The notes beneath the pieces are model-generated. The model saw only the letters and a list, made by a program, of their open reading frames with translations. It was not told the DNA's origin and ran no database searches. Source: Nocardia acidivorans NBRC 108247 (GTDB taxonomy: Bacteria > Actinomycetota > Actinomycetes > Mycobacteriales > Mycobacteriaceae). Taken from it: 64,000 bases of DNA. Both the position numbers and the translations under genes were made by a program. The stretch's first letter is position 1. Every line of letters begins with the position of its first letter. Of this stretch, positions 1 to 64,000 are shown piece by piece. Location: positions 1 through 64,000 of the forward strand of contig NZ_BDAW01000013.1 of assembly GCF_001625085.1 (NCBI RefSeq), written 5' to 3'.

Positions 1-1
1 G

Positions 2-538
2 GCCGCACCGCTGGCGGCCGCGGGCATGGCGGCGGCGCTGCTGGTGGTGGCGCTGCCGGTGACCGCGCTCGGTATGGACAATCAGCTTATGGCCGTGCAG
101 GAGTACGCCCTGGACGCGGCGCTCTTCCCGGATCCGCACGATGTCTCCGCCAAGCACGACGATGAACTCCGCATCGCCGCCACCTTCCGCACCGAACGGC
201 GGCTGGCCGACTATCTCGACGATCTGGACCTGCCGCCGGGTTCGGTGGTGATGGATACCGTGTACGGCTTCGCGGTGCTGGTCGCCTCCGACAAACCCGA
301 TCGTTTCGTCATCCCCTCGGATCGCGATTTCGTGCGGGTGCTGAACCGCCCGCTCGATCGCGGCGCGAAATACATTCTGGCGGTGCCCAATACCGGTCGC
401 GGTAGCTCCGATGCGGTGAACCGGCGCTATCCGAGCATGTACGAGAACGGTGCGCAGATCGCTACCCTGGAACTGGAGATCCCCAATGACGGTGCCGGAC
501 AGCCGAACTGGCGGCTGTACCGGATCATCGGGAGCTGA
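2..538 (+). CDS. C-terminal part of an unidentified membrane-anchored protein (5' truncated by window edge)
   Basis: The reading frame is open to the left edge, so only the last roughly 178 residues are visible. An in-frame ATG at 26 is probably internal. The visible part begins with a hydrophobic alanine/leucine-rich stretch that could be the last membrane segment. A soluble region of about 150 residues with no further membrane segment follows, so an extracytoplasmic tail is plausible. It ends with NWRLYRIIGS. The stop abuts the stop of the convergent gene at 539 with no intergenic base. I do not recognise the family; a polytopic envelope protein is inferred from the hydrophobic start only. 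Confidence 0.65.
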   Translation, partial: AAPLAAAGMAAALLVVALPVTALGMDNQLMAVQEYALDAALFPDPHDVSAKHDDELRIAATFRTERRLADYLDDLDLPPGSVVMDTVYGFAVLVASDKPDRFVIPSDRDFVRVLNRPLDRGAKYILAVPNTGRGSSDAVNRRYPSMYENGAQIATLELEIPNDGAGQPNWRLYRIIGS

Positions 539-1708
539 TCAGCCCAGGGTGCTGTGCTCGGCCACCACACGCCAGAGCGGATCATCCGGTCCGACATCGT
601 AGGTGCACTGATCCAGCCGGGGGTCGGGGACATAGGCCCAGATGAGCGCGCCCGCGCTACCGGCCGCACGCTGCCCGTCCATACGACGGCCCATGATCTC
701 GGCCCGCCGTTCCAGGCTGTCGCAGGAGCCCGCGTATTCGCCGATCTCCCCCACCAGCAGGGGTTTTCCGAGTGCGCGCGCCTGGTCCAGGCGGTAGGCC
801 AGACCGTCGGCCGGGCCGCCCGGCAGTGGATTGCCGTCCTCGGTGTAGTCGTGAAACTCCACCACGTCCACATTGCGCGAGGCGCTCACCAGGCCGAATT
901 TCTCGCCGGTGATACCGCATTGGCTGCCGCCGACGTATCCGGCGAAGATCAGCCGGCCGGGATCCTTGGCGCGCAGCACATCTCCGGCCTGATCCATGAA
1001 GGTGCGTAGCACCTCGGCGGCGTCGGCGGGGCAGGTGCGGTGCCGCAGATCGCAGCGGGTGCCATCGCAATTGCTGGGTTCGGGCTCGCCGACCAGCTCC
1101 CAACCGGCCAGCATCGGCGAGCCGCGCCAGCGATTCACCGCGGTGTTCACCCAGTCGCGGTAGCTCATGACCGAGCGGCCGGGGACCTCGACCGGCTTGG
1201 TCCAGCCGTCCACGTACCACTGTCGCTGTTTGAAGACCTCGTCCCCGCAGTCGCCGGTCTGCGCGGCCAGCACCGGCAGCACCGGGTGGCCGTACTTCTC
1301 GGCGGCGGCGAAGACGGCGTCGGCGGGCTTGAAGTTCAGCTCCCCGGTGTCCTTGTTCAGCACGAACGCCTGGAAGAGCGAGAAACGGGTGAGGGTGTTC
1401 GGGGGCAGGACGCGGAAGAACTCGTCCAGATCCACCTCCGCCCCACAGCCGAAATTGACCGCGTAATCGGTGGCGAGCTGCGGGCCGTTGAAACCGCTGG
1501 GCCACCACGGCTGTCCGTGCCAGCGCAGTCCGGCGGGGGTGGCGGTCACCGCGGCGGGCGCGGCCGGTGCACCCTCGGGTTGCGGTATGCCCCGGGCGAT
1601 TCGGGGTGCCGAGGTGCTCACCACCGAATGCGGGCCGCTGTGCCCGCACGCGGCGAGCAGGCTGACGGCCGCGAGCGCGGCCAGTAGTCGAGCGCGCGGG
1701 AAGGGCAC
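539..1708 (-). CDS. Secreted lipoprotein with a glycoside hydrolase (GH5-like/cellulase-fold) domain
   Basis: The 389-residue protein starts with a classic lipoprotein signal: basic n-region, hydrophobic core and lipobox LLAAC with the lipidated Cys at 21. The mature part looks like a (beta/alpha)8 glycoside hydrolase. A WELVGEPEP motif near residues 203-211 offers Glu208 as general acid/base. A LLVGEIGEY motif near 317-325 offers Glu321 as nucleophile, which is the spacing expected of clan GH-A enzymes. Several Cys pairs (for example 88, 154, 214, 219, 226) fit an exported fold. It probably acts on a glycan at the cell surface; the substrate is not readable. It ends tail-to-tail with the partial gene before it. 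Confidence 0.7.
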   Translation of the reverse strand: MPFPRARLLAALAAVSLLAACGHSGPHSVVSTSAPRIARGIPQPEGAPAAPAAVTATPAGLRWHGQPWWPSGFNGPQLATDYAVNFGCGAEVDLDEFFRVLPPNTLTRFSLFQAFVLNKDTGELNFKPADAVFAAAEKYGHPVLPVLAAQTGDCGDEVFKQRQWYVDGWTKPVEVPGRSVMSYRDWVNTAVNRWRGSPMLAGWELVGEPEPSNCDGTRCDLRHRTCPADAAEVLRTFMDQAGDVLRAKDPGRLIFAGYVGGSQCGITGEKFGLVSASRNVDVVEFHDYTEDGNPLPGGPADGLAYRLDQARALGKPLLVGEIGEYAGSCDSLERRAEIMGRRMDGQRAAGSAGALIWAYVPDPRLDQCTYDVGPDDPLWRVVAEHSTLG

Positions 1709-1784
1709 CTCGGATATCCTCTCCGGTCCTGATCACGGCTGCTCTTCGCACCATACTGCCGTGATCAGCGAAATCCGGGGAGGC

Positions 1785-4700
1785 TCAGCTCGCCAGACAG
1801 CCCGGGCCCAGCAACGCTTTGAGATCGCCCATGAGCGCCGAGGAGGGTGAAACCCGCAGGTTGTCAGCCACTTTCAGCACGGTGGTGCGCTCGCGGGAGC
1901 CGACGTGCTTGATCAGGACATCGGCGGTGCCCGGATGGCTGACCAGCACCCGCTTGAGCGCGCCGATCTTGTCCGGGGTGCACAGGCGGGTCGGAATGAT
2001 CACCGACAGCGGTTTCTCCACGCCGATATGCGAAAGGTCCGGCACGATCAGGTCGTTGGCGATGAGCGAGATTCGGTCGTCGCGCGCGGAGACGCGGGCC
2101 TTGACCAGCACGATGGCGTCCTCGGTGACATCCATGCCGTACACCGAGTAGGACTGCGGGAAGAACAGCACCTCGATACCACCGCTGAGGTCTTCCAGCT
2201 GCGCCGAGGCCCAGGCCAGACCGTTCTTGTTCACCCGGCGGGTGACGCTGGCGAAAATACCGCCGATGGTGACCTGCTGGCCGTCCTTGACATCGCCCTC
2301 GAGAATCGTCGGAATCGCCGTATCCGATTGCGCCGCAAGCACATGCTCGACGCCATTGAGCGGATGCCCGGAGACGTACAGGCCCAGCATCTCGCGTTCG
2401 AGGGCGAGTTTGTGCTTGGACTCCCACTCCTCGTCGGGCACCTTCACATTGAAGACGCTGGCCATGGAATCGTCATCGTCCAGGCCGCCGAAGAGGTCGA
2501 ACTGGCCGATGGCCTCGGCCTTCTTGGTCGACATGACCGCGTCGATGGCATCGGAGTGCACCAGCAGCAGACCCTTGCGCGGATGGCCGAGCGAATCGAA
2601 AGCGCCTGCCTTGATGAGGGATTCGGTGACCTTCTTGGAGCAGGCCGTCGCGTCGATCTTGTTCAGGTAGTCGGAGAAGTCGGTGAACTTCGACTTCTCC
2701 TTGCGGGCGGCGATGATCGAGGAGACCACATTCGCGCCGACGTTGCGGACCGCGCCCATACCGAAGCGGATATCGCCGCCCACGGAGGCGAATTCGATCT
2801 CGGACTCGTTCACATCCGGCGGCAGCACCTGGATGCCCAGGCGGCGGCAGTCGGCCAGGTAGATGGCGGCCTTGTCCTTGTCGTCACCGACGGAGGTGAG
2901 CAGACCGGCCATGTACTCGGCCGGATAATTGGCCTTGAGGTAGGCGGTCCAGAACGAGACCAGGCCGTAGCCCGCGGCATGCGATTTATTGAACGCGTAC
3001 CCGGCGAACGGGAGAATGGTGTCCCACAGCGCCTTGATGGCGGGTTTGGAGAAACCATTGTCCAGCATGCCCTTTTCGAAACCCTCGAATTCGGCTTCCA
3101 GGACTTCGGCCTTCTTCTTGCCCATGGCGCGGCGCAGAATATCGGCTCGGCCGAGCGAGTAACCGGCGACCTTCTGCGCGATCTGCATGATCTGCTCCTG
3201 ATACACGATCAGGCCGTAGGTATCGCGCAGAATGTCCTTCAGGGGCTCCTCGAGCTCCGGATGGATGGGTTTGACCTCTTGGCGACCATTCTTGCGGTCG
3301 GCGTAATCATTGTGCGCGTTCATGCCCATGGGGCCGGGGCGGTACAGCGCGAGCACGGCGACGATATCCTCGAAGCCGGTGGGGATCATGCGGCGCAGCA
3401 GATCGCGCATGGCGCCGCCGTCGAGCTGGAAGACGCCGAGAGTGTCTCCGCGCGCGAGCAATTCGTAGGTGGCGGGATCTTCCAGCGGCAGCGTGTCCAG
3501 ATCCAGGTCGATACCGCGGTTGTTCTTGATATTGAGCAGCGCGTCACCGATGACGGTCAGGTTGCGCAGGCCCAGGAAGTCCATCTTCAACAGGCCGATG
3601 GCCTCGCACGACGGGTAGTCCCAGCCGGTGATGATGGCGCCGTCCTGGGCGCGCTTCCAGACCGGGATGGCGTCGGTGAGCGGTTCGCTGGACATGATGA
3701 CCGCGCAGGCGTGCACGCCCGCATTGCGGATCAGGCCCTCGAGGCCGCGGGCGGTCTCGTAGATCTTGTTGACGTCCGGGTTGGTATTGATGAGCTCGCG
3801 GACCTCGGCGGCCTCTTTGTACCGCTCGTGTTCGGGATCCATGATGCCCGAGAGCGGAATGTCCTTGGCCATGATCGGCGGCGGCAGCGCCTTGGAGATC
3901 TGGTCGGCGATGGCGAAGCCGGGCTGGCCGAACTGCACGCGTGCCGAATCCTTCAGCGCCGCTTTGGTTTTAATGGTACCGAAGGTGATCACCTGGGCGA
4001 CGCGGTCGCTGCCCCACTTCTCGGTGGCGTAGCGGACCATCTCACCGCGGCGGCGATCGTCGAAGTCGATATCGATATCGGGCATGGAGACGCGCTCGGG
4101 ATTGAGGAAGCGCTCGAAGAGCAGCCCGTGCGGAATCGGGTCGATATTGGTGATGCCCATGGCGTAGGCGACCAGTGAACCGGCGGCCGAACCACGACCG
4201 GGGCCGACATTGATGCCGACCGAGCGGGCGTAGTTGATGAGGTCGGCGACGATGAGGAAGTAGGCCGGGAAGCCCATTTCGATGATGACGTCGAGTTCGA
4301 ATTCCGCACGCGGAATGTAGTCGCCCGGAATGCCTTTGGGGAAGCGGCGCTCCAGGCCCAGCATCACCTCGCGGCGCAGCCAGCTGCCCTGGGTCTCGCC
4401 CTCGGGGACCGGGAAGATCGGCATCCGGTCGCGGTGTTCCCAGACATCGTCGTACGGCTGCACACGCTCGCCGATCAGGACCGTATTGTCGCAGGCCCCA
4501 GGGACTTCCGCGTCCCAGATGGCGCGCATCTCCTCGGCGGACTTGAGGTAGTAGCCGGAGCCGTCGAATTTGAAGCGGGTCGGGTCCGAGAGGGTCTTAC
4601 CGGTCTGGATGCAGAGCAGCGCCTCGTGATTGGCCGAATCGGACTCGTGCACATAGTGGCAGTCATTGGTGGCCAGCGGCGGGATGCCCAGCTGTTTGCC

Positions 4701-5330
4701 GACCATGAGCAGACCCTCGCGCACCCGGCGTTCGATGGACAGGCCGTGGTCCATGATCTCGAGGAAGAAGTTCTCCGGACCGAAGATCTCCTGCCATTTG
4801 GCGGCGGCCTCGAGGGCCTCGCGCTCCTGGCCCAGGCGCAGGCGGGTCTGCACCTCGCCCGAGGGGCAACCCGTGGTGGCGATGATGCCCGCGGCGTGCT
4901 CGGCGATGATGTCGGCGTCCATACGCGCCCACTTGCCGAGCTGACCCTCGATGGAGGCGAGGCTGGAGAGCTTGAACAGGTTCCGCAGACCCTGCGCGTT
5001 CTCCGCGACCATGGTCATATGGGTGTACGCACCCGAACCCGAGACGTCATCGCTCTTCTGCGAGGGGTCGCCCCACTGCACGCGCTTGGTGTTGAAACGC
5101 GATTCGGGCGCGATGTACGCCTCGATGCCGATGATCGGTTTGACGCCGAGCTTCTTGGCGGAGTTGTAGAACTCCGAGGCGCCGTACATGTTTCCGTGGT
5201 CGGACATTCCGACGGCGGTCATGCCCAGCCGTTTGGCCTCTTTGAACAGAGGCGTGATCTTCGCCGCGCCATCGAGCATCGAGTACTCGGTGTGGTTGTG
5301 GAGGTGAACGAATGATCCCGACGACGACAC
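1785..5330 (-). CDS. dnaE1: DNA polymerase III alpha subunit (replicative polymerase DnaE1)
   Basis: Main chromosomal replicase subunit, 1181 residues from the GTG at 5330. That matches the usual length of actinobacterial DnaE1. The PHP domain opens with [16 protein letters not shown] near residues 7-22; its metal-binding His residues support proofreading exonuclease activity, as known for mycobacterial DnaE1. The palm motif PDIDIDFDD lies near residues 417-425 and carries the catalytic aspartates. The finger, tandem HhH, OB-fold and C-terminal regions follow without interruption. The frame is open upstream to 5684, but that extension is arginine-rich and overlaps the DMT permease gene, so it is rejected. 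An AAGG lies upstream of the chosen GTG. Confidence 0.97.
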
Positions 5331-5439
5331 GTCACGATACCTTAGGTGCTCCCACCGACAAGTAACGACTCGACCCTCCGACAGCGCCGAGGCAATCTCG
5401 ATCGTCGGCGTGCCGCGCCTCAGCGTGTCGTGACGAGAG

Positions 5440-6327
5440 TCACTCTGGGAGTTGCGAAGCCGGCGCGGAATCGGACGCTTCGAGCGGTTCGCCCGCCTGC
5501 GCGCGCGACAGCGCAACGGTCGCAACGCACATGACGACGACCGCCACCAGCACGCACGCGGTGCCCACCGGACCGCTGCGCAGGCGCTCGTCCAAGACCG
5601 TGATTCCGACGAACGCGGCGACGAGCGGTTCGGCGATCGTGAACGCCGGCAGACAGGCCGCGAGCGAACCCGCTTGATAGCCACGCTGTTGCAGATAGAC
5701 GCCGCCGACCCCGGTGGCCACCAGCACGTAGATCTCCCAACTGGTGAGCGCCGTGCTGATCCCGTGCCCGAACAGCCTAGTCACATTCGCGGTCAACGCC
5801 GCCGAAACACCCACCAGCGTGCCGCCCGCACCACCGAGCAGAAGTGCCCGCAGCGCAGGCGTTTTCACCACCCGCGCTCCCAGGACACCCGCCGCCACCA
5901 CCCCGAACACCAGACCGAGCGGCAGCACCCACCGATGCCACGGCGCGGTGTCCAACCCCTCGGTGGGGTCGCCGACGATCAGGAAGATCGCCAGCGCCGC
6001 CGACAGCGCCAGCGCGTTCGCCCACATTCCCGGCGTCGTCCTGCGCCCGCTGTAGCGCGCCGCCATCGGCAGCGCGAACACCAGCGCACTCACCAGAATC
6101 GGCTGCACGATCAGCACCGACCCCAACGCCAGCGCCGCCACCTGGAACGCGAATCCCCCACCGTCCCCGATCATTCCGGCCCACCACGTCGGACTCCTGA
6201 TCAGCGCCCGCATCAACCCCTGATCCTGCGGCACCTCGGACGCCGCCCGCTGCTGCGCCACCGCCGACACCGCGAACAGCAGAGCCGCGACGAAGGCACA
6301 AATCACCGCACCGAGAGGAAGTTGCAC
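5440..6327 (-). CDS. DMT-superfamily (EamA-like) integral membrane permease
   Basis: A 295-residue hydrophobic protein with about nine or ten predicted membrane helices from residue 5 to 275 and a short polar tail. The length and the internal two-fold pattern of helices fit the drug/metabolite transporter superfamily. The substrate cannot be told. The segment [16 protein letters not shown] near residue 240 resembles the conserved helix and loop of the second EamA repeat. It is transcribed towards dnaE1, with about 110 bases between the stop at 5440 and the dnaE1 start. It begins just downstream of the esterase gene but is separated from it by a strong hairpin, so it probably has its own promoter. 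Confidence 0.8.
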
Positions 6328-6343
6328 GCCCCCAGTCTGCCGT

Positions 6344-6373
6344 CCGGCCCCGCTCCCCGAACGGCGGGGCCGG
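6344..6373 (-). terminator. Hairpin terminator after the serine esterase gene
   Basis: Perfect 10-bp G+C-rich stem, CCGGCCCCGC (6344-6353) with GCGGGGCCGG (6364-6373), around a 10-base loop. It lies 11 bases past the stop of the esterase gene and before the start of the next gene on the same strand. No T-run follows, as is common for actinobacterial terminators. Confidence 0.6.
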
Positions 6374-6384
6374 GCGCGCGGCGC

Positions 6385-7635
6385 TCAGGCGGCCCGCGAA
6401 GCCGGGAGTTGGGTGGTGCGACGCGCGGATCGGGCGCCCCGCACCACCAGCGGCAGCACCCATGCCGAGGCGAGTTGATCCGAGGTGAGCGCGGAGAGCG
6501 AGAGGCGGTTGTGCACGAAACCCACCGAGAGGCCGCGGTTCGGGTCGGCCCAGCCGAAGGAGCCGCCGAGGCCGATATGACCGAAACCCGCTCTGGCGCC
6601 GGGGATGGGCAGGGAGTGGTAGCCCATGCGCCACATCATCGGGATGTACATCAGGGCGTGGTCCAGCCCGAAGGTCTCGATATGGCGCATCGCCTTCACG
6701 GTGGCGGGGCTCAGGAAGCGACGGCCCTGGGACATACCGCCGTTGGCGAGCGCACCGTAGAGGGTGGCCAGGCCGGTGGCGGTGCAGACGCCGTTTCCGG
6801 CGGGCAGTTCGGTATCCAGGATGGGCGGGGTGTCACCCTCGAGGAACTCCTCCAACCCGGGCAGGAACAGGGCGCGAGCCGCCGCGCCCAAAGCGCCGGG
6901 GAAAGAATAGGAACGGCCCAGCACCAGCGAGACGTACGTGGTGCCGACGAAGGCGAGGCCACCGCCGTGCAGGGTGGCGGCCGTGGTCGCCGAGGTGGCG
7001 GGCGGACGGCCGAGGTGGATGCCGTCGGTGCCGAGGGGTTCGGCGATCTCGGTGCGGAAGAGTTCGGCCATACCGCGGCCGGTGACCGCGCGCGCCAGAC
7101 CGGCCAGCAGCCAGCCGTAGGTGAGGGCGTGGTAGGTCGGAGTGCCCAGCAGGTGATCTGGTTTCGCGGCGGCCAGGCGCTGTTCCATCAGGCGGTGGTC
7201 GAGGATGTCGTCCAGGCCCGCGGCGATGGCGGGGAGGCCGGACAGACCCGCGCGGTGGGAGAGCAGGTGCCGCACGGTGATTCGCTCTTTGCCATTGGCG
7301 GCGAACTCCGGCCAGTAGGCGGCGACGGGAGTGTCGTAATCGATGAGACCGCGGTCCGCCAGGCGGTGGATGACCGTCGCGGCAATGCCTTTGGTGGCCG
7401 AGAAGACGACCGCGCCGGTATCGGCGGTCCACGCGGTGGCGGGGGCGGAGTCCCCGGTCCAGATCTCCACCAGCGGGGTGCCCCGCAGGTGCACGGTGAG
7501 CGCACCGCCCGAGCCGGGCCGACCACCCATCAGGCGGGCGAAAGTCCTTACCAGGGGGCCGAATTCGGGTGTCGCGTAACCGCCCACACCGGGGGGAAGA
7601 TCCGCGAGATCGGGGGCGGCGGCGACGGTGCTCAT
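6385..7635 (-). CDS. Serine beta-lactamase-fold esterase/hydrolase (class C beta-lactamase-related)
   Basis: A 416-residue member of the beta-lactamase/EstB/LipE-type family. It carries the nucleophile motif SATK at residues 79-82 (Ser79, Lys82), a Tyr168 in the region of the second catalytic motif (TYHALTYG), and a GHIGLGGSFGW segment near the C-terminus in the position of the KTG-like strand. There is no signal peptide, so it should be cytoplasmic; an esterase role is more likely than beta-lactam hydrolysis. The ATG at 7635 is preferred over one 36 bases upstream because the added residues are not family-like. It is divergent from the lipoprotein gene at 7766, with a short shared promoter region. 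Confidence 0.85.
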   Translation of the reverse strand: MSTVAAAPDLADLPPGVGGYATPEFGPLVRTFARLMGGRPGSGGALTVHLRGTPLVEIWTGDSAPATAWTADTGAVVFSATKGIAATVIHRLADRGLIDYDTPVAAYWPEFAANGKERITVRHLLSHRAGLSGLPAIAAGLDDILDHRLMEQRLAAAKPDHLLGTPTYHALTYGWLLAGLARAVTGRGMAELFRTEIAEPLGTDGIHLGRPPATSATTAATLHGGGLAFVGTTYVSLVLGRSYSFPGALGAAARALFLPGLEEFLEGDTPPILDTELPAGNGVCTATGLATLYGALANGGMSQGRRFLSPATVKAMRHIETFGLDHALMYIPMMWRMGYHSLPIPGARAGFGHIGLGGSFGWADPNRGLSVGFVHNRLSLSALTSDQLASAWVLPLVVRGARSARRTTQLPASRAA

Positions 7636-7765
7636 CGACCCACGGTACGACCCGGACAGCTGTCCGGGCAATGGAATGAGCCGGAGAGTTACCGGTCATG
7701 GCGCAGAGGTTATTTCGGGTGTCGAATCGGTAATGCGCATGTGACCCGCGCGTAGGCTCGGCACC

Positions 7766-9151
7766 ATGCGTGCACTGCGTTCGCTCTCGCTGGGTCTGTT
7801 CGTCGTGCTGGCCCTGGTGGCGGCGGGTTGCTCGGATTCGAAGACCGAGACCTCACCGGTGATCGGCGAGTGGAACGGGAAGATCGAGATCCCGGATCAC
7901 CCGCTCGAGGTCGGGGTCGCCTTCACTGCCGACGGCAAGGCCACCATCGATATCCCGACCCAGGCGGTGGTGGGCAAGAACCTCACCGATATTCGCACCG
8001 GTAGCGCGGACATCGCCTTCGCGATCCCGGATTTCCCGGGCGCACCTGCGTTCAAGGGCACATACGACAGGCCCTCCGACAGCATCGCGGGCGATTTCAC
8101 CCAGTCCGGGCAGAGGGTGCCGCTGCGCCTGACGCGCGGCCGGCTCGCGTCGATGGCGCGCCCGCAGGAGCCGAAACCGCCGTGGCCGTACCGGTCCGAG
8201 GAGGTCAGCTACCGCAGCGGTGATCTCACCATCGCCGGAACGCTGACCGAACCGGAGAGCGCCGGACCGCATCCGGCGGTCGTGCTCGTCACCGGCAGCG
8301 GTGCGCAGAATCGCGACGAGGAACTGCTGGGGCATAAGCCGTTCCTGGTGCTCGCGGACACCTTCACCCGCGCCGGGTATGCCGTGCTGCGCACCGACGA
8401 CCGGGGCGTCGGCGGCACCGGCGGTGATCTGTCGCAGTCCGACTACCGGCAATTGGCCGACGATATCGGCGCGGGAATCGCCTTCCTGCACGGCCGTTCG
8501 GAGATCGACGCCGCCCGCATCGGTCTGCTGGGGCACAGCGAGGGCGGCTACCTGGCACCGCTGTACGCGGCGCGGCCGAACAGCGGTGTGGCCTTCGTGA
8601 TCATGCAGGCCGGGCCCGCGGTCACCGGCGCGGACGTGCTGCTGGAACAGAATCGGATCATCGCGACCGCACAGGGCGCGACCCCCGAGCAGATCTCCGA
8701 ACAGCTCGCCTATGTCTCCGGACTGGTCGATATCGTGCGCACCGGCGATCTGGCGGCCGCCAAGAAGTACGCGACGCAGCACAATGACGGCCTGCCGCCC
8801 GAACGCAAACAGTCCGAGGCCGCCATCGACGAGCTGGTGTCGCCGTATATGGCCGCGCTCATCAATTATGATCCGGCCCCGGCGCTTTCGGCGCTGCGCA
8901 TTCCGGTGCTCGCGGTGTACGGGACCAAGGATGTGCAGGTTCCGGCGGCGCAGAGCGAGGGACCCGCACGCACGCTGCTGGCCGCCGATCCGGATGCCAC
9001 CGTGCACGTCTTCGACGGGCTCAATCACCTCATGCAGCCCGCGGGATCCGGGCTGCTCACCGAGTACGCCGCCATCGGGACGACCGTCGATCCGCAGGTG
9101 CTGGACTTCTACACCGCCTGGCTCACCCAGCGCTTCGCACCGCGGCGCTAG
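7766..9151 (+). CDS. Alpha/beta-hydrolase lipoprotein
   Basis: A 461-residue exported protein. The signal peptide ends in LVAAGC with the lipidated Cys at 22. A beta-rich N-terminal domain (about 30-130) carries no clear motif. An alpha/beta-hydrolase domain follows from about 150 to the end. It has the nucleophile elbow GHSEGG (Ser258), an acidic residue in YGTKD (Asp389) and a catalytic His in GLNHLM (His421). The oxyanion strand is LVTGSGAQN near 175. It is probably a peptidase or esterase of the YqiA/BAAT-like S9-related type at the outer face of the membrane; the substrate is unknown. The methyltransferase gene follows 39 bases downstream. Confidence 0.87.
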   Translation: MRALRSLSLGLFVVLALVAAGCSDSKTETSPVIGEWNGKIEIPDHPLEVGVAFTADGKATIDIPTQAVVGKNLTDIRTGSADIAFAIPDFPGAPAFKGTYDRPSDSIAGDFTQSGQRVPLRLTRGRLASMARPQEPKPPWPYRSEEVSYRSGDLTIAGTLTEPESAGPHPAVVLVTGSGAQNRDEELLGHKPFLVLADTFTRAGYAVLRTDDRGVGGTGGDLSQSDYRQLADDIGAGIAFLHGRSEIDAARIGLLGHSEGGYLAPLYAARPNSGVAFVIMQAGPAVTGADVLLEQNRIIATAQGATPEQISEQLAYVSGLVDIVRTGDLAAAKKYATQHNDGLPPERKQSEAAIDELVSPYMAALINYDPAPALSALRIPVLAVYGTKDVQVPAAQSEGPARTLLAADPDATVHVFDGLNHLMQPAGSGLLTEYAAIGTTVDPQVLDFYTAWLTQRFAPRR

Positions 9152-9190
9152 TCCTGGCGTGGCACGTATTTCACTGGGAGAGTGACCGAT

Positions 9191-9808
9191 ATGGGCATCT
9201 ACGAGAACCACGTCCTGCCCCGCATCGTCGATCTGTCGTGCGGGTCGGCGATGCTCGATCCGGTGCGCGAGCAGACCTGCGAGGGTCTGCACGGCCGAGT
9301 CGTGGAGATCGGTTTCGGATCGGGACGCAATGTGCCGTTCTATCCGGGCGCGGTGGCTTCGGTGACGGCGGTGGAACCGGTCGACACCGGCTGGCATATG
9401 GCGGGCAAACGCCTCGCCGCCGCAAAGGTCCCGGTCGAGCGGTCCGGACTGGATGGACAGTCACTGCCGTTCGCGGACAACAGTTTCGATTCGGCGCTGT
9501 CCACCTGGACGCTGTGCACCATTCCCGACGCGCGGGCCGCGCTGGCGGAATTACGGCGGGTGCTGGTGCCCGGCGGCACTTTTCACTTCGTCGAACACGG
9601 ACTCGCACCCGACGCCGGAGTCCAGAAATGGCAGCAGCGCCTGAACCCGATGCAGCGGACGCTGTTCGGCGGTTGCCACTTGAATCGCGATATTCGCGCC
9701 ATGATCGAGAACGCGGGCTTCGAGATTCGCGAGGTGGATCGGTTCTACGAGAGCAGGACCCCGAAATTCCTGGGCGCGCTGTCACGGGGCGTGGCGATCT
9801 CGGTGTGA
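9191..9808 (+). CDS. Class I SAM-dependent methyltransferase
   Basis: A 205-residue methyltransferase of the UbiE/Methyltransf_11 type. Motif I is VVEIGFGSGRN (Glu39-Gly45). The acidic residue ending beta-2 is in VEPVD, and the motif II/post II region is FDSALSTWTLCTIPD, followed by LVPGGTFHF. The ATG at 9191 is preferred to the in-frame GTG at 9182: the GGGAG Shine-Dalgarno (SD) ending at 9180 sits about ten bases from the ATG but only one from the GTG. It probably methylates a small molecule or lipid; the acceptor is not readable. It could be cotranscribed with the hydrolase upstream. Confidence 0.85.
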   Translation: MGIYENHVLPRIVDLSCGSAMLDPVREQTCEGLHGRVVEIGFGSGRNVPFYPGAVASVTAVEPVDTGWHMAGKRLAAAKVPVERSGLDGQSLPFADNSFDSALSTWTLCTIPDARAALAELRRVLVPGGTFHFVEHGLAPDAGVQKWQQRLNPMQRTLFGGCHLNRDIRAMIENAGFEIREVDRFYESRTPKFLGALSRGVAISV

Positions 9809-9826
9809 GAGCGCCGACGCCCCGTT

Positions 9827-9845
9827 CCGGAGACTACTTCTCCGG
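9827..9845. terminator. Small hairpin between convergent genes
   Basis: CCGGAGA (9827-9833) and TCTCCGG (9839-9845) form a perfect 7-bp stem with a 5-base loop. It overlaps the end of the VOC gene and lies 19 bases past the methyltransferase stop, so it could end transcription in both directions. Confidence 0.4.
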
Positions 9846-10235
9846 CCAGCCGCCGTACGGAACGGTGATCAGCTCCAGGTAGTGGCCGTTGGGGTCGGTG
9901 AAATAGATACCGCGGCCACCGTCATTGTGGTTGATCTCGTTCACGCCCTGCCTACGCGGATCCGCCCAGTAGGTGAGTCCGCGCTCCCGGATCTTGCGGT
10001 AGGCCGCATCGAATTCGTCCTCCGAGACCAGGAAGGCGTAATGCGTGGGGTGAATGCCGCCGGGAATATCCGGCGGGCTGTTCGCGAAGTCGAAGGTGAC
10101 GCCGTTGTGCACCGGCAGTGCGATGAACGGTCCCCACTCCGCCCCCACCTCCAAACCAAGGATGTCCGCCCAGAATTCGGCGGTCTCCCGATTGTCCTTG
10201 CTCGCGACAATGGTGTGGTTGAACTGAATAGTTAT
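9834..10235 (-). CDS. VOC (glyoxalase/bleomycin-resistance fold) protein, apparent ATA start
   Basis: A 133-residue protein of the vicinal oxygen chelate superfamily. It has FNHTIVASKD near the N-terminus, THYAFLVSEDEF in the middle and the C-terminal strand GRGIYFTDPNGHYLELIT, whose Glu is the usual metal ligand. Family members start as MTIQFNHTI. Here the aligned codon is ATA (10235-10233), seven bases after a good SD (AGGAG, 10247-10243). There is no ATG, GTG or TTG in frame between that SD and codon 26. The TTG/GTG codons near 10157-10152 would remove the first strand. The likely role is dioxygenase or lyase chemistry on an unknown small molecule. Confidence 0.8.
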   Translation of the reverse strand: MTIQFNHTIVASKDNRETAEFWADILGLEVGAEWGPFIALPVHNGVTFDFANSPPDIPGGIHPTHYAFLVSEDEFDAAYRKIRERGLTYWADPRRQGVNEINHNDGGRGIYFTDPNGHYLELITVPYGGWPEK

Positions 10236-10333
10236 GGGAATTCTCCTGTGTCCGTGGCGATCCCGACCCTGGACCGGTGCAAGTCGGCCGACAGGAGCAC
10301 CGCCACGCCTTCGAAGCTAGCCAATGAACGGAC

Positions 10334-10381
10334 GATCCGCCAACCATCCTGTGACAGGCGTCATAGGATGGTTGGCGGATC
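10334..10381. repeat. 48-bp near-perfect palindrome
   Basis: GATCCGCCAACCATCCT (10334-10350) is repeated exactly as its reverse complement at 10365-10381. The 14-base centre itself contains TGAC/GTCA, so the arms extend to 22 bases with one G-T mismatch. It lies 18 bases past the stop of the small secreted protein gene and about 100 bases before the VOC gene on the same strand. It could be a terminator without a T-run or an operator for the VOC gene. Confidence 0.75.
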
Positions 10382-10399
10382 AGCTAACTTCGGGACAGG

Positions 10400-10606
10400 C
10401 TACTTCTGCGCCGACGCCGAGGCCGAGAAGGTGCTGAGCAGGCAGATCACGCTCTGCGGGAACTGCTGGATGCAGACGGTGCCCGCCACGTCGGCGTTCT
10501 GCGTCGGAGCCTGGTCCAGCGGTACGGCCGAGGCGGTGGCGACGGCGGCGAGTGGCGCGAGCAGCAGGGCGCTCGCGAGGACTCCGGCACGGAAACGATT
10601 GCGCAT
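10400..10606 (-). CDS. Very small secreted peptide of unknown function
   Basis: A 68-residue product with a convincing Sec signal peptide: MRNRFRAG n-region, leucine/alanine core, and probable cleavage after ATASA near residue 27. The mature peptide is about 41 residues. It contains two cysteines in GTVCIQQFPQSVICLL that could form a disulphide, and ends in a serine/alanine-rich tail. An AAGGAAGGAAA SD lies about eight bases before the ATG at 10606. It sits directly downstream of the response-regulator gene with 32 bases between, so cotranscription is possible. No family recognised; small exported Cys-containing peptides of this kind occur in Nocardia and mycobacteria. Confidence 0.65.
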   Translation of the reverse strand: MRNRFRAGVLASALLLAPLAAVATASAVPLDQAPTQNADVAGTVCIQQFPQSVICLLSTFSASASAQK

Positions 10607-10638
10607 GAGGGTATTTCCTTCCTTGATGACTATCGATC

Positions 10639-11322
10639 TCAGCGTACGGGTCCGGCGGAGTACTCCTGCTCGGGACGACCGGTGCTGCCGTAGCGCAATT
10701 GCATGCGCACCCCGCCGGTGGCGACCAGCGCGGCGAGATAGCGCTGGGCGGTGGCGCGGGAGATGCCGATGGCGGCCGAGACCTGCGCGGCGGACATCGG
10801 GGCGGTGGCGCTCTGCACGGCTTGCAGCACAAGGTCTTTGGTGGGCGAGGCGACCGTCGCGGACTGGGCCGGGGCGCCGCCCGCGGTGGCACTGGGGCGC
10901 AGGGCGAGCAGGGCGGCGTCGACCTCGGCCGCGTCGACCTCCGGACCGGCGAGAATACGGCGGTAGCGGGCGTATCCGGCCAGTCGGGCGGCGAGCGCGG
11001 CATGGTTGAACGGCTTCACCAGGTATCCGAGCGCGCCGGCGGCCAGCGCGGCCCGCACCGTCTCGGATTCGGTTGCGGCGGTGAGCATCATGGCGTCGAA
11101 CCGGATCTCGCGCACCAGCTCCACCCCGGAACCGTCCGGCAGATAGACATCGACCAGGGCCAGATCGAATGCCGCGCTTTCGATCTCGGTCCGCGCGGCG
11201 GCCAGGGTGTTGGCGACCGCGCCGACGGTGAAGCCCGGCAGCGCCGCGACGATTCCGGCGTGCATATTGGCCACCCGGAAGTCGTCGTCGACCACCAGCA
11301 CATTCAGCTCTCCAGCACCCAC
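10639..11322 (-). CDS. CitB/DcuR-type response regulator
   Basis: A 227-residue two-component regulator. The receiver domain (about 6-120) has the acidic pocket VVDDD near 10-14, the phosphoacceptor Asp58 in ALVDVYLPDG, and the conserved Lys in GYLVKPF near 105. The C-terminal part (about 150-215) is a winged helix of the DcuR/DctR kind (SAAQVSAAIGISRATAQRYL). The GTG at 11322 has a GGAG SD seven bases upstream and restores the first beta strand; a later GTG at 11301 would cut it. It overlaps the sensor kinase gene by 19 bases, as usual for a kinase/regulator pair. Confidence 0.92.
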   Translation of the reverse strand: MGAGELNVLVVDDDFRVANMHAGIVAALPGFTVGAVANTLAAARTEIESAAFDLALVDVYLPDGSGVELVREIRFDAMMLTAATESETVRAALAAGALGYLVKPFNHAALAARLAGYARYRRILAGPEVDAAEVDAALLALRPSATAGGAPAQSATVASPTKDLVLQAVQSATAPMSAAQVSAAIGISRATAQRYLAALVATGGVRMQLRYGSTGRPEQEYSAGPVR

Positions 11323-12992
11323 GCCGGTTCTCCCTCGGTCAGTACACCCGGCAATCGGGCAATGAATTCCGCACCCCGCAAAGGCTTTTCGGCTCCGATA
11401 CCACCCGCATGCCCCAATCGCACGTCACCGTCGCGGGCCCGGGCGACCTGCCGGGACAGCGCCAAACCGACACCGCGCCCGCCGGGCGCTCCGGTGTCGG
11501 CGCGCGTGGAAACCCCTTCGGTGAATATCGAATCCACCAGGTCGGCCGCGACGCCCTCACCGCTGTCTGCCACGGTGAGGTGCAGTGTCTCACCCTCTTG
11601 AACCAACTCCACCTCGACGATCTTCCCCTCCGAATCCCGGGCGGCCTCGATGGCGTTGTCGAGCAGGTTGCCCAGGACCGTCGTGACATCCACCGGCGCG
11701 GCGAGATTCGCGGCGACCCAGGTATTGGGACCGAGGCGTAATCGCACGCCCTTTTCGCGGGCGTGCGCGGCCTTGGCGGCGAGGAAGGCTTGCAGATACG
11801 GGTCGGTGACCGCGTCCATACCGGGCAGGGCCGCGCCGAGGGGGCCGGAGCCGAGCAACTCCCCCAGGTAGACCGCGGCCTCGTCGGGGCGGCCGGTGTG
11901 CAGCAGGCCACTGAGCAGGTGCAGGCGATTGGCGAATTCGTGGCGCTGGGCGCGCAGCACGGTGCTCAGGGAGCGGACCGCATCCAGTTGGCGAGTAAGG
12001 GATTCCACATCGGTGCGGTCGCGCACGCTCAATACCGCGCCGAGCGGGCGGCCCTCGCGCGTGACGGCGCGGGCGGTGACCACGACGATGCGCGCGCCGA
12101 CCGCCGCCTGTACCGGTTGTCCGTCCGCGGCCCGGAAGGCCCGCACCACACGGGGAGTCAGGCCGATCGCATCGATATCCGCACCCGGCGCGGCGGTGAC
12201 GCCGAGCAGTCGGCGGGCCTCGTCATTGACGACCGTGACGCGCCAGGCGGAGTCGGCGGCGACCACGCCCTCCCCGATGCCGTGCAGCACCGCGTCCTGT
12301 TCACGCACCAATTCGGCGAGTTCGGACGGCTCGAGGCCGAGCGTCAAACCGTGCCAGCGACGAGCCAGCAACACCGATCCGGCAATGCCCGCGAGCAGTG
12401 CGCCACCGATCAGGAGACCGGCACGGCGCAGATCGTTCAGCAGTTGTTCGCGCACCGCCTCGGTGGAGATGCCGACGCTCACCTCGCCCACCACGCGGCC
12501 CGTACCCCGTTCGAACACCGGCACTTTGGCGCGCACGGATTCACCGAGGGTGCCGTGTTCGCGAATCACCACCTCGGCTCCGGCGAGCACCTTGGACGGG
12601 TCGGTGCTGACCATCTCGCCGAGCCGACCGCGCTCGGGATGCGCCAGGCGTATGCCCGCGTCATCGGTGATGACCACGAACAATGCCCCGGTGCGCACGC
12701 GCGCGTCACCGGCGATCCGCTGCAATTCGCCCGCGGCGAGCTCATCCTCCAATTGCGGTCCGGGTCGCAATGCGAGATTGGCATAGCGCGCGACCTCGGT
12801 CCGCACCTCCGGATCCGAGGCGACGGTCCGCGCGATGGCAAGGGCCCTTTCGCCGTACTCCCCCGAGAGCCGCTGTCCGCTGACATACGCGAAGACGCCG
12901 AAGGCCAGGCCCAGGGTCAAGCCGACCACCGCGACCTGCAACAGCACGATCTGGGTTCGAAGGCGAACCGAGCGGGGGCCGAGCGAGAACAC
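11304..12992 (-). CDS. DcuS/CitA-type sensor histidine kinase
   Basis: About 562 residues. A first membrane helix lies near 14-38 (IVLLQVAVVGLTLGLAFGVF). An extracytoplasmic PAS-like (CitAP) sensor follows to about 180, then a second helix near 185-205 and a cytoplasmic PAS domain. The SpoOB-type dimerisation helix has the phospho-acceptor His in LRAQRHEFANRLHLL. The HATPase domain has an N box (NLLDNAIEA), DSGEGV and GGRGVGLAL. This family senses C4-dicarboxylates or citrate outside the cell; the ligand here is not known. The frame stays open far upstream, but that part is antisense to the ABC ATPase. The GTG at 12992 or TTG at 13010 is the likely start, neither with a strong SD. Confidence 0.9.
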   Translation of the reverse strand: MFSLGPRSVRLRTQIVLLQVAVVGLTLGLAFGVFAYVSGQRLSGEYGERALAIARTVASDPEVRTEVARYANLALRPGPQLEDELAAGELQRIAGDARVRTGALFVVITDDAGIRLAHPERGRLGEMVSTDPSKVLAGAEVVIREHGTLGESVRAKVPVFERGTGRVVGEVSVGISTEAVREQLLNDLRRAGLLIGGALLAGIAGSVLLARRWHGLTLGLEPSELAELVREQDAVLHGIGEGVVAADSAWRVTVVNDEARRLLGVTAAPGADIDAIGLTPRVVRAFRAADGQPVQAAVGARIVVVTARAVTREGRPLGAVLSVRDRTDVESLTRQLDAVRSLSTVLRAQRHEFANRLHLLSGLLHTGRPDEAAVYLGELLGSGPLGAALPGMDAVTDPYLQAFLAAKAAHAREKGVRLRLGPNTWVAANLAAPVDVTTVLGNLLDNAIEAARDSEGKIVEVELVQEGETLHLTVADSGEGVAADLVDSIFTEGVSTRADTGAPGGRGVGLALSRQVARARDGDVRLGHAGGIGAEKPLRGAEFIARLPGVLTEGEPAWVLES

Positions 12993-13154
12993 CCGCGACA
13001 GGATAGACAATGCTCCGCAAACCCATGAGCAGAATGCACGAAACGTCCGAATTGCCACTTGTGCGGGTAGCGCACACAAGGGGGTCCGGTGTGACCCGGG
13101 ACACGTAGCTTCTGTCCAACGCCGCAGAGACGCGGCAGGGACACAGGAGTAGTA

Positions 13155-14072
13155 GTGACCGATCCACTCATCGAGCACAGCGGCGGGCCGCTTATCGAAC
13201 ACAGCGGCGGGCCGATCATCGAGCACAGCGGCGGGCCGCTCATCGAGCACAGCGGCGGGCCGCTCATCGAGCACCCGCTCATCGAGCTGAGGGGCGCGAC
13301 CAAGCGCTTCCCGGGCACGAACGGTGGTATCCACACCGCGGTGCGCGACCTGAACTTCGCCGTCGCCCCGGGCGAATTCGTCGCCGTCGTCGGCCCCACC
13401 GGCTGCGGCAAGTCCACCACGCTCTCCCTGGTCTCGGGCCTCGAGCCCGCCTCGGCCGGGCGGACCCTGGTGCGCGGCAAGGATGTTCGCGGTATTCCGG
13501 ACGGCGTCGGCTATATGTTCCAGCAGGACGCGGTGCTGCCGTGGAAGTCGGTGCTGGACAATGTGGCGCTGGGCCCGGAGTTCCGGGGCGTGCCCAGGAA
13601 GCAGGCGCGCGAACGCGCCGCCGAATGGGTGCGCACGGTCGGCCTGGCCGGATTCGAGGGCTACTACCCGCATCAGCTCTCCGGCGGTATGCGCAAACGC
13701 GTTTCGCTTGCGCAGACCCTGGTCAACAATCCCGAGATCATTCTCATGGACGAGCCGTTCAGTGCGCTCGATGTGCAGACCCGCCAGCTCATGCAGGACG
13801 AACTGCTGCGCGTGTGGTCCGGGACCAATGCGGCGGTCATCTTCGTGACGCACGATCTGGAGGAAGCCATCGCCCTGGCCGACCGGGTGGTCGTCATGAC
13901 CGCCTCGCCCGCGACGGTCTGCGGTGATTTCACCGTCACCCTGGAGCGCCCGCGCAATGTCGAACAGGTGCGGCTCACCGAGGAGTTCCGCGACCTCTAC
14001 CGCGAAATCTGGGAAACGCTGCGCGATCAGGTCGATGCGGCACGCAAGAACGGAGCGGCTCGTGTCGCATGA
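13155..14072 (+). CDS. NitT/TauT-type ABC importer, ATP-binding subunit, with repeat-bearing N-terminus
   Basis: A 305-residue ATPase of the SsuB/TauB/NrtD group. Walker A is GPTGCGKST (about 80-88), the Q-loop is YMFQQDAVLPW, the signature is LSGGMRKRV, Walker B is IILMDEPFSALD and the switch is THD. The first 45 residues precede the domain and consist of an eight-residue unit, PLIEHSGG, repeated about four and a half times; see the separate repeat entry. The GTG at 13155 with AGGAG five bases upstream shows that the repeat is translated. The permease gene starts 11 bases before this stop, and a periplasmic-type lipoprotein follows. The operon is divergent from the DcuSR-type system, which may control it. 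Confidence 0.93.
   Translation: MTDPLIEHSGGPLIEHSGGPIIEHSGGPLIEHSGGPLIEHPLIELRGATKRFPGTNGGIHTAVRDLNFAVAPGEFVAVVGPTGCGKSTTLSLVSGLEPASAGRTLVRGKDVRGIPDGVGYMFQQDAVLPWKSVLDNVALGPEFRGVPRKQARERAAEWVRTVGLAGFEGYYPHQLSGGMRKRVSLAQTLVNNPEIILMDEPFSALDVQTRQLMQDELLRVWSGTNAAVIFVTHDLEEAIALADRVVVMTASPATVCGDFTVTLERPRNVEQVRLTEEFRDLYREIWETLRDQVDAARKNGAARVA
13164..13286 (+). repeat. 24-bp coding tandem repeat at the start of the ABC ATPase gene
   Basis: Four complete 24-base units at 13164-13187, 13188-13211, 13212-13235 and 13236-13259, then partial copies at 13260-13274 and 13275-13286. The unit reads about CCGCTCATCGAGCACAGC followed by GGCGGG. Each unit is eight codons, so gain or loss of units keeps the frame. 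Differences between units are few (CTT, ATC, GAA variants), which points to recent expansion. Confidence 0.95.
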
Positions 14073-14952
14073 TGTCATGACCGAGATCGCCAAGGGCGCA
14101 CCGGAATTCGAGGCCGAGACCGAGGAGCAGATCCTGACCCGGGTGCGCAATCAGGCGCGCCGGGTCACATTGCGCACCTGGGGCCTGCGGGCGCTGCTGG
14201 TGGCGCTGTGGCTGGGCTCGTGGGAACTGACCGCCTCGCTGTGGATCGATCCCTTCTTCTACTCCAAGCCCTCGCTCATCTGGGACCGGCTCTACGAATG
14301 GTTCACCGAGGGAACGCAATTCGGCTCCATCTGGTTGCAGCTGTTCACGACCGTGCAGGAGGCCGTGCTGGGCTTCGTCATCGGCACCGTGGCCGGTGTG
14401 GTGCTGGGTGTGCTGCTGGGCCGCAGCCGCTACTGGGCGGATGTGCTCGCGCCATTCATCAAGGCGCTCAACGCCGTTCCGCGTATCGTGCTGGCCTCAC
14501 TGTTCATCATCTGGTTCGGCCTGGGGCTCAGTTCCAAGGTGGCCACCGTGGTGGTGCTGGTGTTCTTCGCGGTGTTCTTCAACGCCTTCACCGGTGCGCG
14601 TGAGGTGGACGGCAATGTGATCAACAATGCCCGCATTCTGGGCGCGTCCAAGCGACAGGTGCTCACCTCGATCGTGCTGCCGAGTGCGACCACCTGGATT
14701 CTGTCCAGCCTGCACACCGCCTTCGGCTTCGCGCTGATCGGTGCGGTGGTCGGTGAATACGCCGGAGCCAGTAAGGGTTTGGGTCTACTCATCTCCAATG
14801 CGCAGGGCACCTTCGACGCAGCGGGCATCTACGCGGGCATGATCGTCATCACCGTGGTGGCGCTGGTCGCGGAGTGGATCATCGGCGTGGCCGAGGGTCG
14901 ATTGCTGAAATGGCGTCCCTCGCAGGCCGGCGCGGGCCACGGCGGGATGTGA
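14062..14952 (+). CDS. NitT/TauT-type ABC importer, permease subunit
   Basis: A 296-residue BPD-transport inner membrane protein of the SsuC/TauC type. After a cytoplasmic N-terminus (about 1-45) there are six hydrophobic segments between about 45 and 285. The EAA-loop region with GARILGASKRQVLTSIVLPSA near 190-210 contacts the ATPase. The start is the GTG at 14062 inside the ATPase 3' end, with GGAG six bases upstream; an ATG at 14077 is the alternative. The overlap suggests translational coupling. The lipoprotein gene begins two bases after this stop. Confidence 0.93.
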   Translation: MSHDVMTEIAKGAPEFEAETEEQILTRVRNQARRVTLRTWGLRALLVALWLGSWELTASLWIDPFFYSKPSLIWDRLYEWFTEGTQFGSIWLQLFTTVQEAVLGFVIGTVAGVVLGVLLGRSRYWADVLAPFIKALNAVPRIVLASLFIIWFGLGLSSKVATVVVLVFFAVFFNAFTGAREVDGNVINNARILGASKRQVLTSIVLPSATTWILSSLHTAFGFALIGAVVGEYAGASKGLGLLISNAQGTFDAAGIYAGMIVITVVALVAEWIIGVAEGRLLKWRPSQAGAGHGGM

Positions 14953-14954
14953 GC

Positions 14955-16007
14955 ATGCGCTACCGCAAGAGCCTGGCGCTCATTCTGCTCGCCGTCTCCT
15001 CACTGCTGCTGGCCACCGGCTGTCGTGATTCGCGCACCATTCCGGTGGCGAACGGGCGACCGCAGATCACCATTATGGTCGGCGGCCTGGAGAAGGTGAT
15101 CTACCTGCCCGCCATGCTGACTCAGCAACTGGGCAATTTCGAACGCAATGACATCGATGTGAAACTGCTCGGCGAGCAGTCCGGCGCGACCGCCGAGACC
15201 GCGCTGCTCACCGGCGATGTGCAGGGTGTGGTCGGGTTCTACGACCACACCATCGATCTACAGGCCAAGGATCAATGCCTGCGCACCGTCGTCCAATTCG
15301 CCGATGTACCGGGCGAAGTGGAGCTGGTCTCCAAGGCCGACGCGGGAACCATCCGCTCCCCCAAGGATTTCCGGGGCCGGAATCTGGGGGTCACCTCGTT
15401 GGGCTCCTCCACCGACTTCCTCACCCAGGCCCTTGCCGGGCAGGAAGGATTGCAGACCTCGGACTACACCCGGGTGAAAGTCGGTGCGGGACAGACCTTC
15501 ATCGCCGGTATGAACCACGACGGCATCGACGCGGGGATGACCACCGATCCGACCGTCGCCAAGATGGTCAGCTCCGGTGATGCCCAGGTGCTCATCGATA
15601 TGCGCAATGAACAGGGCACCCGCGCCGCGCTGGGCGGGCTGTACCCGGCGGCCTCGCTCTACATGCGCTGCGAGACCGTGGACAGCCATCCCGAGATCGT
15701 GCAGAAGCTGGTGACCTCGTTCGTGCAGACGCTGCAATGGATCAAGGCGCATTCGCCGCAGGAGATCGCGGCCAAGATGCCGTCGCAGTACGCGGGCGGC
15801 GATCCCACGCTGTACGTCAAATCGGTCGGCGATTCGATCAGCATGTTCAATGGCGACGGCCTCATGAAACGCGAAGGGGCCGAGAACGTGCTGCGCATCC
15901 TCGGCCGGTACTCGCGCAATGTGAAGCCGGTGCGCGACCGCATCGATCTCGATGCCACCTACACGAATCAGTTCGTGGAGCAGGCGCTGAAACCCGGCGC
16001 GCAGTAG
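14955..16007 (+). CDS. NitT/TauT-type ABC importer, substrate-binding lipoprotein
   Basis: A 350-residue lipoprotein with lipobox LLATGC. The rest is an NMT1/SsuA-like periplasmic-binding fold: ITIMVGGLEKVIYLPAMLTQ in lobe 1, then GRNLGVTSLGSSTDFLT and an aromatic-lined region near YARYSRN. Family members bind sulphonates, nitrate, taurine, pyrimidine precursors or aromatic acids; the ligand cannot be read here. The ATG at 14955 is chosen because the signal peptide begins exactly there (RYRKSLALILLAV). It is the last gene of the three-gene importer operon and is followed by a strong compound hairpin. Confidence 0.92.
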   Translation: MRYRKSLALILLAVSSLLLATGCRDSRTIPVANGRPQITIMVGGLEKVIYLPAMLTQQLGNFERNDIDVKLLGEQSGATAETALLTGDVQGVVGFYDHTIDLQAKDQCLRTVVQFADVPGEVELVSKADAGTIRSPKDFRGRNLGVTSLGSSTDFLTQALAGQEGLQTSDYTRVKVGAGQTFIAGMNHDGIDAGMTTDPTVAKMVSSGDAQVLIDMRNEQGTRAALGGLYPAASLYMRCETVDSHPEIVQKLVTSFVQTLQWIKAHSPQEIAAKMPSQYAGGDPTLYVKSVGDSISMFNGDGLMKREGAENVLRILGRYSRNVKPVRDRIDLDATYTNQFVEQALKPGAQ

Positions 16008-16018
16008 TCCATTTCGGT

Positions 16019-16075
16019 AACACCCCGGGCGACCGCGCATCCGATGAGGGGATGCGCGGGTTCGCACGGGGTGTT
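16019..16075. terminator. Compound bidirectional hairpin between the importer operon and arsR-type gene
   Basis: An outer stem, AACACCCCG (16019-16027) with CGGGGTGTT (16067-16075), encloses a perfect inner 10-bp stem, CCGCGCATCC (16033-16042) with GGATGCGCGG (16050-16059). It fills the gap between convergent genes ending at 16007 and 16077. Confidence 0.8.
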
Positions 16076-16076
16076 C

Positions 16077-16466
16077 TCAGGCCAAACGGGCGTCCGGCCC
16101 GGCGCTCGACGCGCGATTCCCAGTGCGGCGCTCTCGCTTTCCGCGCGCGATCTCGGTGGCCAGGGCATCCATCGGCTGGGCGAAGGGTTGTACGGTCAGC
16201 GCCGTCAGCCAATGCCGGGCCGCTTCCGTCGCGGCCGGATCGACGGCATGGATCCGGCGGGTGCCCTCGGCCCGCACGGTGAGCAGTCCGGCATCGCGCA
16301 GCACCCTGAGATGCTGGGAGACGCCGGGCTGCGAGATCGAGGTGAATTCCTGCACCGCGGCGACTATCGCCCCGGCGGGCAGCTCCCCCGCGCCCACCAG
16401 TTCGAGGATGAAGCGGCGCACGGGATCGCCGAGCGCGTCGAAGATCTTCGCCGGAGCGGGTTCCAT
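16077..16466 (-). CDS. ArsR-family winged-helix transcriptional repressor
   Basis: A 129-residue DNA-binding protein. The winged helix spans about 8-90, with FDALGDPVRRFILELV as helix 1, SISQPGVSQHLRVLRDAGLL as the recognition helix and RRIHAVDPA as the wing. No Cys-rich metal site (ELCVCDL-type) is present, so it is more like the ArsR group that regulates SRPBCC or transport genes than a metal sensor. No such partner gene is next to it. A palindrome at 16553-16572, 87 bases upstream of the start, is a candidate operator, which would suggest autoregulation. GGAG lies just before the ATG. Confidence 0.88.
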   Translation of the reverse strand: MEPAPAKIFDALGDPVRRFILELVGAGELPAGAIVAAVQEFTSISQPGVSQHLRVLRDAGLLTVRAEGTRRIHAVDPAATEAARHWLTALTVQPFAQPMDALATEIARGKRERRTGNRASSAGPDARLA

Positions 16467-16552
16467 CAGGACTCCGTACTGTCCTCCGGTGCGGCACTGC
16501 CCTCCGGTGCCACGGTGTAGAACTCGATCGTATTGTCCCGGGCCGCACCTTT

Positions 16553-16572
16553 ATATAAGTTGCAGCTTATAT
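16553..16572. promoter_or_regulatory. Candidate ArsR-type operator
   Basis: ATATAAG-TTGCAG-CTTATAT is a perfect 7+6+7 palindrome in an otherwise G+C-rich region. It lies between the start of the arsR-type gene (minus) and the gtrA-like gene (plus). A/T-rich palindromes of this size are typical ArsR-family binding sites. The assignment to this regulator is inference. Confidence 0.55.
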
Positions 16573-16646
16573 TCCCAGCGGTGCGTTGGTGCGCCGCTAA
16601 CCTGCCGGCCATCTCGCGATGCCATCGTGACCTCGTGCGGAAAGTC

Positions 16647-17105
16647 ATGCCCGATACCTGGTTCCACCGGCTGTGCACGGGTATCTCCGAACGCCTGCCC
16701 TTCGGGCTGGAACGGCTCGCACCGCCCACCTTCGTGGGCTATCTGCTGGTCAGCGCGGTGTGCTTCGCCTCGGATATGGCTTTGCTGACCGTTCTGCACG
16801 GCACGCTGCGGGTGCCGCTGCCGATCGCGATCACCGCGGGCTACATCACCGCGTTCGGGTTGAGCTATCTGCTGAACCGGACGCTGAACTTCGCCTCGCA
16901 CGCCGCGATCGGGCCGCAACTCGCGATCTACGTCGTGGTGGTCGCGGTCAACTATCTGGTCTTCATCCTCGGGGTCACCAGCGGACTGGCCACCCTCGGG
17001 CTGGAGTATCAGCTCGCACGGGTGGCGGGCGGGATCGGCGAGGGCCTCTATATGTACGCGGCCATGCGCTGGCTGGTCTTCCGCGGTGCGATGTACCGGG
17101 AGTGA
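16647..17105 (+). CDS. GtrA-like small membrane protein
   Basis: A 152-residue protein with four membrane helices between about residues 28 and 145. FVGYLLVSAVCFASDMALL opens the first helix, and YLLNRTLNFAS is the characteristic GtrA loop. GtrA-family proteins are thought to move or retain polyprenyl-linked sugars for cell-wall or O-antigen-like glycosylation. The ATG at 16647 is preferred over the upstream ORF start at 16533, whose extra residues cross the presumed operator. It ends one base from the convergent DUF1444-like gene. No glycosyltransferase lies next to it, so the substrate is open. Confidence 0.85.
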   Translation: MPDTWFHRLCTGISERLPFGLERLAPPTFVGYLLVSAVCFASDMALLTVLHGTLRVPLPIAITAGYITAFGLSYLLNRTLNFASHAAIGPQLAIYVVVVAVNYLVFILGVTSGLATLGLEYQLARVAGGIGEGLYMYAAMRWLVFRGAMYRE

Positions 17106-17106
17106 C

Positions 17107-18141
17107 TCAAATGGTGACGGCGGCGGCGCGGATGGCCGAGTAGACCGACCGGCTCGGCCAGGAGCGAATCTCGAAGCGCTCCGGGCGCATTCCGCGCGCG
17201 GGCCGCAGACCGAGCAGATTGACGACCACCTCCGAGGGCACCACGAAATCGCCGAGAACGGTGTTGTCCTCGGCGAAGCGCACGAAGGAGATGCAGTCTG
17301 TCCGGGGTAGCAATACGTCGAATTCGCCCTCGACCCAGGTGGTGAGGGTGAGCGCGTCACGACCGCGATCCACCAGCAGCGCCTCGGGGGCGAAGGCGGG
17401 AGCCAGGCCGTAGGGCTCGAATCCCGTTCCGTACCCCTGCGATTCGTTCAAGGCCCGGCGCAGCGCGGCGGTTTGCGGTGCGTAGGCGTCGACGGTGAGC
17501 GCGCAGCGGGCGCGGACCGCGGCCGGAAGGCAGGGGTGCGGGCCCGCGCGATCGAAGGGCACCACCCGGCCCCGCTCATCGGTCGTATAGCCTTGCGGGG
17601 ACAGCGGATTCGCGGCCGTCTCGTAGAGTTCGGCGACATCGGCGAAGACGCGCTCGAGTAGATCCGGTTCATCGGCGACGAGCAGCAGGCTGTCCTGATC
17701 GGGCATGAAGGCCACCGCGCGCCTGCCCCGATGGCCCATCCCGGAGAGCCATTCGGCGAGCAGCGGCAGTGAGGTGGCGTAGCCGTCGCTGTCGATCATG
17801 CGCAGATACGGACCCGTCACCGGCCCGACCGATGCCGCGGACGCGGCCAGATTGGCCCGGGCCACCGCGAAGACCCCATCCGGCGGAACTCCCCAGTGGC
17901 GCACCAGATTCGAGTCGACGAACGCGCGCTTGTCCGGCAGATCCACCACCACCAATTCGTCGATGAACGGGAAGATCTCACGGCGCAGCAGACCGTCGCC
18001 GGAGGGTCCGGCGCGATAGCCGATCGGGCGCAGCACCGGGCGCAGCGACGCCTGGACCCGGGACCATGACGACACCTCGCGGCGGTCGATACCGAGGTTG
18101 CCGGCGTTGCCGCCCTGACCATTTCGCGCACCCACCGCCAC
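17107..18141 (-). CDS. Conserved hypothetical protein, DUF1444 (YtpQ)-like
   Basis: About 344 residues, soluble, with no signal peptide or membrane helix. A segment with IFPFIDELVVVDLPDKRAFV near 55-75, followed by VFAVARANL and later VAFMPDQDSLLLV, resembles the layout of DUF1444/YtpQ proteins. I place it there with low certainty. The start is uncertain: GTG codons at 18141 and about 18075 are both possible. It is convergent with the gtrA-like gene, and the CGNR remnant lies upstream in the same orientation with a gap of about 70 bases. No function is proposed. Confidence 0.7.
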   Translation of the reverse strand: MAVGARNGQGGNAGNLGIDRREVSSWSRVQASLRPVLRPIGYRAGPSGDGLLRREIFPFIDELVVVDLPDKRAFVDSNLVRHWGVPPDGVFAVARANLAASAASVGPVTGPYLRMIDSDGYATSLPLLAEWLSGMGHRGRRAVAFMPDQDSLLLVADEPDLLERVFADVAELYETAANPLSPQGYTTDERGRVVPFDRAGPHPCLPAAVRARCALTVDAYAPQTAALRRALNESQGYGTGFEPYGLAPAFAPEALLVDRGRDALTLTTWVEGEFDVLLPRTDCISFVRFAEDNTVLGDFVVPSEVVVNLLGLRPARGMRPERFEIRSWPSRSVYSAIRAAAVTI

Positions 18142-18212
18142 ACCCTAAGGCGATCGGCGCGAGTCCGCTCTGCCCGAATACGTCGCCAATCGGCCAGTGA
18201 CCGCGACGGGCG

Positions 18213-18552
18213 CTATCGCGATTTCGATTGTGCGCGACGGGCGTACGCACGGGCGGCGCGCACCCGGTCGCCGCAGCGGGTGGAGCACCAGTGACGACGG
18301 CCGTGCCGCAGCAGATAGCGATTGCAGGGAGCCGAGTCACACGGGGTGAGGTATTCGGCGTCGGGGCCGGTGAGCAGGTCCGCGGCATCCGCGGCGAGGG
18401 TGGCGAGGGCGCGCTGGAGGATTTCGTCGGGCGGGCAGGCCGCCGCTCGATGCGGGCCGTCATGCTCATCCCACAGCAGCAGGGCCGCGGTCGGGATACT
18501 CGTCAGGGCGCTGTTGACGGCGGAGAGCGCGGTGGGAACGGGCGTCAGTCCC
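18213..18552 (-). pseudogene. 3' remnant of a CGNR zinc-finger (ABATE-type) regulator gene
   Basis: In the minus frame ending at TAG 18215-18213 the sequence encodes about 113 residues. They end with PCDSAPCNRYLLRHGRR, HWCSTRCGDRVRAARAYARR and QSKSR. That is the C-terminal CGNR zinc finger with its four Cys. The part before it (ALSAVNSALTS, LLLWDEHDG) matches the middle of the family. The N-terminal half of the ABATE domain, with its start codon and promoter, is missing. Homology stops at about 18550, exactly where a truncated gene on the other strand begins. It is therefore read as a remnant, not a gene. Confidence 0.75.
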
Positions 18553-18913
18553 GCTGCTGGGTCAGGTCGTCGGATTCGTGCTCAGCGCAGCGGATCTGCC
18601 CACGGTGTACGTCAGCGGCGACAATGCCTCACTCGAGGTGGTGCGGGAGATCGCCGATCGCTGCGGCACCATCGACACCGCCATCCTCTTCGCCGGAGCG
18701 CCGCGCATCCCGGCCCTGTTCGACGGCGCGACAATCGTTTTCGACAGCGCGCAGGCCGCCGAGGCCGCCCGCATCCTCGGCGCGCGCCGGGTGGTTCCGG
18801 TGCACTACGACGGCTGGGCGCACTTCACCGAGGGCCGCGCCGAATTGGTGGCCGCCTTCACCGCCGCCGGTCTGGCCGATCGCCTGGACCTGGGCGAAGT
18901 GGGGCCCGCGTGA
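18551..18913 (+). pseudogene. 3' half of a metallo-beta-lactamase-fold (UlaG-like) gene
   Basis: The frame reads GQVVGFVLSAADLPTVYVSG and continues through TAILFAGAPRIPALFDG and ARRVVPVHYDGWAHFTEG to the stop at 18913. These are the C-terminal motifs of UlaG-like metal-dependent hydrolases, including the Asp of SGDNA and the final metal-binding His of VPVHYDGW. The N-terminal half with the HxHxDH motif is absent. The GTG at 18578 could start a 111-residue fragment without the main metal site, so it should be inactive. Its stop overlaps the MFS start (GTGA). Confidence 0.8.
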
Positions 18914-20196
18914 CGACTCCCATGGCGGCCCCGGTGCCGGACGCGCATCCGGCACAGCGCCGGATTCTGATCGTGCTGGTCGCCGCGCAGGTGCTGAGCG
19001 GGGCGGGGCTGGCCGCCGGGGTGACCGTCGGAGCATTGCTCGCGCAGGACATGCTCGGGTCCACCGGGCTCGCCGGACTGCCGAGTGCGCTGGGGACCGC
19101 CGGGTCCGCGCTGGCGGCGATCGCCGTGGGGCGGATTTCGCAGGCACGGGGTCGGCGGCGCGGGTTGGCGACCGGGTATTCGGCCGGTGCGGTCGGCAGT
19201 GCCGGTGTGATCGCGGCGGCCGTCGCGGACAATATCGTGCTGCTGTTCGCCGCATTGTTCATATACGGCGCGGGGACGGCCACCACTCTGCAGGCCCGTT
19301 ATGCCGGAGCGGATGTGGCCGCGCCCGCGCATCGCGCCCGGGCGGTGTCGACCGTGCTGGTGGCGACCACGCTGGGCGGGGTGATCGGTCCCAATCTCAC
19401 CGGGCTTACCGGCGATCTCGCACGCGCGCTTGGTATTCCGTACCTGACGGGGCCGTTTCTGCTCGCCGGGGTCGCGTACGGATCGGCGGCGGCGGTGCTG
19501 GCCGTCTGGCTACGCCCCGATCCATTGCTGTTGGCCCGCACCATGAATGACGAAGGCGGTGCGGCCGGGACACTGCGGCCCCGCGCGTCAGCCGGGGCAT
19601 CATCACCCCGCGAGGCGGACCCTCCGGGGCGGCGACGTTCCGGCGTTCTCACCGGTGCGCTCATCATGGTGGTGACCCAGCTGGTCATGGTGGCGATCAT
19701 GACCATGACGCCGGTCCATATGCACGATCACGGGCACAGCACCGCCGCCGCCGGGCTCGTCATCGGTATCCATATCGGGGCCATGTACCTGCCCTCACCG
19801 CTCACCGGCCGGCTCGTCGACCGCTACGGTCGACTGCCGATCACGGCCGCCTCCGGGGTGATACTGCTGGCCGCCGGGATCATCGCCGCCGCATCGGACG
19901 ACTCGCTCATCCCGATCACCGTGGCGCTGGCGCTGCTGGGGCTGGGCTGGAACTTCGGCCTGATCACCGGCACCGCGATCATCACCGATGCGGTGCCCCT
20001 GGAGACCCGAGCCGAAACCCAAGGGCTGGTGGATGTCTCGATCGCCCTCGCCGGTGCGACCGGCGGTATGGCCTCGGGTGTCGTCGTCGCGGTCGCGGGC
20101 TTCCCGCTGCTGGCGCTGGGCGGCGGCATTCTCGCGCTGGCGATCGTGCCCGCGGCCCTACGCGCCGGTGGCCCGCGCTGCGGCGCGGGTCCGTAG
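18910..20196 (+). CDS. MFS transporter
   Basis: A 428-residue major facilitator with about twelve membrane helices and a central cytoplasmic loop of some 45 residues (about 215-260). The helix 2-3 loop has GRISQARGRRRGLATGY. The second half has the matching GRLVDRYGRLPITAASG motif. Substrate unknown; the best guess is drug or metabolite efflux. The GTG at 18910 overlaps the stop of the truncated hydrolase gene by four bases, so expression once depended on that gene's promoter, which now appears deleted. The last ten or so residues (GGPRCGAGP) run into a rarD remnant and may not be original. Confidence 0.85.
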   Translation: MTTPMAAPVPDAHPAQRRILIVLVAAQVLSGAGLAAGVTVGALLAQDMLGSTGLAGLPSALGTAGSALAAIAVGRISQARGRRRGLATGYSAGAVGSAGVIAAAVADNIVLLFAALFIYGAGTATTLQARYAGADVAAPAHRARAVSTVLVATTLGGVIGPNLTGLTGDLARALGIPYLTGPFLLAGVAYGSAAAVLAVWLRPDPLLLARTMNDEGGAAGTLRPRASAGASSPREADPPGRRRSGVLTGALIMVVTQLVMVAIMTMTPVHMHDHGHSTAAAGLVIGIHIGAMYLPSPLTGRLVDRYGRLPITAASGVILLAAGIIAAASDDSLIPITVALALLGLGWNFGLITGTAIITDAVPLETRAETQGLVDVSIALAGATGGMASGVVVAVAGFPLLALGGGILALAIVPAALRAGGPRCGAGP

Positions 20197-20738
20197 GTGG
20201 CGAACGAACAGGCCAGAATGAGCGCGATCCACGGCGGGCGGCCGTAGTCAACGGTCAGCACGATGACCGCGCTCGCACCCAATGCCAGTGCGACCCACTG
20301 CACCCGGCGCAGCCGCTCCCGAAAGATGAGGACGCCGAACGCGACCGTCACCAGCGGATTGACGAAGTAGCCCAGAGCGCACTCGACCACCTGCGCATTG
20401 ATGACGCCGTATACGCAGACGCCCTAATTGATGGACAGCGCAAGCGAAGCCGCCGCCGCGAGCCGCCAGGTGCGGGCGTCGATACCGCGCAGTTCGCGCA
20501 GTCGTCCCGCCGCGAACAGGGCCGGCAGCGCCACAGCGAGGTTCCAGAGAATCCGTTCGGCCAGCACCTCCCCCGGATTCGCGAACGTCAGCAGTCCGAA
20601 GAAGGCCGGGAACAAGCCCCACAGGAGATAGGCGGCGAAGCCGAAGGCGATACCCACCTGGTTGCCGGTGTATCTCCCGCGCCCGGCGCTGGACGGTTCG
20701 GCCGGACCTGCCTCGGCGTCAGCGGGACCCTCTGACAC
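20190..20738 (-). pseudogene. rarD-type EamA permease pseudogene (amber codon and 3' truncation)
   Basis: The start at 20738 encodes a polar leader, then [19 protein letters not shown] and [16 protein letters not shown], typical of RarD. A TAG at about 20427-20425 follows LALSIN, where family members have Trp. The same frame then continues with VYGVINAQVVECALGYFVNP and FRERLRRVQWVALALGAS, so only that codon interrupts it. Homology ends at ATYG near 20190, and the expected last 100 or so residues are missing. The remnant runs straight into the 3' end of the MFS gene. Confidence 0.85.
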
Positions 20739-20869
20739 CCATCGACGTTAGCTTGCGCAACGACCGAGCGACTATCGGACATCCGCCCCGTAAGTCCGCT
20801 TTGCCGACGCGCGCACGGCCCACCTGCGGAAACTCGGTTAATGACAAGCAAACCTCTAGGCTGTCGATC

Positions 20870-23383
20870 ATGTCGATCACCGCACAGGCAGCGACACCCG
20901 CGACGGGCCTCACCTCCGCGGAGGTGGAGCAACGACGCCGCGACGGGCTCACCAATGATGTTCCCGAGCGGGCCTCGCGCTCGGTCCGGGACATCGTCAA
21001 GGCGAATATCTTCACGCGCATCAACGCGATACTCGGCGTGCTGTTCATTCTGGTGCTGGCGACCGGATCGATTATCGACGGCATGTTCGGTTTGCTCATT
21101 ATCGCCAACAGCGCGGTCGGCATCATTCAGGAGGTTCGCGCCAAGAAGACCCTGGACCAGTTGGCCATTTTCGGCCAGGCGCAGCCGGTGGTGCGGCGCG
21201 ACGGCAAGGCCGCCAAGGTGGCACCGCAGGAGATCGTGCTCGGCGACATCATCGAACTCGGGCCGGGCGATCAGATCGTGGTCGACGGCGAGGTCATCGA
21301 AGCCGAACTCCTCGAGGTCGACGAATCACTGCTCACCGGTGAGGCCGATCCCATCGACAAAACCGTTGCGGGACCGGTCATGTCGGGCAGTTTCGTGGTC
21401 TCCGGCAGCGGCGCGTACCGGGCCACCAAGGTCGGCAAGGACGCCTACGCCGCCAAGCTCGCCGATGAGGCCAGCAAGTTCACCCTGGTCAATTCCGAAC
21501 TGCGCAACGGTATCGACACCATTCTGAAAGTCATTACGTACCTGCTGATTCCGGCGGGACTGCTGTCGATCTACAACCAGCTGGTCTCCAGTAAGGAATC
21601 CTGGCGGCCCGCCGTCAACGGCATGGTCGCGGCGCTGGTGCCCATGGTCCCCGAGGGCCTGGTGCTGATGACCTCCATCGCCTTCGCGGTCGGCGTGGTA
21701 CGCCTCGGGCGGCGGCAGTGCCTGGTGCAGGAGCTGCCCGCCATCGAGGGTCTGGCGCGCGTGGACGTGGTCTGCGCGGACAAGACCGGCACGCTCACCG
21801 AGAACGGTATGCGGCTCAGCGAGATTCGGCCGGTGAGCGCGGACGGTGTAGCCGAGGGGCTGAAACTCTCCGCCGCGAACGACGGTTCAGCGCGGACTGC
21901 CGCACCCGCGTCGGGTGGCGAATCGGCTACCGGCGCTGACGAATTGGCCCGCGTGCTGGCGGCCATGGCGTCGGATGATCCGCGGCCCAATGCCAGCGTG
22001 GCGGCCATTGCCGAGGCACTGCCGAATACGCCCGGCTGGAAGCCCAGCGGCATCGCGCCGTTCTCCTCGGCCAAGAAATGGAGTGGCTTCTCCTACGGCG
22101 AGCACGGCAACTGGCTGCTCGGCGCACCGGACGTACTGCTCGATCCGAACTCCGAAACCGCCGCCGTCGCACAGGATATCGGCGCGCAGGGGTTGCGCGT
22201 CCTGCTGCTCGCGAGCAGTGACCGACCGGTCGACGCCGCCGACGCGCCGGGTCAGGTGACACCGGCGGCGCTGGTGGTGCTGGAGCAGCGGGTGCGGCCC
22301 GACGCCAAGCAGACCCTGGACTACTTCGGATCGCAGCACGTCTCCACCAAGGTCATCTCCGGCGACAATGCGGTCTCCGTGGGCGCGGTCGCGTCCTCGC
22401 TCGGCATGGCGGGCGGCGCGGATCCGGTGGACGCCCGCACCCTGCCGAGCGATCAGAACGAGCTCGCCGATGTGCTCGAACACAAGACCGTCTTCGGCCG
22501 GGTGCGCCCGGATCAGAAGCGCGCCATGGTCTCCGCGCTGCAATCGCGCGGGCATACCGTCGCCATGACCGGTGACGGTGTGAACGATGTGCTCGCGCTC
22601 AAGGATGCCGATATCGGCGTGGCCATGGGCTCGGGCAGTCCGGCCACCCGCTCGGTGGCGCAGATTGTGCTGCTGGACAACAAGTTCGCGACGCTGCCCT
22701 ATGTGGTGGGCGAGGGCCGCCGGGTGATCGGCAATATCGAGCGCGTCTCGAATCTGTTCCTCACCAAGACCGTGTACTCGGTGGTGCTGGCCTTCCTGGT
22801 GGGCATCGCGGGGATCGGCTCGCAGATCTTCCATTACAAGGCGATCGGCTATCCGTTCCTGCCCCGGCATGTGACCATCGCGGCGTGGTTCACCATCGGC
22901 ATTCCGGCCTTCATTCTGTCGCTCGCGCCGAACAATGAGCGGGCGCGCACCGGATTCGTCGGGCGCGTGATGCGATTGGCGATTCCGTCCGGGCTGGTCA
23001 TCGGCGTCATGACCTTCATCGCGTATCTGATCGCCTACAAGGGGCCCGATGCGGGCGAGACCGCCAAGGTGCAGGCGGGCACCACCGCGCTCATCACGCT
23101 GCTGATCATCGCGGTGTGGGTGCTGGCCATCGTGGCGCGGCCGTGGAACTGGTGGAAGATGCTGCTGGTCGCGGGTTCCGTTGTGGGATACCTGATTCTG
23201 TTCGCGGTGCCGTTCACCCGGCACTTCTTCAAACTCGATCCGAGCAATATCGCCCTGACCACCGCGGCGATCGTCTGCGGTGCGATCGGCATCGTGCTGG
23301 TCGAGGTGGCGTGGTGGGTGAGCGCGAAATCGCAGGGCGAGACACCGCATCTGCTGCCCGGCGCGCCCGGCGAAAAGGACTGA
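20870..23383 (+). CDS. ctpE: P-type cation-transporting ATPase, CtpE family
   Basis: An 837-residue membrane pump closely resembling mycobacterial CtpE, which is known for calcium uptake. The N-terminus reads [20 protein letters not shown]. The actuator has [11 protein letters not shown]. The phosphorylation site is [12 protein letters not shown], with Asp near residue 304, and the hinge motif is [18 protein letters not shown]. About ten membrane helices are present, in a 2+2+6 pattern. [10 protein letters not shown] precedes the phosphorylation domain. The ATG at 20870 fits the start of homologues; the SD is weak. It is monocistronic, with rarD remnants behind it and a strong terminator after it. 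Confidence 0.94.
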
Positions 23384-23406
23384 TCCCGACCGTATTCCGG
23401 GCTACG

Positions 23407-23441
23407 GCGGCGGCGCACCGACTCGGTGCGCCGCCGCTTTC
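23407..23441 (+). terminator. Strong intrinsic terminator after ctpE
   Basis: A perfect 14-bp stem, GCGGCGGCGCACCG (23407-23420) with CGGTGCGCCGCCGC (23424-23437), around a three-base loop. TTTCAT follows directly. It lies 23 bases after the ctpE stop. Confidence 0.9.
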
Positions 23442-23529
23442 ATAACATCCAAACTGGTCGCATGGTTTGGCTCGCCGGTGAACTGCCTTGTCCGGGACGT
23501 TCTTTGACTCGCGAGGTACCTTGGGCCGC

Positions 23530-24357
23530 ATGGAGGTCCTGCTGCACCAGATCGACGCGTTCGCGGACGCACCGTTCTCGGGCAATCCCGCCGCTGTCAT
23601 GCCGCTGCTGTCCTGGCTGCCGGATGAGCTGCTGCAACACCTCGCCGAGGAGAACAATCTCGCCGAGACGGCCTTCTACACCTCCGCGCTACCGCCCGAC
23701 GCCGGTGCCGCGCCGGACAATTCGCCCGCATACCATCTGCGCTGGTTCACCCCCGCCACCGAGGTCGACCTCTGCGGTCATGCCACGCTCGCCGCCGCCG
23801 CGCAGATTCTGGACGATATGCATCCCGGGGCGGACCGCGTGCACTTCTATACCCGCAGTGGCTGGTTGCGGGTGGATCGCGATCGCGATGATCTGGTGCT
23901 GGATCTGCCCAGCGCCGCCTCGGTGGAGATCGATGTGCACGAACAACTTCCGCGGACACTGGCCAAGGCGCTGGGGGTGCGGCCGCTGCGCGCCTACGCC
24001 GGGGTCGACGTGGTGCTCATGGTGACCTCCGAACATGAAGTGCGCGAGGCGAATCCGAACTTCTCCGAATTCCCGCGCATGCACCGCGGGGCCATTCTCA
24101 CCGCCGCCGGGGAGGAAGCCGACTTCGTCTCCCGGTTCTTCGCACCCGGACAGGGCATTCCCGAGGATCCCGTCACCGGCTCCGCGCACGCGCAACTCAT
24201 GCCGCTGTGGAGTCGTGAGCTCGGGCGCACCACGCTTTCCGCCCGCCAGCTCTCCGCGCGCGGCGGGGCGCTGCGCTGCACCCTCAGCGGCGACCGCGTC
24301 CGATTGGCCGGGCGCTGCCGCCGCTATCTGGACGGCGTGGTTCGCCTGGCGGACTGA
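23530..24357 (+). CDS. PhzF-family isomerase/epimerase
   Basis: A 275-residue protein of the PhzF/diaminopimelate epimerase-like fold. Markers are VLLHQIDAFADAPFSGNPAAV at the N-terminus (less than its full length is quoted elsewhere), the catalytic Glu46 in NNLAETAFY, the domain hinge WFTPATEVDLCGHATLA and DPVTGSAHAQLMP near the C-terminus. PhzF proteins isomerise small acids; outside phenazine clusters the substrate is usually unknown, and no phenazine genes are present here. The ATG at 23530 is chosen because family members begin at this point; an upstream ATG at 23488 adds 14 unrelated residues. Confidence 0.9.
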   Translation: MEVLLHQIDAFADAPFSGNPAAVMPLLSWLPDELLQHLAEENNLAETAFYTSALPPDAGAAPDNSPAYHLRWFTPATEVDLCGHATLAAAAQILDDMHPGADRVHFYTRSGWLRVDRDRDDLVLDLPSAASVEIDVHEQLPRTLAKALGVRPLRAYAGVDVVLMVTSEHEVREANPNFSEFPRMHRGAILTAAGEEADFVSRFFAPGQGIPEDPVTGSAHAQLMPLWSRELGRTTLSARQLSARGGALRCTLSGDRVRLAGRCRRYLDGVVRLAD

Positions 24358-24446
24358 GGCTTTCGGCGCGGGGGCCGCACGCGAACCGGTGCCGCCCTCG
24401 TCATCCCCGCGCGGTGGTAGCCGGGATGCGCACCACGATAACGCCG

Positions 24447-25358
24447 TCAGCGATGCACGATGCGGGTGGTGAGCTCCAGGAGATCGGCTTCCCGGTAACC
24501 CGGGTAGCCGTGCAGTGTGTCGCGCCACTCCCGTGGAATGGCCGAAGCGCCCCAGCGCGCGCCGAGCAGACCACCGGCGATGGCGGCGGTGGTGTCGGTG
24601 TCACCGCCCGCGCGGACCGCGAGTTCCAGTGCGGCGGGCAGGGTGTCGGCGTGCGTAATGGCCCACCAGGCCGTCTGCAGGGCGTGCACCACCCAGCCGT
24701 TCTTGGGGAAGTCCGCGGGGGTGCCGCACTCGGCCTTGTCCAGCAGCGGGCCCCAGAATCCGGCGTCCACAATCGAAAGCGCCTGCCGCAGACCGTCATA
24801 GGTGCCGTACAGCACCGCGTGCCGGATGGCGAGCGTCCAGATCTTGCACGCCTGCATGGCCTGCATATCGTAGTGCGTGAGCGAGCTGACCACGGCCGCG
24901 GCCTTGGCGCAGTGCGGTTCGTCATCCAGGTAGGCCAGCGCCACCGGGGCGGTGCGCATGAGCGAACCATTGCCCGCCTTCAGACCGCCCAGCTCATGCG
25001 CGTGCACCTGCATCTCGCGCCCGGACTTGCTGCGCCACTGCAATACCTGACTGGTCTGGAAGCCGACATCGGCCGGTTTGGAATCCCACCAGGCGATGAA
25101 CTCCGCGGCCACCGCATCGAGCCCGGCCTCCTCGTGCACATTGCCGACCGCGGCCGCCGCACGCGCCACGCCGATCGCCATGGCGGTGTCGTCGGTCCAC
25201 TCCCCCGGGGCCCAGCCGAAACTCCCGCCGCCCTTCATCTCGATCACGACCTCGGGTCCGGGATGGGTGAACTCGTAGCCCGCGCCCAGCGCATCGCCCG
25301 CCGCGGTACCCAACAGCACCCCGGCCGCGCGATCCGCCTGCTCCGTAGTCAGTTCCAT
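24447..25358 (-). CDS. ADP-ribosylglycohydrolase (DraG/ARH family)
   Basis: A 303-residue all-helical hydrolase that removes ADP-ribose from proteins or nucleic acids. The metal site is visible twice: EWTDDTAMA (Asp56, Asp57) and GGDTDTTAAIAGGLLG near 245-260. The first helix has ADRAAGVLLGTAAGDALGAG. There is no signal peptide. The start is taken at MELTTEQ (25358); 13 more residues are possible upstream. It is convergent with the PhzF gene. There is no adjacent ADP-ribosyltransferase, so the target is unknown. Confidence 0.92.
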   Translation of the reverse strand: MELTTEQADRAAGVLLGTAAGDALGAGYEFTHPGPEVVIEMKGGGSFGWAPGEWTDDTAMAIGVARAAAAVGNVHEEAGLDAVAAEFIAWWDSKPADVGFQTSQVLQWRSKSGREMQVHAHELGGLKAGNGSLMRTAPVALAYLDDEPHCAKAAAVVSSLTHYDMQAMQACKIWTLAIRHAVLYGTYDGLRQALSIVDAGFWGPLLDKAECGTPADFPKNGWVVHALQTAWWAITHADTLPAALELAVRAGGDTDTTAAIAGGLLGARWGASAIPREWRDTLHGYPGYREADLLELTTRIVHR

Positions 25359-25786
25359 CCGTTCCCAGCCCCTCTCGGCATTCCGGTCGCCCACCACTCT
25401 CGCACGGACGACTCTCCTGCCACGGTATCTCTCACAGCATGGCGAGCGTGCCCGCGGCCGCGGAAGACAGCGGTTTCTCGACGGGCTGCCTCCCCCGTCA
25501 ATTAGGGCATATGTCCGATACTGCGCGGCCGGGGCGGACCATACCGTGGATGCCGGAGGTTTGCCACCGGTTCGCGGTGATGTGCCTCCGGGGCGGAATC
25601 ATCGAAAGATGATGCCGCGCACCACCGATCGGGCGAAGTGTGGCATCACGGTGAACGAGGGGTTTCCATGATGCACACCACCCCGCGGGCGGTCGCGCAC
25701 CGCCCGTGGTCCCGACCGACCCCACCGCATCGGTCGTCGCGGACCTCCGCACCTCGGCGGCCGCCTCCGCCGGGGTCGGGAGCGAG
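25359..25786. other. 428-base gap with no convincing gene, one hairpin
   Basis: It holds the promoter side of the ADP-ribosylglycohydrolase gene and the downstream side of the Roadblock operon. A stem CCGCGGGCGGT (25683-25693) with ACCGCCCGTGG (25699-25709), 11 bp with one G-T pair and a five-base loop, lies 78 bases after the last Roadblock stop and is a likely terminator. A short plus-strand frame from the ATG at about 25668 has a GAGGGG before it, but it is low-complexity and antisense to a real gene. Confidence 0.5.
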
Positions 25787-26158
25787 TCAGACCTCCAGCT
25801 CCTCCTCGATGCCCCGGAGGCGGTGGCGGGCCATGGCGAGATTGGCGCGGCCGCGGTCCAAGGCGAGGTAGAGGAACAGACCCTTGGATTTGCGGCCGGT
25901 CATGGGCCGGATGATGTGGTACTGGTTGCCGAGGGTGATGAGAATGTCCTCGATATCCTCATTGATGCCGAGCTGTTCGATGGTGCGCATCTTGGCGCGC
26001 ACCACCTCGGTATTGCCGGCGGCGGCGACCTGCAGATCCAGCGCCTTGGAGCTGCCGAGCATGCCCAGCGCCATCCCGCTGTTGTAGTCGACCACGGCGG
26101 CGCCGACCGCGCCGTCGATCACCATCATGTCCTTCAGTGCGATATCCATGTTGGACAT
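25787..26158 (-). CDS. Roadblock/LC7-domain protein (third of three)
   Basis: A 123-residue single-domain protein. The fold starts with MDIALKDMMVIDGAVGAAVVD and ends in ANLAMARHRLRGIEEELEV. Hydrophobic strands alternate with helices as expected for MglB/LC7-type dimerising regulators of small GTPases. There are no catalytic residues and no membrane segment. An AAAGGAAAGG SD lies just before the ATG at 26158. It is the promoter-distal gene of a four-gene minus-strand operon; the gap to the gene before is 11 bases. Its last 20 residues resemble those of the first Roadblock protein, so the two are probably paralogues. Confidence 0.85.
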   Translation of the reverse strand: MSNMDIALKDMMVIDGAVGAAVVDYNSGMALGMLGSSKALDLQVAAAGNTEVVRAKMRTIEQLGINEDIEDILITLGNQYHIIRPMTGRKSKGLFLYLALDRGRANLAMARHRLRGIEEELEV

Positions 26159-26169
26159 GGCCTTTCCTT

Positions 26170-26652
26170 TCAATCGGTGTTCTTCTTCGGGGTGCGCTTG
26201 ACGTTGTTCGCCAAGGCGGTGAGTTCTTCGGCTATGGCCCGCGCGACCGGACGCGACTCCAGATGCAGGCGGCCCACATTCACCTCCGGACCCGCCAGCA
26301 CCGTCAGCGAGGCGGTCCAACCGGCCGCGTAGATGACCACGTATCCGCCGGAGCCGTGCACCACGACCTCGTGGAATCCGCCCCCGTGCGCGGTGGTGGC
26401 CAGCCGGTGCGAGAGCGAGAGCTGGGATGCGGTGAGCGCGGCCATCCCGGTGGGTTCGATATGCGGCGGCAGATCGTGTGCGATGAGCAGCCCGTCGGTC
26501 GAGGCCACCAGCGTTCCGGTCAGCCGGGGGATGCTCTCCCGCAGCGACTTCAGCTGAGTCACCAGCACGGTATTCGGTTCGGGTCGCGTGGTCGCCACCT
26601 TCGTCATCCTTCTTCCCATCATTTCGCCGAGCCGCCTCCTGCGCGCGGTCAC
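26170..26652 (-). CDS. Roadblock/LC7-domain protein (second of three)
   Basis: About 160 residues from the GTG at 26652, which has GGAGGAG five bases upstream; the ATG at 26607 is an alternative giving 145. The core has LVTQLKSLRESIPRLTGTLV, then ASTDGLLIAHDLPP, FHEVVVHGSGGYVVIYAAG and a long C-terminal helix with SRPVARAIAEELTALANN. This is the size and strand order of the Roadblock family found with actinobacterial conservons. The basic tail (KRTPKKNTD) is unusual. It sits between the winged-helix gene and the third Roadblock gene in the same operon. Confidence 0.82.
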   Translation of the reverse strand: MTARRRRLGEMMGRRMTKVATTRPEPNTVLVTQLKSLRESIPRLTGTLVASTDGLLIAHDLPPHIEPTGMAALTASQLSLSHRLATTAHGGGFHEVVVHGSGGYVVIYAAGWTASLTVLAGPEVNVGRLHLESRPVARAIAEELTALANNVKRTPKKNTD

Positions 26653-26749
26653 ACCAGCTCCTCCAAGGCCGCCTCCCAGTCCGTCCGCCGAATACCCTGC
26701 GCTCGTTCGAGCGCGGCCTCCGCACGGTCATGCCAGCTCCTCCAGTGCC
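26629..26749 (-). repeat. Direct repeat of a translation-start region (two ~42-base copies, 80 bases apart)
   Basis: Copies at 26629-26671 and 26709-26749 share GGAGGAGCTGG followed by an ATG or GTG and ACCG, then CGAGC at matching spacing. One copy gives the SD and GTG of the second Roadblock gene. The other overlaps the stop of the winged-helix gene and would start only a non-conserved frame. It looks like a small tandem duplication at an operon junction. Confidence 0.6.
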
Positions 26750-27585
26750 GCCCGCACCCGGACGAGCACCTCACGGTCGATGGGTTTCCAGCGTTCCGGC
26801 ACCGGAGTCGGTGTACCCGAACGTGTTCGGCGGCGGGGAAGCTGTGCGGGCGGACCGCCCGGACGCGGTAGCGCGATCAATTCCGCCACCTTCGATTCGT
26901 GCGCCTGTGGCGCGGGCATCGCGCGCGTCGCGGGCTCGGCCGCGTGTTTCGGTGCGCGAGCCGGTACCGGGGGTTCGATCAATCCGGCCGCGGTGAGCTC
27001 GCGGACCGCGGTGAGACAGCCGTAGGTGGTGCGGCCCAAATCATTCGCGATCACGGTGATGCTGCGCCGGGCATCGGCGGCGGCGAGCAGTTCGGCCTGC
27101 CCGCCGGTGAGTACGACCCGGCGGCGCGGAATACGGCGAGCCGGGACCACGGGGGCGCGATCGACCAGCGCCACCGGCCACGGCCCGGATTCGGGATCGC
27201 CACGGCGCGTGCACTCCCGCACCACGGCGGGCGGATCGATCCGGCAGATCGGGGCCAACCAGTGCGGCGGCGCGGGCCGGAATTCGGGGACCACCGGTTC
27301 GGCGAGCAGGAAATAGGCGGCATCGAAAACCGCGAGCAGCGCCAGGGTTTCGAGCTGCGGTCGGCGCAGCAGCGCACCGAACTCCCCGGACTCGGCCCGC
27401 CGCCACTCCTCTGGGGTCGCCACACCCGCCTCGACGACCAGTCGATCGAGTCCAGTAGTCCGGCGGCAATCGGCGCCGGCGATCGCACCCTCGGCGATAT
27501 GGAATGCGCCGTCCCCCGCGTGCAGCACCCCGGTGGAGCGCTCCGCCGCCAATCTCCGCAATTCACTTGCGAGTTCAGCGCTCAT
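26728..27585 (-). CDS. PATAN/DUF4388-like and winged-helix protein in the Roadblock operon
   Basis: A 285-residue soluble protein. The first 75 residues (ELASELRRLAAERSTGVLHA, then GAFHIAEGAIAGADC) look like the DUF4388/PATAN module, which in other bacteria accompanies signalling and Roadblock proteins. After a proline-rich linker, about 170-215 has a winged-helix pattern with SITVIANDLGRTTYGCLTAV and RELTAAGLIEPP. The rest is a basic, proline-rich region ending in REVLVRVRAALEELA. The start at 27585 overlaps the stop of the first Roadblock gene by 11 bases. Both domain assignments rest on pattern only. A role as the DNA- or partner-binding output of the Roadblock proteins is inferred from context. 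Confidence 0.7.
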   Translation of the reverse strand: MSAELASELRRLAAERSTGVLHAGDGAFHIAEGAIAGADCRRTTGLDRLVVEAGVATPEEWRRAESGEFGALLRRPQLETLALLAVFDAAYFLLAEPVVPEFRPAPPHWLAPICRIDPPAVVRECTRRGDPESGPWPVALVDRAPVVPARRIPRRRVVLTGGQAELLAAADARRSITVIANDLGRTTYGCLTAVRELTAAGLIEPPVPARAPKHAAEPATRAMPAPQAHESKVAELIALPRPGGPPAQLPRRRTRSGTPTPVPERWKPIDREVLVRVRAALEELA

Positions 27586-27967
27586 GACCGCCCTCGGTGA
27601 ATTCGGCCAGAATTCCACGCAGGCGGAATCGGGCCATACCAAGATTTCCGGTTTCGTCATCGAAGAGCACATGGACGAAGAGTCGCCCGTCGAAGTCCCC
27701 CTTGACGAGATTCAACAGGTGGTACCCGTGCGTCCCGCAGACGATGATCTCGGAGATGTCATCGTCGTCCCGGCCACTTGTCAGCGCCGGGCAACCGAGC
27801 ACCGCGCGCACCACATCGGTGCTAGCCGCGGCATCCTCATGCTGATCGAGAGGGTCCTGCCGCCCCGCCCCCGCTACCGCGAGCCCGCTGGCGCCATCCA
27901 CCAGCGTCACACTGCGCGCACCCGGAATATCCATGATCCGTTGCAGACAGCCGTCAATACCGATCAC
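27575..27967 (-). CDS. Roadblock/LC7-like protein (first of three)
   Basis: A 130-residue protein, first gene of the operon. It begins with IDGCLQRIMDIPGARSVTLV and DGASGLAVAGAG. The centre has ISEIIVCGTHGYHLLNLV, and it ends with GNLGMARFRLRGILAEF. The strand/helix order matches Roadblock/LC7 proteins, and the last segment parallels the end of the third Roadblock protein. No catalytic motif is visible. Upstream lies an A+T-richer gap with a palindrome, probably the operon promoter. No MglA/CvnD-type GTPase gene is found in the operon or beside it. Confidence 0.78.
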   Translation of the reverse strand: MIGIDGCLQRIMDIPGARSVTLVDGASGLAVAGAGRQDPLDQHEDAAASTDVVRAVLGCPALTSGRDDDDISEIIVCGTHGYHLLNLVKGDFDGRLFVHVLFDDETGNLGMARFRLRGILAEFTEGGHER

Positions 27968-28303
27968 TGCGTCACCGCTTTGTCAGATAAGCCTTTTCGA
28001 GTTCCAGACGCTACACACGCGCGACGCCGACCGTACGCCGATTGCGCGAGAATTACGGGCGGACAAAGAATTCGCCGCGTAAATCCGCGAAGAATACCTC
28101 CCGGTACTGAATACCCGCTGGTATCAACAACATTCGAAATGCAATATTCACTCGAATTGTTTGCTGAATCCACCCCGTCAGCAAACCTCACGCCGCCGGA
28201 CCGCCCACCTACCGACCGGCACAGGCAATAGTGATGTGCATGTGACTACGCGGGTGAAACGTCGAGAGGATTCCCGCGTGAGCGCATCGACGTCGGAGAG
28301 GGA
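27968..28303. other. 336-base gap: probable promoter of the Roadblock operon
   Basis: Clearly richer in A and T than its surroundings. GTTTGCTGA (28159-28167) and TCAGCAAAC (28178-28186) form a perfect 9-bp inverted repeat with a 10-base spacer, about 195 bases before the operon start. This may be an operator or a terminator. A weaker ACGCGGG/CCCGCGT pair (about 28250-28281) could end transcription of the gene at 28304. I see no gene here. Confidence 0.5.
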
Positions 28304-28996
28304 CTAGTTGTCGGGGACCGGGCCGTCGTTGGGGCCGGGGCCTGCGAGGGTTTGGTGTTCGGGGAGCAGGGGGGCGATGGCGAAGACGGCGGCCGAGGCA
28401 TCGGCGGGGAGGGCTTCGACGGCGCGAACTCCGGGGTGGGCGGCGAGGTTTCGGAGGTCCGGCAGCGTGCCGTACACCACCAGGCCGACCAGGCAGGGGC
28501 AGTTCGCGGCGAGGCGGGCGGCCACCACCGCGTTGGTGCGCATGCCGCGGTCGTCGTAGGCGGGTGTCGCACGCACCGCCGCGGCGGCGGACCGCTGCGA
28601 GGCCGTCGCGACTGCCTCGCCCGCGGGCAGCGGCATATCGATGACCGGCGTGGCCACCCGATCGATCGCCACGTGATAGATCGCATCCGAAATACGCAGT
28701 CCACCACTGTATTCCGGGATCCGATCGGCCGAAATCCCTGCGGTGAAAGAGATCAGCGCCCAATGCCCCGCAACGTCGTTGCCGCCCAGGGTGTCCCCCG
28801 CCCGCGCCAGATACTCCGGCACCGGCTCATTGTTCTCCGGCCCCAGCCGATCGGTGGAGATGATCGCCGCCCGCGGCGGAATCGCCCACCCCAGCACCAG
28901 GATCAGAATCACCAGGGCGGCCACGACCGTCCAGCCCACCACGCGGCGCGCCCGGGGGTCGCGTGTGAAACCGGCTACCGCCGCACCGACGTGCAC
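28304..28996 (-). CDS. Conserved actinobacterial membrane-anchored protein of unknown function
   Basis: A 230-residue protein with one membrane helix near residues 19-40 (VVGWTVVAALVILILVLGWA), a short cytoplasmic N-terminus and an extracytoplasmic domain. The domain has AGDTLGGNDVAGHWALISFT, a short PLPAGEA segment and a Cys pair in AANCPCLVGLVVYG. I do not recognise a named family. It follows the rluD gene with a 15-base gap on the same strand, so it probably belongs to the lspA-rluD transcription unit, as its last gene. Confidence 0.72.
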   Translation of the reverse strand: MHVGAAVAGFTRDPRARRVVGWTVVAALVILILVLGWAIPPRAAIISTDRLGPENNEPVPEYLARAGDTLGGNDVAGHWALISFTAGISADRIPEYSGGLRISDAIYHVAIDRVATPVIDMPLPAGEAVATASQRSAAAAVRATPAYDDRGMRTNAVVAARLAANCPCLVGLVVYGTLPDLRNLAAHPGVRAVEALPADASAAVFAIAPLLPEHQTLAGPGPNDGPVPDN

Positions 28997-29011
28997 GAGC
29001 TACTCCCGAAC

Positions 29012-29938
29012 TCAGTGTGTGCGCAGGACGTCCAGGGCGTGTGCGAGATCGGCGGGGTATTCGCTGGTGATCTCGATCCAGCGGCCGTCTGCCGGATGGT
29101 TGAAGCCGAGTTGGCGAGCGTGTAGCCACTGACGTTCCAGGCCGAGGCGATCGGCCAGGCGGGGGTCCGCGCCGTAGGTGAGGTCGCCGCAGCAGGGGTG
29201 CCGGACGGCGGAGAAGTGCACCCGGATCTGGTGTGTGCGACCGGTTTCCAGGTGGATGTCCAGCAGGCTCGCGGCTTGGAAGGCCTCGACGGTGTCGTAG
29301 TGCGTGACGCTGGGACGGCCGTCGGCGGTGACCGCGAACTTCCAGTCGTTTCCGCGCGCCCGGCCGATGGGTGCGTCGATGGTGCCGCTGCTGGGATCCG
29401 GATGTCCCTGCACCAGCGCGTGATAGCGCTTGTCCACGGTGCGCTGTTTGAACGCGCGCTTCAACACCGTGTACGCGTGCTCGGACTGCGCCACCACCAT
29501 CACACCGGAGGTGCCCACGTCCAGGCGGTGCACGATGCCCTGGCGTTCATGCGCGCCGGAGGTGGAGATGCGGTAGCCCATGGCCGCCAGCCCACCCACC
29601 ACGGTCGGGCCGGACCAGCCGACGCCGGTGTGCGCGGCCACGCCCACCGGCTTGTCCACCGCGACGATGTCATCGTCCGCGTAGAGGATCTTCATACCGT
29701 CGACCGGCGTCGCCTCGACGGTGAGTTCCCGCTTGGGCTCGGGGAATTCGACCTCGAGCCAGGTACCCGCGGTCAATTTGTCGGACTTGCCGGCGGCCAC
29801 ACCGTCCAGTTGGACCGCGCCCTCCTCAGCCATGGCGGCCACCGCCGTGCGCGACAGGCCCAGCAACCGGGAGAGTCCGGCATCGACACGCATGCCGTCC
29901 AGTCCGTCCGGCACGGGCATACTGCGGGTTTCCCTCAT
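29012..29938 (-). CDS. RluD-family 23S rRNA pseudouridine synthase
   Basis: A 308-residue enzyme that isomerises uridines in the large ribosomal RNA. An S4 RNA-binding domain (about 14-75, [20 protein letters not shown]) precedes the catalytic domain. The catalytic Asp lies in [12 protein letters not shown], near residue 136, and the RTHQIRVH motif is near 230. The ATG at 29938 overlaps the lspA stop (ATGA), so translation is coupled. The lspA-rluD order is widespread in actinobacteria. The exact target uridines are not deducible. Confidence 0.93.
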
Positions 29939-30564
29939 ACGGTCTTCTCCTCCGCGCTCTCGTCCTCCTCGTGCCGGTGCGCACGCGTGCCATCGGGTTC
30001 GAAACCGAACACCGTCAACGCCACCAGCAGTACCGCACCGCAAACAATCGCCGAATCCGCGACATTGAAGACCGGCCACCAGCCGACCGCCACGAAATCC
30101 ACCACATGACCCTGGAGCGGGCCGGGCGCCCGGAACAACCGGTCGATCAGATTGCCCAGCGCGCCACCGAGCACCATGCCCAGCCCGATCGCCCACGGCA
30201 GCGAGCGCATGGTGCGCCCGATCCGGATCACACCGATCACCACGGCCGCCGCGACCAGCGTCAGCAGCCAGGTCATCCCGGTCGCCATCGAGAACGCCGC
30301 GCCCGGGTTGCGCACCAGGGTCAGCCGCAGCCAATCGCCGATGAGGTAGATCGGATGGCCCGGTGTCATCTTGGCGACCACGAGGGTCTTGGTCAGCAGA
30401 TCCAGACCGAGCAGCACCGCGGCCACGATCAGCAGCGTCCGCAGCCGCAACGGCTGGGCGGCGGCCGGTTTCGGGGTGCCGAGGGGGGCGCTATCTGCTG
30501 GCGACTCGTCTGGTTCGTCTGTGCCGGATTCGCGCGGCCGGTCGGTACTCACCCTTGACATCAT
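29935..30564 (-). CDS. lspA: Lipoprotein signal peptidase (SPase II)
   Basis: A 209-residue membrane aspartyl protease that cleaves prolipoprotein signal peptides after lipidation; the window encodes several substrates. A 35-residue hydrophilic proline-rich N-terminus is followed by four membrane helices. The family motifs are [21 protein letters not shown] with the first catalytic Asp, and [13 protein letters not shown] with the second. The C-terminus is charged (DESAEEKTV). Two adjacent ATG codons open the frame. It is divergent from the lipoprotein gene at 30651. Confidence 0.95.
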
Positions 30565-30650
30565 TCCCTATGGCCATCGGGTGACCGTTGACCGGACGCC
30601 GCGCCCGCATCCCAAGCTGATTATCAGGAAGTGGCCGTAACCTGTTCGAC

Positions 30651-31652
30651 GTGACGGTGTTGTCTTCATCCCCCAGCTCGGCGAACGCCACCGCACGCTG
30701 TACCGGTTCCCCCGGCCGAGCCCGGCCGGGACAGCGCGCCACGCGATCCGGCGTCCTACTCCTGGTGCTGGCGGTCACCCTGTCGGCCTTCGGGGTCGGC
30801 TGTAGCGACGGCTCCGAGGCCAGCACCGAAACCGACAGCGCGGAACCGCTGGGACTCGGCAAAGAGGTCACCATGCCGATCGCGGCGGTGACCACCACCG
30901 TCCTTGATCCCGGCGCCGAACCGCGCGCCACGCTGCGGCCCGCGCTCGAACCGAACTCGACCCAGCAGGTCACCCTCAGCACCAACCATCACATCGAACA
31001 GCAGATCGGCACGCAGGCGGTCCGCGATATCTCACCGCCGGCGGTGACCATTCCGCTCACCGCGCGCGCGGGCGCCGACGGGGTGGAGCTCACTCTCGGC
31101 ACCGTCACCTCCCCCGATCCCGCCCTGGCCAAGGCGCTGCTGCCCGCCGACGGATCGCATGCCGGATTCGATATCAGCGAACTCGGGGCCATCACCGCAC
31201 TGCGGCTCACCCCCAAGCCCGCGACGCCCGATGTGGCGCGCGCGGCGCTCGAGCAGTCGTTCTATCAGGCCGTGTACCAGTCCATCGCCTTCCCGGACGA
31301 TCCCGTCGGCGAGGGTGCGATATGGACGGTGCGGCAACAGGTTTCCGGCAGTGTGCCGCTGGAGCAGGTGACCACCGCGACGCTCGCCCATCGCGACGGC
31401 AATCTGCTCACCATCGAACTCGATGTGACGCAGACCCCGAAATCCACCGTCTGGCATCTGCCCAATGAGGCCGGACAGCTGGAGATCATGGACTACCTCA
31501 TGCACGGCACCGGTGTGATCACCGTGGATCTCGGCCTGCCGTTGCCCGTTTCGGGCTCGGTGCAGGTGGGCGGCAAGCAGAGCTACCGCGATCTGAACAG
31601 CGCGGTCACGCTCAGCCAGACCCTGCGCACCCAGGTGCAGTGGGGCGCCTGA
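30651..31652 (+). CDS. Secreted lipoprotein of unknown function (DUF6263-like)
   Basis: A 333-residue lipoprotein. A 30-residue N-terminal extension leads to a hydrophobic segment and the lipobox FGVGC. The mature protein is rich in Thr, Pro and beta strands, with TVWHLPNEAGQLEIMDYL and PLPVSGSVQVGG near the end. The layout matches exported actinobacterial proteins grouped as DUF6263; this is a weak assignment. It is followed 34 bases later by a second lipoprotein gene on the same strand, probably cotranscribed. Confidence 0.75.
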   Translation: MTVLSSSPSSANATARCTGSPGRARPGQRATRSGVLLLVLAVTLSAFGVGCSDGSEASTETDSAEPLGLGKEVTMPIAAVTTTVLDPGAEPRATLRPALEPNSTQQVTLSTNHHIEQQIGTQAVRDISPPAVTIPLTARAGADGVELTLGTVTSPDPALAKALLPADGSHAGFDISELGAITALRLTPKPATPDVARAALEQSFYQAVYQSIAFPDDPVGEGAIWTVRQQVSGSVPLEQVTTATLAHRDGNLLTIELDVTQTPKSTVWHLPNEAGQLEIMDYLMHGTGVITVDLGLPLPVSGSVQVGGKQSYRDLNSAVTLSQTLRTQVQWGA

Positions 31653-31686
31653 GTCGTGCGGCGGGCGCGCCGGGCATGATGGCGCC

Positions 31687-32424
31687 GTGACCGCCACCCG
31701 TACTCCGACGCATCGGCCACGCGGACGGACCGCCGCGGCCGCACTGCTCGGCCTCACCGCCCTCACGCTGACCGCCTGCGGCTCGCATGATTCCGCGCCC
31801 GCCCTGCCGACCCTGGGGCCGGTGGTGCAACCCAAGACGCAGGAGGGCGCGCCCGTACCGGATGTGACGGCGCTGCGGAACAGTCTGCTCGAGGTGTCGC
31901 AATTGCCGAGCGGCTACACCTCGCTCGGCGATCCGCCCACCGGCAGCACCACCGGGGCGGGCACCAATACCGTTCCGGCGCAGTGCTCGAAGGTGCTCGC
32001 GCCCATTGCCGCACAGGCCACCAATGCCGCCACCCGCGCGGCCGCGCAGTACGGCGGACCGGACTTCGACAGTATCGACATCGACGCCGCCGCCTATGCG
32101 AACGGCGGAGCCGGGCAGGCGTTCTCGACGGTGCAGGCGCTGTTGCGCGCCTGCGTGACCTACTCCAGCACCGATCCCGACGGGACCAAGGTCGAATACC
32201 AGGTCGGCGGGCTGGAGCAGCCGGGATCCGGGGACGCCTCCTTCGCTTTCCGCGTGCACACCACCAGCCAGGGGCTGACGCTGTACTCGGCCGTGACGGT
32301 GACGCAGGTCGGCTCCACCGTCGTCCAGCTGTCGATGTCGGGCGCGAAAGAACCCGACCCGCAACAACTCACGGCGCTGACCACGGCCCAGGTACGCAAG
32401 CTCCGCGGCGAACCGTCGTCGTAA
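31687..32424 (+). CDS. Lipoprotein with a PknH-like extracellular sensor domain
   Basis: A 245-residue lipoprotein with lipobox LTLTAC. The mature domain (about 60-235) contains VPAQCSKVLAPIAAQ, an AYANGGAGQAFSTVQALLRAC segment and VTVTQVGSTVVQLSMSG. This is the pattern of the PknH C-terminal sensor fold shared by many mycobacterial lipoproteins. Two Cys, near 96 and 150, would form the conserved disulphide. There is no kinase domain, so it is a free-standing sensor-like or ligand-binding protein. A strong bidirectional terminator follows. Confidence 0.78.
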   Translation: MTATRTPTHRPRGRTAAAALLGLTALTLTACGSHDSAPALPTLGPVVQPKTQEGAPVPDVTALRNSLLEVSQLPSGYTSLGDPPTGSTTGAGTNTVPAQCSKVLAPIAAQATNAATRAAAQYGGPDFDSIDIDAAAYANGGAGQAFSTVQALLRACVTYSSTDPDGTKVEYQVGGLEQPGSGDASFAFRVHTTSQGLTLYSAVTVTQVGSTVVQLSMSGAKEPDPQQLTALTTAQVRKLRGEPSS

Positions 32425-32449
32425 CCCTCACCCGACAGCCCCGAAAAAG

Positions 32450-32480
32450 CTCCGCCCCCGCTGATTCAGCGGGGGCGGAG
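32450..32480. terminator. Bidirectional intrinsic terminator
   Basis: A perfect 13-bp stem, CTCCGCCCCCGCT (32450-32462) with AGCGGGGGCGGAG (32468-32480), with loop GATTC. A T-rich tail lies on the plus side and an A-run (GAAAAAG) before it serves the minus strand. It separates convergent genes. Confidence 0.93.
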
Positions 32481-32485
32481 TGTTT

Positions 32486-35400
32486 CTACTTCCAGCCGTT
32501 CACATTGATCCGGCCCGGAGTCCATAGGCCCGAATGGGTTTCGGGGGCGATGGTCGGGTGCACCGGGATGGCGGTGTCGTCGATGCGCGAGAACTGTTGC
32601 AGCTCACCCCAATCGCGTCGCCAATCCTTGTTCAGGTAGGTGGCCAGGGTGTGCGGGCGCAGCAGCATGGTGCTCCAGCCGAGCGGGCCGCCGCTGTCGT
32701 GGTTCTCCCACAGATTGGTGTCGCGCGCGCCACCGCGATCCGGCAGGATGCGGTAGCCGGGCACACCGTCGACGATGCCGTAGCGGTGATCGAACGGCCG
32801 CTGGCACGGGAATTGCAGGCCCACCGCCCAATCCAGCAGCACCGGCTGGGTGGAGCCGATGAGGTCCTGTAGCACCCGGGTGTGCGGGATACGCGGCGGA
32901 GTCAGCGCCACCCACTGCTTACCGTCCTGATTGCGATCGGTGGCGACAATGCGGATCGCGGTGGCCGCGCCGGGGATATCGGTGAACGGCACCCGCAGAT
33001 TGCGCCAGGTCGGCGTGGGACCGATATCGATGGGCGTGATCCGCCCCTGCGGCTCCACCTGACCGGCGGAATCGGCTGCGCCGTACTCGATTTCGACAGA
33101 CTGGCCGGGCGTGACCACCCCGTACTGATCGACCGAGCGGATCCGGCCGGCCGCCGTAATGGCAACAATGCCGTCGCGGGCGTTCTCGGCGGGCAGCCGG
33201 TACCAGCCCGTGGTGAGCGTGGCGATCGTCTCCGCACTGCCATTGCTGCCCAGCACCGGCACCTTCTCCGGATCCAGGCCGAAAGGCAGTGCGGTGGTGG
33301 TGGTTCCGGACTCGCTGTTACTGGACTTGCTGTTCAGCGTCGTGGTGATGGCACTGGTGTCCACCTCGTCGTCGGCGCGCATATCGGTCGCCACCCCGCC
33401 CGGGGTGAAACCCTTCGCCTCGGCGGTGAAGGTGCTGAACGCATCACCGGTCAACGGTGGCAGCAGCCCCGCATTGGGATCGGTCTCCACCAGCACATCA
33501 CGTGCCAGACCGCACGGCTCCCCCATCACCGCGTCCACATTGGAGCGCGCCAGTGAGAACGAGGGATACCGCGCGACAGTTGATTTGGCGAACGAGGCCA
33601 CCTCGAACACCACCATGAACGCGGCCACGACGGTCAATGGCGAGAGCGCCGCCACCCGCCAGGCATTGCGCGAAACACGGTGCGGGGCAGCGGGCTCGGG
33701 GGCGCGCACGTGCCAGAATCCGGCCAGGACCAGGAGTAGCACCGCGGCCAGCAGGAACAGTGTGTTCACGCCGACACCCGCGATCACCGGCATCTTGTCA
33801 TTCCACGAGATACCCCAATTCGATACGTACCACCAGCCATTCATGCTGGAGAACGTCATCGCCATCAGGAATGCCACCAGGGAGGCGAAGAGCGCGCGAT
33901 TGCGCGGCGACCGCATGACCCTGGGGCCCACGGCAACCGCCGCGATGACCGCGATCACACCGGCCAGACCGGCGTAGATGCCGTTGTGGTGGGTCCACTT
34001 GGTAGGTGTGGTCATCATCAGCAGCATGACGCCGACCGTGCTGCCCAGCACCCGGCGCGCCGGACCCGACGCGATCGTCGGAATCCGGCCGCCCTTGCGC
34101 AACAGCACGAACGCGCACGCGGCCATACCCAGCCACAGCATGAACATGCCGAAGCGGCGCGCCACCGAACCGTCGATGGTGACCATGAACAGGTACTGGT
34201 AGCGCAGATATTCGTCCGGCCACTTCACATTCGGGCCGACGATCGAATGCACGCGGCTCATCTCGAACATGGCCGCCAGGGTCTGCACGCCGAACATGGC
34301 GACCAGCACCACGGTTCCGGCGGCGACCAGCGGGGCGGTCAGGGTGAGGTACGCGACGAAGCGGGTGCGCAGCACGGTCGCGAACTTCGCGCCTTCGGGG
34401 ACCGGCTTGCTCAGCGCGGCCGCACGCGCGTCCAGCACCCGCCACATCGGGCGGATACCGGCCAGCAGCGGCGCGAAACAGATGACGCCCGACGGGCCGA
34501 CGGTACAGCTGAACGCGCCGATCAGAATCGCGACGCCGTACGGCAGCAGTCGGCGGGTGGCGATGGCGCGCTCCACCGAAACCCAGGTCAGCAGGACCCC
34601 GAGGGCGACCATTGCCTCGGGGCGCAGACCGTTGTTGTACGGCAGCCAGACCGCTAGGAAGCCCAGCGCACCCGTCCACACCGCGACCCGATTGCGGCGA
34701 ATCCTCACGCCCAGGCGCGGAATCACCTCGCGGTTGATCACCAGCCAGCACAGGAAACCGGCCAGCAGTGCGGGCAGGCGCACGAACGGGCTCGCCACGC
34801 TGATCTCGGCGAGATGGCCGATCAGGTCGTAATACGGTGTGCCGACCGGGTTTTCGGGGACGCCGAAGTAGGCGAAGTAGTTCGCCATATAGCCCGCGTG
34901 AATCGAGGTGCGGCCCATGCCGAACTGGTAGCCGTCATCGGAGGTGGTGGAACCGATGAAATGCCACAGCAGCAGGGTGCCCAGCACCACCGCGTCGACC
35001 ACCGAGAAGGTCCACCAGCGCTGGGGCAGGAAGCGGCGGGCGCGACGGCCGTCCAGCCGATCGAGGCGGTAGAGGGCGAACAGGGCGAGCAGGGTGGCCA
35101 GCACCGCGGTCCATATGGCGATGCGTTTGATCGGCGAGGGATGCGCGGAGAAGCGGCTGTCCACCTTCGCGGTGGCGGTGACGCCGTCCGGGGTGGGAAG
35201 TTCGGTGAAGAAGCCGACCACCTGCGGGCGGTAGTCGCCTTCGAGGGTGACCGGCGCCACCTCCGAACCACTGAGAACGGCTGTCGCCTTGGTCATTTCG
35301 GTGTGCACGGTGAGCACACAGCCCGCCGGGAGCTGGTCCACGGGGACGCTCACCAGGCTCTGATCCTGTAGTACCGCTTCGAATTTGCCGGGGGTGACCG

Positions 35401-35791
35401 TACCGTCCGCCGCGGTTGTGGCAGCGGTCACACGGGCGGCGAAACCGTATCTATCCCGATTCGGCGCACCGTTCGGACCGGTGGCGATCAGCGTTCCGCC
35501 GTGTGAATCGAACTGTGCCGCCGCCGCGCACGGAACGGTCGCGTCGAAGGTCAACGGCGCGTACGAGATCAGCGGAGCTTCCACGCTCTTCGCCGAATCC
35601 CCTTGCGGCCAAGCGATTGTCGCCGCATCGATGCGCACCGGCAGCACCGGCACCGCAATCGCCGCGAGCACCGCGATCAACCCCGCGATGAGGGCGACCA
35701 ACCGTTCCCATCCCCGGTATCTTCGTCGATCGGTGTCGGGCCCAGTTCGTCCGGCGGAATCCTGCCCCGCCTTCTCCATCACGTCGGTCAC
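32486..35791 (-). CDS. Emb-family cell-wall arabinosyltransferase
   Basis: An 1101-residue GT-C glycosyltransferase of the EmbA/B/C family, which adds arabinose from decaprenylphosphoryl-arabinose to arabinogalactan or lipoarabinomannan. The N-terminus has one membrane helix near 30-50, a large extracytoplasmic jelly-roll domain, and then a long block of membrane helices (about 225-690). The catalytic loop is SDDGYQFGMG near residue 284, with the family's DD pair. The C-terminal carbohydrate-binding region ends in PGRINVNGWK, as in EmbC. It stands alone here, without other emb or aft genes, so I do not assign A, B or C. These proteins are the known target of ethambutol. Confidence 0.92.
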   Translation of the reverse strand: MTDVMEKAGQDSAGRTGPDTDRRRYRGWERLVALIAGLIAVLAAIAVPVLPVRIDAATIAWPQGDSAKSVEAPLISYAPLTFDATVPCAAAAQFDSHGGTLIATGPNGAPNRDRYGFAARVTAATTAADGTVTPGKFEAVLQDQSLVSVPVDQLPAGCVLTVHTEMTKATAVLSGSEVAPVTLEGDYRPQVVGFFTELPTPDGVTATAKVDSRFSAHPSPIKRIAIWTAVLATLLALFALYRLDRLDGRRARRFLPQRWWTFSVVDAVVLGTLLLWHFIGSTTSDDGYQFGMGRTSIHAGYMANYFAYFGVPENPVGTPYYDLIGHLAEISVASPFVRLPALLAGFLCWLVINREVIPRLGVRIRRNRVAVWTGALGFLAVWLPYNNGLRPEAMVALGVLLTWVSVERAIATRRLLPYGVAILIGAFSCTVGPSGVICFAPLLAGIRPMWRVLDARAAALSKPVPEGAKFATVLRTRFVAYLTLTAPLVAAGTVVLVAMFGVQTLAAMFEMSRVHSIVGPNVKWPDEYLRYQYLFMVTIDGSVARRFGMFMLWLGMAACAFVLLRKGGRIPTIASGPARRVLGSTVGVMLLMMTTPTKWTHHNGIYAGLAGVIAVIAAVAVGPRVMRSPRNRALFASLVAFLMAMTFSSMNGWWYVSNWGISWNDKMPVIAGVGVNTLFLLAAVLLLVLAGFWHVRAPEPAAPHRVSRNAWRVAALSPLTVVAAFMVVFEVASFAKSTVARYPSFSLARSNVDAVMGEPCGLARDVLVETDPNAGLLPPLTGDAFSTFTAEAKGFTPGGVATDMRADDEVDTSAITTTLNSKSSNSESGTTTTALPFGLDPEKVPVLGSNGSAETIATLTTGWYRLPAENARDGIVAITAAGRIRSVDQYGVVTPGQSVEIEYGAADSAGQVEPQGRITPIDIGPTPTWRNLRVPFTDIPGAATAIRIVATDRNQDGKQWVALTPPRIPHTRVLQDLIGSTQPVLLDWAVGLQFPCQRPFDHRYGIVDGVPGYRILPDRGGARDTNLWENHDSGGPLGWSTMLLRPHTLATYLNKDWRRDWGELQQFSRIDDTAIPVHPTIAPETHSGLWTPGRINVNGWK

Positions 35792-35847
35792 GATCGCCGA
35801 TATTAAGGGGCGTTCCTGATAATCCGTTCCCGAGTACCCACACAGCG

Positions 35848-35884
35848 CCCGAGCCCGCCGTCCACGCGGGACGACGGGCTCGGG
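35848..35884 (-). terminator. Hairpin between the MTB12-like lipoprotein gene and emb
   Basis: CCCGAGCCCG (35848-35857) pairs with CGGGCTCGGG (35875-35884), extended inward by CGTCC/GGACG after one C-A mismatch. It lies just past the stop at 35894 and before the emb start at 35791 on the same strand. Confidence 0.7.
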
Positions 35885-35893
35885 CGGGAAAAC

Positions 35894-36397
35894 TCAGGAG
35901 CAGGCCGGAGAGGTCTGATTCGCGAGGGACAGCATGTTGCAGATCCACTCCTTCTGGACCTTCCACTTGCCGTCCTCGGCCACGAAAGGCACCACGGCGT
36001 TCTGCGGCGCACCACCGGCGACGGCGACCTGCGCGTCGGCGGTCAGCGTGCCATTGCCCAGATCGGTGACGCCGGTGACGGTGATGGTGGCCTGATTCTG
36101 CTTGTACGCCTCGATCATCCGCGACGGCAGGCTCGGATCGGCCGAGACGCCCTGCAACTGGTCCAGCTTCTCCGAGTCCGGAACGTTCGGGTCCAGGGCC
36201 TTCTGCAGTTCGGCGTTCAGATCCGCCGCGGTCGGCGCCGGCGGGTAGTTGTTCTGCGCGGCCGATGTCTGCGAGGTAGAGGTCTTCGTGGGCTTGGTGC
36301 TCTCCTTCTTGTCACCGCTGCCACACGCCGACAGCCCGAGTACGGTCACGACAGCCAGCGTGGCGACCGCGATACGTCCAGTTTTCTGAAGCTTCAA
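35894..36397 (-). CDS. MTB12 (CFP-2)-like secreted lipoprotein
   Basis: A 167-residue lipoprotein with lipobox LGLSAC and a low-complexity Lys/Thr/Ser linker. Its domain has AADLNAELQKALDPNVPDSE, then GTLTADAQVAVAGG and EDGKWKVQKEWICNML. This is the SnoaL-like fold of the mycobacterial low-molecular-weight antigen MTB12. The TTG at 36397 is preferred as start, because AAAGGA lies seven bases upstream and the signal peptide begins there; the frame upstream is open but has no signal-like sequence. Two Cys near the C-terminus may pair. Function unknown; it is probably exported and surface-bound. Confidence 0.82.
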   Translation of the reverse strand: MKLQKTGRIAVATLAVVTVLGLSACGSGDKKESTKPTKTSTSQTSAAQNNYPPAPTAADLNAELQKALDPNVPDSEKLDQLQGVSADPSLPSRMIEAYKQNQATITVTGVTDLGNGTLTADAQVAVAGGAPQNAVVPFVAEDGKWKVQKEWICNMLSLANQTSPACS

Positions 36398-36601
36398 CTG
36401 CTCGTCCTTTACGTTCGAGTAGGTCCGTTCGACAAACGTGTCAGCGCGACAACCCGACCGGCGACGCTGCACGACGACACAGAGGCTACCAACGTGGTCC
36501 GTGCGAAGCCGACTCCGAACACGCTGCGACGGCACTTTCAGTCCGAATCCTCATAATTGACGTAATCGTCCCTTACCTCCGGTGTTCGGTCCGCGTGCCG
36601 T

Positions 36602-38101
36602 TCACCCCAGGCTGCCGAGCGGATCGGCCCGTGTCAGCGCCGGATCCCCGGCCGAGAACGTGCGCGCCGCACCCGGGCCGGTGCTGCGCGTCTCGAAACG
36701 CACCGTCACCACCCCGTGCCCGGCCCCCTGCACCCACCCGTGACCGAATTCGGGATGCGCGACATCCAGTCCCGGATACCAGGTTTCGGTGGTGAACGAC
36801 CGCGTGGCGGGCGGCACCTCGGGCACCGGACCCGCGGCGACACCCAAAGTCGGCTCCTCCGAAACCGATTCGCCGGTGTCGACGACCTGATCCAATTCCG
36901 GAAACAGCGATTCCTGCCGAATCTCCGACAGCCCCGCGAAACCCACGCCGACCAGGCGAATCGGCCCCAACTCCACCGGATCGACGGCCGAGCGCTGCGC
37001 CGCCGCGCTGAGCGTGGCCAAATCCTCGGTGGCATAGGGCAGCGTCGAGGACCGCGTCACGATACTCATATCCGCGCGTTTGAGTTTGAGCACCACCGTG
37101 CGCGCCGCCCGCCCGTCGGCGATGAGCCGCCGATGCGCGTGCGCGGCCATGGCCTCGATGGCCGGGCGCAACTGCGGCAGCGTGACGATATCGGTCTCAT
37201 AGGTGGTCTCGGCGCTGATCTGTTTGGCCTCGGCCCGCTCGGCCACCGGCCGATCATCGATCCCCCGCGCCAGCCGATGCAGCGCTACCCCCATGGCCCC
37301 ACCCAGAATCGAGGACGCCTCGGACTCCGGCAGCGCCGCCAGCGCGCCGACCGTCTCGATTCCCAGTGTGCGCAAACGGCTTTCGGCCACCGGCCCGATC
37401 CCCCACAACCGCCGCACCGGCAGCGCCGACAGAAATCGCTGCTGCTCGGCGGGTGAGATCACGCGCACCCCATCGGGTTTGGCCATATCCGAGGCGATCT
37501 TGGCGAGCTGCTTACCGCTGCCCGCCCCCACCGAGGCCACCAGTCCGGTTCGCTCGCGCACCAGCGCCCGCAACTCCTCGCAGAAGGCCAGCACCTCCTC
37601 GGCGGTGGCACCGGCCAATTCGGCGGGCTCACCGAACGCCTCATCGAAGGAGAGCGTCTCCAGCACCGGAATCCGCGACCGCATCACCTCGAACACCTGC
37701 CCGCTGAGTTCGGCGTAGACCGCCCCGCGCGGCGGCACCACCACCACATTCCCGCCGACCAGCCGCCGTGCCTGATGCATGGGCATGGCCGAGCGCGCAC
37801 CGAACACCCGCGCCTCGTACGACGCACCCGCCACCACACCGCGCCCGCCCATACCGCCGACCAATACCGGCCGCCCGCGCAGCGTCGGCCTGGTCAACTG
37901 CTCGACCGAGGCGAAGAAGGCGTCCATATCCATATGCAGCACCCAGCGCCGACCGCGCTGACTGTTCGCTGGGTGTCCGCTCGAAGTTAACTGCGAGTCC
38001 GGCGCGCCGCCCACGCCCCGCGCCCCTTCCGCGCGCACCCCGGCAAAAGCGCTGCGACCAGGCACAATGCGCTCCGCGGCGGAGTGGGCAGGGGTGTTCA
38101 C
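36602..38101 (-). CDS. dinX: Y-family DNA polymerase IV (DinX/DinB1 type)
   Basis: A translesion DNA polymerase of about 499 residues. The catalytic motifs are [17 protein letters not shown] at the start of the palm and [12 protein letters not shown] with the second acidic pair. Thumb and little-finger domains follow, with [20 protein letters not shown] as the helix-hairpin-helix. The C-terminal region ([20 protein letters not shown]) matches the mycobacterial DinX group. The start is uncertain: GTG at 38101, 38014 and 37942 are all in frame, and the conserved part begins only near 37950. It is divergent from galU. In M. tuberculosis dinX lies next to ileS; here they are 6 kb apart. Confidence 0.9.
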
Positions 38102-38163
38102 GCTCGCGAATCTACGCGCCACTACCGACAAGTTCGGCCGGGCGGGTGTGTGATGATCGGAAG

Positions 38164-39042
38164 ATGACGATTCGCAAGGCCGTGATTCCCGCCGCAGGCA
38201 TCGGCTCCCGCCTGCTGCCGCTCACCAAGGCGATCCCGAAGGAGATGCTCCCGGTCGGCGACAAGCCGGTCATCGAACACACCGTGCGTGAACTGGTCGC
38301 GTCCGGCATCACCGATATCACCATCGTGGTGAGCGGCGGAAAGTCCTTGATCCAGGATCACTTCCGCCCCAATCCGGCGCTCGTCGCCCAGCTGCGCGCG
38401 GACGGTAAGGCCGCCTACGCCGACGCCGTCGAAGAGGTCGGCGAGCTGAGCCGCCAGGGCCACATCACCTACCTGGACCAGCACGGCCCCTACGGCAATG
38501 GCACGCCCGTACTGAATGCCGCCCGCACCCTCGGCGATGAACCCATGCTGGTGCTCTGGCCCGATGACGTCTTCGTCGCCCGCGTCCCGCGCGCCCAGCA
38601 GCTCATCGACGCCTACGAGAAGACCGACGCGCCGGTGCTCGCCCTCATGCCGATGGACCCGGCCGAATCCCAGCGCTACGGCGTCCCGGTGGTGGAGGAG
38701 ACCGAGGGCGACGGACTCATGCGCATCAGCGGTCTGAAGGAGAAGCCCAAGCCCGCCGACGCACCCTCCAGCTACGCGGCCATCGGCGGCTACGTGGTCA
38801 CCCCGGGCATCATCGCCGAACTGCGCCGCCAGGTGGACAACTGGTACACGCACGGCACCGGCGAGGTGTACCTGACCGATGCCATCAATATCTTCGCGGC
38901 CTCGAATCCGGTGTACGGCCAGGTGATTCGCGGTAACTGGTACGACACCGGCAATCCGGCGGACTACCTGGTGGCCCAATTCGCCTCGGCGCTGGCGCAT
39001 CCGGAGTACGGTCCCCTGCTACGCGGCATCGTCAACGACTGA
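38164..39042 (+). CDS. galU: UTP-glucose-1-phosphate uridylyltransferase
   Basis: A 292-residue nucleotidyltransferase that makes UDP-glucose for cell-wall polymers, trehalose and glycogen. The nucleotide-binding N-terminus reads [20 protein letters not shown], with [13 protein letters not shown] after it. Other motifs are VLWPDDVFV (metal-binding Asp), GLKEKPKP (catalytic Lys) and [12 protein letters not shown]. The length and motif spacing are normal for bacterial GalU. The ATG at 38164 lies in the gap shared with the divergent dinX gene. It is followed by a separate esterase gene after 120 bases. Confidence 0.95.
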
Positions 39043-39162
39043 TCCCGATCACCGAACGCGTCCCAAACACGCCAGGGTCACTTTTGCCGAAACCCGAAAC
39101 GCACGGGCAACATTCAGCGATCATCCAGGCTGGATCTTGCTGGCTAGTTTGGGAGTTCGGTT

Positions 39163-40260
39163 TTGCTACGCGGCTCAACGCTATCGTTGCTACACAGCTC
39201 TACCTCTTCACACGGAACGGCACTGCGGGCAATGGCTCTCACCGCCTGCCTGCTCACCGGATCGGTCACCGCGCTCACGGCGACCGCTACGGCGGCCCCG
39301 CCCGACCCGATCACCAGCACCTCAACCCTCTACAGCACACCGGTTTCCGAGGACGGCTCCCGGATCACGCACTTCGAGATCCGGGACGCGCACAACCTCA
39401 CCCTGCATGTGCGCTCGGCCGCGATGGACGCCGAATACGCCATCGAGGTGCAGCGCCCCGCCGACGCCTCGGTCCCGCGCCCGGTGCTGTACCTGCTCAA
39501 TGGCGCCGGCGGCGGCCAGGATACGGCGAACTGGAAGCGCAATACCGATGCCACCCAGTTCTTCGCCGACAAGAACGTGAATGTGGTCATGCCCATCGGC
39601 GGCGCGTTCAGTTACTACACCGATTGGCGCGCGGACGATCCCAGGCTGGGCGTGAACAAGTGGAAGACCTTCCTCACCGAGGAACTGCCCCCGCTCATCG
39701 ACGGGGCGTTGAACACCAATGGATTACGCGCCATCGTCGGCATGTCCATGTCCGGCACCTCGGTGCTGCAATTGCCGATCGCCAAACCCGGACTCTATCG
39801 GGCGGTGGCGGCGTACAGCGGGTGCGCGCAGATCAGCGATCCGATCGGCCGTAAATTCGCCGAACTGGTGGTCTCCATCGGCGGCGGCAATCCAGCCAAT
39901 ATGTATGGGCCCGAGACCGATCCGGAGTGGGCGGAGAACGATCCGTACCTGCACGCCGAGGATCTGCGCGGCCTCGATCTCTACATCTCCAATGGCAGCG
40001 GCCTGCCCGGACCGCACGACAATCTGACCGATGTGCGCAGCCTCGGTCCCGCCGACGGCGGCATCATGCAGCAGCTCCTGGTGGGCGGCATTCTGGAGGC
40101 GGCCAGCGACTGGTGCGCGCGGAATCTGCAAACCAAGTTGGCGGAGTTGGAGATTCCCGCCACCTTCGACATCAATCAGGCGGGCACGCACTCCTGGGGC
40201 TACTGGCAGGATGCGCTGCGCGACTCCTGGCCGGTGCTGGCCAAGGGGCTGGAGCTGTAA
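39163..40260 (+). CDS. Secreted esterase of the antigen 85/mycolyltransferase-like family
   Basis: An exported alpha/beta-hydrolase of 365 residues if started at the TTG 39163, or 342 from the ATG at 39232. The signal peptide (ALTACLLTGSVTALTATATA) ends near ATAAPP. The catalytic Ser lies in VGMSMSGTS and the catalytic His in GTHSWGYW, with WKTFLTEELPPLID before the nucleophile strand, as in Ag85/esterase-D proteins. These enzymes move mycolic acids onto trehalose or arabinogalactan; many paralogues have other esterase roles, and this one is not clearly a canonical Fbp. The gene is preceded by galU, but about 120 bases apart. Confidence 0.85.
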   Translation: MLRGSTLSLLHSSTSSHGTALRAMALTACLLTGSVTALTATATAAPPDPITSTSTLYSTPVSEDGSRITHFEIRDAHNLTLHVRSAAMDAEYAIEVQRPADASVPRPVLYLLNGAGGGQDTANWKRNTDATQFFADKNVNVVMPIGGAFSYYTDWRADDPRLGVNKWKTFLTEELPPLIDGALNTNGLRAIVGMSMSGTSVLQLPIAKPGLYRAVAAYSGCAQISDPIGRKFAELVVSIGGGNPANMYGPETDPEWAENDPYLHAEDLRGLDLYISNGSGLPGPHDNLTDVRSLGPADGGIMQQLLVGGILEAASDWCARNLQTKLAELEIPATFDINQAGTHSWGYWQDALRDSWPVLAKGLEL

Positions 40261-40264
40261 ACCC

Positions 40265-40384
40265 TTACGGCAGTGGGACGATGACCAGCCGATTGTCCGG
40301 CATGGCGGGCACCCGGAGATTGCGCCCGGCCGGGTCGACGGTGAAATCGGCTGGGCCGTGCACGTTCTCGGGCAGTTTCAGCAC
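40265..40384 (-). pseudogene. C-terminal remnant of an SMP-30/NHL-type beta-propeller gene
   Basis: A 39-residue frame directly behind the marR gene reads VHGPADFTVDPAGRNLRVPA followed by MPDNRLVIVPLP. That is the form of a last beta-propeller blade (gluconolactonase/SMP-30-like repeat). The remaining five blades are missing; a TGA precedes the frame. A GTG at 40384 is possible as start, but the product could not fold as a propeller. It is more likely a leftover of a deleted gene. Confidence 0.5.
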
Positions 40385-40391
40385 GCGTCAA

Positions 40392-40850
40392 CTATTCGTC
40401 GGCGGCGTTGTAACGGACCAGATAGTCGGCCATGCGTGCAATGTCCGCATCATCCCAATCCCGCAGCCGATCCGCGAAGGCGGCGGAGCGACTGCGCGCG
40501 GCGGCCCCCGCGACCCGCCGCCCCTGGGCCGTCGCGGTCAGCACATGATTGCGCCGATTGGCCGGGTCGACCTCCCGATCGAGGTACCCGAGCCGCTCCA
40601 GCGCCGCCACCTGACGACTCATGGTCGATTTGTCGAGATGGAAATGACCGGCCAGATCGCTGGCCAGGCAACCATCCCGCTCGATGACCAGATCCAGAAT
40701 GCTCGACGCCACCAGTGACAGCTCCGGATGCAGTTCGGCGGCACGCCCGCGCGCCCGCCGCGCGAAGGCGGTGAGCTCGCGCTGAATGACCTCGATCGCC
40801 TCCGCGCGATCGTGGTCCGCACCACCCGGGAATGCCGAATCGGTCTTCAT
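40392..40850 (-). CDS. MarR-family transcriptional regulator
   Basis: A 152-residue regulator. The winged helix spans about 45-110: LSLVASSILDLVIERDGCLA, then LDKSTMSRQVAALERLGYLD as recognition helix and REVDPANRRNHVLTATAQG as wing. Flanking helices at both ends form the dimer. It is divergent from a membrane protein gene whose start is 55 bases away. Two identical-type palindromes (AGTTG-N7-CAACT) lie in that gap, one touching its own start codon. This strongly suggests repression of both genes. The inducer is unknown; MarR proteins commonly respond to phenolic or lipophilic compounds or oxidants. Confidence 0.92.
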   Translation of the reverse strand: MKTDSAFPGGADHDRAEAIEVIQRELTAFARRARGRAAELHPELSLVASSILDLVIERDGCLASDLAGHFHLDKSTMSRQVAALERLGYLDREVDPANRRNHVLTATAQGRRVAGAAARSRSAAFADRLRDWDDADIARMADYLVRYNAADE

Positions 40851-40891
40851 AGTTGTATAGTACAACTTAAAGATAGTTGCATTTACCAACT
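40851..40891. promoter_or_regulatory. Paired MarR operators AGTTG-N7-CAACT
   Basis: Site 1 (40851-40867) reads AGTTGTATAGTACAACT, a perfect palindrome around one TAG centre. Site 2 (40875-40891) reads AGTTGCATTTACCAACT. Their centres are 24 bases apart, a little over two helical turns, so two dimers could bind one face. They fill the gap between the divergent marR-type and membrane-protein genes. Confidence 0.8.
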
Positions 40892-40904
40892 GTTCGGAGA
40901 ATCC

Positions 40905-41942
40905 ATGGCCTCGCATCAAATTCGGCATGTCGCCACCCACCTGCTCACCCCACTGCTCATGTGCCTGGGCATGGGACTGGCGTACCTGGGCGCATTCCAT
41001 CAGCCCGAGCCCAATCACCTCGCCATCGCCGTCGTCGGCGACACCCCGCAGGTGAAGGTGCTCGCGCAGACGCTGAAGGACACCGGCGGCGACAAACTCG
41101 ATGTGATCACCCTGCCGAGCCGCGAGGACGCCATCGGCCAACTGCGGCACCGGGATCTGGCGGGCGCGTTCGTCCCCGACGCCCAGCACCCCGAGGCGCT
41201 GGTCGCCACCGCCGGATCCGATACCACCGCCATGGCCGTCGAGACCGTCTTCCAGCAGATCGCCGCTAAGCAGGGCACCCCGCTCACCGTCACCGATATC
41301 ACCAGCCCCGCCTCCGGCGATCCGACCGCACAGGGCATCTTCTTCCTCTTGGTGGCGCTGAGCATCGGCTCCTACGGCAGTGTCGCCGCCATCGGCGCGG
41401 CCGGGGCCGAACTACCCATGTGGATTCGCGCCATGTTCGGACTGGTCACCTCGCTCATCGTCAGCCTCATCGGGCTGGCCATCGCGGGACCGGTCTTCCA
41501 TGTGGTCGAGCACGACAATGCCGCCGTCTGGGCGATGTCCTGGCTGTACTCGGCGGGCATCCTGGCCGTCGGCATCGGCCTGCACACGTTCCTGAAGCGC
41601 TGGACCACCCTGGTGATGATGATCCTGTTCGTCATGCTGAACTTCACCACCTCGGGCGGGGTCTACACGCCGTGGTTGCAGAATGACTTCTTCGGCGCAC
41701 TCCATTCCTTCTGGAACGGTGCGGGTTTCGTGGAGGGCGCGCGCAGCCTGCTGTACTTCGACGGTGCGGGCTTCGGCTCGCGACTGGCGAGTCTGTTCCT
41801 CTGGTTCGGCGCGGGCGTGGTGCTCGTCATCGCCGCCGGGCTGACCGAAAAGCGCCGGGCCGCAAGCGCTCCCAAGCATGCGGCGATCGAGGAGCCGCGG
41901 GAGGAGGCCGAACAGGAGATGGAGGAGACGGTCGGCGTCTGA
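40905..41942 (+). CDS. YhgE/ABC-2-like multispanning membrane protein
   Basis: A 345-residue protein. One N-terminal membrane helix (about 10-30) is followed by an extracytoplasmic domain to about 140 and a block of five or six helices (about 145-320). The tail is acidic and glutamate-rich. This resembles the YhgE/Pip and DUF3533 type of ABC-2-related proteins, found in efflux or in phage/toxin-receptor roles, but without any ATPase gene nearby. The ATG at 40905 has GGAGA a few bases upstream. Paired MarR operators cover its promoter, so it is very probably the main target of the adjacent regulator. Confidence 0.8.
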   Translation: MASHQIRHVATHLLTPLLMCLGMGLAYLGAFHQPEPNHLAIAVVGDTPQVKVLAQTLKDTGGDKLDVITLPSREDAIGQLRHRDLAGAFVPDAQHPEALVATAGSDTTAMAVETVFQQIAAKQGTPLTVTDITSPASGDPTAQGIFFLLVALSIGSYGSVAAIGAAGAELPMWIRAMFGLVTSLIVSLIGLAIAGPVFHVVEHDNAAVWAMSWLYSAGILAVGIGLHTFLKRWTTLVMMILFVMLNFTTSGGVYTPWLQNDFFGALHSFWNGAGFVEGARSLLYFDGAGFGSRLASLFLWFGAGVVLVIAAGLTEKRRAASAPKHAAIEEPREEAEQEMEETVGV

Positions 41943-41967
41943 GCGCCGACCGGCAGCCGGACCGGTT

Positions 41968-42510
41968 TCAGCGGCGAATATCGAACTGCGCCACCGCGGT
42001 TCGGATTCCCGCCCGCACGGTCTCGGCATCGCCGATACCACCGCTGACGGTCACCCCGTCCCTGGTCAACAGCAGTGCGCGCGCCGCCTGGTCCGGATCC
42101 TCGTGACCGGCGGCGCGCAGCCGTTCGGCCATCAACTCACGGAACCAATCGCGATAGTCCCGCACCACCGCGCGCACCGCGTGCTCCGGATTCGGAAACT
42201 CCACGGCGGCATTGAGGAAGGGGCACCCCCGGAAACCCGGACCCCGGCTCAGCTCGCCGAGCTTCTCGAAAATGGTGACGATCCCGTCCGCGCCCGCCCC
42301 GGGCACCGACTCCAGTACCCCGCGCTGCCGGTCGTATTCGCGCTCCAGATACGCGACTACGAGGTCCTCCTTGGTCTTGAAGTGCCGATAGAAGGTGGCC
42401 TTGGCGATTCCGGCCTCGGCGATGATGCGGTCGATGCCCACGGTGTGAATGCCCTCGGCGTAGAAGAGCCGGGTGGCGGTCTCCAGCAGGCGTTCGCGGG
42501 CTTCACTCAT
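41968..42510 (-). CDS. TetR-family transcriptional regulator
   Basis: A 180-residue repressor. The TetR helix-turn-helix is at about 5-50: ARERLLETATRLFYAEGIHT, then IIAEAGIAKATFYRHFKTKE. The ligand-binding domain has GPGFRGCPFLNAAVEFPNP, the signature of the TetR_C subgroup with a Cys near residue 95 that is common in regulators of electrophile or redox responses. It is divergent from ohr, with two palindromes between the genes. The most direct reading is autorepression plus control of ohr. Ohr is more usually controlled by the MarR-type OhrR. Confidence 0.92.
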   Translation of the reverse strand: MSEARERLLETATRLFYAEGIHTVGIDRIIAEAGIAKATFYRHFKTKEDLVVAYLEREYDRQRGVLESVPGAGADGIVTIFEKLGELSRGPGFRGCPFLNAAVEFPNPEHAVRAVVRDYRDWFRELMAERLRAAGHEDPDQAARALLLTRDGVTVSGGIGDAETVRAGIRTAVAQFDIRR

Positions 42511-42524
42511 ACCCTTGACGATAG

Positions 42525-42575
42525 CAGACAGACCTGTCTACTCTGGGGGAGCACGCGAACAGACAAGTCTGTCTA
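42525..42575. promoter_or_regulatory. Paired TetR operators (CAGACARRYCTGTCTA) over the ohr promoter
   Basis: Site 1 at 42525-42540 is CAGACAGACCTGTCTA; site 2 at 42560-42575 is CAGACAAGTCTGTCTA. Each contains a perfect palindromic core (AGACAG/CTGTCT and ACAGAC/GTCTGT). Centres are 35 bases apart. A TTGACG at 42515-42520 could be the -35 of ohr, with site 1 in the spacer. Site 2 runs up to the ohr SD (AGGAGG). Confidence 0.8.
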
Positions 42576-42585
42576 GGAGGCAGTC

Positions 42586-42999
42586 ATGGCACCTCTCTAC
42601 ACCGCAGTCGCCACCTCGGTCGGTCGCGAAGGCCGCTCGTACACCGATGACGGCATTCTCGACCTCACCCTGGCCCGCCCGAAGGAGATGGGCGGCGACG
42701 GCGCGGGCACCAATCCCGAACAGCTCTTCGCGGCCGGCTACTCCGCCTGCTTCGCCAGCGCCCTCGGCCTGGTCTCCAAGCGCATGAACCTCGATGCCTC
42801 GGACGCGTCGGTCACCGCCGAGGTCGGCCTGAACGCCCTGGAGGGCGGCGGCTTCGGACTGTCCGTCGTGCTGCGCGTCGAACTGCCCGACCACCTGCAC
42901 AACGAGCAGGGGCAGGCACTGCTCGAGGCCACCCACCAGGTCTGCCCGTACTCCAATGCCACCCGGGGCAATATCCCGGTGGAACTGGTTGTGGAGTAA
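42586..42999 (+). CDS. ohr: Organic hydroperoxide resistance protein (OsmC/Ohr family)
   Basis: A 137-residue thiol peroxidase that reduces organic and fatty-acid hydroperoxides. The two redox cysteines are visible: Cys55 in GYSACFASAL and Cys120 in HQVCPYSNATRGN. The N-terminus has the typical LYTAVATSVGREGRSYTDDG. Ohr length and motif spacing are normal. AGGAGG lies seven bases before the ATG. It is divergent from a TetR gene with paired operators, so it is probably induced when that repressor is released by oxidants or their products. Confidence 0.95.
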   Translation: MAPLYTAVATSVGREGRSYTDDGILDLTLARPKEMGGDGAGTNPEQLFAAGYSACFASALGLVSKRMNLDASDASVTAEVGLNALEGGGFGLSVVLRVELPDHLHNEQGQALLEATHQVCPYSNATRGNIPVELVVE

Positions 43000-43017
43000 G
43001 ACTTTTCAGCGAATCCC

Positions 43018-43545
43018 TCAGTAGAAACGGCGAATGTCGTAGATGTCGAACTGCGACAGCGGGGTCAGGCCGACGGGCACACCCCAGTCGTAGGCATTGA
43101 GCACATTGCCGCCGCCGGCGTAGATGCCCACGTGGGAGGCATCGCCATTGAGAATCACCACATCACCCGGTTGCAGCGCCCCGAACGGGACCTCGAGGCC
43201 CGCTGCGGCCTGCTGCCAGGTGGTGCGCGGCATATCGATTCCAACGCTGCGGAAGGCCCACTGCACCAGACCGGAGCAGTCCCACGCGTCGGGGCCGACG
43301 CCGCCCCACCGATAGGGCTTACCCGTTTGAGTCTGAGCCAGCCCGAGCGCGATCATGGCGCGCGGGCTGGTTATCGGCAATTGCGCGGAGCCGCTGGCAC
43401 TTCCGGAGGCCGAACCGCTGCCGCTCCCGGAGGCGGCGGAACCGGTGTCGGCGTGCGCGGCCCCCGCCCAGAGCGCCCCCGCGAGAATCAAGGCCGCGGA
43501 CGTCGTCAGGAACGACGCGGATCGGCGCAGCAGTCTTCGTGTCAT
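43018..43545 (-). CDS. Secreted NlpC/P60 peptidoglycan hydrolase (RipD/RipA-like)
   Basis: A 175-residue exported protein. The signal peptide (LTTSAALILAGALWAGAAHA) is followed by a Gly/Ser/Ala-rich linker with a repeated GSAS pattern at about 35-54. The NlpC/P60 domain has the catalytic Cys90 in DAWDCSGLVQW and His138 in GDASHVGIY. RWGGVGP before the Cys is typical. These enzymes cut the D-glutamyl-diaminopimelate bond of stem peptides. No coiled-coil or cell-wall binding domain is present, so it is a minimal, freely secreted type. The ATG at 43545 is preferred over 43581, because the signal peptide starts there. Confidence 0.92.
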   Translation of the reverse strand: MTRRLLRRSASFLTTSAALILAGALWAGAAHADTGSAASGSGSGSASGSASGSAQLPITSPRAMIALGLAQTQTGKPYRWGGVGPDAWDCSGLVQWAFRSVGIDMPRTTWQQAAAGLEVPFGALQPGDVVILNGDASHVGIYAGGGNVLNAYDWGVPVGLTPLSQFDIYDIRRFY

Positions 43546-43774
43546 GCACTCGCCCTTCAGCTCAACCGCGCTGAGTCGCACGACAGATAGCTGGCTATTG
43601 TTCAGCTAATGGCTGTTTAGTGCCCGTGACGTGAGAATCAGCGTCTTTCGACTGGAACTAGCAAGACATCTCGTAAACACCGTAAAGCTGTACGTTAGCT
43701 CTATAGTTGCTGTTCTATCTCATTCGTCACACGGTTCACAAGGGGTGTCGTGCGGGCGAGTCTCGCGACCCGGA

Positions 43775-44164
43775 TCACTCGCGGGCCGCGAACACCTCGC
43801 GAGCGGCGCCGACGGCATTGAGCGCGGCCGGGAACCCGGCATAGCCGCCGCGCTGGATGATCGCCTCGCGGGTGCCGCCGACATTCAGGAAACCGTGCAG
43901 ACGGACACGGAGCTGCGGACCCGCCGTCCCGAGCGTCGTACAGACCGCGATGGTCGCGAGTTCGCGCTCGGCAAGACCGAGGCCGGGCCGCGAATACGCA
44001 TCGGCGAAGGCGAATTCGATGAGGTAGCGGCCCAGGTCCGGGGCGATATCGGCACGGCCGTTCAGCACGGCGCGACCGGACGGGCCGCCGACCTGGTCGA
44101 GCACCGCGAGGCCGCGCTCGTAGCGGGTTTCGGGGGTGGCGGGGCAGCGGGTGGAGAAGGCCAT
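43775..44164 (-). CDS. Carboxymuconolactone decarboxylase (CMD)-family protein
   Basis: About 129 residues from the ATG at 44164; TTG or GTG codons up to 44188 are alternatives. The CMD/PcaC-like fold shows in LIEFAFADAYSRPGLGLAER, ELATIAVCTTLGTAGPQLRV and HGFLNVGGTREAIIQ. The AhpD-type CxxC pair is absent, so a PcaC-like decarboxylase or unknown role is more likely than peroxidase activity. No protocatechuate-pathway genes lie nearby. The gene heads away from a TetR remnant, which may once have been its regulator. Confidence 0.82.
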   Translation of the reverse strand: MAFSTRCPATPETRYERGLAVLDQVGGPSGRAVLNGRADIAPDLGRYLIEFAFADAYSRPGLGLAERELATIAVCTTLGTAGPQLRVRLHGFLNVGGTREAIIQRGGYAGFPAALNAVGAAREVFAARE

Positions 44165-44225
44165 CGCCGCGGGGCAGACCCGCACCAATAACGCACCCCC
44201 GTGCCATCGTCGACATGCTGGGCCG

Positions 44226-44315
44226 GTGTACTACCGATCCCTGCTCGGCACCGAGGATGCGCGATGCCCGGAGTTGGTGCGGGACATACTGTCCGGGCTG
44301 CGACCTCTCGAATGA
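44226..44315 (+). pseudogene. C-terminal remnant of a TetR-type regulator gene
   Basis: A 29-residue frame, VYYRSLLGTEDARCPELVRD then ILSGLRPLE, has the form of the last helix pair of TetR-family regulators. One frame over and just upstream, RAIVDMLG would continue it, so one base seems lost in the GGGCCGG near 44220. No DNA-binding part remains, because the CMD gene occupies the place. The assignment rests on this short stretch only. Confidence 0.4.
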
Positions 44316-44350
44316 CGAAGGGGCGCGGCCGGTGTGGCCGCACCCCTTCG
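44316..44350. terminator. Hairpin terminator after ileS
   Basis: CGAAGGGG (44316-44323) pairs with CCCCTTCG (44343-44350). After a C-A mismatch, GCGGCC pairs with GGCCGC; the loop is GGTGT. It starts 12 bases past the ileS stop. Confidence 0.8.
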
Positions 44351-44361
44351 CATCCGGTCGA

Positions 44362-47300
44362 TCAGGCCTTGGTGACCCCGGCCTTCACACCGCCGACGAG
44401 CTCGGCGGCATCCGCGCCCGCCTCCCCGAAAGTCAGGGTGGTGGCGAGGATTTCACCGGCGATGAGATCGCGGTGGGTTTCGGCCCAGACCTTGCGGTCG
44501 GCCGGGACATCGAGGACCACGGTGATGCGGTCCGAGACGTCCAGGCCCAGGGACTTGCGGGTCTCCTGGAGGTCGCGGATGAGGTCGCGGGCCCAGCCCT
44601 CGGCCTCGAGCTCCTCGGTGACCACCGAATTCAGCACCACCAGACCGGCATTGCCGGGCAGGGCGGCGGTGGATTCGGGTTCGGCGGCGACCAGGCGCCG
44701 GGTGTATTCCTCGGGCAGCAGCTCGATTCCGGCGGCGGTGACGGTGCCGTCGGCGGCCTCGGTCCACTCCCCGGCCTTGACCGCCTTGATGACCGCCTGC
44801 ACCTGCTTGCCGATGCGCGGACCGGCGGCGCGGGCGTTCACCACGAGTTCGAAGCGGCCGTGCGCGGCCACATCGGTGGTGAGGTCGACCTTCTTGACGT
44901 TCACCTCATCGGCGATCAACTCGGCGAAGGGGCGCAGTCGCTCGGCATCCTCGGCCGCGACGGTGAGCTCCGAAAGCGGCAGGCGCACACGCAGATTCTG
45001 TGCCTTGCGCTGTCCGAGCACGGTGGAGCAGACGGTGCGCACCTCATCCATGGCCGACACCAGCTCCGGATCACCCGGCAGTTCGTCGGCGCTCGGCCAA
45101 TCGGCCAGATGCACCGACCGCTCCCCGGTCAGCCCGCGCCAGATCACCTCGGTGAGCAGCGGCAGCAGCGGAGCCGCCAGACGCGTAGTCACCTCCAGCA
45201 CGGTGTGCAGGGTGTCGATGGCATCGCGATCCTCTTCCCAGAAGCGCGAACGCGACCGGCGCACATACCAATTGGTGAGCGCGTCGGCGAACGAGCGCAG
45301 TTCGTCGCACGCGCCCGCGACGTCATAGCTCTCCAGCGCGGTGGTCATGACATCGCGTGTCACGGCCAGCTTGGCCAGGATGTAGCGGTCCAGCACATTG
45401 GCCGAATCCGTGCGCCACACACCGGGTGTCGAGGCGTACAGCTGCAGGAAGGTCCACGCGTTCCATAGCGGGCGCATGGTGTGCCCGACGCCCTCGCGGA
45501 TACCGCGCTCGGTGACGATGAGATTGCCGCCGCGCAGGATGGGCGAGGCCATCAGGAACCAGCGCATGGCATCGGAGCCGTCGCGGTCGAAGACCTCGTT
45601 CACATCCGGGTAGTTGCCCTTGGACTTGGACATCTTGAGGCCGTCATCGCCCAGCACGATGCCGTGCGCCACAACCGATTTGAAGGCCGGGCGATCGAAG
45701 AGCGCGGTCGAGAGCACGTGCAGGTTGTAGAACCAGCCCTTGGTCTGACCGTTGTACTCGACGATGAAATCGCCGGGGCTGTGGGCGGCCTCGGTGGCGG
45801 TCCCCTCGAACCACTCTTTGTTCTCGAACGGGTAGTGCACCTGCGCGTACGGCATGGAACCCGATTCGAACCAGCAGTCGAGCACCTCGGGGACGCGGCG
45901 CATCATCGACTTCCCGGTCGGGTCATCGGGATTCGGGCGCACCAGATCGTCGATGACCGGCCGGTGCAGATCGGTCGGGCGTGCGCCGAAGTCCCGCTCG
46001 AGCGCGTCCAGCGAGCCGTACACGTCCACGCGCGGGTACTGCGGGTCGTCCGAGACCCAGACCGGGATCGGCGCGCCCCAGAAGCGATTTCGGCTGATAT
46101 TCCAGTCGCGCGCGTTCTCCAGCCACTTGCCGAACTGACCGTCCCGCAGATGCTCCGGGGTCCAGCTGATCTCCTTGTTCAGCTCGAGCATGCGATCGCG
46201 GAACTTGGTGACCGCCACGAACCAGGACGGCACCGCCATGTAGATCAGCGGCTGACCCGAGCGCCAGCTGTGCGGGTAGGAGTGCTCGATCGTCTCGTGC
46301 CGCAACAGTTTTCCGGCGGCCTTGAGGTCCTTGATGATGACCGGGTTGGCGTCGAAGACCATCTGCCCCTGGTACGGCGGCACCATGGAGGTGAACCGGC
46401 CGCCGGCGTCGAGCGGCTGCACGATCTCGATGCCGTTCGCGGAGGCCACATCCATATCCTCCTCACCGAAAGCCGGTGCGAGATGGACGATGCCGGTACC
46501 GGAGTCGGTGGTGACATAGTCGGCGTTGAGCACCCGGTGCGCGTTCGGATGGCCGAGGAAGAAGTCGAACGGCGGGCGATACCGCAGGTCGGCCAGGGCC
46601 GCGCCGGAGTGCTCGGACAGCACCTCGGGCTCCTCGCCGAACTCCCGCGCGTAATGCGAGACCCGTTCGGCGGCAAGCAGATAGCGCTTGCCGTCCTGCC
46701 CGCGCAGATGCACGTAGGTGACATCGGGATGCACCGCGATGGCGAGGTTCGACGGCAGCGTCCACGGCGTGGTGGTCCAGATCAGCGCGTTCGCGCCGTC
46801 GAGCTGATGCAGCGGATGATCCTGCGGCACCGACAGCGGCATGTCGACGGTGACCGCCGGATCCTGGCGCATGCGATACGAATCATCGAGGCGCGCCTCC
46901 TGATTCGACAGCGGCGTCTGCTCGTACCAGGAGTACGGGAGCACCCGGAATCCCTGATAGATCAGGCCCTTGTCGTACAACGACTTGAACGCCCACATGA
47001 CCGATTCCATGAAGTCCAGGTCGAGGGTTTTGTAGTCGTTGTCGAAGTCGACCCAGCGCGCCTGTCGCGTCACATAGTTACGCCACTCGTTCGTGTAGCG
47101 CAGTACCGAAGATTTGCACGCGGCATTGAATTCCGCGAGACCCATGGCATCGATCTGTGATTTGTCCGTGATACCGAGCTGCTTCTCCGCTTCGATTTCC
47201 GCGGGAAGGCCATGAGTGTCCCAGCCGAAGCGCCGTTCGACCTTCTTCCCGCGCATCGTCTGAAATCGCGGGATCAAATCCTTGACATATCCGGTCAACA

Positions 47301-47517
47301 AGTGCCCGTAATGCGGCAACCCATTGGCGAAGGGGGGACCGTCGTAGAAGACGAATTCCTCTGCATCGGAACGGTTCTCGATGCTGGCGCGGAAGGTGTC
47401 GTCGGCGGCCCAGTACTCCAGCACGCGCTGCTCGAGCTCGGGGAAGGAGACCTGCCCGCTGGAGGCGCCCAGGTCGGCGCGGGGGTAGGTGTCGGGGGTC
47501 GGGTTCTCGCCGGACAT
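44362..47517 (-). CDS. ileS: Isoleucyl-tRNA synthetase (long, eukaryotic-like type)
   Basis: A 1051-residue class I synthetase that charges tRNA-Ile. The HIGH-type motif is HYGH (residues 69-72) within [13 protein letters not shown]. The KMSKS motif is [12 protein letters not shown] near 625, followed by the WNAWTF anticodon-binding region. The CP1 editing domain is present, with [13 protein letters not shown]. The length and the variant HYGH motif match the eukaryote-like IleS of actinobacteria, the group known to be less sensitive to mupirocin. The ATG at 47517 has a GAGGAG 11 bases upstream that can be masked by the T-box leader. Confidence 0.96.
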
Positions 47518-47594
47518 CTCGGCGTCAGCTCCTCGCGTGCCAGTGGGCCTGGAATGACCCGGTGGGCACGGGGACGATGAACGACGCCGGTGCG

Positions 47595-47760
47595 CCGATA
47601 CCGCGGTACCACCCCGCTTGTCCGGCGGGACGCCGGACCTCTCATTGACGAGCTGTGACGGGCTCACCCGTTCGGTTCTAGTAGGCGCTCACCACCCGAA
47701 AGGGCAGGTCACGCCGTTCTTCCGAAGACTCCCCGGTGATGGCCGGATCACTGCCGAAAA
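47595..47760 (-). promoter_or_regulatory. Translational T-box riboswitch upstream of ileS
   Basis: Read on the minus strand, the invariant T-box TGGTACCGCGG lies at 47611-47601. Upstream, a short Stem I includes GTGATCCGGCCATCACCGG with a candidate Ile specifier ATC at 47740-47738. A TCTTCGGAAGA hairpin follows. No intrinsic terminator lies between the T-box and the ATG, so control should be at translation by hiding the GAGGAG SD. This is the ultrashort-Stem-I class described for actinobacterial ileS genes. Uncharged tRNA-Ile would turn ileS on. Confidence 0.93.
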
Positions 47761-47809
47761 ACTACCTTCGATTCTAACCGGGCAGGTCCAGTCGATATTT
47801 CCGGCCCGT

Positions 47810-48013
47810 CTAATGCCGCGCGTGACGCCCGCCCGGACGCGATTGCGCATCCTCCTCGGGTTCACGCAGTGCCAGCGCGCTGACCAGCAGCAACACCGCA
47901 CCGAGCACGCACACGATGATGCAGCCCCACGCCCAGACCACCGAACCGGTGGTCAGAGCGGTCACCAGCAGGCCGAAGCCCACCGCTGCCAGAGCCAGCG
48001 TCATCACGAGCAT
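47810..48013 (-). CDS. Small two-helix membrane protein
   Basis: 67 residues from the ATG at 48013 (70 from the GTG/ATG at 48022). Two hydrophobic helices lie near 2-20 and 25-47 (TLALAAVGFGLLVTALTTG, then WAWGCIIVCVLGAVLLLVSA). The tail is polar, with EPEEDAQSRPGGRHARH. It lies between wag31 and the ileS leader on the same strand. Function unknown; the length and topology are those of many small actinobacterial membrane proteins found near dcw genes. Confidence 0.65.
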   Translation of the reverse strand: MLVMTLALAAVGFGLLVTALTTGSVVWAWGCIIVCVLGAVLLLVSALALREPEEDAQSRPGGRHARH

Positions 48014-48101
48014 GGTCACCACCCCTCTTATGGAAACGGTGGCGGCGCCGCCCTACCCGCTCGCGACGGGAAGCGCGGCACCAATGGCCGTGATCACGAC
48101 T

Positions 48102-48926
48102 CTACTTGCCGCCCTTGAGGAGTGCGCCGTTGCCCGAGGCGCCCTCGCCGAACTCGCCGCCGTCGACCGGGACCGCGGAGCCGCGGTTCTCCAGCTCTTC
48201 CAGCTGCGATTCCAGGTAGGACTTCAGGCGCACGCGGTATTCGCGCTCGAAGGTCTTGAGCTGCTCGATCCGGCTTTCCAGCACGCTGCGCTGCTGGGTG
48301 ATGGTGGCCATGATCTCGGTGTGCTTGCGCTCGGCATCGGCCTGCAGGGCGTCCGCCTTCTCCTTGGCCTGACGGAGCTGGGAATCGCTGCGGTTCTGCG
48401 CATCCGAGAGCATGGCCTCGGACTTCTGACGCGCGTCGGCGATCATCGCCTCGGAGCGGGTGCGGGCATCGCCGACCAGTCGCTCGGAGTTGGCTCTGGC
48501 ATTGGCCAGCAGCTGTTCGGCCTCGGTCTTGGCATCGGAGGTGAGGCGATCGGCCATCTCCTGCGCCAGCGAAAGCACCTTGGCCGCCTGTAGATTCGCG
48601 TCCGCGCTGGGGGCCTCGGCCTTGACCGGCATGGGGGCCGGGGCGGGCATGGGCTGCGGCGGGGCGATCGGCGCGGCCTTGGGCGGCTCCGGCACGGGAG
48701 CCTGCTTCACAGCCTGGACCGGACCGCGATTCTTCTTGGCATCAGCCAGTTCCGCGTCCAATTCGGCAACGCGCTGGCGAAGATCTGCGTTTTCCTCGAT
48801 GAGGCGTGAGAGCTCCTGCTCGACCAGGTCGAGGAAGGCGTCGACTTCATCCTCGTTGTAGCCGCGCTTCCCGATCGGTGGTTTGCTGAACGCGACGTTG
48901 TGCACATCGGCAGGGGTCAGCGGCAT
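48102..48926 (-). CDS. wag31: DivIVA-family polar growth protein Wag31
   Basis: A 274-residue cytoplasmic coiled-coil scaffold that marks the cell poles and recruits the elongation machinery. The N-terminal DivIVA domain has [20 protein letters not shown] and [17 protein letters not shown], with the membrane-touching loop in between. A proline/alanine-rich linker (about 75-105) precedes a long coiled coil (about 108-250) of heptad-rich segments such as [19 protein letters not shown]. The protein is known to be phosphorylated by PknA/PknB in mycobacteria. It closes the dcw cluster after yggT, in the conserved order. Confidence 0.96.
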
Positions 48927-48997
48927 GGAACGATCCCTTCACGCTTCGTTGGAGATCTAGCGGTAGATCTGGGCAAGCATTCTTTCGGCCCATTCTG

Positions 48998-49309
48998 TCA
49001 CACCTGGGCTAACGCCTGCCCCTGCTGGCCCGTGAACGTCATCAAGAGGAACACGATGAAAAGCAGGACCATTATCGACAGATCGAGCCTAATTCCCCCA
49101 AGATTCACTGGGGGTATCAAACGCCTCAGGAGTTTCACCGGCGGGTCCGTGATGGTGAAGATCGCCTCGAGGATGATCACGACGAACCCGGTGGGACGCC
49201 AGTCCCGCGCGAAGCTGCGAATGAACTCGACGATGACTCGGCTGATGAGCAGCAGCCAGAAGAGGAACAGCAGTAGGTTCAACACCTGGAACAAGGCCAC
49301 ACTGTTCAC
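48998..49309 (-). CDS. YggT-family membrane protein
   Basis: 103 residues from the GTG at 49309. Two hydrophobic regions (FQVLNLLLFLFWLLLISRVI, then LSIMVLLFIVFLLMTF) flank the conserved ARDWRPTGFVVIILEAIF and DPPVKLLRRLIPP. This is the typical YggT protein that sits between sepF and wag31 in actinobacteria (Rv2146c-like). It is thought to take part in envelope or division functions, but its role is not settled. The upstream gap to sepF is long and carries unusual palindromes, so it may not be cotranscribed with sepF. Confidence 0.92.
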   Translation of the reverse strand: MNSVALFQVLNLLLFLFWLLLISRVIVEFIRSFARDWRPTGFVVIILEAIFTITDPPVKLLRRLIPPVNLGGIRLDLSIMVLLFIVFLLMTFTGQQGQALAQV

Positions 49310-49382
49310 TCTGCCACAATGTTCGATTTGCGCCGCCTCCGGCATCGTGGGCTGTGTTCTTGGCGCCGCCTTCGGCGTCGCG

Positions 49383-49474
49383 GTTCGCGGCCCTGTGAGC
49401 TCGGTTCTTCACTCCTCCGGTCAGTCGCTGCGCTCCCTCCCTCCGTCGCTCCAGAACCGAGCCGGGCCGCGAAC
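49383..49474 (+). repeat. Palindromic element, copy A
   Basis: Outer arms GTTCGCGGCCC (49383-49393) and GGGCCGCGAAC (49464-49474). Inner arms GCTCGGTTCT (49399-49408) and AGAACCGAGC (49453-49462). The centre is a pyrimidine-rich stretch with repeated CTCC and TCGCT. It is a long hairpin whose sequence reappears inverted at 49641-49735. Confidence 0.85.
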
Positions 49475-49640
49475 TCGGGGGTGACACGACTCGGTGACGA
49501 GTTCGCCAAGGGTGCTCGACGGGGGGAAGCGCAGCGGGTGCACACACTGCAAAAGGACTGGCCCCGACCCCATTTCGACCGCAGGACGGGTCACAGGGGC
49601 GAGGCCGATGAATATCGCCGCGCGATAGCTCAACTCACAT

Positions 49641-49735
49641 GTTCGTGGCCCGCCCCCGGTTCTGGACTGAGTGGAGCGGGGGAGCGAAGCGGAGGAGCGG
49701 AAGGAGGGAAGAACCGGGGTCACAGGGCCACGAAC
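49641..49735 (-). repeat. Palindromic element, copy B (inverted relative to copy A)
   Basis: Outer arms GTTCGTGGCCC (49641-49651) and GGGCCACGAAC (49725-49735). Inner arms CCCCGGTTCT (49654-49663) and AGAACCGGGG (49710-49719). The reverse complement matches copy A along its length (GGCCCTGTGA, GGTTCTT, pyrimidine-rich loop, CCAGAACC), with compensating changes in the inner stem. Confidence 0.85.
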
Positions 49736-49766
49736 CGCCGGAGCGGAGCGGAGGCAAAAAATACAG

Positions 49767-50555
49767 CTATTTCTGGTTGTAGTAGCCGTTTTCGGCCAGT
49801 TTGCGACGCTCCTCGGCGGAGACGTCCACGTCGGCCGGGGAGAGCAGGAACACCTTGGTGGCTACCTTGTCGAACGAACCACGCAGGGCGAAGGCCAAAC
49901 CTGCGGCGAAGTCCACAAGGCGGCGGGCGTCGCTATTGCTCATCTCGACCAGATCCATGATCACCGGGGTGCCGTCCCGGAAGCGCTCACCGATGATGGC
50001 GGCTTCTGCGTAGGTGCGCGGGCGCAGCGTGGTGATCTTGGACAATGGGCCTCCGTCCTCGAAGATCGCGGAGCGGCGCGGCGGCTGCTGTTCCAGCCGG
50101 CGCTCCTCCATCCGCAGCTCTTCCATGCGCCGCTCGGCCTCCGGGTCCACCGCGAGCGCGCCGCGGGTGGTGCCGCGCACCATCGAGGCGCCGGCGCCGC
50201 CCATGGAGCGGCTGCGGGTGGACGGGGCGGTATCGATACGGGTGGGGCGACGCGGCGCGTCGTAGCGGTCGCGGTCACGATCGTCCGCGTATTCGTCGGC
50301 GTAGTCGTCCCGGCGCGAGGCGCTGTACGCGGGCTTGTACGGCGCCTTGTAGGGCGGCGGCTCGGCGTACCCGGGCTCATCGTCGTAGCGCTCGTGCTCG
50401 TACCGGTCGTAATCACGCTCGGCATAGGACCGGGGCCGGCGCGGGGCACGTTCGTCGACGGCGGGGCGCGGCCCGCGATCCTCGACGTAGTCGTCTTCGT
50501 AGTCCTCGAGCGGAACCATGCCGAAGTACGCCTTGAACTTGTGCAGCGTGCTCAT
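49767..50555 (-). CDS. sepF: Cell division protein SepF
   Basis: A 262-residue FtsZ-anchoring protein. The N-terminal amphipathic membrane-binding segment is [21 protein letters not shown] long disordered linker rich in Arg, Asp, Tyr and Pro (about 20-150) follows. The C-terminal SepF domain (about 170-255) has [20 protein letters not shown], then [18 protein letters not shown] and [12 protein letters not shown]. In mycobacteria SepF takes the role of FtsA. The ATG at 50555 is preferred over 50636, because the amphipathic helix starts there. It follows yggS after about 100 bases. Confidence 0.95.
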
Positions 50556-50659
50556 CTGGTCGACCTTCCTTCGGCCCCGGTTGGCCTGGGGTGTTGTCCT
50601 GCTCAGTCCTCGTTCGCCACCAAGCATATGTTTCATATGTGACTGATGAGGTTTCTTTG

Positions 50660-51454
50660 CTACGCCGAGGTTATCGGTCGAGCGCCCATCAAAGCGGTAC
50701 CGACACGCACGCAGGTGGATCCGTGGCGGATTGCCGCCTCCAAATCACTTGACATACCCGCGGACAGCTCGCTGGCCTGGGGATGTTCCGTCAAAAGTGA
50801 GCCGTGCATACGGGCGAGTCGCTCGAAGGCCGCATCCGGGTCGGCATCCAGCGGGGGGATCGCCATCAGGCCCGCGAGCTGCAGGTTTGCCGATTTTTCG
50901 AGCTGTTCGGCGAGGTCGAGCATGGCGGTGTCCGAGACACCCCCGCGGGTGGGGTCCGCGTCAAGGCTTACTTGCAGAAGTACGCGCAGCGGGGTGGTCC
51001 GCTCCCCCGCGTCCAGGGCCGCCCGGACCCCCGCGTCGAGCGCGGAGACCAAGCGGTCGCTATCGACCGAATAGACCGTATCGGCCCAGCGTGCGACGGA
51101 TTTCGCCTTGTTTCGTTGCAGCCTGCCGATGAACTCCCAGCGCACATGCGACAGATGGCGCAGTTGCGCCACTTTGTCCGAAGCCTCCTGCTCGCGCGAT
51201 TCGCCGAATTCGCGCAGACCCAAGCCATAGAGAATCTCGATATCCGAGGCCGGGTGGAACTTGGTCACCGGCAACAGCCGCACACCGCCCGGATCACGCC
51301 CGGCAGCCGCGCACGCTGCGTCGATGCGCGCGGTCAGGGCCGCGAGCGCCGCCGACAGCCGCGCGACGCGATCGGACCCGGACGTGATGTCCGCCTCGCC
51401 CGCCGCGACCGCCGATACTCCGGAACCGGTTGTCGCGCCCAGGTTTTCGGTCAT
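50660..51454 (-). CDS. PLP homeostasis protein (YggS/PROSC family)
   Basis: A 264-residue fold-type III pyridoxal-phosphate-binding protein without known catalysis. It buffers free PLP and affects amino-acid balance. The PLP-binding Lys lies in [11 protein letters not shown]. The phosphate site is near [20 protein letters not shown], with [12 protein letters not shown] and [13 protein letters not shown] as family markers. A 30-residue N-terminal extension of low complexity is present. The ATG at 51454 overlaps the pgeF stop (ATGA), so the two are translationally coupled, in the usual ftsZ-pgeF-yggS-sepF order. Confidence 0.94.
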
Positions 51455-52191
51455 TCTGCGATTCCCTCCGATGACATCCAAATCACACCGGCGAGTCTGC
51501 CGGTCGGCGCGCCGCGCCGATGACTGAACAGCGCTTTGTCCTCGATGGTGCAGCGCGGGTCCACCGCCACGGCGCTCACGCCCGCCGCCTCGAGTTGACG
51601 GCGGATGCCCGCGCGCAGATCCAATCCGGGAGTACCCCGCACGGTGGTGGTCGCACTCCCCGGCAGATGCTTCTCGACATCGGCGCGCATGGCGGCGGGC
51701 ACCTCGTACTGCCGACCGCTGGCCGCCGGTCCCAGGAATGCGCCGATCCGCTCCACTTTCGCGCCGAGATCGAGCATGGCCTCGATCGCCTTGGGCACGA
51801 TGCCGATGCGCGCCCCGATCCGGCCCGCGTGCACCGCGGCGATCACCCCGGCCTCGTCGTCGGAGAGCAGCACCGGTACGCAATCCGCGCTCAGCGTCAC
51901 CAGGGCCAGATCCCGCTCGGTGGTGACCAGCGCATCGGTGGCGGGCACCGCCTCGGTCTGCGGCCCGTCCACCACCGTCACGTTACGACTGTGGATCTGC
52001 TCCATCCAGACCAATCGCTCCGGTGTCAGCCCCAGGCTCTCGGCCAGTCGAACCCGATTGCGCCGCACGGCTTCCGGATCGTCACCGACGTGATCGCCCA
52101 GATTGAAGGAGTCGTAGGGCGACTGGGAGAAACCCCCGGCGCGGGCGGTGACTACTCGTCTGGTCCGGTACGTGGTTCCCACAGAAGTCAT
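51451..52191 (-). CDS. pgeF: Peptidoglycan editing factor PgeF (YfiH/laccase-domain family)
   Basis: A 246-residue protein of the CNF1/YfiH-like fold. The conserved Cys and His lie in TLSADCVPVLL and AVHAGRIG, with a further His in WMEQIHSRNV; these form the metal/thiol site. Homologues remove wrongly placed residues such as L-Ser from peptidoglycan precursors; the older label is polyphenol oxidase. It is separated from ftsZ by a strong terminator, so pgeF-yggS probably has its own promoter in the short gap at 52192-52272. Confidence 0.93.
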   Translation of the reverse strand: MTSVGTTYRTRRVVTARAGGFSQSPYDSFNLGDHVGDDPEAVRRNRVRLAESLGLTPERLVWMEQIHSRNVTVVDGPQTEAVPATDALVTTERDLALVTLSADCVPVLLSDDEAGVIAAVHAGRIGARIGIVPKAIEAMLDLGAKVERIGAFLGPAASGRQYEVPAAMRADVEKHLPGSATTTVRGTPGLDLRAGIRRQLEAAGVSAVAVDPRCTIEDKALFSHRRGAPTGRLAGVIWMSSEGIAE

Positions 52192-52272
52192 ACCCTCGAG
52201 AGTAGTGGCCGATAACCCGCAACCTCGCCTCCGAGCGGGTGGTCCCGCACACTCCGGGCCGGAGATACGACA

Positions 52273-52300
52273 GCGCCCGCTCCGGAACCGGAGCGGGCGC
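52273..52300 (-). terminator. Intrinsic terminator after ftsZ
   Basis: GCGCCCGCTCCGG (52273-52285) and CCGGAGCGGGCGC (52288-52300) are perfectly complementary 13-base arms with a minimal AA centre. It lies about 20 bases past the ftsZ stop. Confidence 0.85.
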
Positions 52301-52320
52301 GGACAGTGCGGATACGCGGG

Positions 52321-53592
52321 TCAGCGGCGCATGAACGAGGGGACGTCCACGTCATCATCGTCGGCGTCCGGCGGCTGGATATGGGTGCGATTGTTGTGCG
52401 CCACCGTCGGATCGACCGCGGGGCGGGGCGATTCGTAGGACGGGGCCGGACCGCGACCGCTCGACTGCGCCGGCGGCGGGGTCTGCGCGACCGGGGCCGG
52501 GGCGGGCTCCTGCCGGACCGGGGCCGGCTCGGGGGTGCGGGCCGAATACTCGGGGGCGCGAGCCACTTCCCCGGCGGTCGCCCGGGCGGTTCCGAACGAG
52601 CTGGTGGCGGTGCGGCCTACCGCGGGTTCGATGCGTCGTGCCGGGCCGCTTCCGTCAAAACCCGCCGCGATCACCGTCACTCGGACTTCGTCGCCCAGGG
52701 AGTCGTCGATGACGGTACCGAAGATGATGTTGGCTTCGATATGGGCCGCTTCCTGCACCAGCGAGGCTGCCTCGTTGATCTCGAAGAGGCCGAGATCCGA
52801 ACCGCCCGCGATCGAGAGCAGGACGCCGTGCGCGCCATCCATGGACGCTTCCAGCAGTGGCGAGTTGATCGCCGACTCGGCGGCCTTCACCGAGCGGCCC
52901 TCGCCGCGGGCCGAGCCGATACCCATGAGGGCACTGCCCGCGCCGGACATGACGGACTTGACGTCCGCGAAGTCGACATTGATCAGACCCGGGGTGGTGA
53001 TCAGATCGGTGATGCCCTGAACACCGTTGAGCAGCACCTCATCCGCGGAGCGGAAGGCGTCCATCAGCGAGACGGCCGCATCGCCCAGCTGCAGCAGCCG
53101 GTCGTTGGGGATCACGATGAGGGTGTCGCAGGACTCGCGCAGCGCCTGGATACCGGCCTCGGCCTGATTGCTGCGGCGCTTGCCCTCGAACGAGAAGGGC
53201 CGCGTCACCACACCGATGGTGAGCGCACCGAGCTTGCGTGCGATGCCGGCGACGACGGGTGCGCCACCGGTGCCGGTGCCACCGCCCTCGCCCGCGGTGA
53301 CGAAGACCATGTCGGCGCCCTTGAGCACCTCTTCGATCTCGTCCTTGTGGTCCTCGGCGGCCTTGCGGCCGACCTCGGGATCGGCGCCCGCGCCGAGGCC
53401 GCGGGTCAGTTCACGGCCGACATCGAGCTTGACGTCCGCATCACTCATCAGCAGCGCCTGCGCGTCGGTGTTGACCGCGATGAACTCGACTCCCTTGAGT
53501 CCCTGTTCGATCATCCGGTTGACGGCATTCACGCCGCCGCCGCCGATTCCGACGACCTTGATCACTGCAAGGTAGTTGTGCGGGGGCGTCAT
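52321..53592 (-). CDS. ftsZ: Cell division GTPase FtsZ
   Basis: A 423-residue tubulin homologue that forms the division ring. The N-terminus reads [20 protein letters not shown]. The tubulin signature [12 protein letters not shown] is at 101-112. The T7/synergy loop region is [21 protein letters not shown] proline-rich spacer of about 90 residues leads to the C-terminal [11 protein letters not shown], the peptide bound by SepF and FtsW in mycobacteria. The start at 53592 agrees with homologues. The gene is preceded by a 317-base regulatory gap, so expression is partly independent of the upstream mur genes. Confidence 0.98.
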
Positions 53593-53909
53593 GGGCTCTC
53601 GCCTTCCTTAGATCCAAAAAGCTTGTCGTCAAACGGATGCTCGTCGTATGCCAGCCCGAAGGTCTCGGTTCGATGAACCCTCAACCATAGGTTTAGCCTT
53701 ATGTCAAGTATCCGACTGGTGCGGAACGCTATTCGCAGCCACCGCGTTACGGGCGCAGGCGCGCCGAAACGAGAATCAGAATCTTGTGTGATCCACCTCG
53801 TCCGACCCACCTGGCATCGTATCGTGGACGGTTGCCCTCCGGTGCCGGGATCGGCGCTGGAAACGCACCTGTGAACCACCGAAAATTTCGGTGGCCCAAT
53901 GGGTATCGC
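53593..53909 (-). promoter_or_regulatory. ftsQ-ftsZ gap: hairpin and probable ftsZ promoter
   Basis: CCACCGAAA-A-TTTCGGTGG (53876-53894) is a perfect 9-bp palindrome 16 bases past the ftsQ stop and is a likely terminator. Further on, the minus strand has a consensus-like TTGACA at 53707-53702. This is followed by GGCTAAACCTATGGTTGAGG, a conserved-looking block with inverted AACC/GGTT around TAT. I take this as the main ftsZ promoter; no clear -10 was found at the ideal spacing. No gene is seen. Confidence 0.6.
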
Positions 53910-54719
53910 TCACTTTACCGTGGCCAGATTCGGACTCGAAACGTCGAACACGTTGCCGGGCTGGGTCAGTAGAGGTCCGACCACCGCCGCCTTCTTCTGT
54001 GAATCACCCGTCCCACCCCACAGCACGGTACGCCCATCTCGCAACTCGAGAGCAATATCCGAAACCGATCTGGCCACAACCTGTCCCACGCCGAGACTCG
54101 GCGGGACCACTGCCATCACCGTGACGGCCGCGCGGGTGGCCGGATCATTACCGCCGGGATTGTCGGTGACGAGTTTGGCGACGGTGCCCGCGGGCTGTTC
54201 GATCGCGAATTCCACGCTGTCGCAATCGAGCAGATGCGGTCCGTCGGGGGCATCGAAGTAGAGCACGGGATTGCGTTCGACCACCGTCACCTGCACGGTG
54301 GACGGGAACTCGCGCTGCACCCGCACACTGCGAACCTTGGGTAACTGTGCCACACGCTGGGCCATGGCGGTGGTGTCTATCCGCATCATGGACAGGCCGT
54401 CCGGCACCTGGAGGGCGTCCAGGACTTGATCTTCCGGCACCGCCGACAGGCCTTCGACGCGCACGGTGCGCACCGACAGCACCGGGGTGAAATAGGCAGT
54501 CAGGCCGATCGCGAGCAGTACGACGCAGCCCACCGCCACACCGATCCGCACCCGCGGTGAGCGCAGCGCGGTGCGCAGCCGGTCGTCCTCGCGCGACCGG
54601 CCCCGGTGTAGTCGGGCCCGGCGCGCGGCCCGGGCGGCCGAATCCCGCTCCGCCGCAGGCTCGTCCACCGGGTCCGGCGACTCAGCGGTCGTCTCGTCCG
54701 CTTCCCCACCCGAGCTCAT
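53910..54719 (-). CDS. ftsQ: Cell division protein FtsQ
   Basis: A 269-residue bitopic protein of the divisome. A basic, charged cytoplasmic N-terminus (about 1-55) is followed by one membrane helix (VGCVVLLAIGLTAYF, near 62-78). The POTRA domain has VRTVRVEGLSAVPEDQVLDA near 83-102, and a beta domain with VVERNPVLYFDAPDGPHLLD comes next. It links early and late division proteins. It begins six bases after the murC stop and is the last gene of the mur-fts run before the ftsZ promoter. Confidence 0.94.
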   Translation of the reverse strand: MSSGGEADETTAESPDPVDEPAAERDSAARAARRARLHRGRSREDDRLRTALRSPRVRIGVAVGCVVLLAIGLTAYFTPVLSVRTVRVEGLSAVPEDQVLDALQVPDGLSMMRIDTTAMAQRVAQLPKVRSVRVQREFPSTVQVTVVERNPVLYFDAPDGPHLLDCDSVEFAIEQPAGTVAKLVTDNPGGNDPATRAAVTVMAVVPPSLGVGQVVARSVSDIALELRDGRTVLWGGTGDSQKKAAVVGPLLTQPGNVFDVSSPNLATVK

Positions 54720-54725
54720 CCGCGC

Positions 54726-56267
54726 TCACCGCCCGTGCGAGGGTCGCGCGCGCAGACCGTCGAGGATCTGCCCGCCCAGCATGGTGACATCGCCCGCACC
54801 CATGGTGATCACCACATCGCCGGGGCGCGCCAGGGCGGCGACCTGACGGCCCACCCGCGACATATCCGGCTGATAGTGCACGGGTTTGGTGACCGCGTTG
54901 GCCACCAGCGCGCCGTTCACCCCGGGCAGCGGCTCCTCGCGCGCGCCGTACACGTCCAGCACCACGACCTCGTCGGCGAGCGAGAGGGCGGCGCCGAAGT
55001 CGGTCGCGAAAGTGGCGGTGCGACTGTACAAGTGCGGTTGGAAGACCACGATCACCCGGCCCTGCCGCGAGCGCGCGCCATCGCGGGCCTCCTGGGCGAC
55101 CAGTTCGGCGGCGGCGCTGAGCACCGCGCGCACCTCGGTCGGATGGTGGGCGTAATCGTCGAAGACCCGGACGCCGTTCTCCCGGCCGGTGAGCTGGAAG
55201 CGCCGGTGCACACCGCCGAAACCCTCCAGGCCCTGGATGATTTCGCCCATCTCGGCGCCCGCGGCACGCGCGGCGAGCAGTGCGCCGAGCGCGTTCAGGG
55301 CCATATGCCGGCCGGGCACCGACAGGCGTAGTGTGCGCGGTGCGGGTTCGTCGGAGAGCTGGAAGACCGCCACACCGCCGACATCACGCGGTTCGAAGGA
55401 GAGCAAATGCGCGCCGACCGGGACCCCGGCGCCCGCGAAATCACCCGAACCGTAACCGATTACCTCGACCTCACGCGGATCACCGGCGAGCCGGGCCACG
55501 GTGCGCTCGGCCAATCCCAGCGAGCCCGGATCGTCCAGGCACACCACCAGGCGGCCGCCCGGCTGCAACCGGTCCACGAAGTCGTCGAAGACCCGGGTGT
55601 ACGCCTCGTCGGTGCCGAAGTAGTCCAGGTGATCGGATTCGATATTGGTCACCACCGCCACATCCGGGGCGTACTGCAGCAGTGAGGCATCGCTCTCGTC
55701 GGCCTCGGCCACGAAGATGCCGCCGGTGCCGTGATGGGCATTGGTGCCCGATTCGTTGAGCTCACCGCCGACCGCGAAGGACGGGTCCGCACCGCAGTGT
55801 TGCAGTGCCACGACCAGCATGGAGGTGGTGGAGGTCTTCCCGTGCGTGCCCGAGACCAGCAGCGTCTTGTGACCCTGCATGAGCTCGGCCAGTACGGCCG
55901 GTCGCAGCAGCACCGGGATGCCGCGCCGATGCGCCTCCACCAGTTCGGGATTGGTCTTGGGGATGGCGGCGTAGGTGGTGACGACCGCGGTCGGCCCGCC
56001 GGGCAGCAGGTCCAGGGCGCTCGCGTCATGGCCGATGCGCACCTGGGCGCCGCGCGCCCGCAGCGCCAGCACGCCGCGGCTCTCCTTGGCGTCGGAGCCG
56101 GAGACCATACCGCCGCGGGACAGCAGAATTCTGGCGATACCGGACATTCCGGCACCACCGATTCCGATCATGTGGACCCGCCGCAGCAGTTCGGGCAGAT
56201 CGGTCTGCTGCTCCAACGGCACGTTCACGGCCTCGAATTCCTGTTCGGTTTCAGCTGCTTCAGTCAC
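54726..56267 (-). CDS. murC: UDP-N-acetylmuramate-L-alanine ligase MurC
   Basis: A 513-residue ATP-dependent ligase that adds L-Ala to UDP-MurNAc, the first stem-peptide step. The Rossmann N-domain has [16 protein letters not shown]. The P-loop is [10 protein letters not shown] (about 139-148). [11 protein letters not shown] and DDYAHHPTE are typical Mur central and C-terminal motifs. All three Mur domains are present. The GTG at 56267 overlaps the end of the shortened murG by eight bases; the longer frame to 56288 adds only MGWRWQV. Translation probably depends on ribosomes coming from murG. Confidence 0.96.
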
Positions 56268-56643
56268 GACCTGCCACCTCCAGCCCAACTCGCGCTACCT
56301 CGTCCGCGGCGTCGCAATGACCGGCATCCGCCGCCGCGCGACCCATGACTGCCAGCCGATCGGAATCCCTGAGCAGGGGTATCACCTCGTCGATCACGTA
56401 TTTCGGAGTCAGCTCCGCGTCCGCCACGATTCTGCCACCGCCCGCGGCGGCCACCGGCCACGCGTTGAGTTCCCGCTCGCTATTGCCGTGCGTGGTCTCC
56501 GGCCCGCGCTGGGCGCCCAGGGCGGTGATCCGGATGGCCGGGTCGCGGCGGCGTAGCGCGTCGGCCACCGCCGGGACGGGTTCGATATGCCCCGCGGTGC
56601 CACCGCCCGCCACGATCACCGAGAGCGGCCGCTCCACCGTCAC
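56260..56643 (-). pseudogene. murG: MurG with a large internal in-frame deletion (127 residues)
   Basis: MurG adds GlcNAc to lipid I on the inner membrane face and normally has about 360-410 residues. Here the first 51 residues are intact, with [20 protein letters not shown], and so are the last 76, with [19 protein letters not shown] as in the family's IGNGEQRLNA block. They join directly between codons 51 and 52 (56491/56490). About 240 residues are missing, including the membrane-association patch, the second GGS motif and the donor-binding Glu region. The frame is kept and the overlaps with ftsW (GTGA) and murC are intact. The product cannot be an active transferase. Confidence 0.93.
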
Positions 56644-58154
56644 CTCGAATGTCCCCTGTCCCTATCGTGCTTCGTCGGATAGCTGGGCTCCCAGGCCCGG
56701 GTGCTGCGCCACGATTCGGTGGAGCGGCTGGTGCGCCTGGCGGTATCGGAATCTATCGACCGGCGCGACGGCGCGTCGTACCCGCCCCGGCCGCGACCGC
56801 TCGGCGGCAGCGCGCGCCGCTGCGGTGCGGCCTTCATCCCGGATTTGGGTTTGGCCTTGGGTTTGGGTTTGGCCTTGTTGCGGGCGCGGGCGGCCTGCGC
56901 CCGTGCGGGAGAATACATTTCGGGCACCGGCAGGCGCAGCAGGCGGCTGAAGCGCCCGTCCTCGCCCGCCTGTAGTGCCGCCACCGCCTCGGGTTCGTGC
57001 CGCGCGGCATTGGCGATGATGCCGAACATGAACAGGGTGATGGCGAGTGAGGAGCCACCGGCCGAAACCAGTGGCAGCTGAAGGCCGGTCACCGGGAGCA
57101 GCCCGACGACGTAGCCGACATTGATCAGCGCCTGTCCGGTGATCCAGGTGGTGGCCGCGGCGGTCAGCAGCCGGATGAACGGATCCACCGAGCGGGTGGC
57201 GATGCGCAGTCCGGTGTAGACGAAGAGCGCGAAAAGCCCCAGCACCAGCGCACATCCGAGGAATCCGAGCTCCTCGCCGATAATGGCGAAGATGAAGTCG
57301 TTGTGCGCGTTGGGCAGATAGCTCCACTTGGCCCGCGACTGCCCCAGCCCGCGACCCCAGATCCCGCCGTCGGCAAGGGAATACAGCGCCTGCCGGGCCT
57401 GATAGCCGATGCCCTGCGGATCGTCGCCCGGGCTGAAGAACGCGCGCATGCGGTCCGAACGGTATCCGGCCGAGAGCGCCAGAATGCCCGCCGCCACCGC
57501 ACCGGAGACCGCGATGGTCACGAACATGCGCAGCGGCAGCCCGCCGAACCACAGCAGCGCCGAGAGCACGATGCCCAGCGCGATGGTGGTGGACAGATTG
57601 GGTTCGAGCACGACCAGGAAACACACCAGCAGGCCCGCGGGCACCAGCGGCATGAGAATGTCCTTGTACCCGGCCTTCTCGGTCTGCCGCGAGGCCAGCA
57701 GATGCGCGCCCCACACCACCAGGGTCACCTTGGCGATCTCGGACGGCTGCACCGCGACCACGCCGAGGTCGAACCAGCGCCGCGAACCCTGCACCTCGGT
57801 GCCGATGCCCGGAATCAGCACCAGCACCAGCAGCACCACCGACAGCGCGAACACCGGGAACGACAGCTGCCGCATCAACCGCATGGGAATCCGCAGCGCG
57901 ATGTAGAACAGGATCGTGCCGAAGAGCGCGAACATCCCCTGCTGGATGAAGAGCGAATACGCCGATTTACCAACGGCATACGACTCGACGCTGGACGCCG
58001 AGAGCACCATCACCAAGCCGAGCACGGTGAGCAGTACCGCGATGGCGACCACCAGGTGGAACGAGGCCAGCGGCCGCGCCAGCCAGGCCGCGAACCAGCC
58101 GGTGCCGGCCCGCCGCGCGGAAGTGGTGGTTCCGGCGCGGCGCGGCGTGGTCAT
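56640..58154 (-). CDS. ftsW: SEDS-family peptidoglycan glycosyltransferase FtsW
   Basis: A 504-residue polytopic protein with about ten helices (about 30-400) that polymerises lipid II at the septum together with PBP3. Motifs include the conserved [25 protein letters not shown] and [10 protein letters not shown]. The C-terminal 110 residues form a basic cytoplasmic tail with a Lys/Pro repeat ([14 protein letters not shown]), as known for mycobacterial FtsW, where the tail binds FtsZ. The start overlaps the murD stop (ATGA), and its stop overlaps the murG start. Confidence 0.96.
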
Positions 58155-59635
58155 TCCGGTCTCCCGATGTCCTTCTCGTCCAGGGCCTGCACCGCGGTCA
58201 CGAAACTTCGCCCGCGATGGGTGTAGTCGGCGAACATGTCCAGCGATGCCGCGGCCGGGGCCAGCAGCACGGTGTCGCCGCGGGTGGCATATCCGGCGGC
58301 CACTCGGACCGCACGCGCCATCACCGCTTCGGGGTCGATTTCGGTGAAGGGGTCACCCATCCCTGCATCGTCCCCCGAATTGAGCTCCACGACCGGGACA
58401 TCCGGGGCGTGTCGCGCCAGAGCGGCGGCGATCACCGCGGCGTCGGCGCCGAAGAGGACGGCCGCGACGAGGTGTTCGCGCACCTCCTCCACCAGGTCTT
58501 CGACCCCGGCGCCCTTGAGCTGTCCACCGGCCACCCAGATGACCGAGTGATGCGCCAGAATCGACGAGCGCGCGGCATGCGGATTGGTGGCCTTGGAATC
58601 GTCCACGAAGTCGACGCCGCAGAGTTCGCGCACGTGGGCGGCGCGGTGCGGTCCGACCTTGTGCTCCTGCAGTCCCTCCTTCACGAACTGCGGTGCCACA
58701 TCGATGGATCGGGTGAGCGCGGCGGCGGCGAGCGCGTCGGCCACCCCGGCCGGACCCTGCGGACTGATATCGCCCACCTCGGCCAGGATCGCGGCCTTGG
58801 TGAAGGCGCGGTCCAGCAATTTGCCGTCCACCACCCCGAGTTCACCGTCGGCGGGAACGCCGATGCGGAAGCCGACGGTGCGGCGCGCCTTGGACTTTCG
58901 CGCCAGCGCCGCCGCCACCTGATCGTCCAGGCCGACCACGCCGACCCGGCCGGTGAGCGCCCGCGCCTTGGCCGCGGCGTAGGCGTCGAGCCCGCCGTGC
59001 CAGTCCAGGTGATCCTCGGCCACGTTCAGCACCACCCCGGCCTCGGGACGAACCGAAGGGGCCCAATGCAATTGGAATGAGGACAGCTCCACGGCCAGCA
59101 CCTGCGGTCCGGGATTGCGGCGCAGCGCGTCCAGGATCGGCAGTCCGATATTGCCGCACGCCACACTGGGAATCCCGGCGGCGCGCAGGATCGAATGCGT
59201 CATCTGCGTGGTGGTGGTCTTGCCGTTGGTGCCGGTGATCACCAGCCATTTGCGCACCGGACCGTAGATGCGCGCCTGATCGACCCACCAGGCGAATTCG
59301 ACATCGCCCCAGACCGGAATGCCCTCGGTGACCGCCGAGACCAGTATCGGGGAGTCGGGCCGCCAGCCCGGGCTGGTGATGACCAGCGCGAACCGTTGCA
59401 GCGCATCGGGTTCCAGCAGATCGGCGGCGGTGGCGGTCTGCAGACCGAGTTCGGCGGCTTCGGCCAGCGCCTTACCGCCGCCGTCGGTGACCACCGGGCG
59501 GGCGCCGATGTCCTGCAGCGGCTCCACCAGTGAGCGCCCGGACACCCCCCAACCGGCGACGAGAACGTCACGACCGCGCAGGAATTCGAGCATGGGGCCC
59601 GGAGAACGCAGGGCCCTAGGAGAATGTTCGACCAT
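58151..59635 (-). CDS. murD: UDP-N-acetylmuramoylalanine-D-glutamate ligase MurD
   Basis: A 494-residue Mur ligase that adds D-Glu to UDP-MurNAc-Ala. The N-domain has VLVAGWGVSGRSLVEPL. The P-loop is VITGTNGKTTTTQ (about 133-145), with VELSSFQLHWAPS and NVAEDHLDWHG in the central domain and VDDSKATNPHAA at the C-domain entry. The length is normal. It follows mraY by eight bases and overlaps ftsW. Confidence 0.96.
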   Translation of the reverse strand: MVEHSPRALRSPGPMLEFLRGRDVLVAGWGVSGRSLVEPLQDIGARPVVTDGGGKALAEAAELGLQTATAADLLEPDALQRFALVITSPGWRPDSPILVSAVTEGIPVWGDVEFAWWVDQARIYGPVRKWLVITGTNGKTTTTQMTHSILRAAGIPSVACGNIGLPILDALRRNPGPQVLAVELSSFQLHWAPSVRPEAGVVLNVAEDHLDWHGGLDAYAAAKARALTGRVGVVGLDDQVAAALARKSKARRTVGFRIGVPADGELGVVDGKLLDRAFTKAAILAEVGDISPQGPAGVADALAAAALTRSIDVAPQFVKEGLQEHKVGPHRAAHVRELCGVDFVDDSKATNPHAARSSILAHHSVIWVAGGQLKGAGVEDLVEEVREHLVAAVLFGADAAVIAAALARHAPDVPVVELNSGDDAGMGDPFTEIDPEAVMARAVRVAAGYATRGDTVLLAPAAASLDMFADYTHRGRSFVTAVQALDEKDIGRPE

Positions 59636-59643
59636 CAGTTAGT

Positions 59644-60720
59644 TCACCCGACCGCGGAGAGGTAATCGCTGTAGAACAGGCCCAGACCGATCGCCGACGC
59701 CATACCGGCGAGCAACCAGAACCTGATGATCACCGTAGTTTCAGCCCAGCCACTCAATTCGAAGTGGTGATGGAACGGCGCCATCTTGAACAATCGGTTC
59801 CGCGTGGTGCGGAACACCGCGACCTGCAAGATCACCGAGGCCGCCTCGGCCACGAAGAGCGCGCCGATCACGATCATCAGCAGTTCGGTGCGCGTGGTGA
59901 TGGACAGGCCCGCGAGCAGACCGCCCAGCGCCAGCGAACCGGTATCGCCCATGAAGATCTTGGCGGGCGCGGCATTCCACCACAGGAAGCCGATGCACGC
60001 CGCACCGCCGGCGGCGCAGACCAGCGCCAGGTCCAGCGGATCGCGCACGTTGTAGCAGCCCGCCTCCGGATGCGTGGAGCAGGCATTGCGCCACTGCCAG
60101 AACGTGATGATCATGTACGCGCCCAGCACCAGCGAGATGGAACCGGCCGCGAGACCGTCCAGACCGTCGGTGAGGTTGACCGCGTTGGACCAGGCCACCA
60201 CGATCAGGCTCACGAAGAGCAGGAAGATGACCACGCTCATGGACACGGTGGTGATGTCACGCGTGTACGACAGATGCCGGCTCGCGGGCGTCAACCCGTT
60301 CGCGCCCTTGAATTGCAGTGCCAGCACACCGAATACGACCGCCGAGGCCAGCTGTCCGATGTACTTGCCCGCCGCGGTGAGCCCGAGATTGCGCTGCTTG
60401 CGCAGTTTGATCAGATCGTCCAGGAAGCCGACCCCGCCCAGCGCGGTCGCCAATCCCATGACCAGCAGACCGGACGCCGAGGGCCCCGGTTCGCCGTAGC
60501 TCATCGAAATCAGGTGTGAGCCGAGGTATCCGGCCCACATGCCGATGATGATGGCGACGCCGCCCATGGTGGGGGTGCCGCGCTTGGCCTTGTGGCTCTC
60601 CGGGCCGTCGACCCGGATCTCCTGGCCGAAGCCCTGTTTGGCGAACCAGCTGATGACCGCGGGGGTGAGCAGAATGGAGACGGCGAGCGCGATGGCCGCC
60701 GACAGCAGGATCTGGGTCAT
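59644..60720 (-). CDS. mraY: Phospho-N-acetylmuramoyl-pentapeptide transferase MraY (MurX)
   Basis: A 358-residue membrane enzyme with about ten helices that makes lipid I from UDP-MurNAc-pentapeptide and decaprenyl phosphate. Catalytic and metal-binding segments are visible: [47 protein letters not shown] and [12 protein letters not shown]. The start overlaps the murF stop (ATGA). Confidence 0.97.
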
Positions 60721-62213
60721 CGCGCGGCCTCCAGCAGGTGCTCGGCAACGGTCCAGAGCCCCACCGACTTCGAGGCTTTCACCAGCACCACATCACCCGG
60801 TTCGAGCTCGGCGTCGAGAATCTCGATCGCGGCCTGCGCGTCGGGCACCAATATCGACTCTTCACCCCAGGAACCCTCCATCACCGCCCCCTGATGCATG
60901 CCGTGCGATGGCCGCCCGGTGCCGATCACTATGAGCCGATCCACGTCCAACCGCACGGCGAGCCGCCCGATGCGATCGTGTTCGATGACCGAATCATCGC
61001 CCAGTTCGCCCATTTCGCCGAGTACGGCCCAGCTGCGGCGGCGGCCGACCTCGCGGCCCTGACCATCCGCACCGGCCGAACGGGACATGGTGACAAGGGC
61101 TTTGAGCGCCGCGCGCACCGAATCCGGGTTGGCGTTGTAGGAGTCGTTGATGATGGTGACGCCGTCGGGCCGGGTGCGCACATCCATGCGCCGCGCCGAG
61201 GCCGCGCTCGCGCCGCGCAGGGCCTGCGCCACGGTCGCGAGATCCGCGCCCCGGTGCAGGGCCACCGCGGCGGCGGACAGCGCATTGCCGACCTGATGCT
61301 CACCGTGCACGGCGAGCTGGATCCGGTGGGATTCGCCGTTGTGGTGCAGCGTGAATCGCGCCCGCGCCTGTTCGTCCATGTGCACATCGGTGGCGCGGAT
61401 ATCGGCGTTCGAGTTCAGACCGACGGTCACCACGCGGGCCCGGGTCCGCCGCGCCATGGCGGCGACCAGCCGGTCGTCGAGGTTCAGCACGGCCAGGCCG
61501 TCGGCCGGAAGGGCTTCGACCAGTTCGCCTTTGGTCTGCGCGATGGCTTCGCGACTGCCGAATTCGCCCAGGTGCGCGGTGCCGACATTGAGCACCACGC
61601 CGACGCTGGGCGGCGCGATCTCGGTGAGCGCCTTGATATGTCCGGGTCCGCGCGCGGAGAGCTCCAGCACGAGGTAGCGGGTGTTCACGTCGGCGCGCAG
61701 CGCCGTCCACGGATGGCCGAGCTCATTGTTGAACGAGCCGGGCGGTGCGACGACCTCGCCGAGCGGGGCCAGCACGGCGGCGAGCAGATCCTTGGTGGAG
61801 GTCTTGCCGGACGAGCCGGTCACCCCGACCACGGTGAGCGTGCCCGCCGCGGCGAGCCGGTCGATACTGGCGCGGGCCAATTTGCCCAGCGCCTCGAGCA
61901 CGGCCGCGCCGGAGCCGTCGGTGTCATAGGCCAGCGCGATGGCGCGGCTGGCATGCGGTTGCGGTGCGACCACAATCGCCGGAACGCCGATCGGGCGGGC
62001 CGCCAGCACCGCCACCGCACCGGCGGCCACCGCCTTGGCCGCGAAGTCGTGACCGTCGGCGTGCTCGCCGGGCAGCGCCAGGAACAGGTCGCCGGGGGTG
62101 ATTCGGCGCGAATCGAATTCGGCCGCTCCGGTGACCGTCGTGTCGGGGTCGGGGACATCGTGCAGCGTGCCGCCGACGATCTCCGCGATCTCCCGCAATG
62201 TCATCTCGATCAT
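60717..62213 (-). CDS. murF: UDP-MurNAc-tripeptide-D-Ala-D-Ala ligase MurF
   Basis: A 498-residue Mur ligase that adds the D-Ala-D-Ala dipeptide. The N-domain begins with [17 protein letters not shown]. The P-loop is [12 protein letters not shown] (about 130-141), with [22 protein letters not shown] and [14 protein letters not shown]. The C-domain has [18 protein letters not shown]. All three domains are present. The start overlaps the murE stop (ATGA). Confidence 0.96.
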
Positions 62214-63844
62214 GAATGCGTCAGATCCCTCGTCTTTCGCGACAAGGCCGCCGCGAGCACCTCGCGGTCGTCGAACGGATACTTCACTCCCGAAATCTCC
62301 TGCCCTGTTTCATGTCCCTTGCCCGCGACCAGCAGCACATCGCCGGGTTGCGCCCAGTCGACGGCCGCGGCGATGGCCTGCGCCCGGTCCCCGACCTCCC
62401 GGACCTGTCCGCGTTCCGCCGGCGGAACCTGCTCGGCTCCCGCGCGGACCGCGGCGCGGATGGCCGCGGGCTCTTCGGTGCGTGGATTGTCGTCGGTGAT
62501 GATGAGCAGATCCGCGCCGCGCGCCCCGGCCGCGCCCATGAGGGGGCGCTTGCCGGCATCGCGATCACCGCCCGCACCGACCACCACGGCCAAGCGTCCG
62601 TGTCCCTGTTCGGCGAGCAGCGCGCGCAGCGTGGCCACCACCGATTCGATGGCCGCGGGCTTGTGCGCGTAGTCGACCACGGCCAGGAAATCCTGTCCGC
62701 GCTCCACCCGCTGCATGCGTCCGGGCACATCCACTTCGCCCAATGCCATTGCGGCGGTGGCGGTATCGGCTCCGGCCGCCGCGCACACCGCGAGCGCGAG
62801 CACACCGTTGGCGACGTTGTACGCGCCCGGAAGACGCAGGCGCACATCGAGTTTCACACCCGGACCGGACGCCTCGAACCGCTGGCTCGCCGCGCCGGGA
62901 ACGGCCGGACCGGCCACCCAATCCGCTTGTACCCCAGGGGTTGTCGTGACGGTCACCAGTTCGGGACGACCATCGGCCGATGCGGCCGCGCTCACGTCAC
63001 CGGCCAGTCGGGTACCCCATTGGTCATCGATGCACAGCACCGCCGTCGCGGCGGGCACCACGGCCGAATCGCCCGGGACGAACAGGCGGCGCTTGGCCGC
63101 GAAGTAGTCCTCGAAGTCACGGTGGAAGTCCAGGTGATCCTGGGACAGATTGGTGAACGCGCCGACCGCGAAGGCGACCCCGTCGACCCGGCCCAGCGCG
63201 AGCGCGTGACTGGAGACCTCCATGACCACCGCCTGCACACCCTGCTCCACCATGACCGCGAACATGGCGTGCAATTGCGGAGCCTCGGGGGTGGTCAGCG
63301 CCGAGGGCACATGCTGTCCGCCGATGCGGGTCTCGATGGTGCCGATCAACGCGGTCCGGAAACCGGCCGCCGCCAGCCCCGCCTCCACCAGATACGAGGT
63401 GGTGGTCTTGCCCGAGGTGCCGGTGATGCCGATGATCCGCAGGGTGCGAGACGGATCACCGTAAAGGGCCGAGGACAATTCGCCGAGCACCGAGCGCGGC
63501 GCGTCGTGCACCAGCACCGGCACCGCGATCTCGCCGATCAGTTCCGCGCCCGCGGGATCGGTGAGGACCGCGACCGCGCCGCGCGCCACCGCATCGTGCG
63601 CGAATCGCGCGCCGTGCGACTGCCCGCCGGCCAAACCGGTGAACAGATCACCCGGCCGGACCGCGTGCGACCGCTGCTCGATACCGGTGATCAGCACATC
63701 CGCCGGAATATCGGCGGCACCCATCGGGCGGGCGTTCGTGAGCTCTGCGACCGTGCGCAGGGCGGTCACCGGCGGTGCGGCGGGCCGAAGTACCTGCGGA
63801 CTGTCTTGCGCGGGCACGAAGCTCCTCTCCGGGACGGTGTTCAT
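62210..63844 (-). CDS. murE: UDP-MurNAc-Ala-D-Glu:meso-diaminopimelate ligase MurE
   Basis: A 544-residue Mur ligase that adds the third stem-peptide residue. The P-loop is GITGTSGKTTTS (about 139-150), with MEVSSHALALGRVDGV and NLSQDHLDFHRDFEDY. The motif TDDNPRTEE near residue 450 contains DNPR, which is diagnostic for meso-diaminopimelate as substrate, the usual amino acid in this group. An N-terminal extension of about 25 residues precedes the fold. It is the first complete dcw gene in the window; a partial frame and a hairpin lie upstream. Confidence 0.96.
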   Translation of the reverse strand: MNTVPERSFVPAQDSPQVLRPAAPPVTALRTVAELTNARPMGAADIPADVLITGIEQRSHAVRPGDLFTGLAGGQSHGARFAHDAVARGAVAVLTDPAGAELIGEIAVPVLVHDAPRSVLGELSSALYGDPSRTLRIIGITGTSGKTTTSYLVEAGLAAAGFRTALIGTIETRIGGQHVPSALTTPEAPQLHAMFAVMVEQGVQAVVMEVSSHALALGRVDGVAFAVGAFTNLSQDHLDFHRDFEDYFAAKRRLFVPGDSAVVPAATAVLCIDDQWGTRLAGDVSAAASADGRPELVTVTTTPGVQADWVAGPAVPGAASQRFEASGPGVKLDVRLRLPGAYNVANGVLALAVCAAAGADTATAAMALGEVDVPGRMQRVERGQDFLAVVDYAHKPAAIESVVATLRALLAEQGHGRLAVVVGAGGDRDAGKRPLMGAAGARGADLLIITDDNPRTEEPAAIRAAVRAGAEQVPPAERGQVREVGDRAQAIAAAVDWAQPGDVLLVAGKGHETGQEISGVKYPFDDREVLAAALSRKTRDLTHS

Positions 63845-63856
63845 TCGAAGGTCATG

Positions 63857-63885
63857 GATCCGAATCCGGTACGCGGACTCGGATC
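63857..63885. repeat. Imperfect palindrome upstream of murE
   Basis: GATCCGA (63857-63863) and TCGGATC (63879-63885) are exact inverted arms; CCG/CGG inside extends the pairing. It lies between the stop of the partial upstream frame and the murE start, so it may be a terminator or part of the murE control region. Confidence 0.4.
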
Positions 63886-63896
63886 GACGTGTCAGG

Positions 63897-64000
63897 TTAC
63901 CTGTGTTGTGTCACCGGGCTATCGGCACGGCGCAGTTCGGTCACCCGCCCGGGTACGAACCCGTAGCGGTGCATCTCACGTCCATCGCCTACCTGCTCTA
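63897..64000 (-). CDS. 3' end of an upstream gene, identity unclear
   Basis: A frame open to the right edge ends at TAA (63899-63897), coding about 34 residues: EMHRYGFVPGRVTELRRADS then PVTQHR. In related genomes the gene before murE is pbpB/ftsI. This could be the C-terminal tail of that penicillin-binding protein, but nothing diagnostic is visible. Confidence 0.35.
   Translation of the reverse strand, partial: EQVGDGREMHRYGFVPGRVTELRRADSPVTQHR

Follow-up and report, generated by a model that had tools for sequence, protein, structure and literature searches.

A conserved operon of three Roadblock-type proteins and a PATAN-like winged-helix protein, without a GTPase gene, in Nocardia and other Actinobacteria

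Results

Gene Content, Order and Distribution

The window analyzed here, a stretch of 64,000 nucleotides from Nocardia acidivorans NBRC 108247, carries four open reading frames (A-B-C-D) on the minus strand at positions 25787-27967. Gene A (27575..27967; 130 amino acids, GTG start) encodes a Roadblock-like protein and paralogue of D; gene B (26728..27585; 285 amino acids) encodes a protein with a PATAN(DUF4388)-like N-terminus, a winged helix and a C-terminal helix; gene C (26170..26652; 160 amino acids) encodes a Robl_LC7 protein of an orphan clade apart from CvnB; and gene D (25787..26158; 123 amino acids) encodes a divergent, highly conserved Roadblock protein. The initial annotation, made from this DNA alone, had described an operon of three Roadblock proteins and one PATAN-winged-helix protein, and this description stands. 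Its "tight overlaps" apply to A and B, which overlap by 11 nt, but not to the remaining junctions, where B and C are separated by 75 nt and C and D by 11 nt. In most Nocardia relatives B and C overlap by 4 nt, in contrast to the gap in the window; four relatives have a gap of 81-87 nt, similar to the window. On reading the sequence, the B/C junction (26653-26731) looks tandem-duplicated in the window's clade, where the gap spans 75-87 nt.

Of the 60 genomes searched, 30 have B: 28 of the 36 from Nocardia and two from another family of the order. All 31 loci found with B contain A-B-C-D, complete and in the same order; the foursome, whose conservation the initial annotation had proposed to check, is a conserved unit. 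Since this order holds in all 31 loci and dN/dS, calculated in four pairs of genomes, lies between 0.06 and 0.35 for each of the four genes, indicating purifying selection, the four-gene unit is not a product of chance. Of the 80 named loci that were found with D, a scripted test recognized the full set in 73; the seven failing loci comprise L137, which has the full set and a partial second copy, L147 without B, L150 with A and D only, and four other D contexts (L161, L173, L174, L176). L137 is a tandem arrangement in Nocardia higoensis in which the second operon set is partial, and locus L061 has a second D; L147 (Nocardia vulneris) lacks B and L150 (Nocardia nova) lacks B and C, and both keep A and D. 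The named genera with the operon are Nocardia, Actinomadura, Thermomonospora, Actinoallomurus and Nonomuraea; A-B-C-D is also carried by a Streptomyces plasmid and recurs in another family of the order to which Nocardia belongs. D was found in 63 of 298 genomes when the order was searched and in 106 of 394 when the search covered the class. At E 1e-3, B had matches in 57 of 197 genomes of the class: 21 are strong, with E below 1e-20, and 36 are weaker; each of the 21 strong matches adjoins D. No further neighboring gene recurs around the operon in at least three other groups (eight groups compared), consistent with the earlier remark that it contains nothing else. A PADLOC search gave no match, and a reading as a defense system was dropped.

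The Roadblock Proteins A, C and D

The protein C matches the Pfam family Robl_LC7 (PF03259) at 52.6 bits and E 3.8e-14 (cut-off 23) and is, by this profile match, a true member of the Roadblock/LC7 superfamily. A and D alone had no relevant match in Pfam or NCBIfam, Robl_LC7 included, and only one of 63 members of the A/D family matched Robl_LC7, at 3e-4. A match between the profiles of A and D (hhalign 99.6%, E 1e-24) agrees with the suggested paralogy of the first and third Roadblock proteins. Structure prediction, proposed earlier as a check, recovered a Roadblock fold for D: the AlphaFold model (pLDDT 91.1) has the Roadblock topology a-bb-a-bbb-a and resembles MglB, LAMTOR proteins and archaeal Roadblocks (Foldseek best E 1.1e-6), with VIA-align Z scores of 15-17.2 to Roadblock/MglB/LAMTOR chains, the best (17.2) at an rmsd of 1.7 over 115 residues. 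The Roadblock fold is thereby predicted for D and, solely via homology to D, for A. A PDB sequence search with D found no match. Since comparing the profiles of A and D with that of C yielded nothing useful, A and D are tied to Roadblock proteins mainly by fold.

In a tree of 62 Roadblock rows, a 100/100 branch separates the C proteins of the foursome and of C-D pairs from all 32 CvnB rows together with two conservon-like orphans; the C branch is long and lies away from the CvnB rows. By this phylogeny, C forms a clade of its own, with an origin separate from conservon CvnB. The A/D tree (70 rows, based on a short alignment and including two very long rows) has a 100/100 branch that splits all D, including stand-alone D, from the A rows. 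D constitutes a broad family that is unannotated in the libraries used here (Pfam, NCBIfam). For C, A and D alike, the Nocardia rows cluster phylogenetically with Thermomonosporaceae rather than with the other family of the order to which they belong, which suggests that the history of the operon includes transfer.

Domain Structure of Protein B

Protein B consists of a PATAN-like region (residues ~1-125), a basic arm and winged helix (~150-208), a disordered linker, and a C-terminal helix (271-284). In its AlphaFold model (pLDDT 87), the N-terminal part is an alpha/beta fold, the winged-helix part exceeds pLDDT 90, the linker (231-244) falls below 50, and the C-terminal helix is confident. 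The proposed PATAN/DUF4388-like N-terminus was found again in part of the family, where DUF4388 (PATAN, PF14332) matched 15 of 60 B members (best E 7e-5), but not in the window's own B, which has no such match; two further B-type proteins reached 23.1 and 23.7 bits against DUF4388 (cut-off 25), and VIA-align with B did not place the PATAN part structurally. The predicted winged helix, likewise part of the initial annotation, emerges more clearly: VIA-align matches (Z 5-9, ~residues 130-216) are almost exclusively winged helices, and Pfam assigns HTH_47 to 42 and HTH_24 to 20 of the 60 B proteins. The window's B itself reaches an E of only 0.066 for HTH_47, and a PDB sequence search with B returned weak winged-helix matches only (E 0.34 and 1.6).

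The winged helix of B scores 34.5 against that of CvnC (DUF742), with 21.4 as the highest score of 100 column shuffles and an ArsR control of two sequences only; hhalign gives 75.7% for the two winged helices, and DUF742 matches three of 60 B members (best E 0.029). The C-terminal helix that follows the linker (LLxRLRAALEEL) resembles the CvnC tail. Other structural neighbors of the B winged helix, NPRL2 and PqqD, serve in other roles; given its closeness to the winged helices of CvnC, NPRL2 and PqqD, that of B may bind protein. A basic RRxRRRR arm precedes the winged helix in Nocardia and Thermomonosporaceae. The recognition helix reads GR[TS]x[YF]GCL in Nocardia and most Thermomonosporaceae, and GRxAFHTL in most Streptomyces-type rows.

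Upstream Elements

Upstream of A, the window contains an exact copy of a candidate operator, the palindrome ATACCnnnnGGTAT (28111..28124), whose presence ahead of A is conserved in Nocardia and Thermomonosporaceae, and 17 bp from it a second copy with one mismatch (28094..28107). An alignment of 17 Nocardia upstream regions revealed the conserved element TGTGTAGCGTC about 50 nt before A (in the window at 28007..28017, minus strand), which looks like an extended -10 promoter element, and further upstream repeats of AATACCnnnnGGTATT with a 17-bp period. The palindrome GGTATTnAATACC, tried first, represents the same repeat, read in a different register.

When up to one mismatch was allowed, ATACCnnnnGGTAT preceded A in 20 of 28 Nocardia loci (random windows 4/560), in 12 of 15 loci of Thermomonosporaceae plus one Nonomuraea (6/300), in two of four loci of the family f12 (1/80), and in none of six Streptomyces-type loci (0/120); with no mismatch, it occurred in 14 of 28 Nocardia loci and in 7 of 560 random windows, the control being 300-nt windows from the same loci, redrawn for each mismatch level. 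Among named loci with B and enough upstream sequence, 51 of 73 had the palindrome, with species overlapping the first set. The motif was derived from these same operons, and only its rarity elsewhere constitutes new information: exact full AATACCnnnnGGTATT sites number 10 in 36 genomes, all among the 22 Nocardia genomes, and eight of them lie ~90-160 nt before A, in six Nocardia genomes; the remaining two (in genomes G014 and G021) lie away from the operon.

The Streptomyces-type upstream regions have a different element, CCnnnGGAAAATGCCA, common to all seven in the alignment; no inverted repeat recurs across them. The label "Streptomyces-type" derives from a named Streptomyces plasmid locus (L243) with the same gene order and element. 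Genome-wide, 16 CCnnnGGAAAATGCCA sites were found in 18 Streptomyces-type genomes, 15 of them at the operon, against a single match for the reversed pattern. Six of these genomes had served to derive the element; of the 12 others, nine carry it at the operon, one carries it at a different place, and two lack it. The upstream elements are nearly private to the operon in two lineages. The recognition helix of B changes along with the upstream element between lineages, a correlation that follows phylogeny and amounts to one contrast, not many. The palindrome is missing at one mismatch from eight of 28 B-bearing Nocardia loci, and the B recognition helix is nearly unchanged in Nocardia loci of this kind; conversely, the N. 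vulneris locus keeps an exact operator copy while B is absent.

GTPases near the Operon and near D Relatives

Roadblock proteins are known as partners of small GTPases. No GTPase gene lies within the operon, neither an MglA gene as in Group-3 mgl loci nor a CvnD gene as in conservons. GTPase profile matches were obtained in three of 111 foursome or D loci (L053, L108, L111; the first two on the same contig), and in these the GTPase lies ~3 kb upstream with its own Roadblock, as a separate conservon-like pair; the reported lack of a GTPase and of conservon partners is therefore upheld for the operon itself. A search for unlinked GTPases, another check proposed at the outset, found seven conservon-type GTPases in the window's own genome, each beside another Roadblock gene; of the eight other PF03259 genes there, seven lie within 1.5 kb of a CvnD-type GTPase. 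One locus of the same genome (L006, contig C54) combines a conservon-type Roadblock with a DUF742-like gene and has no CvnD GTPase within 1.5 kb.

Among the plasmid matches, 15 regions were retrieved. Outside the Actinobacteria, 10 plasmid loci with D relatives were examined. An MglA-type GTPase and a Roadblock accompany D in two of them, both on proteobacterial plasmids; with the profiles used, the other eight have neither a GTPase nor a C-type Roadblock. The Agarilytica plasmid NZ_CP021746.1 (L239, 4001-6072) encodes D, a BLUF light-sensor protein, an MglA-type GTPase (87.7 bits) and a Roadblock, possibly a light-controlled GTPase module. The Acinetobacter wuhouensis plasmid NZ_CP033119.1 (L242, L246) encodes a GTPase (84.9 bits), a Roadblock, a 321-amino-acid protein and D; this plasmid is typed as conjugative, and its GTPase gene reaches the start of the record and is absent from the annotation.

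Discussion

Comparison with Described Roadblock Systems

The operon, carried by Nocardia and many further soil actinobacteria, looks like a variant of Roadblock/MglB signaling that is undescribed as far as could be searched; the literature covered, mostly open-access main text, yielded no account of it, in keeping with its initial designation as a candidate for an undescribed system. The Group-3 mgl loci of beta- and gamma-proteobacteria are reported to combine MglA with several MglB proteins and a winged-helix protein with a variable linker (PMC4316618, PMC11112851), for which a role in transcription regulation has been suggested (Wuichet and Sogaard-Andersen, 2015, PMC4316618; for Snodgrassella, PMC11112851). 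On these accounts, the actinobacterial operon resembles them in having at least two MglB-type genes (A, C, D) and a linker-joined winged-helix protein (B); it differs in lacking the MglA GTPase, and the scaffold N-terminus, predicted to be receiver-like in Group-3 mgl, is PATAN-like in B. The Acinetobacter plasmid locus, with its order GTPase-Roadblock-321-amino-acid protein-D, fits the Group-3 mgl plan as outlined there (PMC4316618), as does the Agarilytica locus. With conservons, also termed AGPS (CvnA-CvnB-CvnC-CvnD; PMC8510531, PMC13343842), as these sources present them, the operon shares a Roadblock accompanied by a protein that has both a winged and a C-terminal helix; unlike them, it has no kinase and no GTPase, its C belongs to a different clade, and it has two extra Roadblock paralogues and a PATAN part. 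In the absence of a GTPase gene the operon is neither a conservon nor a Group-3 mgl system. Yet the occurrence of D relatives beside MglA-type GTPases, and the combination of MglA, MglB and winged helix in Group-3 mgl, weaken the view that it is GTPase-free by nature.

An orphan clade of actinobacterial MglB proteins without flanking conservon genes has been reported (PMC4316618), and C is probably a member of it; the partners A, B and D and the operator go unmentioned in the sections of that paper that treat the clade. PATAN-domain genes adjoin MglB genes according to Makarova (2006), as cited in PMC4316618; the likeness lies in PATAN and Roadblock sharing one neighborhood, and the citing passage names no such operon. 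Finally, the Ragulator complex (LAMTOR1-5), in which one non-Roadblock protein holds several Roadblock subunits, may be similar in its way of working only; the D model matches LAMTOR chains, whereas lysosome and Rag GTPase have no counterpart here.

Proposed Function and Competing Explanations

The reading we prefer, at a probability of roughly 45%, is that the four proteins form one regulatory complex in which B serves as scaffold and as autoregulator at its own operator, with Roadblock occupancy setting its activity. The near-privacy of the elements in two lineages suggests a regulator encoded within the operon, and B, as the sole candidate encoded there, is likely to be this autoregulator. 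B would bind the palindromic operator found almost solely before its own operon and would thereby control that operon; the position of the operator upstream of the promoter-like element makes activation more plausible than repression, as a guess. The Roadblock proteins may dimerize, C with itself in the manner of MglB and, again as a guess, A with D; they could dock on the PATAN domain or on the tethered C-terminal helix of B, as LAMTOR1 holds Roadblock pairs, and their occupancy would set the activity of B. The Roadblock set might answer to an input other than a GTPase, or to an unlinked conservon-type GTPase. The earlier proposal that Roadblock dimer state is passed directly to a DNA-binding protein fares unevenly: the private elements do point to a dedicated DNA-binding protein, but a reading of dimer state by B is conjecture. 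As a caveat, the Nocardia loci that have B without the palindrome and the N. vulneris locus with the palindrome and no B count against operator binding by B; it also speaks against the model that a regulator having just one site in each genome would have nothing but itself to control.

A possible though doubtful alternative takes A, C and D as extra GAP/GEF-like partners that act on CvnD GTPases in trans, with B as a CvnC-like adaptor and autoregulator. The conservon-type GTPases beside seven of the eight other PF03259 genes, the Agarilytica and Acinetobacter operons, in which D relatives occur together with a Roadblock and an MglA-type GTPase, and the score of the B winged helix against CvnC, well above its shuffles, are what this explanation would lead one to expect; it is harder to reconcile with the long, fully supported separation of C from the CvnB rows and the conservon-like orphans, with the missing conservon neighborhood (the few GTPases lie ~3 kb upstream with a Roadblock of their own), and with the rarity of GTPases beside non-actinobacterial D. 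It is distinctly improbable that B does not bind DNA at all, its winged helix being a protein-interaction module while an unrelated regulator binds the upstream elements; the other roles of its structural neighbors and the mismatched occurrence of operator and B in Nocardia would suit this explanation, yet elements nearly private to the operon in two lineages are hard to attribute to an unrelated regulator, and the basic arm that Nocardia and Thermomonosporaceae have ahead of the winged helix also speaks for DNA binding. That the operon is a conservon remnant after loss of the kinase and GTPase genes, as its Roadblock and CvnC-like winged helix might suggest, is very unlikely and was set aside, since the set is conserved in many genera under purifying selection, C falls outside the CvnB clade, and the PATAN part and A/D are not conservon components.

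Under the preferred reading of a B-centered regulatory complex, a conserved bacterial Roadblock set without a GTPase in cis, with its own regulator and operator, would offer a clean test of stand-alone Roadblock function; as the operon occurs in Streptomyces, standard laboratory strains can be used to test it, with the private operator as a ready-made reporter. A broader proposal, tentative and on the whole unlikely in its entirety, is that the operon is a GTPase-free switch in which three Roadblocks directly gate a PATAN-winged-helix activator acting at its private operator, and that D represents a widespread, Pfam-invisible family in Actinobacteria, Proteobacteria, Deinococcus and Hymenobacter that may be plugged into GTPase, BLUF and DNA-binding partners. 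If true, the GTPase-free Roadblock switch would be a self-contained, self-amplifying regulatory unit.

Additional D Contexts

Relatives of D with 50-63% identity occur on five predicted viral contigs (L255-L259), where the profiles used detected no Roadblock C or GTPase nearby. At three further loci a stand-alone D is followed by an ArsR-type HTH gene, identified by Pfam HTH_5/HTH_20 in L183 and L203 and by annotation in L253.

Follow-up and report, generated by a model that had tools for sequence, protein, structure and literature searches.

Small dispersed palindromes have been studied extensively in Proteobacteria, and several of the described systems resemble a repeat that we report here from Nocardia acidivorans NBRC 108247 and its relatives. 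ERIC/IRU (127 bp) shares with the Nocardia repeat a length of about 127 bp, a largely palindromic sequence, an intergenic location, tens to hundreds of copies, a hairpin that would be stable if transcribed and the lack of a known enzyme. ERIC is bounded by TA termini and 7-bp terminal inverted repeats and duplicates its target (PMC2229807), whereas the ends of the Nocardia repeat, as read directly, carry neither TA nor terminal inverted repeats, no target duplication is seen in its too strongly diverged flanks, and the unit consists of two separate hairpins with variable stems and a conserved loop. YPAL/RU-2 of Yersinia (168 bp) has internal inverted repeats and termini without TA (PMC2229807), as does the Nocardia repeat, but in a comparison of descriptions only it differs in sequence and has no known pattern of conserved loop and variable stems. 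Bacterial MITEs (Correia/NEMIS, RUP) are likewise small, non-coding and dispersed and sometimes alter the expression of their neighbours; in the Nocardia repeat, however, the ends (TGTGTTT.. and ..GAAC) are asymmetric and lack terminal inverted repeats, and a clean target-site duplication is not visible in the diverged flanks. REP/REPIN elements with their RAYT transposase are extragenic palindromes without terminal repeats, with lineage-specific stems and with tandem or mosaic arrays, all of which recurs in Nocardia, and their high-copy extragenic character is found here as well, with 61 copies in the own genome, up to 106 in relatives and none of about 99 inside a predicted gene. The Nocardia repeat differs from REP by the absence of a Y1 transposase from copy-rich genomes, by the missing GTAG/GTGG head and by a unit that is about five times longer. 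Integron attC sites are imperfect palindromes with sequence-variable stems that are recognised as folded single strands. The Nocardia repeat is also an imperfect palindrome with variable stems, but its ends read GTTCG/CGAAC in the main Nocardia subfamilies instead of GTTRRRY/RYYYAAC, the variants of other genera do not match either, cassettes are missing, and the copies are scattered among core-gene neighbourhoods.

The best reading of these comparisons is a new family of non-autonomous intergenic palindromes that is akin to ERIC or REP and fits neither definition. In the open-access literature searched, no Nocardia palindrome family of this kind is described; most subscription journals were outside this scope, and a description elsewhere is possible. 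The family adjoins core genes in most of the sampled Nocardia genomes and shows the replacement of stems while pairing and loop are kept, and several sets of orthologous filled and empty sites make its mode of spread testable. The repeat also breaks assemblies, with arrays located at contig ends, and could be used as a typing marker.

The locus under study is the gap between sepF and yggT in the window, i.e., the whole analysed stretch of 64,000 nucleotides (positions 1 to 64,000 of contig NZ_BDAW01000013.1). A first-pass annotation had described two palindromes in this gap, and re-reading the sequence confirmed its coordinates, the two-tier arms and the compensated changes of the outer arms. 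Hairpin A (92 bp, 49383-49474) and hairpin B (95 bp, 49641-49735) are spaced by 166 bp. The outer arms, GTTCGCGGCCC (49383-49393) and GGGCCGCGAAC (49464-49474) in A and GTTCGTGGCCC (49641-49651) and GGGCCACGAAC (49725-49735) in B, are 11 bp long and perfect, and a C/T difference between A and B is matched by a compensating G/A difference. The inner arms comprise 10 bp in both hairpins, namely GCTCGGTTCT (49399-49408) and AGAACCGAGC (49453-49462) in A and CCCCGGTTCT (49654-49663) and AGAACCGGGG (49710-49719) in B. Each of these hairpins is the larger half of an element of about 127 bp, in which a TGTGTTT/TGTATTT tract and a small hairpin, both missed by the earlier description, come before the big hairpin. 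The features of the gap are the following:

49352-49476, plus strand: element A, whole unit (TGTGTTC tract, small hairpin and two-tier hairpin); covariance model R1, 105.7 bits, E 1.8e-17; alignment A1
49362-49381, plus strand: small hairpin of A (GGCGCCGCCTTCGGCGTCGC), alternative small-hairpin type; sequence
49383-49474, plus strand: two-tier hairpin of A; sequence and fold
49639-49766, minus strand: element B, whole unit; covariance model R1, 134.8 bits, E 2.6e-23; ORF list
49641-49735, minus strand: two-tier hairpin of B; sequence and fold
49737-49755, minus strand: small hairpin of B (GCCTCCGCTCCGCTCCGGC on the minus strand); sequence and alignment A1
49756-49766, minus strand: conserved 5' tract of B (CTGTATTTTTT on the minus strand); sequence and alignment A1
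49327-49350, plus strand: solitary small-hairpin-like second copy beside A, upstream of yggT; direct repeat D1, 83% to 49360-49383

The small-hairpin type of A recurs with covarying stems in other copies and in other genera. Element B starts immediately past the stop codon of sepF (49767-50636, minus strand), and a distance of about 40 bp separates the end of element A from the likely start of yggT (49309), toward which the reverse strand of A points. Single-sequence RNA folding of these structures yielded z values from -0.3 to -3.2, which is weak evidence.

With A as query, 52 places of the 7.57-Mb host genome were retrieved (best non-self E 3e-35), and with B 55 places (E 2e-42); the two hairpins are thus not chance palindromes. 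An alignment of 34 copies defines the unit of about 127 bp as a TGTGTTT-like tract, a small hairpin and a two-tier hairpin with a pyrimidine-rich loop of about 45 nt. The small hairpin has the form GCC(C)TCCGCTTCGCTCCGG(G)C or alternatives to it. Loop and neck (GGCCC..GGGCC, TTCTTC..GTCCAGA) are conserved, whereas the stems are variable yet paired. The copy search with the covariance model R1 (length 128) revealed 61 matches in the N. acidivorans genome, and full counts for related genomes are 106 (G073), 94 (G089), 93 (G074), 82 (G001), 46 (G129), 36 (G003) and 28 (G086). Copies are present in 133 of the 148 sampled Nocardia genomes, and the wider family extends to 29 of 201 genomes and 6 of 31 genera, i.e., Nocardia and five further ones. 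The copies outside Nocardia have the same tract, small hairpin, GGCCC/GGGCC neck and TTC..GTCCAGA loop edges in combination with wholly different stems (e.g., GTGTGCGGCCC/GGGCCGCACAC). The initial proposal of a dispersed non-coding repeat family to which A and B belong is hence borne out, and searching the own and related genomes for the arms uncovered many copies with conserved pairing. An alternative loop class, with a long extra inner stem and a short tip in place of the pyrimidine-rich loop, occurs at the loci L145 and L147 (G086), L243 (G144) and L245 (G018).

None of about 99 copies lies inside a predicted gene, although the calls stem from a simple codon-usage caller and their starts are approximate. 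The TGTGTTT end is oriented toward a gene start in 36 of 46 copies of the own genome and in 36 of 50 copies of other Nocardia (72/96), and about one quarter of the copies, including B of the window, face the opposite way. Between co-directional flanking genes the reverse strand runs with the genes in a ratio of 38:9 (p 2.5e-5, array neighbours counted once), and the gene pairs of the own genome comprise 13 divergent versus 1 convergent context; some sites recur across species, which makes these location counts only partly independent. GGAGG(G)CAAA, the end of the reverse strand, in several copies runs directly into a predicted start codon. Predicted starts within the element are the ATG of a dapE-like gene (L110, GGAGGGCAAAATG), the TTG of a response regulator in the own genome (C86:35340) and G073 (GGAGGCAAATTG), and an ATG for the gene at C15:89643 in four genomes. 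Judged from the sequence, the element apparently sometimes supplies the ribosome-binding site and the start codon of a neighbouring gene; if copies truly do so, they represent an unusual source of new 5' ends. In G001 (C4:48292-48867), the RNase P RNA gene is followed, after 18 bp, by a copy of the element.

The comparison of the orthologous sepF-yggT gap documents the history of both elements. A and B are both present in the own genome, G073 and G129; the gap of G074 contains B only, that of G011 a decayed B with broken stems, and those of G001 and G027 exclusively an A-like copy near yggT, and in many relatives the gap measures about 146 bp and contains neither of them. G074 and others have a conserved region upstream of yggT, the place of which is taken by A in the own genome, G073 and G129. 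A and B are independent insertions. The alternative suggestion of the first-pass annotation, that the hairpins, 166 bp apart, might form the termini of a small non-autonomous element, is thereby rejected, since relatives carry one without the other.

Presence and absence were also observed beyond this gap. We traced the flanks of 18 own-genome copies in five relatives, aligned the sites and found both filled and empty orthologous alleles. At C86:35340 a copy is present in G073 and missing from G129, G074 and G060, and at C38:51389 it is missing from G073 but present in G129 and G074. C15:89643, C26:29813 and C37:67491 are each empty in two or three relatives. The aligned empty and filled sites offered no clean target duplication or insertion junction, and empty and filled alleles often diverge by a few tens of bases outside the element itself. 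Three relatives harbor the small hairpin without the big one at C12:6564, and the two hairpins may accordingly not always move as one unit; at C3:18134, G129 and G073 have just a palindrome that resembles the outer stem. In comparison with the empty alleles, the original 5' end of the response-regulator gene is gone at G000:C86:35340-35468 (L012) and at L189 of G073, and the predicted TTG is located inside the element after its GGAGG.

The pairing of the stems is retained throughout the family. Standard pairs account for 97.4% of the stem cells in 116 matches (110 distinct), with two-sided changes in 17 of 23 pairs, and for 98.7% in 65 more distant matches, with two-sided changes in 20 of 23 pairs; the alignments were fitted to the model and are therefore biased towards structure, and the pairing of the non-Nocardia copies is visible by eye. 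Both sets exceeded all 500 shuffles in the percentage paired, the two-sided changes and the covariation score, and slid control structures were paired to just 29-52%. The stem cells are not independent events: copies in one genome share a founder, and most compensated changes are inherited within a subfamily. Orthologous sites provide a closer view. At C3:18134, the rare arms ATTCG..CGAAT occur in both the own genome and G074, with a compensated C-G/T-A pair as the difference between them; at C90:14163, one inner pair is missing from both arms of the G074 copy, which represents a coordinated loss; and at C5:114171, C66:20300 and C69:4519, the inner stems differ between orthologous copies. Sites thus outlive individual sequences, and conversion may be more important than transposition.

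G-U pairs are usually tolerated in helices under RNA selection. In the repeat, they account for only 11 of 2400 standard pairs (0.5%) on the consensus strand and for 37 of 2426 (1.5%) on the reverse strand, compared with 13 of 193 (6.7%) in an RNase P RNA control that comprises just two sequences, from the own genome and one other Nocardia. The scarcity relative to this two-sequence control (p 2e-9 for the consensus strand, 4e-5 for the reverse strand) favours a constraint at the DNA level, i.e., the copying of a folded single strand or the re-matching of arms by template switching, over ordinary RNA selection. Among the residual stem mismatches, A.C on the consensus strand, equivalent to G.U on the reverse one, is overrepresented (37 vs 11, p 2e-4), and this skew fits weak RNA selection or C-to-T mutation of the transcribed strand. 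The original proposal of selection on structure thus stands insofar as pairing is kept far beyond chance; the few G-U pairs and the coordinated arm changes, however, fit a DNA-level process as well or better. RNA selection as the sole explanation is weakened by the G-U scarcity, with the residual G.U skew pointing in the opposite direction.

We favour, with a probability of about 0.55, the interpretation that the repeat is a non-autonomous palindrome family that is copied in a hairpin-dependent manner by an enzyme acting in trans, persists between genes and occasionally takes the role of a leader. Such an enzyme would recognise the folded single strand with its hairpins, loop and tract and thereby generate new copies, and in consequence only well-paired copies would found new subfamilies. 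Resident copies would decay or have their arms re-matched via template switching or conversion from other copies. Insertions would survive chiefly in intergenic positions, mostly with the TGTGTTT end toward the gene start, where some might be recruited as a leader whose reverse strand could provide GGAGG and, in a few copies, also the start codon; any effect on the host would then correspond to that of a structured leader or an intercistronic segment. A more far-reaching version is doubtful. It envisages a previously undescribed class of mobile palindromes in Mycobacteriaceae, with lineage-specific stems and a conserved loop, whose folded single strand would be copied by mobilising machinery distinct from Y1 (RAYT/IS200) transposases. 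These palindromes would also serve as portable translation-initiation leaders that provide host genes with a Shine-Dalgarno sequence and start codon.

Two other scenarios, both improbable in our view, deserve a closer comparison with hairpin-dependent copying. According to one of them, the reverse strand is transcribed as a structured 5' or intercistronic leader, and selection on the fold controls translation or mRNA stability of the downstream gene. The orientation toward gene starts (72/96), the 38:9 ratio between co-directional genes, the GGAGG at the end of the reverse strand with a predicted start codon next to it in some copies, and the reverse-strand G.U skew are all in agreement with a leader. 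On either strand, however, G-U pairs are several-fold rarer than in RNase P RNA, and the skew can also stem from C-to-T mutation on the transcribed non-template strand. The flanking genes are moreover unrelated housekeeping genes, relatives without the element at the same gene have no evident substitute, about one quarter of the copies including B face the other way, and Rfam holds no matching family, with no match near any gathering score. The other scenario dispenses with selection: template switching between the arms at replication and conversion between copies would match the stems, and recombination and neighbour transfer, instead of a transposase, would account for the spread. It would explain why changes are two-sided with few intermediates, including transversions and the disappearance of a whole pair at orthologous sites, why inner stems differ among orthologous copies, and how the tandem arrays between typA and lpqW arose. 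Drift alone does not yield a loop that is conserved across genera alongside stems that are not, presence and absence at many unlinked sites requires a route of insertion, and old copies such as B of G011 do lose their pairing.

Movement of a REP/REPIN-type element by a REP-associated Y1 tyrosine transposase would be in line with the extragenic location, the palindromic structure without terminal inverted repeats, the lineage-specific stem variants and the short conserved tract before the small hairpin. This reading is very improbable, and we rejected it because Y1_Tnp (PF01797) is absent from the copy-rich own genome and from the likewise copy-rich G073, G086, G089 and G001; only 27 of the 148 Nocardia genomes contain Y1_Tnp, and Y1 transposases are ruled out as mobiliser in the present genomes. 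The tract is also TGTGTTT and not the GTAG/GTGG with a hairpin of about 20 nt that characterises published REPs (PMC2817692). A search for Y2/HUH IS91 enzymes gave zero matches, while the control genomes gave none either, and between closely spaced copies there is no transposase, just housekeeping genes (ClpB-like, SigH/anti-sigma, TypA, GpsA-like). A duplicated intrinsic transcription terminator, for which the strong intergenic hairpin and the position of B immediately after the sepF stop codon might speak, has a negligible probability: the hairpin is not followed by a T-run, most copies precede gene starts, and convergent gene pairs, the expected place of terminators, are rare (1 vs 13 divergent in the own genome).

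Several loci exhibit further variation of the hairpin modules and of their arrangement. A tandem array with a period of 123 bp is located between typA and an lpqW/mshB-like pair (G000:C53:31755-32062 and C54:1-232; L063, L064), and the assembly breaks within it. In G086, the loci L121-L137 are near-identical copies that are embedded, after unrelated genes, in a larger mosaic of degenerate repeats of about 50-65 bp with the motif GGTGACCG, and exact insertion junctions are not readable from them owing to this surrounding mosaic. The same genome harbors a short form without the inner module (L146, G086:C38:453984-454046), in which the small hairpin recurs in inverted orientation on the far side, resulting in a symmetric element. 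A loop insert, GCTCCAAGGCGCAGGTCTATGGAGC with small variations and itself a small hairpin, is common to L217, L219 and G000:C46:43318-43454.
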